From Aliiruegeria lutimaris (lineage in GTDB: Bacteria; Pseudomonadota; Alphaproteobacteria; Rhodobacterales; Rhodobacteraceae), in assembly GCF_900099935.1 (NCBI RefSeq), contig NZ_FNEK01000048.1:1-39792 (forward strand): a stretch of 39,792 nt of DNA, read 5' to 3'. Both the position numbers and the translations under genes were made by a program. Within the stretch, counting starts at the first letter, position 1, and each line of letters starts with the position of its first letter. Below the pieces are notes generated by a model. That model saw only the letters and a program-made list of their open reading frames with translations. It ran no database searches and had not been told where the DNA came from. Of the stretch, positions 1 through 39,792 are shown piece by piece.

Positions 1-1
1 A

Positions 2-289
2 GAGTTCGTCGCCAAGGACGTTCGCGCCTGGATCGAGGCCGTCGGTGCCAAGACAGCGTTCATCGAACCGGGGTCACCCTGGGAGAACGGCTACGTCGAG
101 AGCTTCAACGCCCGGATGCGGGACGAGCTGCTCAACCGCGAAATCTTCTATTCACTGAGGGAGGCCCAAATCATCATCGAAGGTTGGAGAAAGCACTACA
201 ACACCAAGCGACCTCACAGTGCATTGGGCTACAGGCCACCGGCACCGGAAACCATCATCCAGATGGAACCAAGGCCGGTCATGCACTAA
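2..289 (+). mobile_element. IS3-family transposase (OrfB), C-terminal fragment
   Basis: Open at the left window edge; 95 residues visible. It is the end of the DDE integrase core of an IS3-family OrfB: the segment [20 protein letters not shown] contains the last catalytic Glu, followed by the usual [20 protein letters not shown] tail and a TAA stop. It is clearly related to the transposase at the other end of the window but differs at roughly a quarter of positions, so these are two different IS elements rather than two copies of one. The gene reads towards the window interior. The 5' portion (OrfA and most of OrfB) lies outside the window. Confidence 0.93.
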
Positions 290-297
290 CAATCAAA

Positions 298-314
298 CTG
301 GACCAGTCAGATCA
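298..314 (+). repeat. Probable right terminal inverted repeat of the left IS3 element
   Basis: Read on the minus strand this is TGATCTGACTGGTCCAG, starting with TG as IS3-family ends do, nine bases after the transposase stop. The corresponding right-hand element has a related but longer end (39436-39461) sharing the TGGTCC core. The partner repeat is outside the window, so the exact end is inferred. Confidence 0.55.
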
Positions 315-320
315 GGCTAC

Positions 321-752
321 TCAAAAGGTTTCGAGGAAACTCTGGTCCATCCACGCCGCCTCGGCCGTGCCGGAGGCAATGCGATTGCGCATCTCGTCGA
401 TCTTGTCACTTTCTGCTTCCAGAAGCTTCAGGTTGACGCGCTCTGGGCCGGAACCGTGCGGCCATTCGGCCGGCTGCCTTGTGGCTTCCTTCGTGGTCCT
501 CAGGTCGATGATCGTGGAGACACTCATGTCTTCAAGCGCCGCCATGCCGTCCGGCGAGATATGATCGATTTCTCCAGAGCGGATCAGTTGGCCAGTCCGG
601 ACCATCCTTCCGTGCTCCGTTGTCAGCCCACCAAGGTCACGGGTGTTCTTGACTCCCTCCAACGCCACGAAGCGAGCGGTTTCATGCTCCTGCGCCGCGA
701 CTGGCAAGGCGAGGAAAGCCACCAAGATCGAGGAAAGGATTGCCTGTTTCAT
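321..752 (-). pseudogene. Secreted DSP-type tyrosine/serine phosphatase, truncated
   Basis: Start chosen at the ATG giving MKQAILSSILVAFLALPVAA, a clear signal peptide, with GGAG about nine bases upstream. The next part (VKNTRDLGGLTTEHGRMVRTGQLIRSGEI, then STIIDLRTTKEA) is the N-terminal half of the Y_phosphatase3/DSP family. Complete members are about 250 residues and carry an HCxAGKDRTG catalytic loop; this frame stops at residue 143 without it, only six bases before the presumed IS3 end. The visible gene should therefore have no phosphatase activity. It is last in a minus-strand run after the DUF3179 protein and the 56-aa membrane protein. I infer that the IS insertion removed the 3' part. 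Confidence 0.8.
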
Positions 753-765
753 CAAGTTACTCCGA

Positions 766-936
766 CTATTCCATTCGAACTCGCGAGGCGAACCAGAGCG
801 ACAGCGCAACAACCAGGCAGCCCCGGATCATGGGGCCGAGCGGAGCGATACTCCAGATCTGGAACGCCCTTGCGGACATCTTTCCCAGATCTCGGCAGGA
901 AGGCGGCCGGGTCGGAGAGGGAGCCTGCCCGCTCAT
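766..936 (-). CDS. Small single-pass membrane protein, 56 aa
   Basis: The start ATG overlaps the stop of the upstream DUF3179 gene as ATGA, and the stop lies 13 bases before the phosphatase start, so it fits exactly between two genes of one transcript. The residues are a basic, proline-rich N-terminus followed by a hydrophobic segment near residues 31-50 (SIAPLGPMIRGCLVVALSLW) and a short basic tail. This suggests one membrane helix. No family recognised. The translational coupling is the main reason to believe it is real. Confidence 0.6.
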   Translation of the reverse strand: MSGQAPSPTRPPSCRDLGKMSARAFQIWSIAPLGPMIRGCLVVALSLWFASRVRME

Positions 937-2198
937 GCGGCTGCCTGCCGATCCTTGTCACCGCGAGAGGCGGCAGACGGGTCGCCCACACGGTTGATGT
1001 CAGTATGCCGGAAGAACTCTGCCCACACGTGCCAGAACAGGCCCGCCTTGACGTCGGGCGAGCGGGCAAGCTGGTGCCCATCAGGCGTCTTCCCGAAGAA
1101 ATCGACCTCTGCCACATCCTCGCCGGTGTCGTTGATCCAGACGTTCAGGCTCTCGTAGAGCGGGCTCCAGGAGACCACGAGCGGTTGTCCTCCGACCAAC
1201 GCGTTTACGGTATTGCCCTGGGCGACCACGAAATCGTCAGTCCAGCAGGTGGCGTCGGAGCCGATATTCACGCCCCAGACATAGGTCTTGGTCGGCAGGC
1301 GCGGGTCGACCGGGTGTTCGAGGTTCTGCATGATCGGCTTCGCCTCGGTGTGGTGTTTCTGGATTGTCGCTGTGAAGGCGAGCTCCATCGCGAAGTCGAG
1401 CAGCCGCAGGAGCGGATTCTTGGGCGGCTTGTTGAGGAACACCGTTCCCTCGGGATAGGCCTTCTGGAACCCCCGGAAGGTCATGCGGAAGGTTGGCCAA
1501 GGCTGCATCCTGAGGCTCTGGCGCAGGGGGCATGCCGGCCCATCGGTGGAGGTGTCGGCATCCTTGGCGCGGAAACCGTAGATCTGTTGGATCGGCTCGC
1601 CAGTATTGTTGTCCCGCAGGACGAGATTGTTGCCGTGCTGGGCAAGCACCTCCATTTCGATTTTCTCGCCCTCGACCTCTGGCGTCATGCCGAGGCCCAG
1701 ATTGGCGATGGCACAGAACGTCATGACCACATTGGAGCCTTCGAGCCCCTCCTCCGTCCCGGCTAGGTGGGGGCGCATGATCTGGGACTGCGGATGCGCG
1801 CGGGCGACGCCGTTCTTCTCCAGCACGATGACCTGCGTGGTCGGGCTGACGAAATCCCGGGCCTCCTCAATGCTGTAGTATTTCGCAGTCTCTTTCTGGT
1901 TACGAAGCCCTTTGTGTACGTAGACCCAAACGAAGGCGATCAGCGCACCGGTCAGGATCGTTGATGTCCAGAACAGCCATCCGGGGCCCACACTGAATCC
2001 GATATGCACAACCGCCGAGGCCAGCCAGGTTCCGGCACCGATTGCCAAGAACTGGTACTCGTTGCGGATGAATCGGTCGACATTGACACGTTTGGTCTTC
2101 ATGACCAGCTGCGGGATGTCGCCGAGATCTCGGAAATACAGCAAGCCCATGGTCAGTGAAACCAGAAGACCAGCATAGAACAGAAGATGTCCAATCAT
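933..2198 (-). CDS. DUF3179 domain-containing membrane protein
   Basis: 421 residues. Three hydrophobic segments in the first ~100 residues (about 2-20, 50-70, 75-93), then a soluble DUF3179 domain. Typical features seen are the GLEGSNVVMTFCAIANLGLGMTP stretch, QIYGFRAKD, and the C-terminal VGGQPLVVSWSPLYESLNVW segment. DUF3179 proteins have no established biochemical role. It follows a small broken gene (2258-2464) and is translationally coupled to the 56-aa protein downstream. The start ATG at 2198 begins with a membrane segment and fits the family. Confidence 0.85.
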   Translation of the reverse strand: MIGHLLFYAGLLVSLTMGLLYFRDLGDIPQLVMKTKRVNVDRFIRNEYQFLAIGAGTWLASAVVHIGFSVGPGWLFWTSTILTGALIAFVWVYVHKGLRNQKETAKYYSIEEARDFVSPTTQVIVLEKNGVARAHPQSQIMRPHLAGTEEGLEGSNVVMTFCAIANLGLGMTPEVEGEKIEMEVLAQHGNNLVLRDNNTGEPIQQIYGFRAKDADTSTDGPACPLRQSLRMQPWPTFRMTFRGFQKAYPEGTVFLNKPPKNPLLRLLDFAMELAFTATIQKHHTEAKPIMQNLEHPVDPRLPTKTYVWGVNIGSDATCWTDDFVVAQGNTVNALVGGQPLVVSWSPLYESLNVWINDTGEDVAEVDFFGKTPDGHQLARSPDVKAGLFWHVWAEFFRHTDINRVGDPSAASRGDKDRQAAA

Positions 2199-2257
2199 GT
2201 CTCAGATCCTTTCGGTTGCCCAGGGTTTCGAGTGGAAAAGGGAGCCGTTCCTTTGAC

Positions 2258-2464
2258 TTACACGCTGAGGTATTTTCGAACTTCCTGTTCTAGTCCCGAG
2301 AGGCTGTCGCGGATATCCGGCAATGCGGGGTCATCGACGGCGCAGGGCAGTAATCCCATCAGGATCTCGTAGTCGCTACAGATCTCGGCGAAGACACGGT
2401 CGTTGGATCACAGACGCTCGATCTCATCGGCATGATCGGAAAACCTGCGCGTCAATGCGTACAT
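2258..2464 (-). pseudogene. Small 68-codon gene interrupted by an in-frame TGA
   Basis: From the ATG at 2464 the frame reads MYALTRRFSDHADEIERL, then TGA (2408-2410), then continues without a shift as SNDRVFAEICSDYEILMGLL and on to EQEVRKYLSV and a TAA. Both halves look like one small acidic helical protein: the charge pattern and the Phe/Ala/Glu helix content run straight across the stop. I infer a nonsense mutation (for example from TGG) in a small gene upstream of the DUF3179 gene. Alternatively the stop is read through. The family is not named with certainty. Confidence 0.5.
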
Positions 2465-2564
2465 AGATCCCTCGTTCTTTGACGCAGCGCGACGCACGCC
2501 TCGCACTGTTTGCATACAGGACGACTTTCGGTGGAGAATGCGTGCGTGCATAGGTATCTTGGCG

Positions 2565-2583
2565 TATGTTACGCCGTAACATA
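2565..2583. promoter_or_regulatory. Perfect 19-bp palindrome in a divergent promoter region
   Basis: TATGTTACGCCGTAACATA has two exact 9-base arms around a central C. It sits 46 bases before the TTG start of the TPR/DNA-binding-type protein and about 100 bases upstream of the divergent small gene. The length and perfect symmetry are those of an operator for a dimeric regulator; the neighbouring 2629-4005 protein has a putative DNA-binding N-terminus and is one candidate, but the link is inference. Confidence 0.6.
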
Positions 2584-2628
2584 ACTTGATTTCAAATACT
2601 TGCAGCCAAAGATTTGTGGGGAGTAACC

Positions 2629-4005
2629 TTGTTTGGCGACAAAGAGAACAATCCGTCAAGTGCTGTTGAAGCTGTTTCAGGGGTCGATTCCGAATCCATT
2701 CGAGACGGTTTGAGAAATGTTGTCGCCAGTCCGGAATTTCAGGGCGCCGAACGGTTACAAGCCTTTCTGACTTATGTTGTCGAAGAGGTTCTGGCCGGAC
2801 GTGGCGACCGCATACGCGCCAAGACGATCGTCGAAGATGTCTACGATCGTTCACCTGGTGAAGGGCGCGACCCCATGGCGGTTGTCCGTGTGGACGCTGG
2901 GCGCTTGAGGCGCCGCCTAAGTGACTATTACGCTGGGTCGGGATCGGATTCTGCAATTCAGATACACGTTGATGCGGGGGGCTATGCGCCACGTTTTGAG
3001 CAACGCGGGCCTTCTGCACCGAAAATTCCGACCGCCACGCCGTCCTCCTCCAGCACTCGATTGCGTCGCGTTCTGTTTCTGGTCGGCGGTATAGCAGCCA
3101 TGTTCGCAATCGGGTGGCTCACAATCGGCCACACCTTCTCTTCCGCGCGCCTCAAGGAAGAGGAGCGTCGGGCGGACGACGTGCGCGAAGCTCTGTTCAA
3201 CACGTCACCGGTCAAGCTCCAGGCGGCGAACCTGGCCGAACAGTCGCGAGCCTTGCTGTTTCCGGTTTTGGACCCAGAGCGGTTGACGCTGGTGCGGGCT
3301 TTGTTCGAACGGGCAATCGTACTCGATCCGGACTATTTCGGCGGCTATGCTGGGAGCGCCCAGGCTCTGGCAACGCTGGCAATTACATCTCCACCCGGTC
3401 CGTCTAGGAGTGAATTGGAGGCGCAAGCCGTTCAACGCGCAACTCGTGCATTGGAACTCGCACCCGCCGAAGGCTGGAGCCATTCGGCGGCGGCCGTCGT
3501 GGCGATGGCCCAAAAGGATTACGACGCGGCACTGGCGCAGTCGTCCCGGGCCCTGACGCTGTCGCCGGAAGATGTCTGGCTCCGAAACTTGGATGCCCTG
3601 ATCGCTCTATTCAGCGGCGAATTTGAGCGTGCGATCCAGTCTGCAGATGCCGTCGGCCGGCAAGCCAATCCCGGCAACAGGTTTCCCCACCGAAACGTCA
3701 TCGCGTCGGCCAAGTTCCACCTTGGGCACTATGCGGAAGCGATCAAATTATACAACACGGCGGCCCGTGAGGGTGACCCGATCAGCGCGATCAGCCTGGC
3801 ATACCTCGCCGCCGCACAACAGCGACTTGGCGAAACTGAGGCGGCAGCCGAAATGCTCGCGCTCACGGAGAAAGCCTGGCCCGATTTCCCCATCGAAGCG
3901 CTTTTTCTATCTCTTTTCCGAGATCCGGTTCATGCCTTGGAAATCACTTCCCCTTTGGAAGAAGTGGCAGGAGCTGTCCAAGTTCCGACACGGTCGCAAA
4001 GGTGA
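2629..4005 (+). CDS. Membrane protein with N-terminal DNA-binding-like domain and TPR repeats
   Basis: Start set at TTG 2629 because GGGGAG lies five bases upstream; an in-frame TTG at 2614 is the alternative. 458 residues. Residues ~25-125 hold a pattern I know from the start of many TPR/adenylate-cyclase-type proteins (RLQAFLTYVVEEVLAGRGDRIRAKTI, then DPMAVVRVDAGRLRRRLSDYYAG and DAGGYAPRF), likely a winged-helix fold. A transmembrane helix follows near 145-165 (VLFLVGGIAAMFAIGWLTI). The C-terminal half is helical with TPR-like repeats (LFERAIVLDPDYFGGYAGSAQ, RALTLSPEDVWL, FHLGHYAEAIKLY). This is an arrangement like a one-component membrane regulator (CadC-like). The signal and target genes are unknown. 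Confidence 0.75.
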   Translation: MFGDKENNPSSAVEAVSGVDSESIRDGLRNVVASPEFQGAERLQAFLTYVVEEVLAGRGDRIRAKTIVEDVYDRSPGEGRDPMAVVRVDAGRLRRRLSDYYAGSGSDSAIQIHVDAGGYAPRFEQRGPSAPKIPTATPSSSSTRLRRVLFLVGGIAAMFAIGWLTIGHTFSSARLKEEERRADDVREALFNTSPVKLQAANLAEQSRALLFPVLDPERLTLVRALFERAIVLDPDYFGGYAGSAQALATLAITSPPGPSRSELEAQAVQRATRALELAPAEGWSHSAAAVVAMAQKDYDAALAQSSRALTLSPEDVWLRNLDALIALFSGEFERAIQSADAVGRQANPGNRFPHRNVIASAKFHLGHYAEAIKLYNTAAREGDPISAISLAYLAAAQQRLGETEAAAEMLALTEKAWPDFPIEALFLSLFRDPVHALEITSPLEEVAGAVQVPTRSQR

Positions 4006-4417
4006 GCACTTGCTTCGCGAACGAGAGGTGCTTTGAGCGTGGGGGTACTTCGTTGCCTGGTACCCGGCAGAATGGAGTCCTGCTGCAGAAAACAGCCTGC
4101 AGAGGTTCCGAGGGAACCAGCACATCCCAAGACCGTCAACGGTTCCCATGCGGAATCTCTCTATCATAGCCGTCATTCGGCGTGATCTGCGCAAATGTCT
4201 GGTCAGGGCCGTTCGCGACGGTGTGTTGTTGCTCGCTCATAGACCAATACGCCCTCTTGGGCTCTGTCGCTTTCGGCTCAAAGTTGCCCTTCGCTATTGC
4301 CTTTCCAGACGTCCGCTTTGGTGATCCTGCGAAATGAAAGCAATGCCGATAGGACAACTATTTCGGCCCGGTTAGGCTTCACGCTCAATCAATAAACATC
4401 GGAGAAGGTGTTCGGCT
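4006..4417. other. No convincing gene between convergent genes
   Basis: 412 bases separate the TPR protein from the convergent HGSNAT-like gene. I see only short frames, the best a 34-codon minus-strand frame with no good ribosome site. GGTTCCGAGGGAACC is a small perfect hairpin with a three-base loop, but no T-run follows, so I do not call a terminator. Confidence 0.4.
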
Positions 4418-5179
4418 TCAGGACGAAACCAGGGATATCAACCAAACCATCGCGACCAGAACGGGTTGATGAACCAGATAGAATGTCAGGCTGTGTTGCC
4501 CGGGCCAGGCCAGCCTGGCCGCTTGCACGAAATTCGGCCAGTTGGGTTCAAGTTTCCCGGGAGGCACAGCTTTCGCGAATGCCATTCCCGCGAGATAGGG
4601 GGCAAGCCATGGAACGATGGGAATGAAATCGACAGTTGGTGGGACGTTCCTGCTCAGGCCGGTCCATGCCCACCGCGGCGAGAGATCGAGAGAACGCGCA
4701 AATGCTGTGTCGATCAGAACGACCAGCGCAACGGCCCCCATTAGCGACCATGCTGGCGCCTTTCGAAGCGCGATGCCAAAGAGGCCGGCGACGGCAAGAG
4801 CATGCAGAATTCCGAAGTAGATGAAGTGGTCGGGGAGTGCTGCATAGGTGACCAGGGTCACAAACATCGCCGCCGTTGCTATCGTCGCGAGACGCTTGCC
4901 CCATGAGCCCAGCCTGACCTCGCGGCCATGGGCGACGACCATGCTGACACCCGACAAAAACAGGAAACTTCCGGCGGTCAATCGCGCAAATGGCGCCCAG
5001 AACCCAGTCAGTGTTGTTCCGGGCGGAATGAGCCTGAAGAATTCGAGATCGCGGGTGAAATGAAAAACGACCATTGCCATAAGAGCGATGGTTCGCGCGA
5101 TATCGATCCAGAGAAAGCGCTGTCGGTGGGGGCCGACTGCGTCTCCGAAGGGTTCATCCTTTGCAACTCGCGCAGGCAT
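4418..5179 (-). CDS. DUF1624/HGSNAT-like multi-pass membrane acyltransferase-type protein
   Basis: 253 residues with about seven hydrophobic segments. After a short cytoplasmic N-terminus comes RFLWIDIARTIALMAMVVFH, the typical opening of the heparan-alpha-glucosaminide N-acetyltransferase catalytic family (DUF1624), then GTTLTGFWAPFARLTAGSF, LFLSGVSMVVAHGRE, and a C-terminal HSLTFYLVHQPVLV segment shared with that family. The family moves acetyl groups across membranes in the animal enzyme; the substrate of bacterial members is unknown. It lies 20 bases after the L,D-transpeptidase stop, so both may be co-transcribed and act in the envelope. No clear ribosome site is visible before the ATG. 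Confidence 0.82.
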   Translation of the reverse strand: MPARVAKDEPFGDAVGPHRQRFLWIDIARTIALMAMVVFHFTRDLEFFRLIPPGTTLTGFWAPFARLTAGSFLFLSGVSMVVAHGREVRLGSWGKRLATIATAAMFVTLVTYAALPDHFIYFGILHALAVAGLFGIALRKAPAWSLMGAVALVVLIDTAFARSLDLSPRWAWTGLSRNVPPTVDFIPIVPWLAPYLAGMAFAKAVPPGKLEPNWPNFVQAARLAWPGQHSLTFYLVHQPVLVAMVWLISLVSS

Positions 5180-5199
5180 GTTTTTCGAATGAAAGCAGG

Positions 5200-6297
5200 T
5201 CAGCCGCGATCGTCTGTCGGCGAAACCGGATCGATCTGGTCGCCCCTGATCTTCGGACGCGGCGATGTCAGGTTTTCACCGGCCATAATCACGAAGTCCC
5301 GTCCGGATTTCCGGTCGGGCGTCGCCGCCAGATCGGAAACGATCATGGTCATTCCCGGATGCATCCGTTCCCGCATCGCTGAATTGAAGTCCCTGGGTGC
5401 GCGCAACCGGGAGAGAATTCCCGCCTCCGGCATCCCAAGGCTCTCCGTACCCGGATCAGGATAGTGGGTGACGGCGTGCCAGACCAAGGACGTGTCCTCC
5501 GGCCTCGGATGGGTCAGCATCATGACGTGTTCGCCAAGCGCGGGGGAGCCGTCGATGGTCAGATCGGCTTCCAGGATTTCGACGCCATCTTCGATCAGGA
5601 CGATACGGCGATCTGCGCCCGTGGCCATGACCGTCGTGACAGGGTAGTCGGCAGCCTGGCCCCAATCGGATGGGTGTGACTTGGCGCTGAGCGCCTGCAC
5701 CGCGGCGGACATCTCGGATTCCGCTGTGCCGCCGAGGACCAGCCCTGGATGGGTCAACTCCCAAGGATCGCTGTTCGAGCCAGCAATGATAACTGGTGTG
5801 CCGATATGGGTGACTGTGAAGAGTTTTTCGGAAAACTCTAGCGGCAACCGCACGCAGCCATGGCTTGCCGGGTATCCCGGCAGTTTCCCGGCGTGCAATG
5901 CGATCCCGTCCCAGGTCAGCCGGTTCATGTTCGGCATCGGCGCGTTGTTGTATGTCGAGGACCGGTGGTCCTTGTCCTTCTGCAGGATGGTGAAAACACC
6001 TGTAGGTGTTCCGTGACCCTTCTTTCCGGTCGAGCATGTCGAGACCGCGATCCGAATGCCATTACGGTAGACATGCACCTTCTGTTCCGGCAACGAGACG
6101 ACGATTGCCACCGCACCGGCAGGCGACCGATCGGGATGCCATGTGTAGTCGCCGGGAAGCATGTTCTTGATGTCGTATACGATCTCATCGTTCTCGTTGG
6201 CGACAAGCGGGAGGCCCGAAAGAATCCCTGCACCCGCCAGCCCTGCGAGAGTTTGTCGCCGGCTCCATCCGCCGCCACCGTCACTACGAAATGCCAT
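5200..6297 (-). CDS. L,D-transpeptidase (YkuD domain), probably Tat-exported
   Basis: Start taken at the ATG giving MAFRSDGGGGWSRRQTLAGL; upstream codons would push the signal inward. SRRQTLAG followed by a hydrophobic stretch is a Tat-type signal. The YkuD domain spans about residues 60-175 with the catalytic motif HAGKLPGYPASHGCVRLP: His135, Ser145-His146-Gly147 and the nucleophile Cys148. Such enzymes cross-link peptidoglycan stem peptides or attach proteins to them in the periplasm. The ~190 C-terminal residues (DWGQAADYPVTTVMATGADR onward) are not a domain I recognise. 365 residues in all. Confidence 0.88.
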   Translation of the reverse strand: MAFRSDGGGGWSRRQTLAGLAGAGILSGLPLVANENDEIVYDIKNMLPGDYTWHPDRSPAGAVAIVVSLPEQKVHVYRNGIRIAVSTCSTGKKGHGTPTGVFTILQKDKDHRSSTYNNAPMPNMNRLTWDGIALHAGKLPGYPASHGCVRLPLEFSEKLFTVTHIGTPVIIAGSNSDPWELTHPGLVLGGTAESEMSAAVQALSAKSHPSDWGQAADYPVTTVMATGADRRIVLIEDGVEILEADLTIDGSPALGEHVMMLTHPRPEDTSLVWHAVTHYPDPGTESLGMPEAGILSRLRAPRDFNSAMRERMHPGMTMIVSDLAATPDRKSGRDFVIMAGENLTSPRPKIRGDQIDPVSPTDDRG

Positions 6298-6609
6298 TTC
6301 TGCCCGCCCTGATTGCCTGCATATTCTAAGCTTCCACAAAACCACGCAGGTATTTCAGAGGCAATCGCCGTGTTCGGAGCCCGGAGAAGAAGTTGTTCGA
6401 CTTTGGAAAAGGACGCCCCCGACAACTTGGGAAAATCTGCCTCTATCCTACGCGTGAAGATATCGCCCGCCTGTATTTCGAATGTAGAGCTCCCTGTTAG
6501 ACATTCATCGCGGCGGAAATCAACGGGCCTTCCGCCGCGACAACCTCGGTCGCCACAAGCGTCCAAGTTCTCGGCATACCGACCGATGGAACAAAGTCGC
6601 TCATCGGTT
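6298..6609. other. Gap with no gene called; upstream region of the L,D-transpeptidase
   Basis: 312 bases between the L,D-transpeptidase start and the 58-aa membrane peptide. A minus-strand frame is open across it but has no start with a ribosome site and odd composition, and it continues out of phase into the transpeptidase. No promoter can be pinned down by eye. Confidence 0.35.
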
Positions 6610-6786
6610 TCAGGGCCACACCAAATTAAGGATGAACACCGCGGCACCGATTCCGAAGAACAGCGGCCAGCTCCACCTTGGGCCACCGTCCTTGTGCGGG
6701 ATATAGAGACCTGCTTTATTCATGCCGATCATCACGACAAAAATGAGAACACCTGAAATGAGCGCATGTGCGAGGTCAAAGTGCAT
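6610..6786 (-). CDS. Small two-helix membrane protein, 58 aa
   Basis: The ATG is preceded by AAAGGAGGGT, a very strong ribosome site seven bases upstream. The sequence has a first hydrophobic helix (residues ~8-22, ALISGVLIFVVMIGM), a polar loop with a KDGGPRW segment, and a second helix (residues ~39-57, SWPLFFGIGAAVFILNLVWP). No family recognised. It follows the 90-aa membrane protein (stop at 6809) by 22 bases and is likely in the same transcript. The ribosome site and two clean helices make it credible despite its size. Confidence 0.75.
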   Translation of the reverse strand: MHFDLAHALISGVLIFVVMIGMNKAGLYIPHKDGGPRWSWPLFFGIGAAVFILNLVWP

Positions 6787-6808
6787 TTGACCCTCCTTTA
6801 TTGAGTTG

Positions 6809-7081
6809 TCATTTGTCAGTCCTGCCGCCGTGGAAGTAGCGACAAAGCAATGTCAGGATCGCGAGGTTAAGCAACGGCGCCATAGCGGCCAGCCACGGCA
6901 GAATCTCGTCAGGAAGCCCATTTAGCCAAAGAACCCACGGCATACCAAGCGGCATCAGGAAAACCCCTGCCAAGGGGTCGCGCTCCTGACCGAAGAGCCC
7001 GAAGGTCCCGATCAGGAGCAACGCCAGGGCAAAGAGGTACAATACCCCGACGATCCGAATGATCCATTTGCAGAGGCTCAA
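6809..7081 (-). CDS. Small multi-pass membrane protein, 90 aa
   Basis: Start set at a TTG that overlaps the upstream lipoprotein stop as TTGA; earlier in-frame codons lie inside the lipoprotein gene and read as low-complexity basic residues. The protein has three hydrophobic segments: IIRIVGVLYLFALALLLIGTF, VFLMPLGMPWVLWLNGL and LPWLAAMAPLLNLAILTLLC. It ends in a basic tail. No family recognised. Coupling to the lipoprotein suggests a joint envelope role. Confidence 0.65.
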   Translation of the reverse strand: MSLCKWIIRIVGVLYLFALALLLIGTFGLFGQERDPLAGVFLMPLGMPWVLWLNGLPDEILPWLAAMAPLLNLAILTLLCRYFHGGRTDK

Positions 7082-7380
7082 CAGTCCTCGGCGGGCAGCA
7101 TCGCGATGTCGGAATAGCGCCCGTCCGCCGTGGTGATTGCCGCGCATGATCCGGTCGATCGGTTGAACCAGTAGCTCGTCAGACCCTCGCTGCGGATCAG
7201 TTCATAGCCGCGCGCTTGAAGCCCGCCCTCGGCCTGACCCGCACGTGCGCCGACGAAGTCCGAAAGATCTCCGGCGCCACCAGTGCTCGCAGGTGCAGAT
7301 GCGCTGCCCGTGTCTTCGACACATCCCGCAAGTGCAACAAGCACCACTACGCCGGCAATCGTTGTCCATTTGTTGATCAT
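7078..7380 (-). CDS. Small outer-membrane-type lipoprotein
   Basis: The ATG at 7380 has AGAGG just upstream and gives MINKWTTIAGVVVLVALAGC, a signal peptide with lipobox LAGC (lipidated Cys20). An ATG six codons earlier is less likely. A low-complexity Ser/Ala/Gly linker follows, then a ~60-residue domain (FVGARAGQAEGGLQARGYEL, YWFNRSTGSCAAITTADGRY) with a Cys pair, C79/C100. I have seen this domain in short proteobacterial proteins of unknown function. 100 residues. Coupled by four bases to the 90-aa membrane protein downstream. Confidence 0.78.
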   Translation of the reverse strand: MINKWTTIAGVVVLVALAGCVEDTGSASAPASTGGAGDLSDFVGARAGQAEGGLQARGYELIRSEGLTSYWFNRSTGSCAAITTADGRYSDIAMLPAEDC

Positions 7381-7480
7381 AGTGTCCCTCTTTTCCATTC
7401 ATTTGAGGTGGTTAATTGGTCGTTGGTCAGCGAATACCGACCGAGAGGTTGCTATGTGGATTTGCTGAATATGCGTTCAC

Positions 7481-9016
7481 TTACTCAATCCCGAGTGTCC
7501 AGGTGCGAGGCCCCCGCGAACCTTCACGATGCTGGCCTTTGCCCGGTCGGCCTGGCGGCGACATCATGGCCATCGCGCCGCGGATGCACGCGAGTGGGTA
7601 GCCTTGCGTTTTCAGCGCGCTTTCGGTGCGCCAGTGCAAAATCTCGTCAATCAGGCGTGTCTTCGTCTTGGATTGCGCGGGATCGTTCCACAGGTTGTTC
7701 ATCTCCAGCGGGTCGGCGGCGAGGTCGAAGAGTTGGCCCTCGTCGGAATCGACGAAATGAACCAGCTTTAGGTCACCCTCGCGCACCATCGTCACCATCC
7801 GTGTGCCTTCGAGCAGCGCGTCGTTGGAATGCTCACAGAAAACCCGCGGCCTTTCCTCGCGCCCACCGCGCAGTAGCGGGCTGAGCGAGCGGGCTTCCAT
7901 CCAGTCGGGCACGGTGACGCCGGCCATTTCGAGGATCGTCGGGGCGAAATCGAACAGCGACACCAGGGCGCGAATGCGCCGCCCGCCGTCGGTCAAACCC
8001 GGCCAAACGACGATGGCAGGGACGTGGATGGTGCTTTCATACATGTTCCACTTCTGCGAATGGCCGTGGTCGGTGAGACAATCGCCGTGGTCTGAGGTGA
8101 AGATCACCACCGTTTGATCGAGCACGCCGCGCGCCTCCAACGCGTCGAGGATCTCGCCGATCTGGTCGTCGATCATGGTCACGTTGGCATAGTAGTGCCT
8201 TCGCTGGCGATCGGCCTGTTCGGGGCTCGGATCGGGCAGGTGGACGATACCGTCTGCGTCATCGTCGAGATGGCGCTGGCGCAACATACGGTAGGCCGCG
8301 GGTTGGTCGGCGATGTCGTCTGCCGGGATCGGCGCGGGCAGTTCGCGCCCCTCGTACTTGTCCAGATATTCTTGTGTCGGGTCGTAGGGTGGGTGCGGTC
8401 CCGGAATGCCGATCTGCAGGAAGAACGGCTCCTCGCCCGGGTAGCGCTCGATCCACCATTTTGCCATCTGTGGCACCAGCACGTCCGGATGGAGGATGTC
8501 CTCGTCCTCCCAGACCCATGCCCCCATCAGGTTCTCGTAGCCCTGCCGCCTGCGCTGCGTAACCCGGCTCGGTTTTTCCTTGCCGCGGGCGAAATACGCC
8601 TTGTCCCAATTGTCGAGGTAAAAAGGCAGAGTGGGGTGGTCGCGATCCTTGTTCTCGGTGACGTGACGCTCGTGGAAGCCGAACGCGCCCTCCACCGGCC
8701 AGGTGTGCATCTTGCCGACATTCACCGTGTGGTAGCCCGCCTCGGCGAGGTCCTTCACCCAGCAATAACTCCATTCCTCGTCGTTGCGGAATACGCCGTT
8801 GGTGTGCGGGTAGGTGCCGGTAAAGAGCGAGGCGCGCGACGGGGCGCAGGACGGCGAGGTGATGTACATCTTCTCGAACACAGCGCCGCGGGCAGCGAGG
8901 CGGTCGAGATTAGGCGTGATCATGTGGTCGAAGCCGTTGGCTGCGATGGTGTCGTAGCGCTGCTGGTCTGTGATGATGAAAACGATGTTCGGACGCTTTC
9001 CCGTACTTCCATTCAT
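7481..9016 (-). CDS. Type I sulfatase (Cys-type, formylglycine-dependent)
   Basis: 511 residues. N-terminal metal-binding motif NIVFIITDQQRYDT (Asp17), then SPSCAPSRASLFTGTYPHTN, the sulfatase signature in which Cys57 of C-x-P-S-R is converted to formylglycine. FTSDHGD and GHSQKWNMYE supply the second half of the metal site and active-site residues. It should cleave sulfate esters or sulfate-like substrates. No signal peptide is visible, so it is probably cytoplasmic, acting on a substrate imported by the adjacent ABC transporter. It is last of the five minus-strand genes, four bases after a permease stop. The maturase that could activate it is encoded at 14146. The C-terminal ~25 residues are low-complexity. 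Confidence 0.93.
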   Translation of the reverse strand: MNGSTGKRPNIVFIITDQQRYDTIAANGFDHMITPNLDRLAARGAVFEKMYITSPSCAPSRASLFTGTYPHTNGVFRNDEEWSYCWVKDLAEAGYHTVNVGKMHTWPVEGAFGFHERHVTENKDRDHPTLPFYLDNWDKAYFARGKEKPSRVTQRRRQGYENLMGAWVWEDEDILHPDVLVPQMAKWWIERYPGEEPFFLQIGIPGPHPPYDPTQEYLDKYEGRELPAPIPADDIADQPAAYRMLRQRHLDDDADGIVHLPDPSPEQADRQRRHYYANVTMIDDQIGEILDALEARGVLDQTVVIFTSDHGDCLTDHGHSQKWNMYESTIHVPAIVVWPGLTDGGRRIRALVSLFDFAPTILEMAGVTVPDWMEARSLSPLLRGGREERPRVFCEHSNDALLEGTRMVTMVREGDLKLVHFVDSDEGQLFDLAADPLEMNNLWNDPAQSKTKTRLIDEILHWRTESALKTQGYPLACIRGAMAMMSPPGRPGKGQHREGSRGPRTWTLGIE

Positions 9017-9020
9017 AGTT

Positions 9021-9857
9021 TCAGCCCTTCACGGCACCGCCCATGGATTGGACGATGTATTTGTTGGCGAAAACGATCACTGGCACCGTCGGCAATGTGA
9101 GCACGATACTGGCGATGGCGATGCTGCCCCAGTCGACGCTGGCATAGGAGACGAAATTCATGATCGCAACCGGCGCCGTCACGGTGTCAGACCGGGTGAT
9201 AATGAGAGCAAAGAAGAAGTCGTTCCACGACAGGAGGAAGGCGAGCACAGCGGTGGCGACGAGACCAGGGCGGGCGGCCGGGATAACCACCCGGCGCAGG
9301 GTCTGACCCATCGTGGCGCCGTCGAGGAGCGAGGCCTCGATCAGCTCGTCGGGGATCTGGCTGAGAGAGGTCCAGGACGACCACACGACGAGCGGCAGGG
9401 TCAGAACCATGTAGGCGCCGATGAGGCCCCACCACGTGTCGAGGAATCCGATGTTGAGATAGAGGATGAAGAGCGGGATGACGAAGCCCACGGGCGGTGC
9501 CATCCGCAGGAGCAGGAGCGCCCAGGAGGCGAGGAACTTGCGGCTCGATCGACCCTTGGCCAGCGCGAAACCGCCCGGCACGCCGATTACCACGGCGAGC
9601 GCCGTCGAAACGCTGGCGGTGATGAAGGAGTTCAGAAGCGCTTTTGGAAAGCCGGAATCGGCGAGCTTGCCGATGTTGGCGAGGGTAAGGGCTGTGGGGC
9701 TCTCCCAAATCGGCTCGAATAACCGGTTCTCGGGCCTGAGCGCCAGGATGAACGACCAGATGATCGGTAGCAGGGCGAAGAACAGGAAGGCCAGCATCAT
9801 CGTCACGCCGGCGGCCTGCTTCCACGAAAACGCGTTCTTGCTCTTGGGCTTACGCAT
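9021..9857 (-). CDS. ABC sugar-type permease (MalG/CUT1-like), second subunit
   Basis: 278 residues, six predicted membrane helices. The EAA loop, contact site for the ATPase, is ELIEASLLDGATMGQTLRRV followed by PAARPGL. The N-terminal basic stretch and the first helix (MMLAFLFFALLPIIWSFILAL) are usual for MalG-type subunits of CUT1 importers. It starts within the end of the preceding permease (8-base overlap) and is followed after three to four bases by the sulfatase, so expression is coupled. Confidence 0.92.
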   Translation of the reverse strand: MRKPKSKNAFSWKQAAGVTMMLAFLFFALLPIIWSFILALRPENRLFEPIWESPTALTLANIGKLADSGFPKALLNSFITASVSTALAVVIGVPGGFALAKGRSSRKFLASWALLLLRMAPPVGFVIPLFILYLNIGFLDTWWGLIGAYMVLTLPLVVWSSWTSLSQIPDELIEASLLDGATMGQTLRRVVIPAARPGLVATAVLAFLLSWNDFFFALIITRSDTVTAPVAIMNFVSYASVDWGSIAIASIVLTLPTVPVIVFANKYIVQSMGGAVKG

Positions 9858-10737
9858 CGGACAGCCTCGCGTTCATGCGCGCCACCCAAAAACTGATGAT
9901 CGCGGCGAAGATGAACAGGAAGACGGCGATCGCCGCCCCGTAGGAGACCTTCGAGTTCTGGAAGGTCTGGATAAAGGCATAGTAATTTGTGGCCTGGGTG
10001 GCACGACCCGGCCCGCCGTTTGTCATCACGTAAATCAGCGGGAAGTGCTTGATCGTCTCGATGAACCGAAAAAGCGCGACCATCAGCAGCGCAGGCTTCA
10101 GGAGCGGCAGGGTGATGCGCCAGAAAACCTGCATCTTCGTCGCGCCGTCGATCGAGGCGGCTTCGTCGAGATCGGTCGAGATGCCTTGGAGAGCGGCGAG
10201 GATGAGCAGCATCACAAAGGGAAAGCTCGCCCATGTGTCGGCAATGACGATGGCAGAGATCGCTCCCCAGCGAGTGGTGAGAAAGGCCGGAATTGTGATG
10301 CCGAACAGGTCGAAGAACGCATTGATCGGGCTGAGGGTTGGCGTGAACAGCGAGAGCCAGACCAGCGCCACCGCGACGTGCGGCACGACGAAAGGTACGA
10401 CAAAGAAGCCGCGGACGTGACGCCAGCGCGGGATGATCTTTTCCAACCCGACGGCGATCAGGGTGCCCGCGATCACCTGGGCGATCACACCGAATACCGA
10501 CAGTGCGAGCATGACCCAGACCGAGTTGATGAAGCGCTTGTCGCTCGCGAGCTTGGTGAAGTTGTCGAAGGTGAAGCCGGTGTCCCAGCCTTTCACCAGG
10601 TCGAACCCGGTAAACGAGAGCACGAACATGCCGACGAGCGGCAGCACTGCGAAAACCAGCACTGCAATCACCGCAGGCAGGAGCATCAGCCGGTAGGACC
10701 GTTGCAGGACAGGCTGGACGCCGGAAATCTGGTTCAT
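9850..10737 (-). CDS. ABC sugar-type permease (MalF/UgpA-like), first subunit
   Basis: Start taken at MNQISGVQPVLQRSYRLMLL; the open frame upstream is basic, low-complexity and lies in the hairpin region. 295 residues with six hydrophobic segments and an EAA loop (LDEAASIDGATKMQVFWRIT, then PLLKPALLM). GGPGRATQATNYYAF near residue 235 is typical of the UgpA/MalF type. It follows the solute-binding protein after a 71-base gap that holds a strong hairpin, and its last eight bases overlap the next permease. Confidence 0.92.
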   Translation of the reverse strand: MNQISGVQPVLQRSYRLMLLPAVIAVLVFAVLPLVGMFVLSFTGFDLVKGWDTGFTFDNFTKLASDKRFINSVWVMLALSVFGVIAQVIAGTLIAVGLEKIIPRWRHVRGFFVVPFVVPHVAVALVWLSLFTPTLSPINAFFDLFGITIPAFLTTRWGAISAIVIADTWASFPFVMLLILAALQGISTDLDEAASIDGATKMQVFWRITLPLLKPALLMVALFRFIETIKHFPLIYVMTNGGPGRATQATNYYAFIQTFQNSKVSYGAAIAVFLFIFAAIISFWVARMNARLSDA

Positions 10738-10763
10738 TGCTTGGGCTCGGTTCCTAGAACAGG

Positions 10764-10796
10764 CCGCCGGCAGCCCGAAAGTGCGGCCGCCGGCGG
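10764..10796 (-). promoter_or_regulatory. Intergenic hairpin between binding-protein and permease genes
   Basis: CCGCCGGC and GCCGGCGG form a perfect 8-bp stem around a 17-base loop that can pair further. It lies directly after the solute-binding protein stop. In E. coli malEFG a REP hairpin in the equivalent place stabilises the upstream binding-protein mRNA. A similar role here is inference; there is no T-run, so it is not a plain terminator. Confidence 0.6.
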
Positions 10797-10808
10797 GAGG
10801 TGGCAGGG

Positions 10809-12080
10809 CTATTCGGCGAGGATCTCGGCCATTTCGTCCTGCGCGGCGGCAAGCGCCTCTTCCGGCGTTTCCAGCCCGTTCACCGCTGCGTTGATGTGCT
10901 CGCCGATCGCGGCGCCGAGTTCGGGCCATTGCGGCAGAAGCGGCCTGTAGTGTCCGATCGCGTCGTTTAGCATGTCGACTCGCACGTTGAGGAAATCAGG
11001 GTTGATCGACTCGTACTTGGCGATCACCTCGGGGTTGGCAGCAACCGAGGCGCGGGTGAAATCCGGGTAGGGTTGCGCCAGCGCGATCTTGGTCAAGGTC
11101 TCCTCCGAAGTGGCCCATTCGATGAACTTGAACGAGGCTTCGGGGTTCGGCGCGTCGGCCGGGATACCGATGCCGTGCACGGCGATCGCCGGTGACCGAC
11201 CATTGGGGCCTTCAGGCACCGGCGCAATCGCCATGTGCTCTGCCACCTGACTCTTGCCCGGGTCAATCGATTGCGCCGCTATCGAAGTTCCGTCGACCAA
11301 CATGGCAAGCTTGCCCGCCTGACTCGAGGCCGCGACTTCCGAGAAGTTGAAGTTGCCGGCGCCGGGCGGTCCGTAATTGTTGATGAGGTCGATGTAGAGG
11401 TTCAGCGCCTCCAATGTTTCCGGCGAATTGAGCGCGGGCGTGAGGTCATTCGGGTAGTCGGCGAAGAACTTGCCCCCATAAGCGCGCATGATCATCGGGA
11501 AGACAAACATATTGAATCCCTGACCCGGCGCCGCGCGCATCGCAAACCCGGCGACATCGTCGCTGTGCACCGCCTTGGCAACCTCGACCAACTCGGCCCA
11601 AGTGCCTGGCGGGCTATCATAGCCGGCCGCGGCGAGGACGTCCTTGCGGTAGGCCATCATGCCGGTCTCTGCGAAGAACGGTAGCGCCCAGTAGTCGCCA
11701 TTGACGAGGTAGGCATCGAGCGGGCCCGCAAGTATGTCTTCCTTGCTATCCATCCCGTTTACCCCGTCGGTGACGGGCTGCAGCCAGCCCGCCTCGATCC
11801 ATCGCTGCACCTGGATGACCGGGGTATGCACTACGTCGATATCACCGGTCTTGCCAGTGAAACTGAGCGTGATGCGGTTCTCGAACACGTCCTGGCCTAC
11901 GACCTCGATATTGGCGGTCATCCCGGTTGCGGCCTCGAAATCGGCTTCAAGCTCGGCTAGCCCGTTGGTGTAGGGCATGCTGAACAGGATAACGTTGAGG
12001 TCTTCCGCGTAGGCGGGCACCACCGTGAAAACGGTCGCCATAGCCGCCGACGCGAGGCGGGTAAGTTTGGTCAGTGTCAT
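10809..12080 (-). CDS. Extracellular solute-binding protein of a CUT1-type ABC importer
   Basis: GGAGG precedes the ATG that gives MTLTKLTRLASAAMATVFTV with cleavage expected after AYA (mature start EDLNVILFSM). 423 residues, the usual size for family 1 binding proteins. Family features include DIDVVHTPVIQVQRWIEAGW, the GDYWALPFFAETGMMAYRKD segment lining the ligand site, and SFKFIEWATSEE near the C-terminus. Periplasmic receptor delivering ligand to the two permeases. With a sulfatase and maturase in the same locus, a sulfated carbohydrate or similar sulfate ester is the likely ligand, by context only. Confidence 0.93.
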   Translation of the reverse strand: MTLTKLTRLASAAMATVFTVVPAYAEDLNVILFSMPYTNGLAELEADFEAATGMTANIEVVGQDVFENRITLSFTGKTGDIDVVHTPVIQVQRWIEAGWLQPVTDGVNGMDSKEDILAGPLDAYLVNGDYWALPFFAETGMMAYRKDVLAAAGYDSPPGTWAELVEVAKAVHSDDVAGFAMRAAPGQGFNMFVFPMIMRAYGGKFFADYPNDLTPALNSPETLEALNLYIDLINNYGPPGAGNFNFSEVAASSQAGKLAMLVDGTSIAAQSIDPGKSQVAEHMAIAPVPEGPNGRSPAIAVHGIGIPADAPNPEASFKFIEWATSEETLTKIALAQPYPDFTRASVAANPEVIAKYESINPDFLNVRVDMLNDAIGHYRPLLPQWPELGAAIGEHINAAVNGLETPEEALAAAQDEMAEILAE

Positions 12081-12116
12081 CGCTATTCCTCCATGTGTTT
12101 CAGGTTCGAGCGGCAA

Positions 12117-12917
12117 TCAAGCCAGTCCTGCGTTGTTGGCGGAGCGAAGGATCTTCGCTTCGCGCTGCTCTTGCTCCATAACCTTGGTCAGCCGGGTGCG
12201 GGCGCTCTCCAACTCGCGACGATACCCTGCGATCCGAATCTCGCGATCCGCCGCCGGCGTCGCTGCTTCGGCAATCGTCAGGAAATGCAGGAAATTCCCG
12301 TCCAGGTCATCCACAACCAGTGCGAACCGACGGAGCCCAACACGGTTGCCCTCGAAGTCGTAGTCAAAGTCTTTCCCAATCGTTGCCTCGATCAAGCGGC
12401 GAGCGGATTCGGGAGCGTAGGGTTTCAGTTCGGGACTGTTGTCGTGGAACGTGGCAAGGTTGAACTGGTACTCCAGTTGCTCTTGGCCCAGCCGCGCGAG
12501 ATAGAGGCGGCTCATTGCGTCAAGTTCGTAAAGTGGCCGACGGAAGCCCGCTTTGGCACGGATCGGTACCGGCGGCGGGTCGAGATCGGTGCGCGAGTGC
12601 CAGTACAGGTCCTGCCCGGTCACCACCACCGCCTCGGAATAGGCCGCGTGTTTTGCGGTGATCTCTTCCATGATCTCGTCGAGCGCCTCTAGATAGGTCT
12701 CCGACATAGGGACGTTCTTGGTGAGCCGAAAGTTCGGCACAACGAAGCGCTGCGACGTCCGGAATACGTAGCCCCGATCGTAAAGCACCTTCATGATCCG
12801 GTTGAGCGTGGCAGGTGAAATGCCGAGGTCGCGCGCAATGTCGACCTGCTTCACCGGCGCGTCGCCGGAGGCCATCAGGTATTCCATCACGCTCAACAGC
12901 CGGTAGTTCGGGTTCAC
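12117..12917 (-). CDS. IclR-type transcriptional regulator
   Basis: 266 residues. The N-terminal winged helix (NYRLLSVMEYLMASGDAPVK, then DIARDLGISPATLNRIMKVL) ends with a wing RGYVFRTSQRFVVPNFRLT. The effector region is less canonical than in standard IclR proteins. It is transcribed away from the ABC ATPase gene and first in the minus-strand series. The 101-base region between them contains two palindromes. I infer that it controls both arms of the locus in response to the imported substrate. Confidence 0.82.
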   Translation of the reverse strand: MNPNYRLLSVMEYLMASGDAPVKQVDIARDLGISPATLNRIMKVLYDRGYVFRTSQRFVVPNFRLTKNVPMSETYLEALDEIMEEITAKHAAYSEAVVVTGQDLYWHSRTDLDPPPVPIRAKAGFRRPLYELDAMSRLYLARLGQEQLEYQFNLATFHDNSPELKPYAPESARRLIEATIGKDFDYDFEGNRVGLRRFALVVDDLDGNFLHFLTIAEAATPAADREIRIAGYRRELESARTRLTKVMEQEQREAKILRSANNAGLA

Positions 12918-12934
12918 GAAAAAACCCCTAGATA

Positions 12935-12952
12935 AATTCCATTATTGGAATT
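12935..12952. promoter_or_regulatory. Probable IclR-type operator
   Basis: AATTCCATTATTGGAATT has perfect 7-base arms around a 4-base spacer and lies 18 bases before the regulator start, in the shared divergent promoter. TTCCA/TGGAA half-sites resemble those of E. coli IclR (TGGAA...TTCCA). A second 10-bp palindrome, TCATATATGA, follows at 12961-12970. Binding by the adjacent regulator is inference. Confidence 0.6.
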
Positions 12953-12960
12953 ATGTTGCA

Positions 12961-12970
12961 TCATATATGA
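12961..12970. promoter_or_regulatory. Second palindrome in the sulfatase-locus promoter
   Basis: TCATATATGA, a perfect 10-bp palindrome eight bases beyond the larger operator candidate and about 50 bases before the ATPase start. It could be a second operator site or part of an AT-rich promoter element. Confidence 0.35.
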
Positions 12971-13018
12971 AATTTGTCAACTGACGAAACCATCGCTGCG
13001 CATCGGGAGCGAAGCCGC

Positions 13019-14098
13019 ATGACCCAGGTCAAGCTGGAGCACATCACCAAGTCGTTCGGCTCGGTTCATGTCATCAAGGACGTATCGATCGGAATCGCCG
13101 ACGGCGAATTCGTCGCCCTCGTGGGGCCGTCCGGCAGCGGCAAGTCGACGATCCTGAGGATGATCGCGGGGCTCGAAGACCCGACGGGGGGGATAATCCG
13201 GATTGGCGAGCGTGTAGTCAATGACCTCATGCCGAAGGACCGCGACATCGCCATGGTGTTCCAATCCTATGCGCTCTACCCGCATATGAGCGTGCGAGAG
13301 AACATGTCGTTCTCGCTGGAACTGGCCGGCCGCCCTAAGGCCGAGCGCGACGCGGCCGTGGCGGAGGCGGCAGAGATCCTCGGGCTCACCGACCTCCTCG
13401 ACCGCAAACCCAAGGCGCTTTCGGGCGGACAACGTCAGCGGGTGGCGATGGGCCGCGCGATAGTGCGAAAGCCAGAGGTGTTCCTGTTCGACGAACCGCT
13501 GTCGAACCTTGATGCCAAGCTACGCACGGCAATGCGCAAGGAGGTGAAATTGCTTCACCAACGCCTGGCTTCGACCTCGATCTACGTCACTCATGACCAG
13601 ACCGAAGCGATGACCATGGCCGACAAGATTGTGGTGCTGAACGACGGCATGGTCGAGCAGATCGGTTCACCGACGGAGCTCTACACGGCGCCCGAAAACC
13701 TGTTCGTCGCGGGTTTTATTGGCACGCCGCAGATGAACTTCATCGAAGGGATGGTATCCGCCGACGGGACTGTCAGGCCCGACGGAAACGCGCACCTTCC
13801 CAGTCTCCGCGTCGACCCCGGCCTGCCGCTGGCCGCGGGCGATGCGGTCGTTGTCGGCATCCGCCCCGAGCGCATCAGGTTCGTCCCGGACGGGGCCTAC
13901 CCCGCCAATGTCGAGCTTGTCGAACCGATGGGTAGCGAAGCACTCGTCACCTGCAATTTCGGTCCATACGAACTCCGGGTCCAGGACCGGTCGATGGAGA
14001 CGGTGGCACAGGGCGCGGACGTCCGCTTCGATTACGACCCGGTGCTCGCTTTGGTCTTCGTCCGCGACAGCGGAAAACGTGTCGTCAAGGCGGGGTGA
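13019..14098 (+). CDS. ABC transporter ATP-binding protein (MalK/UgpC type)
   Basis: Start at ATG 13019 (MTQVKLEHITKSFG, typical for the family, with GGGAG upstream); a TTG at 12974 would add 15 atypical residues. 359 residues. Walker A GPSGSGKST (36-44), signature LSGGQRQRV, Walker B VFLFDEP, switch His in YVTHDQ. The C-terminal ~120 residues form the MalK-type regulatory domain (VVVGIRPERIRF). It should energise the two permeases encoded on the opposite strand. The maturase follows after 47 bases. Confidence 0.95.
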   Translation: MTQVKLEHITKSFGSVHVIKDVSIGIADGEFVALVGPSGSGKSTILRMIAGLEDPTGGIIRIGERVVNDLMPKDRDIAMVFQSYALYPHMSVRENMSFSLELAGRPKAERDAAVAEAAEILGLTDLLDRKPKALSGGQRQRVAMGRAIVRKPEVFLFDEPLSNLDAKLRTAMRKEVKLLHQRLASTSIYVTHDQTEAMTMADKIVVLNDGMVEQIGSPTELYTAPENLFVAGFIGTPQMNFIEGMVSADGTVRPDGNAHLPSLRVDPGLPLAAGDAVVVGIRPERIRFVPDGAYPANVELVEPMGSEALVTCNFGPYELRVQDRSMETVAQGADVRFDYDPVLALVFVRDSGKRVVKAG

Positions 14099-14145
14099 GG
14101 GACGCGCCCGATCTTTGCAGGTGACTCCAAGTGCGAAAGGACCGA

Positions 14146-15345
14146 ATGCCCGAACCGCGCCCCTTTCACGTGATGACCAAGCCCATCGGGCCGCGCTGCA
14201 ACATCGATTGCAGCTATTGCTACTACCTCGAAAAGGAGAAGCTCTACCCGGACGAGAAGAAGTTCCGGATGCAGGACGATGTTCTGGAGACCTATGTAAA
14301 AGGGCTCATCGAGGCCGAGGTCGAGGCCGGGATGCGCGAGGTGCCCTTCGCCTGGCAGGGCGGCGAGCCGACGATGCTGGGCCTCGGTTTCTTCGAACGC
14401 GTGATCGAGTTGCAGGCCCGCTACCGTCCCGAAGGCGTGCGGATCACCAATTCGCTACAGACCAACGGCATGCTCATCGATGATGCCTGGGCAAGGTTCT
14501 TTGCAAACCACGACTTCCTGATCGGGATAAGCATTGACGGGCCGAGATCGGTCCACGACCGCTATCGGCGCGACCGAGCTGGCCGGCCGACCTTCGATGC
14601 AGTCATGGACGGCCTGGATAACCTGCGGCGGGGCCGGGTCGACTACAACATCCTTTGCACGGTGCATCGGGCCAACGCCGGAAAGGGCCGCGAAGTCTAT
14701 CGCTTCCTGCGCGACTTGGGCACTCAACACATCCAGTTCATCCCCATTGTCGAACGGCGCAGGACCGATGGCGCGCTCTCCGCCGCGCCACAAATCGATG
14801 ACGATCCATCCAGCATGGTGACGGAATGGAGCGTGGCACCGAAAGCCTACGGCAAGTTCCTCTGCGATGTCTTCGACCAGTGGTATCGACACGATCTCGG
14901 ACGCATGTTCATTCAGTTCTTCGAGAACCAGGTTGGAATGTGGATGGGCCGCCCGGCCAATCTCTGTGTCTTCGCCGAGACTTGCGGCGACGGGCTCGCG
15001 CTGGAGCACAATGGCGATCTCTACGCCTGCGACCATTTCGTTTACCCGGAGTTCAGGCTCGGCAACATCATGGACGAGGACATCGGCGCCCTTGCCTGGA
15101 GCCAAAAAGCGAGGGACTTCGGCGCCGCGAAACGCGAGACATTGACGGCCCAATGCCGCAGTTGCGAATATCGCTTCGCCTGCAATGGCGGCTGCCCCAA
15201 ACACCGCTTCCTGATGTCGCGTGGCGGGGAACCCGGGCACAACTACTTCTGCCAAAGTTACACGATGTTCTTCCGCCACGCCGGCGATCGGCTGCGCGAC
15301 ATAGCGGCCAAGTCCATGAGAAGCTTAGACGGGGAGATCGGGTAG
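14146..15345 (+). CDS. Radical SAM anaerobic sulfatase maturase (anSME type)
   Basis: Start at ATG 14146 behind AAAGGA. 399 residues. The radical SAM cluster motif is CNIDCSYC (Cys18/22/25). The middle has PFAWQGGEPTMLGL and LQTNGMLIDD, both typical of the sulfatase-maturase branch. The C-terminal SPASM region carries further cluster cysteines: CVFAETCGDGLALEHNGDLYAC, QCRSCEYRFACNGGCPKHRF and a late Cys in YFCQSY. These enzymes oxidise the active-site Cys or Ser of a sulfatase to formylglycine without oxygen. A Cys-type sulfatase is encoded at the far end of the same locus, so this is its likely activating enzyme. Confidence 0.93.
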   Translation: MPEPRPFHVMTKPIGPRCNIDCSYCYYLEKEKLYPDEKKFRMQDDVLETYVKGLIEAEVEAGMREVPFAWQGGEPTMLGLGFFERVIELQARYRPEGVRITNSLQTNGMLIDDAWARFFANHDFLIGISIDGPRSVHDRYRRDRAGRPTFDAVMDGLDNLRRGRVDYNILCTVHRANAGKGREVYRFLRDLGTQHIQFIPIVERRRTDGALSAAPQIDDDPSSMVTEWSVAPKAYGKFLCDVFDQWYRHDLGRMFIQFFENQVGMWMGRPANLCVFAETCGDGLALEHNGDLYACDHFVYPEFRLGNIMDEDIGALAWSQKARDFGAAKRETLTAQCRSCEYRFACNGGCPKHRFLMSRGGEPGHNYFCQSYTMFFRHAGDRLRDIAAKSMRSLDGEIG

Positions 15346-15753
15346 CTCCTTGGTCAAAACCAAATCCGCACACTGGCGGGCCGCGTCGGCAGAACAATCC
15401 GCAAGACTTCAGACGTCAGGACGACATACGCAGAAAATGCGAAAACCAACAACCATTTCTCATGGCGAATGGAAATGGCCAGTCTGAGCTGGCAACGACC
15501 AAATCGTTAGAATGCCATATTGTCCGCTTCGTCCCTTGACCGGTCGTCGCTGCAATACACGTCGAACGTCTGGAGTCCGCCCACCTTGTCCAATGCGGCG
15601 GCGCAGAACGTTGGTTGGAAGCCTGTTCGGCGAAGGGTCTGAACGGCGGTTTGCGAACATTCGTCGGTGCCGAGCGAAGGAACGAGTTTGTGGAGTCTTT
15701 TTGCGCCGGTATCGTTTGCGAAATGCGTCCTGACTCGCTGCACGAGGTTGCCT
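15346..15753. other. Gene-free stretch at the start of the accessory region
   Basis: 408 bases after the maturase. Short frames exist on both strands, but none has a good start, a ribosome site or a recognisable family. No tRNA, IS end or strong hairpin seen. It probably contains the left border of the mobile module, which I cannot place. Confidence 0.35.
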
Positions 15754-16497
15754 ATGTCGAACTGGAAACCACCAACCGAATGGTACCTGGAGCAGTTTTC
15801 GAAGGAAGGCGACTGGAAGCACGGGGTTGATGCTGAGATGATTGCGCGGGTTGAGGGCGCGATGTCGACTGAAGCGATCGATGCCATCTCCGAGGAGCTT
15901 AAGGCAAATGATTGTCCTGCTGACCGACAAAAACTCGGCAACCTGCTTCAGCATTGGGCCAAGATCGAGCTTTCGGAAGACAGCGTCGTAGATCCCGCCG
16001 GGCGCCTAAAGCACACCCGAAACTCTGCCAGATCGTTGGCGAAACGCATGTCTAGTTTGAAAGATCAATTGGATGCGACCTCGGGCGACGTGGCCTATCA
16101 AACGAGCCGCCATGTTCAGCACCGACTTCGTGTACACTACACAATGCACTTGTTTGACGCGCTGCGCGGCACGGTTGATGAACTGCTTCCTGCAGTGCAG
16201 GCATCGGCAGCAGAAGAACTGCCGCGAGGTCGAAGGGAAAACACTTCTCTTCACGCGTCGGTTGAGACGTTGCGGGAGATCTTTGAGTACGTCACTGAAA
16301 AGCACGCTTGGCGCACTTATGATCCGATTGAAGGCGCCGAAGTGAGTGCGTTCTCACGGTACGTCGAGTCAGCGTTCGATGCTTTGCTCGGCAACGAAGC
16401 CCCAAAGACGGATTCAGCAATCAGAACAGTCTTTGATGAACGCAAAGAAAGAGACGCAGCGTTGCCTGAGCACATGCGATCTTTCGACGACGACTGA
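15754..16497 (+). CDS. Unrecognised 247-aa helical protein in mobile module
   Basis: Start at ATG 15754 with GAGG seven bases upstream (MSNWKPPTEWYLEQFSKEGD). Mostly charged and helical, no membrane segment or signal. Notable parts are a central RLKHTRNSARSLAKRMSSLK segment, the YQTSRHVQHRLRVHYTMHLF region rich in Arg and His, and an acidic C-terminus ending FDDD. No catalytic motif I can name. It is the only non-recombinase protein of size in the module between the maturase and the tRNA-Met fragment, so it is either cargo or part of the mobility system. No function is assigned. Confidence 0.7.
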   Translation: MSNWKPPTEWYLEQFSKEGDWKHGVDAEMIARVEGAMSTEAIDAISEELKANDCPADRQKLGNLLQHWAKIELSEDSVVDPAGRLKHTRNSARSLAKRMSSLKDQLDATSGDVAYQTSRHVQHRLRVHYTMHLFDALRGTVDELLPAVQASAAEELPRGRRENTSLHASVETLREIFEYVTEKHAWRTYDPIEGAEVSAFSRYVESAFDALLGNEAPKTDSAIRTVFDERKERDAALPEHMRSFDDD

Positions 16498-16628
16498 GGG
16501 ACGACCTCCAATCCACCTCGTGTGCACCAAGGAGGAAATTCTCTCTAGCTTGGTCCGAATTGCCTCCTTAGCTCATTTCCGTTCGTTCTTGGACAATTCA
16601 CGCCAGTAAAACCCACTAGGCGACGAAC

Positions 16629-16823
16629 GTGTCCAAGGAACGCAAAATCCTCGATCCGTCCAATGAGGACGACCGCCGACCCAGCGTAGGTGTCGAGCCT
16701 CTTAAGCGCACCGATGTCGTTCTGATCTCGCTCGCCCGGCTTCTCGGTCGAGCTGAGGGGACATCGTCCAATTCGGAGCGCTGCGAGTCGTCGCCCGGCC
16801 AGGAAAAAGGAGATCATTCATGA
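16629..16823 (+). CDS. Small acidic/helical protein coupled to the excisionase-like gene
   Basis: GTG start, 64 residues. The stop overlaps the next start as ATGA. A central segment VEPLKRTDVVLISLARLLGR resembles a short conserved helix I have seen in small proteins next to integrases (LARLxGR). Flanks are polar. The overlap with a convincing downstream gene supports it, but the ribosome site is weak. Confidence 0.45.
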   Translation: MSKERKILDPSNEDDRRPSVGVEPLKRTDVVLISLARLLGRAEGTSSNSERCESSPGQEKGDHS

Positions 16824-16987
16824 AAATGCTGAAGGTTGAGCAGGTGGCCAAAGAGCTTCAACTCTCTGTCCGGACTGTCAGGCGTTTGATCGAAGAAGGG
16901 GTGATTCCGGTTCACAGGATCGGTCGGTCGGTGCGCGTTAGTGAGGATGATCTCAAGCGTTACATCGCCTCCTGCCGCCAGGTGTAA
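16820..16987 (+). CDS. Excisionase-like helix-turn-helix protein, 55 aa
   Basis: AAAAAGGAG lies seven bases before the ATG. The sequence MLKVEQVAKELQLSVRTVRR then LIEEGVIPVHRIGRSVRVSE with a final LKRYI is the MerR/Xis-type HTH_17 fold: helix-turn-helix followed by a basic wing. Such proteins serve as recombination directionality factors or small regulators. It sits 146 bases before the three-recombinase operon and so is the likely directionality factor for it. Partner assignment is inference. Confidence 0.88.
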   Translation: MKMLKVEQVAKELQLSVRTVRRLIEEGVIPVHRIGRSVRVSEDDLKRYIASCRQV

Positions 16988-17040
16988 TGGCAGATCAGCG
17001 CATTATCTGTCTTCGCAAGTCACATCGGTGGGTCGGTATT

Positions 17041-17091
17041 ATGATTACTCGCCAAATTAGAACCACGCCTTCTGTGATATAGAGTAATCAT
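17041..17091. repeat. 10-bp inverted repeat before the recombinase operon
   Basis: ATGATTACTC (17041-17050) and its exact complement GAGTAATCAT (17082-17091) are separated by 31 bases, three turns of DNA. It lies just before the first recombinase gene and just after the excisionase-like gene. It could be a paired operator, excisionase binding site or recombinase arm site. Confidence 0.6.
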
Positions 17092-17133
17092 GATTCATGT
17101 CAGATGTCATCTCATGGCATCACAAGGAACCGC

Positions 17134-18846
17134 ATGTCACAAACTACTGTATCACAATCCGACGCCAATCCCTTCGCGGATCCGACGATCCCAACCCTAG
17201 AAGAGGTACTGGATCGGATCGCCGCCGATGATCGGCTGACCAAGGCTGAGAAAACCGCCCGGACCTCGGCAATCCGCACGGCAGGCCGTGCAATCGGCCT
17301 GCCATTGTCGGCAATCCCGGCCCATCCAGCTTTCCTGCGCAAGAAGCTTGCATCGGTTGTTCCGGCACGCGTCGGGCTCAGGATCACTTCCTGGCGCAAC
17401 GCGAAGAGCATTCTGAACAAGGCGCTCCGCGAACAAGGGCTTGACGTTATGCCAGGGCGTTACCTGTCGCCGATCTCGGATACATGGAAACCCTATTGGG
17501 AGGCCTTGCCACAGCGGCCATTCCGGATCGCACTCAGTCGTTTCATTCGGTTTGCATCGACGCGTGGACGTGGGCCGGACGACATTGCAGAAGACGACTT
17601 TGCCGACTTTGACCGCGCGTTGATGCAGGAAAGTCTCGTTAAGGCGCCGGAAACCGTGAGCCGTGATACGCGGCGGTTCTGGAATGAAGCCGGCGATCTG
17701 GAAGTGGACTGGCCGGCCTTGCGGGTGGCGGTTCCCGATCGCCGCGACCGCTACATTGTGCCTTTGTCGGAGTTTCCACCAAGCCTGGCGGAAGAACTGA
17801 ATGAATACCGCAATGCCCTCTGTGGCGACATTCTCGATATCGACAGCCCTGTCAAACCGATCCGGCCCGAAAGCGCGGACAACAAGATTGTAGCGCTGCA
17901 CCGGATTGCGTCGGCGGCTGTCGCGGGTGGCATGCCGCCCTCGGACATACCGGATTTGAGGACGGTTGTTCGTCCGGACGTCGTGAAACGTGCCCTGCGA
18001 TACATCCGGGAGCGAAATGGAAAGGACAAGCTCAAGTCCTTCGACACCCTTCTTGCCCATGCCCTGTCGACAGCGCGCCACTGGGTCAGGGCGCCGGAAG
18101 AAGAGATTGCCCAGCTGAACAGGATCAAGCGCGCACTCGATATCAACACCTACGAAATGAGCGAGGCGACCGGCCGGGTGCTGCGCGACCTCAACGACCC
18201 GGCATTGCTGCGCCGACTCATTCTGCTGCCGAACGAAGTGTTCGAGGAAATCGCCCGCAACAAGGATCGGAAACGCGTCGACCTCATCGAGGCGCAGGTT
18301 GCACTCGCAATCGCCATCCTGATCTGTGCGCCGATCCGCCCGAAGAACCTTGCCGCACTCCATCTTGAGCGGCACCTGTTGGAAATCGGCGCTGGCCGCA
18401 AACGTCGCCGCCACATCCGGATACACGGCGAGGAGGTCAAGAATGGCGAGGATCTCGAGTATCCGTTGCCCAACCGCGTCGCTCACTTACTGAATGTGTA
18501 TTTGGAAGAAATCCGGCCGCGCCTCGCGCGGACAGACAATCTCTACCTGTTTCCGGGAGAGATGGATGGACCCAAAGGCGCCTCACTTCTGAGCAACCAG
18601 ATTGCCAATCTCACGGAATCCCGCCTCGGGGTAAGGATGACTGCGCACAAGTTCCGCGCTGTTGCTGGAAAGATCATCCTCGACCAGAATCCGACCGGTC
18701 AGGAGATTGCGCGACAGGTTCTTGGCCATCGCGATATCACGACAACGGCGACCTATTACGCACCATTGCAGCGCGATCGTGCCATCGATCTCTACGACAA
18801 GGCTATACGTGCCACCGCATCAGGCAATGGAAGGCACTACCGATGA
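17134..18846 (+). CDS. Tyrosine recombinase 1 of the trio (570 aa)
   Basis: Start at ATG 17134 with AAGGA six bases upstream (MSQTTVSQSDANPFADPTIP). The catalytic domain is C-terminal: Arg402 in CAPIRPKNLAALHL, a Lys in the EEVKNGEDLEYPL hairpin (Lys436), H-x-x-R as His505/Arg508 in AHKFRAV, His532 in LGHRD, and nucleophile Tyr541 or 542 in TYYAPL. All essential residues are present. The ~380-residue N-terminal part is much longer than in phage integrases and is probably the arm/core-binding region. The stop overlaps the next gene as ATGA. Confidence 0.92.
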   Translation: MSQTTVSQSDANPFADPTIPTLEEVLDRIAADDRLTKAEKTARTSAIRTAGRAIGLPLSAIPAHPAFLRKKLASVVPARVGLRITSWRNAKSILNKALREQGLDVMPGRYLSPISDTWKPYWEALPQRPFRIALSRFIRFASTRGRGPDDIAEDDFADFDRALMQESLVKAPETVSRDTRRFWNEAGDLEVDWPALRVAVPDRRDRYIVPLSEFPPSLAEELNEYRNALCGDILDIDSPVKPIRPESADNKIVALHRIASAAVAGGMPPSDIPDLRTVVRPDVVKRALRYIRERNGKDKLKSFDTLLAHALSTARHWVRAPEEEIAQLNRIKRALDINTYEMSEATGRVLRDLNDPALLRRLILLPNEVFEEIARNKDRKRVDLIEAQVALAIAILICAPIRPKNLAALHLERHLLEIGAGRKRRRHIRIHGEEVKNGEDLEYPLPNRVAHLLNVYLEEIRPRLARTDNLYLFPGEMDGPKGASLLSNQIANLTESRLGVRMTAHKFRAVAGKIILDQNPTGQEIARQVLGHRDITTTATYYAPLQRDRAIDLYDKAIRATASGNGRHYR

Positions 18847-19898
18847 AACCCTCTGCAACCTGGTGCCTCCATCTTCTGAATTGGCCGGAAGTTGACCGCG
18901 ACGCCTGGAATGCTGCATTTGTCGGCGAGGACTGGCTGGACGACGCGGGTCCCGGATTTCACCTTAGGCCAAAAACGCGCGAGAAGTATGCCGAAGAGTA
19001 TGGTCACTGGCTTGCGTGGCTTTCCGATGAGGGGCTTCTTGACCCGCAGGCCGCACCCGCAAGCCGTGTGACCCAGGAACACCTTGCGGCATATGCTACT
19101 TGGATGCGAGATCGTGTTGCACCGGTGACCGTTCGCATGCGGGTCGAAGGCCTCGGGCACGCCCTTGCTCTGATGGATCAAGCTCATTCCCCAGAGGTCT
19201 TTCGCAAGATCCTTGACCGACTGCCGAAGACGCCGAGCCGTGACAAACGCCGCCAACTGCGGGACCCTGTCGAGCTGATCGATCTTGGACACGAGTTGAT
19301 GAGCCGGGCGGAGAATGGCGCGTTCGGACCACCGCGTTATAATGCGGTTGGGTATCGTGACGGCCTTATCATTGCCCTCTGTGCAAACCGGCCCTTGCGC
19401 CGGTCCAACCTCGCCGCCCTTCGGATCGGCGTTCATCTGCGGAACGTTGCCGGTGTCTTGCGGATCGTCATACCGAGTGAGGAAACGAAGACCCGCGTGC
19501 CAATCGATATGAGCTGGCCGGAGCCACTGCTGCCGGCTCTCGATCGCTACGCAGATCATTGGCGGCCGACTCTGCTCGGGCCTCACCGCGACCCTGGAAT
19601 GCTCTGGATCTCCCGTTGGGGTGGCGGGGCGCTCTCCGCCCATACACTGGCCTGCAATATCAGGCGTCATACCGAAGAGGCCTTCGGCGTCGCCATCAGC
19701 CCGCACCGTTTCCGCGACGCGGCTGCAACCATGTTGGCGATCCGGGATCCGAAGAACGTTCGGGCCGCCGCTGCCGTGCTCGGCCACGGCTCCTATGAAA
19801 CAACCCAGAAACATTACAATCTCGCCCGGCAACTCGACGCCGTTCGCCTGCTGAACGACAGCGTCGACGCCATTCTGTGCGACAAGGAGGTTCAATGA
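18843..19898 (+). CDS. Tyrosine recombinase 2 of the trio (351 aa)
   Basis: ATGA overlap with recombinase 1. SAM-like core-binding domain at about 40-130 (TREKYAEEYGHWLAWLSDEG), catalytic domain from about 145: Arg186 in NRPLRRSNLAAL, Lys216 in SEETKTR, His288/Arg291 in PHRFRDAAA, His315 in LGHGS, Tyr325 in QKHYNLA. Complete and apparently active. Clearly a different subgroup from recombinase 1, so this is not a simple duplication. Its stop overlaps the serine recombinase start as ATGA. Confidence 0.93.
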   Translation: MKPSATWCLHLLNWPEVDRDAWNAAFVGEDWLDDAGPGFHLRPKTREKYAEEYGHWLAWLSDEGLLDPQAAPASRVTQEHLAAYATWMRDRVAPVTVRMRVEGLGHALALMDQAHSPEVFRKILDRLPKTPSRDKRRQLRDPVELIDLGHELMSRAENGAFGPPRYNAVGYRDGLIIALCANRPLRRSNLAALRIGVHLRNVAGVLRIVIPSEETKTRVPIDMSWPEPLLPALDRYADHWRPTLLGPHRDPGMLWISRWGGGALSAHTLACNIRRHTEEAFGVAISPHRFRDAAATMLAIRDPKNVRAAAAVLGHGSYETTQKHYNLARQLDAVRLLNDSVDAILCDKEVQ

Positions 19899-21550
19899 GC
19901 AAATCTGACACGCAACGGGCAGCTATCTATTCGCGGTACTCCTCCGATCTGTCGAGCGACGCTTCGATCGAGGATCAGGTTCGACGCTGCCGGGCGTATG
20001 CGGAGGCCAAGGGTTGGGTGGTTTCCGGCGAGTTTGAGGATCGGGCGATTAGCGGCGCGTCTGTTCTGAGACCTGGTTACCAGGATCTGCTTCAGACGGT
20101 GCAAACGGGCAAGGTCGACGTCATCCTTACCGAAGCACTCGACCGTCTTTCGCGTGACCAGGAAGATATTGCGGGTCTTTTCAAACGCGCCCGGTTCCTC
20201 GGTGTGCGGCTGGAGACAGTCTCGGAGGGCGAAATTGGCGAACTTCACATCGGCCTCAAGGGGACGATGAACGCGCTGTATCTGAAGGACCTGGCGGACA
20301 AGACCCGTCGCGGGCTTGAGGGCCGGATCAGAGCGCGCAAGAGCGCCGGTGGCCTTTGCTACGGCTACGCGGTCGTCCCGGGCGAGGAGAGAGGCGATCG
20401 CGAGATCGTTCCGGCCGAGGCGGCCACCATCCGTCGAATCTTCGAGGCCTTTACCGCTGGAAAGTCCCCCAAGGCTATCGCACGGGATCTGAATACAGAC
20501 GGCATCCCGGGGCCCCGCGGTCGCATGTGGCGCGACACGGCCATTCGAGGCCATCGCCAACGTGGCACGGGCATTCTCAACAACGAGCTCTATGTCGGTC
20601 GCCTAGTCTGGAACCGGCTCCGTTATGTTAAAGACCCTGCAACTGGCAAGCGCGTCTCTCGCATCAATCCGCAAGACGAATGGATCGTTGAAGATGCGTC
20701 TCACCTCCGCATTGTAGACGATGGCGTATGGGATCGGGTCAAGGAACGTCAGGCTGCGATTGATGCGACCCCAGCGGTCCAGGGAATTAAGAAGAGCCGT
20801 TTCTGGGAGCATCGTCGACCGGGACATCTCCTCACTGGGCTTCTCCATTGTGGCACCTGCGGTGGCGTGTTTGCTTCTGCTGGTCGTGATTACCTCGCCT
20901 GTTCCAATGCGCGAAAGCTGGGAACCTGCGACCAACGAAAGGGCATACGGCGCCAAGTCCTGGAGGGCTTTGTCCTCAATCTGCTTCGCGAACGGTTGAT
21001 GCAGCCGCAAGCCGTGGAAGCTTTCATTCAGGCGTATCACAGCGAGGTCAACTCTGGCCGTGATGCAGAAGAAGCTAAGCGTGCGGAACTGGTCAGACAG
21101 CACAAACTCGTCAGCGACAAGCTTGACGGTCTCTACGATGCGATCGCGGATGGGCTTCGTACACCGGGTTTGATGGCGAAGCTGGAGGCCCTGGAGGCTG
21201 ATAAGGCCGAACTGGAAGCACGAGTATCGGTACCGCCTCCGTCCCCTGTACGGCTGCATCCGAACCTTTCCGCAATCTACCGGCAAAAGGTCGAACGACT
21301 CGGCAAGTCCATCCAGGACCCCGGCATTCGCGACGAAGCCCTCGCGCTTCTTCGCCAACTGATCACGCAGGTTCGGATCATTCACGCGGCCTCCGGATGG
21401 GAGGTCCAGCTAGATGGCGATATCGAAGCACTTGTGGTTTTGGGGGCCACCACCGAAACTCGCGATGGCCATGGCAGGACCAAGGCATCGCTGAGTTCGG
21501 TAAAAGTGGTTGCGGGGGTAGGATTTGAACCTACGACCTTCAGGTTATGA
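19895..21550 (+). CDS. Large serine recombinase, third of the trio (551 aa)
   Basis: ATG overlaps the preceding stop and is preceded by AAGGAGG. Residues 8-145 are a resolvase domain: AAIYSRYSSDLSSDASIEDQ (catalytic Ser16/17 region), LTEALDRLSRDQEDIA. Recombinase domain (LCYGYAVVPGEERGDREIV, IARDLNTDGIPGPRGRMW) and a zinc ribbon (LHCGTCGGVF ... LACSNARKLGTCDQRKG) follow, then a coiled-coil segment. The last residues VAGVGFEPTTFRL are the antisense translation of a tRNA-Met 3' half, and the TGA stop lies in the anticodon loop. So the gene end is formed by the attachment site. Confidence 0.93.
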   Translation: MSKSDTQRAAIYSRYSSDLSSDASIEDQVRRCRAYAEAKGWVVSGEFEDRAISGASVLRPGYQDLLQTVQTGKVDVILTEALDRLSRDQEDIAGLFKRARFLGVRLETVSEGEIGELHIGLKGTMNALYLKDLADKTRRGLEGRIRARKSAGGLCYGYAVVPGEERGDREIVPAEAATIRRIFEAFTAGKSPKAIARDLNTDGIPGPRGRMWRDTAIRGHRQRGTGILNNELYVGRLVWNRLRYVKDPATGKRVSRINPQDEWIVEDASHLRIVDDGVWDRVKERQAAIDATPAVQGIKKSRFWEHRRPGHLLTGLLHCGTCGGVFASAGRDYLACSNARKLGTCDQRKGIRRQVLEGFVLNLLRERLMQPQAVEAFIQAYHSEVNSGRDAEEAKRAELVRQHKLVSDKLDGLYDAIADGLRTPGLMAKLEALEADKAELEARVSVPPPSPVRLHPNLSAIYRQKVERLGKSIQDPGIRDEALALLRQLITQVRIIHAASGWEVQLDGDIEALVVLGATTETRDGHGRTKASLSSVKVVAGVGFEPTTFRL

Positions 21551-21555
21551 GCCTG
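21507..21555 (-). other. 3' half of a tRNA-Met gene (putative att core)
   Basis: On the minus strand, 49 bases run from the 5' anticodon-stem strand through the loop CTCATAA (anticodon CAT), the variable region AAGGTCG, the T arm TAGGTTCAAATCCTA and acceptor strand to an encoded CCA. The 5' half (acceptor, D arm) is absent: the preceding sequence GGACTTCGGAAACCG does not pair with CCCCGCA. This is how integration at a tRNA 3' end leaves a duplicated fragment. The intact tRNA and the partner att copy are not in the window. Confidence 0.85.
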
Positions 21556-21605
21556 CGGTTTCCGAAGTCCCGCATCCGTCCGCCATTGCGACAGGAGGTA
21601 ACGCT

Positions 21606-21713
21606 GGTTCCTGCAGAACCGACTGGACTACGCGGGCGTAGCACGCATCACTGTCCTTGCGCCCGATGAGTTCGGGCTCTCCCTGGTACCGGGGGACGGC
21701 ATTCCGCCGTCCC
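21606..21713 (+). promoter_or_regulatory. Series of four perfect stem-loops before DUF3489 gene
   Basis: Within 108 bases: GGTTC/GAACC (21606-21620), CTACG/CGTAG (21628-21641), GCCCGA/TCGGGC (21661-21677) and GGGACGGC/GCCGTCCC (21693-21713), all with 4-5 base loops. The last ends 19 bases before the DUF3489 start, which has GAGGAG. No reading frame covers it with a start codon. This could be a structured mRNA leader, a small RNA, or recombination-site DNA for the downstream recombinase. Confidence 0.5.
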
Positions 21714-21732
21714 GGGATCGAGGAGACCAGAC

Positions 21733-21966
21733 ATGCCCGACCGCAAACGGACCACCAAGATCGAGAGTGTCCGATCGCTTCTGCGCCGCCCTGCCGGCGC
21801 AAGCCTCGAGGCGATCTGCAAGACCACCGGCTGGCAGAAGCATTCCGCCCGCGCCGCGCTCAGCACCCTGCGCAAGAACGGCGCCGCGATCGAACGACGA
21901 ACGGCGGAACGGGATGACGCACCGGCGACCTATCACATGATAGAAGTGGCTGAGACATCCTCATGA
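21733..21966 (+). CDS. DUF3489 domain protein
   Basis: 77 residues: MPDRKRTTKIESVRSLLRRP then GASLEAICKTTGWQKHSARA and ALSTLRKNGAAIERRTAERD. This is the DUF3489 winged-helix-like fold (TGWQxHSxRAALSxLRKxG), likely DNA binding. It is the first gene of the common triad DUF3489-DUF2924-serine recombinase; it overlaps the second by ATGA. Its role in the triad is not established; a control or directionality function is plausible. Confidence 0.9.
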   Translation: MPDRKRTTKIESVRSLLRRPAGASLEAICKTTGWQKHSARAALSTLRKNGAAIERRTAERDDAPATYHMIEVAETSS

Positions 21967-22379
21967 GCCCGCGGATCGATGTTGCCGTGCTTGCCGGGAT
22001 GAACCGCCCCGACCTTATCGCGACCTGGCAGGAGGTGTTCGACAGCGCGGCCCCCAAAAGGCTGAGCCGCGCCTTCCTGCGCCGGTTCCTCGCCTTCGAG
22101 TTGCAGTCCCGCCGGTATGGCGGGCTGTCCCGACAGGTCACGGCGGCGCTGACAGTCCGCCCTGCATCAACAAAGCGGCCAACCTCCCCTGCCCTCCAGC
22201 CCGGCGGCCGCCTGCTCCGGGAATGGAACGGCGTGACCCATGTCGTCGATGTCGGCGAGGACGGGTTTTCCTGGAATGGCAGGCGCTACCGCTCGCTTTC
22301 GGCCATCGCCCGCGAGATCACCGGCGCTCACTGGTCCGGGCCGCGCTTCTTCGGCCTGTCCGGAAGCGCCCCAAAATGA
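21963..22379 (+). CDS. DUF2924 domain protein
   Basis: 138 residues. MNRPDLIATWQEVFDSAAPK, LSRAFLRRFLAFELQSRRYG, then the C-terminal LREWNGVTHVVDVGEDGFSW, NGRRYRSLSAIAREITGAHW are DUF2924 hallmarks. The WNGxxHxV...GFxWxGxxYxSLSxIAxxITGxxWSGPxFFGL half is a small fold also seen near other recombinases and is likely nucleic-acid binding. It is flanked by ATGA overlaps on both sides, so all three genes are translationally coupled. Confidence 0.92.
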   Translation: MSPRIDVAVLAGMNRPDLIATWQEVFDSAAPKRLSRAFLRRFLAFELQSRRYGGLSRQVTAALTVRPASTKRPTSPALQPGGRLLREWNGVTHVVDVGEDGFSWNGRRYRSLSAIAREITGAHWSGPRFFGLSGSAPK

Positions 22380-24064
22380 CCGCGCGGCCGAAGATCCGCT
22401 GCGCGATCTATACGCGGAAGTCTTCCGAAGAAGGGCTCGACCAGGATTTCAACTCGCTCGACGCCCAGCACGAGGCCTGTGCCGCCTATATCGCCAGCCA
22501 GCGGCACGAGGGCTGGAAACCGTTGCCGCAGCGCTACGACGATGGCGGCCTCTCTGGCGGCACGCTGGACCGCCCTGCCCTGCAGCGCCTGCTGGCGGAG
22601 GTCGATGCCGGCCGTATCGACATGGTCGTGGTCTACAAGATCGACCGGCTGACCCGATCGCTCGCCGATTTCGCGCGGCTGGTCGAACGCCTCGAAGCGG
22701 CAGGATGTTCCTTCGTCTCGGTCACACAGGCCTTCAACACCTCGTCCTCGATGGGGCGGCTCACGCTAAATGTGCTCCTCTCCTTCGCCCAGTTCGAGCG
22801 CGAGGTGACGGCCGAACGCATTCGCGACAAGATCGCCGCCTCGAAGAAGAAGGGTCTCTGGATGGGAGGCAACCTGCCGCTCGGCTATGATAACCACCCC
22901 GACCCGAAGACCCGGACCCTCGTGATCAACTCGACCGAAGCCGCCATCGTCCGACGGATCTTCGATCTCTATGCCGAACTGGGATGCCTGCGGCGGGTGG
23001 CAGAGAGTGCTGCGGCGGAAGGGCTGCGCTCGAAACGCCGGCTACGGGCGGACGGTAGGGTCACCGGCGATCGGCCAATGTCCCGCGGGCAGATCCATTT
23101 CCTGCTCCGCAACCCTGTCTATCTCGGCCGGATCCGCCACAAGGAGAAGAGCTGGCCGGGCCTGCACGAAGCCATCATCGACGGGGATCTCTGGAAGCGG
23201 GTCCAGGACATGCTGGGCGCGGCCGCGCGCCGGTCGAGACGGCAGGGAGATGCCTCCAATGGTGGGAAGGCCCGTGATCGTGAGGCATGGCTCACCGCCA
23301 AGCTGCAGGATGAGACCGGGGACCGGCTGACGCCGACACATACGCTTCGGAATGGACGGCGGCTCAGATACTACGTGTCCAACCGGCTGATCTCCTGCGG
23401 CACCGACCCCACCGGTTGGCGGCTTCCGGGCCCGGCGCTGGAAAAGGCGATTGTCAATGTCGTGGCAGCACATCTCGAACATGCCGCCACCTCCCACCGG
23501 ATCCTGGCAACTCCGGACGCATCCACGGCCGGAACGATGGCACCGAGGATGCGGACCTTGCTCGACCGCATCGCCGGGTTCGATGGCGCGCTCTGTGGCG
23601 ACCTCGTGAACAGAGGCAGTTTGCGGCGTGGCCGGATCGAGATGGAGCTCGACGCGTCGGTGCTCGCGCGGGAACTCGCGCTTGCCGAGAAAGATCTCCA
23701 CCCGGATCTTCTGCATGTCACCGCTGCCTTCGACCTGCGCCGCCGCGGTGTCGAGGCCCGGATCGTTGTCGGGGACATCAGGCCATCCCCCGACCCGTAT
23801 CTCCGGGCCATGCTGGTCCGCGCCCATGGCTGGGCCCATGAACTCCGATCCGGCACCGGGGTCTCCGAGATCGCCCGACGCGAGAAGGTTCCGGACAGCT
23901 ACATTCGCACCCGGTCCCAGATCGCTTTCCTCTCGCCAGGGATCCAGTCGGCCATCCTCGAGGGATCCCAGCCGCCGGAACTCACGCAGAAGCGCCTGGT
24001 CAGCAACACGCTGCCGCTCGACTGGGCGGAACAGGAACGTCTGCTCGGCTTCCGCGAGGCCTGA
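22376..24064 (+). CDS. Serine recombinase of the DUF3489-DUF2924 triad (562 aa)
   Basis: ATGA overlap with DUF2924; the open frame upstream is a shadow of that gene. Resolvase domain: RCAIYTRKSSEEGLDQDFNS with catalytic Ser16, VVVYKIDRLTRSLADFARLV, then the helix SFAQFEREVTAERIRDKIAA. Recombinase domain: GNLPLGYD ... IVRRIFDLYAELGCLRRVAE, LLRNPVYLGRIRHKEKSWPG. The zinc ribbon of related recombinases is degenerate here (SCGTDPTGWRLPG). It is a different lineage from the trio serine recombinase at 19895. It is convergent with the DUF5681 gene, 42 bases away. Confidence 0.93.
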   Translation: MTARPKIRCAIYTRKSSEEGLDQDFNSLDAQHEACAAYIASQRHEGWKPLPQRYDDGGLSGGTLDRPALQRLLAEVDAGRIDMVVVYKIDRLTRSLADFARLVERLEAAGCSFVSVTQAFNTSSSMGRLTLNVLLSFAQFEREVTAERIRDKIAASKKKGLWMGGNLPLGYDNHPDPKTRTLVINSTEAAIVRRIFDLYAELGCLRRVAESAAAEGLRSKRRLRADGRVTGDRPMSRGQIHFLLRNPVYLGRIRHKEKSWPGLHEAIIDGDLWKRVQDMLGAAARRSRRQGDASNGGKARDREAWLTAKLQDETGDRLTPTHTLRNGRRLRYYVSNRLISCGTDPTGWRLPGPALEKAIVNVVAAHLEHAATSHRILATPDASTAGTMAPRMRTLLDRIAGFDGALCGDLVNRGSLRRGRIEMELDASVLARELALAEKDLHPDLLHVTAAFDLRRRGVEARIVVGDIRPSPDPYLRAMLVRAHGWAHELRSGTGVSEIARREKVPDSYIRTRSQIAFLSPGIQSAILEGSQPPELTQKRLVSNTLPLDWAEQERLLGFREA

Positions 24065-24106
24065 GCGCGGCAAGCGCGATCGGCGCGCCGGGACAGGCGC
24101 AGATAC

Positions 24107-24823
24107 TCAATACCCGATCCTCTCAAGGATTAGCTCGATCATCGCGAGGATCTTCTCGGCGTTCCGGATGTCACCCTCAAGGCCTGCCTTGTCGGCTTCG
24201 TCCTCCGAGGTGTCGAACTCCTGTCGCAACCATTCCAGCTCCTGGACATATCCATCGCGGCGGGATGTCCACATCTCCAGTTCCGCGACCTGCTCCTTCG
24301 TCACCGGCCCTTCGATCCAGGCTTCCCCGGTCTTCATGTCGATCTTCACCTGGTCGGGATGCGGCTGGGGCGGCGACTGATCGGTGATGCCGAGCCGCTC
24401 GCGGCGTTCGAGCTCACGCTCCCAGTAGGCCTTGTACTCGTTCGCGATCTCGAGCCATTCGTCGGCCAACGCCCTGTTCTGGCTCTCGGTGCTCGTCAGC
24501 ATCTCGGCAAAAAGCCGCTGCGCCCGATGCTGGCCCTTGGCGGCGTTGACCGCCAGCGACCGCACGATCGCCTGCGCCATCGGCACGGTCACGTTGCGAT
24601 CACCGTCCCGAACGGTGATCTCGCGGTAGGCCTCGTCGAGGATGATGCCCTTGAGCCTCTCCTCGTTGAGCGCCGGCCGCTTGTTCTTCGAGCCTCGCGG
24701 ACGCCCCTTCGGATTGCCGGAGCGCCCCGCCTGGAACCGGGATGCCTCGGGCGGTTTGCCGTAACCAACCTCGTAGCCGGCCCCCGGCCGGGTCGCCGAC
24801 AGTTTCGTCTTGCGCTTGCTCAT
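24107..24823 (-). CDS. DUF5681 domain protein, phage-associated
   Basis: Start chosen at the ATG overlapping the methyltransferase stop (ATGA). 238 residues. EVGYGKPPEASRFQAGRSGN followed by PKGRPRGSKN is the diagnostic DUF5681 motif. That domain is commonly found beside terminase genes in prophages. The C-terminal ~100 residues are acidic and coiled-coil-like (RRDGYVQELEWLRQEFDTSE). No terminase follows; instead the next gene is a convergent recombinase, so the packaging module is incomplete or rearranged. Confidence 0.85.
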   Translation of the reverse strand: MSKRKTKLSATRPGAGYEVGYGKPPEASRFQAGRSGNPKGRPRGSKNKRPALNEERLKGIILDEAYREITVRDGDRNVTVPMAQAIVRSLAVNAAKGQHRAQRLFAEMLTSTESQNRALADEWLEIANEYKAYWERELERRERLGITDQSPPQPHPDQVKIDMKTGEAWIEGPVTKEQVAELEMWTSRRDGYVQELEWLRQEFDTSEDEADKAGLEGDIRNAEKILAMIELILERIGY

Positions 24824-26121
24824 TCCGCCGCCTCCAGCAGACCGCCGGTGCCGCTCCAGCCGCAGATCAGCCGTTCGGCCTCGTCCTTCGCATGGGCTTC
24901 CCAACGGGCGAGAATCCGGTCGCAATAGACCGGGTCCAGCTCGCAGAGATACCCCCGGCGCCCGGTCTTCTCGGCGGCGATCAATGTCGAGCCCGATCCG
25001 CCGAAGATATCGAGAACGATCTCGCCGCGCCCGGAGACATCGCGGATCGCATCTGCGATCATCTGCACCGGCTTCACCGTCGGGTGCAGCGACAGTTCCT
25101 CCATCCGCCCGGCCCGCATCGTGTTCACGCCGCGATACTGCCAGACATTGGTGCGGTAGCGCCCGTGCTGGCCCAGTTCGAACGTGTTGACATGCGGTGC
25201 GCTGCCCTTCTTGAAGACGAAGACCAGCTCGTGGCGGGATCGGTAGAAACTCCCCATGCCGTCATTGTCCTTGACCCAGACGACCAGGTTCTTCAGCTCG
25301 TCATAGACCGCCTGCCCCGCTTCCAGCATCTCCTCCACGTGACGCCAGTCCATGCAGAGAAAATGGATCGAGCCCTCCATGGCGTGATCGGAAAGGTTGC
25401 GAAGCGCGGAGGCCAGGAAGCGTGTGAGCTCGGGCTTGCTCATCTCGCCCGAGGCCATCGCGAATTCCCGGTGCTGCACCTTGCCGGAGTTGCCGACATG
25501 ACCATCGATCGGAACGTTGTAAGGTGGGTCCGAGAACACCATCCGCGCGACTTCGCCATCCATCAGGAGATCGACGTCCTTCCGGTCGAGCGCATCACCG
25601 CAGATGAGCCGGTGTCGCCCCAGCTGCCAGACATCGCCCGGATGCACGCGCCGCGGTGCGGCTTCCGGCACCACGTCATCTTCGGGATCTCCCGGCTCCT
25701 CCGGTGCGACCGCCTCCATGATCCCATCGATCTCCGGGATGCTGAAGCCGGTGATGCCGATATCGAAGTCGAGATCCGATGACATCAGCGCGCCAAGCTC
25801 GGCCGCCAGAAGATCCTCGTCCCAGCCGGCATTCAGTGGCAGCTTGTTGTCGGCGAGAACATAGGCCCGCTTCTCCTCCGCGCGCATGTGATCGAGCCGC
25901 AGGCAGGGCACCTCTCCCATGCCGAGCAGCTTCGCCGCCTCCACCCGGCCATGGCCGGCCAGGATCGTGTAACGCTCATCGATCAGCACCGGGTTGGTAA
26001 AGCCGAAGGTCTCGATGCTCTCGGCAATCTGCCGGACCTGCTTCTTCGAATGGGTCCGGGCATTCCGTGCCCAGGGCGTGAGATCGCCGATGGCGACGTA
26101 GATGATGTTCTGTCGGGGCAT
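24820..26121 (-). CDS. ParB-domain site-specific DNA methyltransferase
   Basis: 433 residues. Residues 10-95 are a ParB/Srx-like nuclease-type domain (NARTHSKKQVRQIAESIETF, LAGHGRVEAAKLLG). The methyltransferase follows with the DPPY catalytic motif at 198-201 and the AdoMet-binding FGGSG at 373-377; that order marks the beta class (N6-adenine or N4-cytosine). TVKPVQMIADAIRD precedes the AdoMet motif as usual. Such ParB-methylases are typical of phages and integrative elements and methylate DNA without a paired nuclease. AAGGAGGGCG lies before the ATG. It is divergent from the XRE gene. Confidence 0.92.
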   Translation of the reverse strand: MPRQNIIYVAIGDLTPWARNARTHSKKQVRQIAESIETFGFTNPVLIDERYTILAGHGRVEAAKLLGMGEVPCLRLDHMRAEEKRAYVLADNKLPLNAGWDEDLLAAELGALMSSDLDFDIGITGFSIPEIDGIMEAVAPEEPGDPEDDVVPEAAPRRVHPGDVWQLGRHRLICGDALDRKDVDLLMDGEVARMVFSDPPYNVPIDGHVGNSGKVQHREFAMASGEMSKPELTRFLASALRNLSDHAMEGSIHFLCMDWRHVEEMLEAGQAVYDELKNLVVWVKDNDGMGSFYRSRHELVFVFKKGSAPHVNTFELGQHGRYRTNVWQYRGVNTMRAGRMEELSLHPTVKPVQMIADAIRDVSGRGEIVLDIFGGSGSTLIAAEKTGRRGYLCELDPVYCDRILARWEAHAKDEAERLICGWSGTGGLLEAAE

Positions 26122-26174
26122 TGCGCCCTCCTTTTGGCAGCCGTTCGCCAGCGGAACCGCTCCACCGGCCTTAA

Positions 26175-26233
26175 CCGTAAGATTTATCTGCCGGTTGCAA
26201 TCGCGTCAATATCAGGCGTATACATCCGTAAGA
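26175..26233. promoter_or_regulatory. Direct CCGTAAGA repeats in the methylase/XRE divergent promoter
   Basis: CCGTAAGA occurs at 26175-26182 and 26226-26233 in the 132-base region between the two divergent genes; a third copy followed by T lies far away at 27808-27816. The pair could be operator half-sites for the XRE regulator encoded 20 bases on. Evidence is only repetition and position. Confidence 0.35.
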
Positions 26234-26253
26234 CGAATCAGACAGGAGGGAGC

Positions 26254-26583
26254 ATGGAGATCGGAGAACGACTGTTCAGCCTTCGACAGAAGACAGGCGA
26301 ATCCCTACAGCAGGTGGCCGACGCGGTGGGCGTCTCCAAGGCCCATATCTGGGAGCTGGAAAAGGGACGCAGCAAGAACCCCTCCTTTGAACTCGTGCGC
26401 AAGCTGGCAACGCACTACGGTGTGAGCATCGACGTGCTGACCGGAGAAGACATGGAACCTGGGCAGCGAGACATGCAGATCGAGCGGATCCACCGCAGCC
26501 TGGAAGACCTCTCCGAGCGCGACCGGGGCATCGTCGAGCAGATGGTCGCCTCGATGGCGGCGAAGAAAGCCGGAGACGCCTGA
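26254..26583 (+). CDS. XRE-family transcriptional regulator
   Basis: ATG preceded by GGAGGG. 109 residues. HTH_3 domain at 3-62: IGERLFSLRQKTGESLQQVA, DAVGVSKAHIWELEKGRSKN, FELVRKLATHYGVSIDVLTG. The C-terminal tail is helical (LEDLSERDRGIVEQMVASMA) and probably dimerises. It pairs with the ImmA/IrrE protease directly downstream, four bases on. In ICEBs1 and phages such pairs act as repressor plus anti-repressor protease controlling element induction. That role here is inference. Confidence 0.93.
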   Translation: MEIGERLFSLRQKTGESLQQVADAVGVSKAHIWELEKGRSKNPSFELVRKLATHYGVSIDVLTGEDMEPGQRDMQIERIHRSLEDLSERDRGIVEQMVASMAAKKAGDA

Positions 26584-26587
26584 CCTC

Positions 26588-27388
26588 TTGCATCTCGACC
26601 GGATCGACCTCGCCGACATCCATGAGCCCAGCCGTTTGGCTGCTGCGGTGCATGGCATGCTCGGACCAGTCGATGGCCCGGTCCCCGTGGACGATGTCGC
26701 CTGCGCCTTGGATATCCACGAGGTCCGGCTGGGCGGGTTCGACGGGTTTGAAGGGATGCTGCTGACCGACAGGGTCCGCAGTACCGGCGCCATCCTCGCC
26801 AACACCCGCAAAGATCGACGTCGTACCCGTTTCACCGTCGCGCATGAGTTGGGGCATTTCCTGATGGAGAGGCATGTCCTCTCGGACGGGACCGGCTTCA
26901 AATGCCAGGCGAAGGACCTTTGGGAGACCCGCGACGAAGAAGTGCACCTTCGGCAGGAAACCGAGGCGAACCGTTTTGCCATAGAGCTGCTGGCGCCGCC
27001 CGCCTTGTTCGATCCGCACCTGTCGACCGAACCAGACCTCCGGGATGCCCTGCACCTGCGCGGTCATCTCGACATCAGCCTCGAGGCAAGTGTCCGGCGG
27101 ATGATCGAACGCCGGCCCGAATGCCTTGCGGCAGTCTGGTCACACGAGGGCCGAGTGCGATACGTCGTCAGGGGAACCGGGTTTCCATACGTGCCCCTCC
27201 AAAAAGGCGATCATCTGCCGCGAGCGACCAAGGCTTTCCGGGTCATCGAGACTGCCCGACCGGAGGTCACCGACTCCACCGAAACCCCTTTCCGGGACTG
27301 GACACGCCAGCCGGCGCTCGAGCTGCTCGAGCAGACAAGGCTGGCGTCAAATGGCCATGCCGTCACGCTGCTCTGGGCAAGGCAATAG
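26588..27388 (+). CDS. ImmA/IrrE-family metalloprotease
   Basis: 266 residues from a TTG start four bases after the XRE stop; no later start precedes the conserved region except weaker Met23. Zinc-protease motif HELGH at 86-90 in TRFTVAHELGHFLMERHV, and a downstream EANRFAIELLAPP giving the third ligand Glu. Family members cleave partner repressors. The C-terminal half (AAVWSHEGRVRYVVRGTGFP onward) is an extra domain of unknown role. Because it is coupled to the XRE gene, the XRE protein is its probable substrate. Confidence 0.9.
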   Translation: MHLDRIDLADIHEPSRLAAAVHGMLGPVDGPVPVDDVACALDIHEVRLGGFDGFEGMLLTDRVRSTGAILANTRKDRRRTRFTVAHELGHFLMERHVLSDGTGFKCQAKDLWETRDEEVHLRQETEANRFAIELLAPPALFDPHLSTEPDLRDALHLRGHLDISLEASVRRMIERRPECLAAVWSHEGRVRYVVRGTGFPYVPLQKGDHLPRATKAFRVIETARPEVTDSTETPFRDWTRQPALELLEQTRLASNGHAVTLLWARQ

Positions 27389-27465
27389 GACGGCAACATC
27401 GACGAGCGAGGCGATCTGACCAGCTAAGGACAGCTCGGTTCCGCTGAAATCGCCACAAAAACGGA

Positions 27466-27659
27466 TTCCCTGTTCTGCCCGGATCGCTTCCCTGTTTGGT
27501 GGCAAAACTTCCCTGATCCCGAAAAGAAAATTCCCTGTTCCGGAAAGAACAGGGAAATCCTCGCAACCCATTGAAATAAAAATGCTATCCGGAGCAGATT
27601 CATCGGATTCCGCTTCTATACAGGCCAAACTAGCCGAAATTCCCTGTTTTTTCCCTGTA
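27466..27659. repeat. Cluster of TTCCCTGT repeats
   Basis: TTCCCTGT(T/A) occurs at 27466, 27488, 27531, 27640 and 27651, with a variant TTCCCTGA at 27509 and an inverted AACAGGGAA at 27548. The 27531 and 27548 copies form a perfect hairpin (27531-27556). The stretch 27389-27836 (448 bases) holds no other gene that I can support. It lies between the ImmA gene and the 3' end of tRNA-Ser, where integrase arm sites or an island border would be expected. Confidence 0.7.
27531..27556. terminator. Perfect 10-bp hairpin within the repeat cluster
   Basis: TTCCCTGTTC and GAACAGGGAA pair exactly around the loop CGGAAA. It is 143 bases after the ImmA stop. No T-run follows, so termination is uncertain; it may simply be two repeat units in opposite orientation. 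Confidence 0.35.
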
Positions 27660-27836
27660 AACCAGCGAAACGACCGCAAACCGACCCCGGCAAAAACCTC
27701 GACAGAGACGTTCAAGGGGCTTGTGCGCGAACGGTGCCGAAACAACCGTCTCTCCTCAGAAGGCGACGCGAGAAGCCGCGGGAATCGCGACACAATTCCC
27801 GATAGGTCCGTAAGATATTGGTGAGACTGGGGTGGC

Positions 27837-27926
27837 TGGCGGAGAGACAGGGATTCGAACCCTGGAGACGGTTCCCCGCCTACACACTTTCCAGGCGTGC
27901 GCCTTCGACCACTCGGCCACCTCTCC
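27837..27926 (-). tRNA. tRNA-Ser (GGA)
   Basis: Intact 90-base gene on the minus strand: acceptor GGAGAGG pairing with the 3' CTCTCC, D arm TGGCCGAGTGGTCGAAGGC, anticodon loop CTGGAAA (GGA, reads UCC/UCU), a long class II variable arm as expected for Ser, T arm AGGGTTCGAATCCCT, and an encoded CCA at 27837-27839. The 3' end faces the accessory block to the left; tRNA 3' ends are usual integration sites. Confidence 0.95.
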
Positions 27927-28065
27927 GGTGCGGGTGGGTTTATCCGCAACCGAAGGGAAGATGCAAGGGCCGATTTGTATGTTTTCGGTACATTTGTTTC
28001 AGCCTGCGGCATCGGTCCAAACCAGCCTGCACCGAGCCCGACACCGCGGCCTTCGAGAGGTGGTT

Positions 28066-28785
28066 TTATTCCTCCAGATGCAGGTTCACACGCCGGTTGC
28101 GAGCGCCCTTTTTCTCCACCTTGCCGAGCCGGATCTTCCCGATCTCACCGGTGGAGGCGACATGGGTGCCGCCACAGGGTTGCAGGTCCACCTGGTTGGA
28201 ATCGGTCCCTATCCGGACCAGCCGCACCCTGCCCTGTCCCATCGGCGGCATTACGGACATCGTTTTGACCAGACCGGGATTGGCCGCGAGTTCCTCATCG
28301 GTGATCCAGCTTTCGCTCACGGGCAGGTCGCGGTCGATCAGCGCCTGCAGGGCGGCCTGAACCGCCTCCTTGTCCTCCAGCGACTCCGGCATGTCGAAAT
28401 CGAGGCGTCCCTTTTCGACGCCTATGGAGCCGCCCGAAACCGGTAGCGGGATGACGACCGAGAGCAGGTGCAGCGCCGTGTGGACCCGCATATGCCGGTA
28501 GCGGCGGTCCCAATCGAGCGATTGACGCAGTTCGCAGCCAATGGGCGGCATGGGCGCGGGCTCGGCCGGCACGAGCACGATCTGCCCCTCCTCGCCCTTC
28601 ACCGTGGTGGCGATCTCCAGCATGTTGCCGTCCCAGTGCAGAGCGCCGCTGTCGCCCGGCTGGCCGCCACCCTGCGCATAGAAGATCGTGGCGTCGAGCA
28701 CGATCCCGCCCTCTGCCGTATGGGCCACTACCTTGCCCGTCGCCTCGCGCGCATAGGCGTCCTCGCGAAACAGCATGTCGGTCAT
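28066..28785 (-). CDS. alaX: AlaX-type alanyl-tRNA editing protein
   Basis: 239 residues. Trans-acting editing domain that hydrolyses mischarged tRNA-Ala. Metal-binding motifs are present: His102 and His106 in [12 protein letters not shown], and Cys204/His208 in QPCGGTHVA, the AlaRS-like Cxxx[16 protein letters not shown] is the family N-terminal signature. The start overlaps the mechanosensitive channel stop by ATGA, so it is translated from the cysK-mscS transcript. Confidence 0.92.
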
Positions 28786-31256
28786 GTCTCATCCTCCGTC
28801 GGGAATTCAGGGTCGGAATCGGGCCGGGGCGGCCCCATCGGCATAGGCGTACCTGCCGGTGGCGGCCGGTGGAGCGCCTCCGGGTTGCGCAACCAGATAT
28901 CGCGCTGTGCGAAGGGAATCTCGATCCCCTCCTGCGCGAAACGCTCGGCGATCTGGTGGTTGATTTCGCTGCGCGTTCCGAGCCCGAAATTGATGTCCCT
29001 CAGGACAACCCGCATCTCGAAATCGAGCGAATCCGCGCCAAACCCCTGGAAGACGATCATCGGGGGCGGATTGACGATGACCAGCGGATGGGCCTCGGCG
29101 ATTTCCTGCAGAATTTGTGAGACCTTGCGGGTGTCGGTCCCGTAGGCCACGCCCACCGGCAGGATCAGCCGCCCCGAGAGGTTGCCACGGGTCCAGTTCG
29201 TCACCTGTCCGGAGACGAAATCGGAATTGGGCACGATGACGTTATTGCGGTCGAAGGTCTCGACCGTCGTCGCGCGCACCGAGATCTTGCGCACCGTGCC
29301 CATCACGCCGCCGACCTCGATCCAGTCGCCCTCCGTCACCGGCCGTTCGATCAGCAGGATCAGACCGGAGACGAAATTCGACACGATATTCTGCAAGCCG
29401 AAACCGACACCAACCGAAAGCGCACCGGCAACAATGGCAAGGTTGCTCAGATCAAGCCCCGCAACCGAGACCGCGATCATGGCCGATAGGAAGATGCCAA
29501 GGTAGCCCAGCCCGGAAATGACGGCCTTTTGTCCGCCGGGGTCGATCCGCGTGCGCGGAAGAACCGACGCGCGCATGGCCGATTGCACCAGTCTGGTGGC
29601 CAGCATACCGCCCAAAAAGGCGATGGCGAAAACGAACAACACCGACAGGGAGACACGGGTGTCGCCGATCGTGAAACCTTCTTGAAGATGCACCCAGGCT
29701 TCCTCAAGGTCCGCCTTACGCACGCCCCAGACAAGCGCGATGAAAGGCAGCGCGATCACGATGAGCGCGAAGTTCACCAGAACCGGAAGCAGGCCTTCTT
29801 CGGACGCCTTCTGACGCCCGGTCAGCCAGTCGAACACGCCCATGGAGAGCTTCTGCAGAAAACTCACCGTCGCCAGGATGGCGAGCGTCAGCGAGGGCGA
29901 GAGAGACAGGAAAATCCCCGCTCGGGTGTAGCCGGCCATCGCTGCGAGCGGAGCGGCGACAGCGAAGACCATGCAGGCCCGCCCGGTCAGAAGAATCACG
30001 CGGCTGACGAAGCCACTCTCCTCCGCGTCCACGTCGACCACGTCTTCGGGCGTCCCGATTCCCTGCCGTTGCATGCCATGGGCGATCAGCAGTTTGGCCA
30101 ACCCGGCCAGGCAAATCGCTGCGAGTACGATCACCGGAAAGGCAAAGACGACCCCGGTTTCCGGCTCCAACGGAAGGAGGGACATCATTGTCTGGACAAA
30201 GATGGCGACCGCAAAAAGGACACCGAGGGCGGAGGAATAGAAGCGCCCGCGGACCCTCTGGTGCCGCGTCAATTCCAATGGCGTCGGCCATTTCTCCATC
30301 CGTGGAAATATCTGCTGGCCAAGCCAACGCGCCATGACAAAGGCCATGCCCATCTTGGGAACCGCGCCCAGCATACCTTCGCCGCTGGGCCCGAACATGC
30401 CCGTGGCCCGCAAGGCCGCCACGAACAGGATTGTGCCCAGCACCGGCAGGATAACTTGCCCCAGCGAGAGCAGCATCGCACCGACGAGTACCTTCTCTCC
30501 GCCGCCATGCAGCATCATCCAGTCGACCAAACGCCGGAACCAGAGGCGGCCACGGATCAACAACAGCAATGACAGACCTAGGAGAACCGCGATCTCCGGC
30601 AAATTCTTGCGGAACTCGGCCACGTCGGAACGGAGATGGGCGGACGTGCTCACTTCCGCGGACAGGATCCGCGATACCTTGTGCAGATCCTCCGCGGCAA
30701 TCAGGACGTGCGATGGCAGGATCGGGGAAGGGCCGCGCAGAAGCAGCTTTGCCTTCTGACGGGAGCGGATCAGGGAATCGATCCTCGAAATCAGACCGTT
30801 GGCCCGCGTATACGCCTCCTCGGCGGTCAGAACGGGTGCGTTCAAGCTGTTCAGTTCTTCCTGAAGCAGCTGCCGCCTTGCGGCGATTTCCTCGCTTTCA
30901 CTCATCCCCTCTTCGGGAACCGGCCCCAAGGCCTGGATTTGGCTACGAAGGGTGGCGATCCGGTCCGCGTCACGAGACTCTTCGACCTGAAACTGACTGC
31001 GCCATTTCACCAGATCGCGGCGGAGCGACTCGAAGGCCGCGTCGGAAGCCTGTTGACTGCTCAGTGAGTCCTCCGCACGCGCGGCGATCTTTTCCCATTC
31101 CGCATAGTCCTCGGCCGATATCCGGGCCTTCTCCGCTTCCTGCGCGGATGCCGGAGCGACCACGGACCAACCGCTCATTCCCGGGCCGGCGCCCGTTTCC
31201 ATCCACAGGGTGAACCACAGGAGCGCCGCACAGATCAGCGCGAGCCGAGAGCGCAT
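28782..31256 (-). CDS. MscS-type mechanosensitive channel with large periplasmic domain
   Basis: Start at the ATG four bases after the cysK stop with GAGGAG upstream; an ATG nine codons earlier lies inside cysK. 824 residues. Signal peptide to about ASAQ (~39), a coiled-coil periplasmic region (DUF3772-like, residues ~40-190), then about ten membrane helices, and a C-terminal MscS domain: VGVGFGLQNIVSNFVSGLIL, ERPVTEGDWIEVGGVMGTVR, NVIVPNSDFVSGQVTNW. It should open under membrane tension to release solutes at osmotic downshift. Operon with cysK before and alaX after. Confidence 0.92.
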   Translation of the reverse strand: MRSRLALICAALLWFTLWMETGAGPGMSGWSVVAPASAQEAEKARISAEDYAEWEKIAARAEDSLSSQQASDAAFESLRRDLVKWRSQFQVEESRDADRIATLRSQIQALGPVPEEGMSESEEIAARRQLLQEELNSLNAPVLTAEEAYTRANGLISRIDSLIRSRQKAKLLLRGPSPILPSHVLIAAEDLHKVSRILSAEVSTSAHLRSDVAEFRKNLPEIAVLLGLSLLLLIRGRLWFRRLVDWMMLHGGGEKVLVGAMLLSLGQVILPVLGTILFVAALRATGMFGPSGEGMLGAVPKMGMAFVMARWLGQQIFPRMEKWPTPLELTRHQRVRGRFYSSALGVLFAVAIFVQTMMSLLPLEPETGVVFAFPVIVLAAICLAGLAKLLIAHGMQRQGIGTPEDVVDVDAEESGFVSRVILLTGRACMVFAVAAPLAAMAGYTRAGIFLSLSPSLTLAILATVSFLQKLSMGVFDWLTGRQKASEEGLLPVLVNFALIVIALPFIALVWGVRKADLEEAWVHLQEGFTIGDTRVSLSVLFVFAIAFLGGMLATRLVQSAMRASVLPRTRIDPGGQKAVISGLGYLGIFLSAMIAVSVAGLDLSNLAIVAGALSVGVGFGLQNIVSNFVSGLILLIERPVTEGDWIEVGGVMGTVRKISVRATTVETFDRNNVIVPNSDFVSGQVTNWTRGNLSGRLILPVGVAYGTDTRKVSQILQEIAEAHPLVIVNPPPMIVFQGFGADSLDFEMRVVLRDINFGLGTRSEINHQIAERFAQEGIEIPFAQRDIWLRNPEALHRPPPAGTPMPMGPPRPDSDPEFPTEDET

Positions 31257-31260
31257 GCTG

Positions 31261-32298
31261 TTACTCCTCTGCCTCGAAAACATCCGGCAACGGGCGTTCG
31301 GCCCCGTCCAGCCAATGTGGCACCGGCAGCCCCTTGCCGCGCAGGAAGTCCGGATTGAACAGGCGCGACTGATAGCGGGTGCCGAAATCGCACAGCACCG
31401 TCACGATCCGGTGCCCCGGCCCCATTTCCCTGGCCATGCGGATCGCGCCGGCAATGTTGATGCCGGAGGAGCCGCCAAGGCAGAGGCCCTCGTGTTCCAG
31501 CAGGTCGAAGACGATCGGCAAGGCCTCGGAATCGGGGATGTTGAAGGACATGTCGGGCGTGAATCCTTCGAGATTCGCGGTGATGCGCCCCTGCCCGATC
31601 CCCTCGGAGATCGAGGACCCTTCGGCCTTCAGCTCTCCTGTCGTGTAGTAGGAATGCAGCGCCGCGCCGTCGGGATCGGCAAGCCCGATCTTGACGCCCT
31701 TGGGCTGTAGTGCCATCGCCACGCCCGCGAGCGTGCCGCCGGACCCGACCGCGCAGATGAAGCCATCGACTTCGCCGCCTGTCTGTTCCCAGATTTCCGG
31801 ACCGGTGCCCTCGATATGGGCCTGCCGGTTGGCGACGTTGTCGAACTGGTTGGCCCAGATCGCCCCATTGGGTTCGGTCTTGTTAAGTTCCTCCGCCAAT
31901 CGACCGGAATACCGAACAAAATTGTTCGGCTTGCGATAGGGCGCGGCCGGCACTTCGACCAGTTGTGCGCCGGCGACGCGCAGCATGTCCTTCTTTTCCT
32001 GGCTCTGCGTCTCGGGGATGACGATCACCGTCCGGAACCCCATCGACGCACCGACCAGCGCCAGCCCTATACCGGTATTGCCCGCCGTACCTTCCACGAT
32101 CGTGCCGCCGGGACGCAGCTGCCCGCGCGCGATGGCGTCGCGGATGATATAGAGCGCCGCGCGGTCCTTGACCGATTGTCCGGGATTCAGGAACTCCGCC
32201 TTGCCGAGGATCTCGCACCCCGTCGCCTCGCTCGCCGCGCGCAGCCGGATCAGCGGCGTGTTTCCGACGGCCGCTGCGAGATCTGTCTTGATGGTCAT
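31261..32298 (-). CDS. cysK: Cysteine synthase
   Basis: 345 residues, start at MTIKTDLAAAVGNTPLIRLR with GGGAGCG upstream. PLP enzyme making cysteine from O-acetylserine and sulfide. Schiff-base Lys44 in NPGQSVKDRAA, phosphate-binding GTAGNTGIGLA, VGSGGTLAGVA, and the GGSSGINIAGA loop. The protein is a little longer than E. coli CysK at the C-terminus. Its position downstream of trgB matches what I recall of the R. sphaeroides tellurite locus, where cysteine metabolism contributes to resistance. Confidence 0.93.
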   Translation of the reverse strand: MTIKTDLAAAVGNTPLIRLRAASEATGCEILGKAEFLNPGQSVKDRAALYIIRDAIARGQLRPGGTIVEGTAGNTGIGLALVGASMGFRTVIVIPETQSQEKKDMLRVAGAQLVEVPAAPYRKPNNFVRYSGRLAEELNKTEPNGAIWANQFDNVANRQAHIEGTGPEIWEQTGGEVDGFICAVGSGGTLAGVAMALQPKGVKIGLADPDGAALHSYYTTGELKAEGSSISEGIGQGRITANLEGFTPDMSFNIPDSEALPIVFDLLEHEGLCLGGSSGINIAGAIRMAREMGPGHRIVTVLCDFGTRYQSRLFNPDFLRGKGLPVPHWLDGAERPLPDVFEAEE

Positions 32299-32361
32299 GA
32301 AAAACGCTCCCTGGACTTGCTTCTCCCTTGCTAGCCCAGAGGTGGCGGGTGTCAACCAGCC

Positions 32362-33495
32362 TCAGCCGCCAAGCCCCGCCGCTGCGCGCAACTCTGCGCG
32401 AGATCGCGCAAGGTAGAGCAGCAGAAGGATCAGCGGACCGACATTGATCTCGCCGCTCTCCACCAGTTCCATGGCGTGATCGAAGCCGATCACATGGGTA
32501 CGGATGTCCTCGCCCTCGCCTTCCAGCCCGCCAAGGCCCGCCGCCTCGTCCGGCAGATCCGCCGTGGCGAGATAGCCGAACAGGTACTCCGTCTTGGCCC
32601 CCGGCGTCGGGTAATACTGGCTGACAAGCCTTAGGTCTCGCACTGACAGTCCCGCTTCCTCCTCCGCCTCGCGAAGCGCGGCCTGTTCCGGCGTCTCGCC
32701 GCCGTCGATACGGCCCGCGATGGCTTCCAGCAGCCAGGGCTGCTTGTCGCCGCGCGCATAGGGCCCGGCCCGGAACTGCTCGACGAGCAGCACCCTGTCG
32801 CGCACCGGGTCATAGGGCAGGATGGTGATCGCATCGCCCGAGACAAAGGCGGTACGGTTCAGGATCGCGCCGTGATCACCGGAAAATCGGCGATGGGTGA
32901 GGTCATATTCCTCGACTGAGAAGAAATTGGCATAGGCGAGGCTGCGCCGCTTCAGGTCGATATCATCCACGCCTGCATTATGGCGCAACGTCGTGGGCGT
33001 GGTATCGTTGAGCGCGTTCAAACGCGCCTGTGCCCGCGCCTGCAACGGGCCGAAACGCCGGGCAACCTCCCTCGGAGTGCGGCGGTCCATATCCATCATG
33101 ACCTCCTCGGCGGTCATGCAGCTCAGCGGACCCCAGCGTTCCGCCCAGGCGTCGAAATCCCACGGCTGCGCGGTTGCCATGCCGGTGGGTGGCGGCGCGT
33201 AGATGCAGGCGCGCTCCGGCCCGGCCTCCGTCAGCACATCAACCGCCTGCAGCCGATAGCCGAAAGCGCCCTCGTAGTAGTCCATGCGGGAAATGGCCTG
33301 GTCGCTCGGATCGCGCAGTAGAAGCCCTTCGGCCACGGCACCGGCTTCGGAGACGATCAGCGGATAGCTTTCGCCCCGTGCCCAATAGACGGCGTGATCG
33401 GGAAGGCGCGCAGCGACCGGGGCGGCATGTTCGCCGACGACCAGCCGCCGCAATGGCTCATGGCACAGCGTGCCATAGAGAAAGATCGGTTCCAT
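32362..33495 (-). CDS. trgB: TrgB-like fusion: gamma-glutamylcyclotransferase-like plus NUDIX
   Basis: Start at MEPIFLYGTLCHEPLRRLVV; upstream codons overlap the trgA end and are not conserved in type. 377 residues. Residues 1-115 are an AIG2/GGCT-like domain (FLYGTL, MDYYEGAFGYRL). Residues ~185-365 are a NUDIX hydrolase of the ADP-ribose pyrophosphatase type; the NUDIX box runs 261-283 (GRIDGGETPEQAALREAEEE then AGL). The same fusion is called tellurite resistance protein TrgB in Rhodobacter. The true substrate is not known from the sequence. Confidence 0.87.
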   Translation of the reverse strand: MEPIFLYGTLCHEPLRRLVVGEHAAPVAARLPDHAVYWARGESYPLIVSEAGAVAEGLLLRDPSDQAISRMDYYEGAFGYRLQAVDVLTEAGPERACIYAPPPTGMATAQPWDFDAWAERWGPLSCMTAEEVMMDMDRRTPREVARRFGPLQARAQARLNALNDTTPTTLRHNAGVDDIDLKRRSLAYANFFSVEEYDLTHRRFSGDHGAILNRTAFVSGDAITILPYDPVRDRVLLVEQFRAGPYARGDKQPWLLEAIAGRIDGGETPEQAALREAEEEAGLSVRDLRLVSQYYPTPGAKTEYLFGYLATADLPDEAAGLGGLEGEGEDIRTHVIGFDHAMELVESGEINVGPLILLLLYLARSRAELRAAAGLGG

Positions 33496-33523
33496 TGATT
33501 GCGCCAGCCCCCATCTGCATGCC

Positions 33524-33967
33524 TCACGCCCAGCGTTCCGAGGCCCATTCCGAGAGGAAGGCGGCCAGCACCCCACCGCAGAACAGGACGATCGGAACCT
33601 CCGGGCCGCTTAGCATCAGCAGGAAATACTCCGCAACAAGGTCCATCATCGCGACCAGCGCTTCGGTCGGCCCTTCGTAATGAAGGCTTATGGAACGCTC
33701 GAGCATTTCGACCCCAGCCCAAAGCACGAGCACAAAGAAAAGCATCACGCCGACCGTCCGGACCGCGGAGCCGATCGCGGCATAGCTGCCCTTGCCGGCG
33801 AGCTTGCCCATGTTCATCCAGCCGCACAACGCCCCGATCACCGTGTTTATCGGGGTGAGCATGCCGAATTGCGTGCCTTCCGGCAGCAGCGGCTTGTAGA
33901 CCTCGGAGGCAAAAAAGGCCACCAGGGCAAAGCCGAAGGCGGCAAACAGCTTGGCTGCGGTGGGCAT
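33524..33967 (-). CDS. trgA: TrgA-like membrane protein
   Basis: 147 residues with four hydrophobic helices (AAKLFAAFGFALVAFFASEV, TPINTVIGALCGWMNMGKLA, AVRTVGVMLFFVLVLWAGVE, VPIVLFCGGVLAAFLSEWAS). Size, four-helix pattern and position immediately before trgB match TrgA of the Rhodobacter tellurite-resistance locus. Its mechanism is unknown. The downstream gap to trgB is 28 bases. Confidence 0.83.
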   Translation of the reverse strand: MPTAAKLFAAFGFALVAFFASEVYKPLLPEGTQFGMLTPINTVIGALCGWMNMGKLAGKGSYAAIGSAVRTVGVMLFFVLVLWAGVEMLERSISLHYEGPTEALVAMMDLVAEYFLLMLSGPEVPIVLFCGGVLAAFLSEWASERWA

Positions 33968-34016
33968 GGGTCAGTCTCTCCCCTCTGCGAACGGACTGGT
34001 GGCGCGTCCGGGCCAC

Positions 34017-34035
34017 CTGTGACGTTACATCACAG
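34017..34035. promoter_or_regulatory. Inverted repeat upstream of trgA
   Basis: CTGTGACGTTACATCACAG: arms CTGTGA and TCACAG around seven bases, 50 bases before the trgA start in the gap after the photolyase gene. TGTGA/TCACA half-sites are those of the CRP/FNR family, although those proteins usually have a six-base spacer. A regulatory site for the trgA operon is plausible. Confidence 0.45.
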
Positions 34036-34142
34036 CAAACGGACGAAATTGTGGCGTGGGTTGCGCCAGTTCCGGCAATTGCATGTCGGTGTGAAGAAAA
34101 GATCGACAATCGGCCACAATCCGCCCCGAGCCCCGCGTGCCG

Positions 34143-35579
34143 TCAGGCCGGCGCCTGCTCGCGGAACCGCTCCAGCCCGTCGAGCGCAGCGCGCCGCCCG
34201 TCCTCCAGCGCGACCACCGGCGCGGGATAAGGGTCACGGGCGGAGAGCTTCCAAGCCGCGGGGCAGGCTTCGAAGAACTCCAGCGCGGTCTCGGGCGGAT
34301 TCGCCTGCCCCTCGGCGATCCAGCGGTGCCGGTAGCTGCCCTTCTTGTCGTAACGGGTGGCCTGAAGGTCCGGGTTGAAGATGCGGAAATACGGCGAGGC
34401 ATCCGGCCCGCAGCCAGCCACCCATTGCCAGCCAACGGCGTTATTGGCCGCGTCCCAGTCGATCAGGTGGCGCTCGAACCAGGCCCGCCCGATCCGCCAA
34501 TCCGCCATCAGGTGCTTGCTCAGGTAGCTGGCCACGACCATGCGCGCGCGGTTGTGCATCAGCCCGGTCACCATCATCTCGCGCATGCCGGCATCGACCA
34601 ACTCCACCCCCGTGCGCCCACGTTTCCACGCGCGGATCTCGGAGCGGTTTTCGTCCGGATTCCAGGGGAAGCGCTCCCATTCCGGTCTCCAGCAACGGGT
34701 TTCAAGCTCCGGCCAGTGAAACAGCAGGTGCCAAGAGAATTCGCGCCACATGAGCTGTCGCAGGAACGGCTGTGCGCCCGATGCCCCGGCATGGTCGCGC
34801 AGCATAGCCGCGTGCCAGCACTGGCGGATCCCGATCTCGCCATTGGCAAGGAATGGCGAGAGACCGGAGCAGCCATCCTGCGCCAACGCATCGCGGCCGT
34901 CCTTGTACCGGTCCAGACCGTGATCGAGGAATTCCTCCAGCCGGTCCCGCGCCGCGGTTTCACCCGCTTTAACGCGCTTTGCGAGGATCGACTCTCCCCG
35001 CTCCATCCCCTGCGCCAACGCCCAACCTGCAAGCGTCTCGGTCTCCGGCCAGTCCGAAGGCGGCTGGAGGCGTCGTGGCACGCCAACGGGCTCCATCACC
35101 GGCTGTTGAGCCTGCGCGCGCCACATCGGAGAGAAGACCTTGTAGGGCTGTCCGGACTTGTTCTTGGTCCGCCATGGCTCGAAGAGCAGGTTGCCGTCAA
35201 AACTGCGCGCCTCGACCCCCTGCTCCTTCAGCTTTGCCTTCAACCCCGTGTCGCGCTGGCGCGACGCCGGATCATGCGCGCGGTTCCAGTAGATCGCCGT
35301 CGCACCGGTCTCCGCGATCAGCGCCCCGATACAGGCATCCGCCGCGCCCGTGCGCAGGATCAGCCGAGACCCAAAGCGCTCCAGGTCGTGTTGCAGACTT
35401 TCCAGCGACAGGCCCATTCGCCAGAGCGCAGCTGCGCCAACCCGCTCGACCACCTCGTCGCGCAGGAAGACCGGCAGAACCGGCCGCCCCTTCTCGGAGG
35501 CGGCCCGGAGGGCGGGATTGTCCGAAAGGCGCAGATCGCCGCGCCGGAACCAGACCAGAATGGGAGCATCTTGAACCAT
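34143..35579 (-). CDS. phrB: Deoxyribodipyrimidine photolyase
   Basis: 478 residues. N-terminal antenna domain (ILVWFRRGDLRLSDNPALRA) and C-terminal FAD domain with LMWREFSWHLLFHWPE, HNRARMVVASYLSKHLMADW, WFERHLIDWDAANNAVGWQW and the closing GPDASPYFRIFNPDLQATRY. These are the marks of class I CPD photolyases, which split cyclobutane pyrimidine dimers using blue light. It lies 175 bases before trgA on the same strand and 48 bases after the aminotransferase-like gene. Confidence 0.94.
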   Translation of the reverse strand: MVQDAPILVWFRRGDLRLSDNPALRAASEKGRPVLPVFLRDEVVERVGAAALWRMGLSLESLQHDLERFGSRLILRTGAADACIGALIAETGATAIYWNRAHDPASRQRDTGLKAKLKEQGVEARSFDGNLLFEPWRTKNKSGQPYKVFSPMWRAQAQQPVMEPVGVPRRLQPPSDWPETETLAGWALAQGMERGESILAKRVKAGETAARDRLEEFLDHGLDRYKDGRDALAQDGCSGLSPFLANGEIGIRQCWHAAMLRDHAGASGAQPFLRQLMWREFSWHLLFHWPELETRCWRPEWERFPWNPDENRSEIRAWKRGRTGVELVDAGMREMMVTGLMHNRARMVVASYLSKHLMADWRIGRAWFERHLIDWDAANNAVGWQWVAGCGPDASPYFRIFNPDLQATRYDKKGSYRHRWIAEGQANPPETALEFFEACPAAWKLSARDPYPAPVVALEDGRRAALDGLERFREQAPA

Positions 35580-35627
35580 GCTTCCAGAACTGGCGTGGCG
35601 CCGCGAAAGGTCAAGCGCTGATGACGC

Positions 35628-36848
35628 TCAAAGCGTCGCGTCCAGCGCGGCGATGAGCTGATCCACCTCCGCCTTGGTGGTGTAATGCACGAAGCTGAGC
35701 CGCAGGACGCCTTGCTCCGGGTCGATTCCGAGCGCTTCCAGCGGGCGCACGCCATAGAAATTGCCGCCCCCCGCCATGATACCGTGCGCGGCCAACGCGC
35801 GGGCGGCCTCCTCGGCATTGCGTCCCAGATCGACGGCGATAGTCGGCGCGCGGCGCTCCGCGGCGCGCGGGCCGATCAGGCGCAGATCGTTGCGGGCAGC
35901 CAGATAGTCCAGCAGCGGCTGCATCAGTTCGATCTCGTGCTCGCGCATCAGGTCATGCACAGCGACGCCGCGCTCGACCGCAGAACCTTCGATGCCATGA
36001 TGCGCCGCGAGGGTGACGATATAGTCGACCATCCCGGCCGAGGCCGCCACCTGTGCATGGTCCGGTCCCGCGGGCGTGAAGCGCTTGTAGAGCGTTTCGC
36101 CATTGAAGTAATGCGCCTGGTTGGGCAGCTCGAAACCGAATTGCCGGCGGATCACCATCACGCCCTGATGCGGGCCATAGGTCTTGTAGCTTGAGAACAG
36201 GTAGACATCCGGGCCGAGGTTGCCGACATCCGGCAGTCCGTGCGGCGCGTAGGAGACGCCATCGACCACGACAAAGGCACCGGCGGCATGAGCGAGCGCG
36301 GTGATCGCCGTCACGTCGTTAATCTCGCCGACAATATTGGAGCAATGCGGGAAGCAGACCAGCCGCACGTTGCCATCCTCCAGCAGCACGTCGAGATCGG
36401 TCGGGTCGAGCGATCCGGTCTCGGAATCGATCCGCCATTCCCGCACCTCGATCCCCTCGTCGGCCAGCCGCCGCCACGGCCCTGAGTTGGCCTCGTGGTC
36501 CTGGTTGGTCACCACGATCGCCTCGCCCGGCGTCAGCCAGCAGCGCACCGCGTTGGCCAGAACAAAGGTGTTCTGCGAAGTCGAGGGGCCAAAGCTCAGC
36601 TCGTCCGTCTCCACCCCGAGCAGTGCGGCAAGCCGCGCGCGCGCCTCGTCCATCTCGGCCCCTGCGGCCTCGGCAGCGGCATAGGGCGCATAGGGCTGCA
36701 CCTTGCGCTGATGGTAATAGCGCGTCAGCCGGTCGATCACCGGCGCGCAGGTATAGGATCCGCCCGCATTCTCGAAAAAGGCCTGACCTTGCAGAGAAGG
36801 TTCGGAAAAGGCGGGAAATTGCCGCCGCACGAAATCGATGTCGAGCAT
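35628..36848 (-). CDS. Cysteine-desulfurase-like class V aminotransferase
   Basis: 406 residues, GGAGG before the ATG. Fold type I PLP enzyme: PLP-stacking His118 in TNQDHEANSG, Asp196 in FVVVDGVSY, Schiff-base Lys222 in FSSYKTYGPHQG. The family branch is that of SufS/CsdA-like proteins of uncertain substrate; the mobile Cys loop of true desulfurases is not obvious in the C-terminal third, so desulfurase activity is doubtful. It is not adjacent to suf genes. It may follow hisH in the same transcript, separated by a strong hairpin. Confidence 0.85.
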   Translation of the reverse strand: MLDIDFVRRQFPAFSEPSLQGQAFFENAGGSYTCAPVIDRLTRYYHQRKVQPYAPYAAAEAAGAEMDEARARLAALLGVETDELSFGPSTSQNTFVLANAVRCWLTPGEAIVVTNQDHEANSGPWRRLADEGIEVREWRIDSETGSLDPTDLDVLLEDGNVRLVCFPHCSNIVGEINDVTAITALAHAAGAFVVVDGVSYAPHGLPDVGNLGPDVYLFSSYKTYGPHQGVMVIRRQFGFELPNQAHYFNGETLYKRFTPAGPDHAQVAASAGMVDYIVTLAAHHGIEGSAVERGVAVHDLMREHEIELMQPLLDYLAARNDLRLIGPRAAERRAPTIAVDLGRNAEEAARALAAHGIMAGGGNFYGVRPLEALGIDPEQGVLRLSFVHYTTKAEVDQLIAALDATL

Positions 36849-36865
36849 GGAGCCTCCAGACGTAA

Positions 36866-36895
36866 CGGGCCGCGGCTGGTGGTCGCCGCGGCCCG
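36866..36895 (-). terminator. Strong 11-bp hairpin between hisH and the aminotransferase gene
   Basis: CGGGCCGCGGC and its exact complement GCCGCGGCCCG flank an 8-base loop. It sits 86 bases after the hisH stop and 18 bases before the next start. Without a T-run it may act as an attenuating or mRNA-stabilising structure rather than a full terminator. Confidence 0.55.
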
Positions 36896-36981
36896 CAATC
36901 TGTCTCTTTGTGCCCCGAGCCGCAAGCCGATCCTCCCGCGCCGTGCCGCGACAAACCGATGCCTGACGTCGTGTCGCCCGG

Positions 36982-37623
36982 TCAGGGTGCCCAACTCAGG
37001 AAGTTGGCAATCATCCGCAACCCGGCGCGCTGGCTTTTCTCCGGGTGGAACTGGGTGCCGATCATGTTGTCCCGACCGATGATCGCGGTGACCTCCCCGC
37101 CGTAATCGGCAAAGGCCAGCCGGTGGGCCGGGTTCTCGACGCGGACCTGGTAGGAATGGACGAAATAGGCGTGGTCGCCGGTTTCGATCCCCTCCAGAAC
37201 CGGGTGCTGGCCGGTCAGGACCAGGTCATTCCAGCCCATGTGCGGGACCTTCAGCGAAGGATCCGACGGCCGAATGGGAACGACCTCGCCGGCAATCCAG
37301 TCGAAGCCGGGCGTGTCCACATATTCCCTGCCGACACTCGCCATCATCTGCATGCCGATGCAGATCCCCATGAAGGGACGGCCCTTGCCGATCACGGCCT
37401 CCTGAATCGCTTCCTCAAGGCCGGAATGGCCCTCCAGCGCCGCCTTGCAGGCTGGATATGCGCCATCCCCAGGCAGCACGATACGGTCGGCGCGCGCCAC
37501 GTCCTCGGGACGGCCGGAGATGATCACCTCGCCCGCGCCAGCCTCTGCGGCCATGCGCTGGAACGCCTTCTCCGCCGAGTGCAGGTTGCCGCTCTCGTAA
37601 TCGACTACAACCGTCAGCGGCAT
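36982..37623 (-). CDS. hisH: Imidazole glycerol phosphate synthase, glutaminase subunit
   Basis: Start at MPLTVVVDYESGNLHSAEKA, one base after the hisB stop. 213 residues, normal for HisH. Class I glutamine amidotransferase with nucleophile Cys88 in PFMGICIGMQMM and the His-Glu pair in TQFHPEKSQRAGL. It releases ammonia from glutamine for HisF in histidine synthesis. HisF, hisA and the rest are not in this window; hisB-hisH is a common partial his cluster in Rhodobacterales. Confidence 0.95.
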   Translation of the reverse strand: MPLTVVVDYESGNLHSAEKAFQRMAAEAGAGEVIISGRPEDVARADRIVLPGDGAYPACKAALEGHSGLEEAIQEAVIGKGRPFMGICIGMQMMASVGREYVDTPGFDWIAGEVVPIRPSDPSLKVPHMGWNDLVLTGQHPVLEGIETGDHAYFVHSYQVRVENPAHRLAFADYGGEVTAIIGRDNMIGTQFHPEKSQRAGLRMIANFLSWAP

Positions 37624-37624
37624 C

Positions 37625-38212
37625 TCACAGCATCCCCTTGGTCGACGGAATTTCGTCGGACTTGCGCGGATCGGGCTCCACCGCCTCGCGCAGGGCGCGG
37701 GCCACGGATTTGAAACCGGCCTCGGCAATATGGTGGCTGTTGATCCCGTGCAGCGCATCGATATGGAGCGTGATTCCGCCATGGGTGGACAGCGCCTGGA
37801 AAAACTCGCGGACAAGCTCAGTGGCGAAGCTGCCGATCTTGGCGGTCGGGAAATCGATGTTCATCACCAGGTAAGGCCGCGCCGAAAGGTCCAGCGCCGT
37901 GCGCACCAGCGAGTCGTCCATCGCCAGCAGGCAGGCGCCGTAGCGGCGAATGCCCCGCTTGTCGCCAAGAGCCTTGACCAACGCCTGCCCTATGGCAATG
38001 CCGGTATCCTCGACCGTGTGGTGATCGTCGATATGCAGGTCGCCATCGGCACGGATCGTCATGTCGATCAGCGAATGGCGGGCCAGTTGCTCCAGCATGT
38101 GATCGAAGAAACCGACACCGGTCTTGCAGTCATACCGGCCGGTCCCGTCGAGATCGATCTCGACCGAAATCTTCGTCTCGGTGGTTGCCCGTTCGATTTT
38201 CGCCTTGCGCAT
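37625..38212 (-). CDS. hisB: Imidazoleglycerol-phosphate dehydratase
   Basis: 195 residues, the standard size of the monofunctional enzyme. Start at [20 protein letters not shown] with GGAG seven bases upstream; an ATG four codons earlier has worse spacing. Metal-binding motifs are [34 protein letters not shown] and [20 protein letters not shown]. Catalyses the sixth step of histidine synthesis. It is first in the run hisB-hisH and marks the right edge of the core region. Confidence 0.96.
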
Positions 38213-38531
38213 GGCCTGCTCCATTCCTTGACCGCGCTTCCATACAGGGGCGCGCAAACCGTTCCAAGGGTGTACGAACACGGCGAGGTTTCGCTGTGGC
38301 CGATGCGTCGATTTCTGAAGGTTTTTCCAGTGGAGCGGGCGATGCTCTCCAATTTATATTTAATTACAATGAGTTATATTTTTGTTTGCCCCAATTTGCC
38401 ACAGATTTGCCACTTCCCGCATCAGCCGATGTGGCAAAGTCTGTCTTTGCCACAGATTTTGCCACACAATTGGCCCTGACAAAACTCTGAACGGCGTCAA
38501 GAAATCCGCAACTAATTGAAAAATAATAAAA
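38213..38531. other. AT-rich gap with repeats upstream of hisB
   Basis: 319 bases between hisB and the broken restriction gene. The stretch around 38350-38390 is very AT-rich compared with its surroundings, then come the TTTGCCAC repeats. I see no gene. The hisB promoter must lie in the part nearest 38213. The compositional jump suggests a border of acquired DNA. Confidence 0.55.
38395..38465. repeat. TTTGCCAC repeat cluster
   Basis: TTTGCCAC occurs at 38395, 38406, 38446 and 38458, with an inverted GTGGCAAA at 38431. The direct copies come in two pairs spaced 11 and 12 bases, about one DNA turn, each reading TTTGCCACAGATTT(T)GCCAC. This is the layout of integrase arm sites or an iteron-like protein-binding array. 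Confidence 0.7.
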
Positions 38532-39435
38532 TCAGGCCCGAGAATGTGGCCAGCGTGTTTTCGCCCAGGCCGCGATCAGTTTTGACCTTCGTCGTATCGA
38601 GTCAGTAGACCAATTGGTGTGATCCGTTGCGATGGAGCGAGCCGATGCAAAGATTGAACCACGATACTCAGCCGCCTTTGCATCGAAGCCCGAGTTCGAC
38701 AACGCCGGGTTCATTGAAGACGTGAGTGGAATTAGATTGCCCCACGAGTGCTTCAGGCTAGCGGCCTCTTCTTCATCTTTGATTACCCAGTCAGGTCCTG
38801 GTTTCACTGGTAGAATGTGCTCGATTTGGAAATCATCAATCGGTGACTCTCCATCGGCAGACAACTCGAACTGACGGCGAGCGTACTTTGCGACGCGTTT
38901 ACCATACAACGAACCTTCGAGAACTGCCTTCTCGAACTCTGTGTCGTTGGGCCATGGGACTGTAGACCTCCGGGAGATAGCTGTCTTAACCATCTCAACC
39001 GAAAATCCGTGTTCGGATGCCTCACCCCATAGGCCCTTAAAAACGGCATGAAGGCCGGTTGGTTCAAATCCAGAAATCGCGCGTCGAAACAGGAAACTCT
39101 CCACTAAGCGTGCAGATTCGGTCGCCATCTCTTCGGCCACCTCGTCAGCGTTGACGGCATCAACAAGCTTTAGGAAAAAGGGGAAGACTGAACTCGGAGC
39201 GCCCATATCATGAAGGTCGCGAAGGGCTTTTCCAAGATCTTCTGGAATGCTGTCCGCCAAGTCGCCGGTCTGCAAAACGAAGAACGTATCTGTGAAGTTG
39301 TCCATGGATTGGATGACCTGTCGAGGGTCGGTCCCGTCTCCCCAGATTTTTCGCAGTGTTTGGAATAGTTCTGCCTTTGTGATGCTGGAATCATGCACCA
39401 ACCCGTATGGGAATAGAAACTTCTCCAAGTCTGTG
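38532..39435 (-). pseudogene. GmrSD-like DUF262/DUF1524 restriction protein, N-terminus lost to IS insertion
   Basis: The gene part begins at the IS end (about 39435) and reads TDLEKFLFPYGLVHDSSITK through FLFRRAISGFEPTGLHAVFK to a C-terminal DUF1524 HNH-like domain: QIEHILPVKPGPDWV with the catalytic-type His, then HSWGNLIPLTSSMNPALSNS. The N-terminal DUF262 domain with its DGQQR motif is missing, replaced by IS sequence in frame by chance. DUF262-DUF1524 proteins are type IV restriction systems (GmrSD) against modified phage DNA. About 300 residues remain, which should not function. Confidence 0.85.
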
Positions 39436-39461
39436 TGGACTGCCCCCATCGAGTGGTCCGG
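39436..39461 (-). repeat. Right terminal inverted repeat of the IS3 element at the right edge
   Basis: Starts TGGACTGCCCCCATCGAG on the plus strand and ends TGGTCCGG, eight bases from the transposase stop. This matches the ends of IS407-group IS3 elements as I remember them. It marks the junction with the restriction pseudogene. Confidence 0.65.
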
Positions 39462-39469
39462 GTTGATTG

Positions 39470-39791
39470 TTAGTGCATGGTCGGCCTCTGGTCCATTGGA
39501 ACGAAGCTTTCGGGTGCTGGTGGTCGGTAGCCCAGGGCACTGTGTGGCCTGACGGTGTTGTAGTGGCGCCGCCACCGTTCGATCAAGATTTGGGCTTCTC
39601 GTAGCGTATAGAACACCTCTCCGTTCAGCAGTTCGTCTCTGAAACGGGAGTTGAAGCTTTCGCAGTATCCGTTCTCCCACGGTGAGCCAGGCGCGATGAA
39701 CGCGGTTTTCGCACCAACGGCGCCGATCCAGGCCCGCACCTTCTTGGCAATGAATTCCGCTCCGTTGTCGGACCTTATGAACTCGGGTGGG
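39470..39791 (-). mobile_element. IS3-family (IS407-group-like) transposase OrfB, C-terminal fragment
   Basis: Open at the right window edge; reads [20 protein letters not shown] (with the second catalytic Asp), then [20 protein letters not shown] (catalytic Glu) and [16 protein letters not shown] to TAA. About 75 percent identical by eye to the left-edge transposase, so a different element of the same group. It is inserted in the restriction gene to its left, with its 3' end facing the interior. Confidence 0.93.
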
Positions 39792-39792
39792 C

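Follow-up and report, generated by a model that had tools for sequence, protein, structure and literature searches.

A recurrent gene module couples two tyrosine recombinases to a large serine integrase in alphaproteobacterial islands at tRNA-Met

Work on recombinases usually treats the serine and tyrosine types as alternatives to each other. The described systems closest to the locus analysed here each resemble it in part. RIT elements, in the accounts excerpted from PMC10214605 and PMC3414803, carry a set of three tyrosine recombinases and are bounded by terminal inverted repeats, and the part of PMC3414803 on Tn554 relatives describes a pair of one long and one short tyrosine recombinase. 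The five groups tabulated in PMC10214605, in the context of Tn554, SE and GInt elements, include no serine integrase as far as that table goes. Paracoccus phage vB_PamS_Pami6, in the section of PMC6536676 that concerns it, is reported to have a serine recombinase and to insert at tRNA-Met. A described element with the layout reported below was not found in the literature searched, in agreement with the original prediction for this locus.

The window, meaning the whole stretch of 39,792 nucleotides analysed from contig NZ_FNEK01000048.1 of Aliiruegeria lutimaris, contains an operon of an excisionase-like HTH gene, two tyrosine recombinase genes (Y1 and Y2) and a large serine recombinase gene (S1) (Table 1). 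The Y1/Y2 and Y2/S1 junctions are both four-base overlaps sharing ATGA. Y1 and Y2 matched the Pfam family Phage_integrase (4.8e-08 and 2.4e-09), and S1 contained the Resolvase (2.6e-25), Recombinase (4.5e-22) and Zn_ribbon_recom (1.3e-09) domains that mark the integrase of a serine-integrase island. Y1 has a long helical N-terminal part followed by core-binding-like and catalytic parts, and Y2 is a paralogue of its C-terminal 345 columns. As had been predicted, the catalytic residues are present in all three enzymes: the invariant positions that fit the active site, and which we take to be the catalytic ones, are R412, K446, H515, R518 and Y552 in Y1, R186, K216, H288, R291, H315 and Y325 in Y2, and DRLSR in S1, whose nucleophile serine (Y-x-R-x-S) was read by eye only. 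Two small coupled ORFs had been proposed to precede the recombinases. The second held up as an excisionase-like gene (HTH_17 7e-16 in Pfam; TIGR01764 excise 1.3e-14), and such a gene lies upstream of Y1 in most loci with the trio or the Y1-Y2 pair. The first matched no Pfam family, and the search made for relatives found none outside the window's own contig, so that its status as a gene is unproven.

Table 1. Positions of the operon and attachment-site features in the window
Feature	Position	Strand	Description
Small ORF	16629..16823	+	64 aa; overlaps the HTH gene; gene status unproven
HTH gene	16820..16987	+	55 aa; excisionase/MerR-like HTH_17; accompanies Y1-Y2
Candidate Y1-Y2 site	17041..17091	.	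ATGATTACTC-N31-GAGTAATCAT, a perfect inverted repeat between HTH and Y1
Y1 tyrosine recombinase	17104..18846	+	580 aa; 570 aa from ATG at 17134
Y2 tyrosine recombinase	18843..19898	+	351 aa; XerD-like
S1 large serine integrase	19895..21550	+	551 aa from ATG 19895; the ORF list gives 557 aa from GTG at 19877 instead
attR core TGGTTGCGGGGG	21507..21518	+	3' acceptor strand of tRNA-Met, antisense; sole copy in window
tRNA-Met(CAT) 3' part	21508..21555	-	Interrupted at the anticodon loop by another element, on the right

The trio shares with RIT elements three adjoining, overlapping recombinase genes, but its third gene encodes a serine recombinase, and neither a good match to the RitA-like and RitB-like proteins compared nor terminal inverted repeats were found. 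RIT elements end in inverted repeats, whereas the islands described below are bounded by direct repeats of TGGTTGCGGGRG at a tRNA gene. In hhalign comparisons, which covered the RitA-like and RitB-like proteins of plasmid pHG1, the RitA-like protein matched Y1 with a probability of 61.9 over the C-terminal half only, the catalytic part, and the RitB-like protein matched Y2 with a probability of 1.0, which is not significant. The proposal of a RIT relative with a replaced third enzyme is largely refuted. With the Tn554 family, SE and GInt elements the trio shares at least two cooperating tyrosine recombinases whose genes overlap, and Tn554 relatives also have a long one among them; in contrast to those elements, the ends of the trio islands belong to S1.

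Different alphaproteobacterial families share the gene order HTH-Y1-Y2-S1, with an identity of only about 30% for Y1/Y2. This order was found at 15 loci in 14 genomes among the 244 searched, in seven of 12 additional genomes of the class, and at 27 of 80 named S1 loci. Y2 and S1 overlap by four bases or one base in 26 of the 43 trios where this could be measured. Since the order is seen again in many genomes, the operon is not a chance arrangement, and the three genes, which combine two chemistries, are a single conserved unit with overlaps, as originally proposed. HTH-Y1-Y2-S1 is real and recurrent, and it is the module by which a family of bacterial genomic islands integrates.

The association is nevertheless not universal. 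In a tree of 151 S1 sequences, a sample biased by similarity to S1, 95 had no adjoining tyrosine recombinase gene and 50 did. HTH-Y1-Y2 units also exist without S1, including on plasmids, where they lie near par or rep genes; some are chromosomal and away from such genes. The possibility that homologues of the three genes are mostly found apart is borne out to this extent, but not for the 50 of 151 with Y genes in this similarity-biased sample. In one clade of the S1 tree, 30 of 35 sequences have Y genes, and the with-Y label changes 13 times over the whole tree, whereas none of 500 shuffles gave so few changes. The Y and S1 trees disagree in places: the Y proteins of the window group with those of another locus (L237), and its S1 falls with another clade. 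These conflicts indicate that the unit is not strictly co-inherited.

Both ends were located for four trio islands of 11.5-28.5 kb, with direct repeats of 23, 12, 13 and 12 bp; in one of these islands (G027) Y1 is broken. Y1 and Y2 lie between the S1 attachment sites in all four, which argues against S1 having arrived beside the two genes as an element of its own. The flanking repeat (12-23 bp) sits in the acceptor stem of the tRNA. In relatives, the tRNA is restored at one end, a displaced 3' piece marks the other, and an empty site exists, all of which are features of a tRNA genomic island. Within the genus, the left flank runs uninterrupted into an intact tRNA-Met in seven of 19 loci (both strands scanned) and leads into other S1-type left ends in three of the 19. 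S1 relatives without Y genes occur at the same tRNA-Met, and the tRNA-Met core is present in 69 of 96 loci with a solo S1. S1 is a member of a wider integrase family that inserts islands at the 3' end of the tRNA-Met(CAT) gene.

The last 14 codons of S1 are an antisense reading through the 3' part of tRNA-Met. When the island is integrated, the tail of the enzyme (VAG-x-GFEP-x-TFRL) is host tRNA sequence that replaces island sequence. Some S1 genes instead run into attP-like sequence, and integrated and free S1 tails differ. With tRNA islands and prophages of the Islander/TIGER type, the trio islands share site-specific insertion that restores the tRNA, with the displaced 3' end marking the far end. 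They differ from these islands and from Pami6 in that the acceptor stem is where the tRNA gene is cut, in that the tRNA completes the 3' end of S1, and in having a coupled tyrosine recombinase pair with its own candidate site. Five S1 matches were found in a phage collection, none of them from Paracoccus. Among the Pfam matches listed for the cargo of the four islands, in lists of at most 25 families, none were to conjugation or mobilisation genes. Island cargo was varied, with an HMA-type defence system in one.

In the window, the tRNA-Met fragment at the end of the operon, already noted in the original prediction, is identical to the 3' part of tRNA-Met(CAT), whose gene is uninterrupted on another contig (C182) of the same genome. 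This fragment is the attachment site of the island. A core search of the window gave one perfect copy, at the right end, and left-end patterns matched 16 times against 11.1 expected, which is the level of chance. The window contains just the right end of the island, and the neighbour at 21556-24064 is another element. Two more core copies with S1-type left ends lie elsewhere in the genome, one with a natural tRNA-Met flank (C130) and one preceded by an S1-like end (C147); these may mark the left end of the window's island or of another one. An S1 crossover at the anticodon loop, suspected from the window, was dropped once left ends had been located, and the cut there is due to other elements on the right, not to S1. 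The right flank was also considered as a tRNA-Ser island, but the 3' end of tRNA-Ser is not repeated in the window (12-mers).

We propose that Y1 and Y2 have a site of their own in the gap between HTH and Y1. The motif TCGGGR-N43-TCCCGA occurs in this gap in 25 of 45 loci, always with a spacing of 43 bases, against one of 9000 shuffles with the exact spacing. Of its 30 exact matches in the 4.18 Mb of sequence fetched, 29 are at HTH-Y1 gaps by position. The other 20 loci do not fit the motif, although one of them (L062) has it outside the interval analysed; the arm sequences differ elsewhere, as in the window. The candidate site of the window shares the layout of the motif, and its inverted repeat alone is modestly unusual (one of 40 shuffles was as good). 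A general test for inverted repeats in the gap was weak per locus, with a mean shuffle fraction of 0.43. The strong signal comes from the specific motif with fixed spacing only, not from inverted repeats in general.

The predicted model of Y1 is closest to XerH, Cre and XerA, and that of Y2 to XerD; Xer/dif-like systems, too, have a pair of tyrosine recombinase paralogues that keep their catalytic residues. The predicted fold, the paired paralogues, a candidate site beside the genes and the presence on plasmids would all be shared with XerCD/dif, XerH/difH, Cre/loxP and TnpI-type resolution systems. Those systems have a short core, whereas the arms of the putative Y1-Y2 site are 43 bases apart, and Y1 carries a large extra N-terminal part.

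On balance, we lean towards a module at the right end of the island with a division of labour. That S1 integrates and excises the island is well supported by the sequence comparisons: it would recombine the attP of the island with the acceptor stem at the core, restoring the tRNA, and its reading frame would then finish in host sequence. HTH, Y1 and Y2 would form a second, separable recombination module, in which the paralogues work at the conserved HTH-Y1 site. They would most likely resolve the circular island or plasmid where it forms multimers or tandem copies, in the manner of XerCD/dif or TnpI, because the HTH-Y1 site is single per element, was not seen split by insertion, lies in the promoter region and is also found on plasmids. 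The HTH protein may be a directionality or regulatory factor, and translational coupling would make both systems available at the same time upon excision. The original suggestion that the enzymes act at different sites is very likely correct, with S1 at tRNA-Met and Y1-Y2 probably at the HTH-Y1 site.

The HTH-Y1 site might also be an operator or promoter only, with Y1 and Y2 as cofactors of S1, so that excision or integration needs all three. The pair would then serve as architectural or directionality factors, or perform a second strand-exchange step. Many loci have no obvious spaced core of 6-8 bp in the site, and the repeats in the promoter region are spaced by 43, 32 and about 10 bases, which suggests rigid helical spacing. 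This spacing, the overlapping genes, their repeated association and the control point offered by the differing S1 tails are consistent with cofactors. We consider this unlikely given the 95 S1 sequences without Y genes, the tRNA core at most solo loci and the Y1-Y2 pairs without S1.

It is similarly doubtful that HTH-Y1-Y2 is an independent mobile unit, a long and short pair like that of Tn554 relatives (part of PMC3414803), which moved to a position before S1 time and again and is carried as a passenger, S1 doing everything for the island. Pairs with and without S1, the tree conflicts and the 13 label changes would fit such movement. However, order, orientation and overlap are identical each time, the clade with Y genes in 30 of 35 sequences and the shuffle result are more stable than expected of passengers, and no separate ends were seen for Y1-Y2, the island ends being S1-type.

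We give comparably little weight to the idea that integration, by rewriting the S1 tail from island-encoded to tRNA-encoded, lets the enzyme "know" its state. In this two-chemistry machine the tyrosine pair with HTH would act at the conserved HTH-Y1 site of the DNA that S1 inserts, and would be recruited to help with excision, with resolution or with the control of direction. Far less probable is a RIT element in which a serine recombinase took the place of the third tyrosine recombinase, since three overlapping recombinase genes fit it but the likeness to RIT proteins is weak, and direct repeats at a tRNA enclose cargo, making the element a genomic island and not a transposon that ends in inverted repeats.

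With both chemistries coupled in one widespread operon, and with both DNA sites located (that of Y1-Y2 as a candidate), it can be asked directly why the two are needed by one island. Useful features for alphaproteobacterial integration tools are the site in the acceptor stem and its defined core, the integrase tail encoded by the tRNA, and an integrase family at a conserved tRNA gene.

The operon of two tyrosine recombinases (Y1 and Y2) and one large serine recombinase (S1) described in the original prediction holds base by base. ATGA overlaps join Y1 to Y2 and Y2 to S1, the four products, including the excisionase-like HTH protein, carry the expected domains, and the active-site positions are invariant in Y1, Y2 and S1. 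The last 48 bases of the run match the 3' portion of a tRNA-Met(CAT) gene exactly.

Coordinates of the module, its neighbours and related clusters
Feature	Location	Positions	Remark
HTH	window	16820-16987	
Candidate site ATGATTACTC-N31-GAGTAATCAT	window	17041-17091	HTH-Y1 gap
Y1	window	17104-18846	
Y2	window	18843-19898	
S1	window	19895-21550	
Serine recombinase of next element	window	22376-24064	carried with DUF3489, DUF2924
DUF3489-DUF2924-serine recombinase cluster	window	21733-24064	
Same cluster	locus L041	6557-8874	
Same cluster	locus L100	8571-11040	
Same cluster	locus L114		
Protein with GmrSD C-terminal domain	window	38532-39680	matches PADLOC Orf5/HEC-06 models

This three-gene order, the trio, recurs. 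A search of 244 genomes drawn from the order gave 22 with Y1 relatives (E ≤ 1e-10), and S1 directly followed Y2 at 15 loci in 14 of these 22, counting the window; one locus was truncated by the contig end and some had broken genes. Y1 matched 14 genomes in a class-level sample of 385 (E ≤ 1e-30). Setting aside the window's genome and genome G002, S1 followed in seven of the other 12, the contig was too short in two, and three had no S1. A phylum sample of 299 genomes added one genome with Y1, which lacks S1 and belongs to the same class, and no phage record matched Y1. Among 80 named loci listed out of 572 S1 relatives, Y1 and Y2 stood in front of S1 in at least 27, only Y2 in at least five and neither in at least 40, while at least eight were truncated. 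The listed loci include Ruegeria, Leisingera, Salipiger, Paracoccus, Thalassobaculum, Alsobacter and one MAG labelled Planctomycetota, perhaps through mis-binning. A damaged copy lies on an Azospirillum plasmid. Across 46 trio rows, which include a few genomes counted twice, the Y1-Y2 gap was −4 in 18, −1 in eight and −8 in six, and the Y2-S1 gap was −4 in 23 and −1 in three of 43 measurable rows, counts biased towards overlaps because the in-frame start nearest the previous stop was chosen. Genome G619 has an additional ORF between Y2 and S1.

Four trio islands could be delimited, each bounded by direct repeats. A displaced tRNA 3' end lies left of the islands in Ruegeria marina (L256), Ruegeria sp. 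HKCCSA071 (G027), genome G210 (one contig) and Sediminimonas (G215). A Maritalea island that has lost Y1-Y2 and retains HTH with a broken S1 also has it on its left. The left and right repeats measure 23, 12, 13 and 12 bp in that order, and 12 bp in Maritalea; all share TGGTTGCGGG(A/G)G of the tRNA acceptor stem. The four trio islands are roughly 11.5, 19.3, 28.5 and 26.6 kb long, with Y1-Y2 inside each. At 19 other loci of the genus with the same left flank as G027, this flank leads straight into an intact, uninterrupted tRNA-Met in seven; in three it meets other S1-type left ends, and the remainder are truncated, altered or without the core. This core repeat is absent from 6 of 45 trio loci, which show attP-type (free-island) ends or contig breaks, and the trio at L293 terminates in a different tRNA gene. 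The target tRNA-Met has a C1-A72 mismatch, a hallmark of initiator tRNA, and sits at rRNA operons in several loci, which together identify it as the initiator. By their anatomy, integration and excision of the islands are well supported as putative functions of S1.

Island cargo included, in Ruegeria marina, an RTX-repeat protein and part of a transposase, and in G215 an HMA defence system. Among the matches listed, G210 carried transport and oxidoreductase genes and G027 a sulfatase among others, and no phage structural or conjugation families were seen in trio-island cargo.

Integrated S1 ends in VAG-x-GFEP-x-TFRL, followed by a stop overlapping the anticodon, and all of its sequence past the crossover is host tRNA in antisense. 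A different tail (VAGxxF...) results when the two island ends are joined, and S1 genes entering such non-tRNA sequence were found at loci L170, L173, L188, L351, L380, L388 and L408, with more at L232, L263 and L274. In our reading of L232, L274 and contig C130 of the window's genome, the near arm (CGCAACC) is repeated almost perfectly, in inverted orientation, as the far arm, which we would expect of a serine-integrase site, and the R-G pair lies centrally between the arms. Neither a tRNA-completed integrase nor a mixed tyrosine-tyrosine-serine operon is described in the parts of the literature reached by full-text searches.

S1 by itself suffices to define the insertion site. Of 239 genomes from the order, 71 contain relatives of it (E ≤ 1e-60), and most of those fetched have no nearby Y gene and a reading frame that still enters the same tRNA-Met. 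A quick tree of 151 distinct S1 proteins, picked by similarity to S1, comprised 50 with Y genes (44 trios, six with Y2 only), 95 without and six truncated. The with-Y label required 13 changes versus a shuffled mean of 42 (0 of 500 shuffles as low), and in this similarity-picked sample the 35-member clade holding the window had 30 with Y genes, three without and two truncated. The association of Y genes with S1 is thus clustered, with several gains or losses. Many solo S1 genes (16 loci; e.g. L158, L159, L165, L183) are preceded by a gene for a conserved protein, at most 840 aa long, whose L183 representative is FtsH-like, with AAA and Peptidase_M41 domains.

The window holds only the right end of its island, and the next element, starting at 21556, interrupts the tRNA-Met at the anticodon loop. 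The tRNA-Met pieces on C169, another contig of the window's genome, and in genomes G103 and G215 have the same DUF3489-DUF2924-serine recombinase arrangement 1-4 kb to their right. This cluster, recurrent a few kb right of anticodon-loop-cut pieces, would mark a second element type that uses this tRNA. Further S1-type copies at tRNA-Met pieces (C146, C169 and C182) make a tandem array likely in the window's genome. Several tRNA-Met 3' pieces per contig, with differing right neighbours, were also seen on G103 contig C11 (L097-L100) and at L258; multiple pieces on one contig would be islands stacked at a single tRNA site. The sulfatase genes left of the module in the window may be cargo or of host origin.

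Between the HTH stop and Y1, TCGGGR-N43-TCCCGA occurs in 25 of 45 loci, always with a spacing of 43 though 36-46 was permitted (shuffled control, 1 of 9000 sequences). L062 also has it, just beyond the interval examined. Distinct exact matches across 412 loci (4.18 Mb) numbered 30, of which 29 lie at an HTH-Y1 gap by position. Many of the loci with the motif among the 45 hold more CCCGA copies, spaced 32 bases apart, and GTCC copies spaced about 10 bases apart, and other Y clades, including that of the window, have different arms in the same place. HTH-Y1-Y2 units without S1 also carry the site (L052, L047, L065 and L212). No insertion separates HTH from Y1 among the 45 loci, so the site is not consumed by integration. 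Upstream of HTH, some 0.4-1.3 kb ahead of Y1, eight loci (L053, L055, L057, L048, L052, L062, L064 and L147) share a family of proteins 214-320 aa long; three members searched had no Pfam match.

The hhalign comparison (99.9%, 345 columns) shows that Y1 and Y2 are paralogous. Y1 carries an additional helical N-terminal part (predicted model, mean pLDDT 82.9); among solved structures its predicted fold is nearest to XerH, Cre and XerA, and that of Y2 to XerD. HTH-Y1-Y2 without S1 adjoins ParA and a replication gene on Pukyongiella plasmid p4, lies 4-6 kb from ParA genes on two Roseomonas plasmids, one with Hachiman genes in between, and is also found on chromosomes, e.g. near cas1. In 16 trios, Y1 and Y2 distances correlated closely (Mantel r 0.88), and Y and S1 distances agreed less (0.65 and 0.58; p = 0.0001 each). 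Several Y and S1 clades agree; in the window, the Y pair clusters with L237 and S1 with another clade, which implies that Y1-Y2 and S1 were re-paired in evolution, at least there. Our best inference is that Y1-Y2 would resolve multimers or tandem copies.
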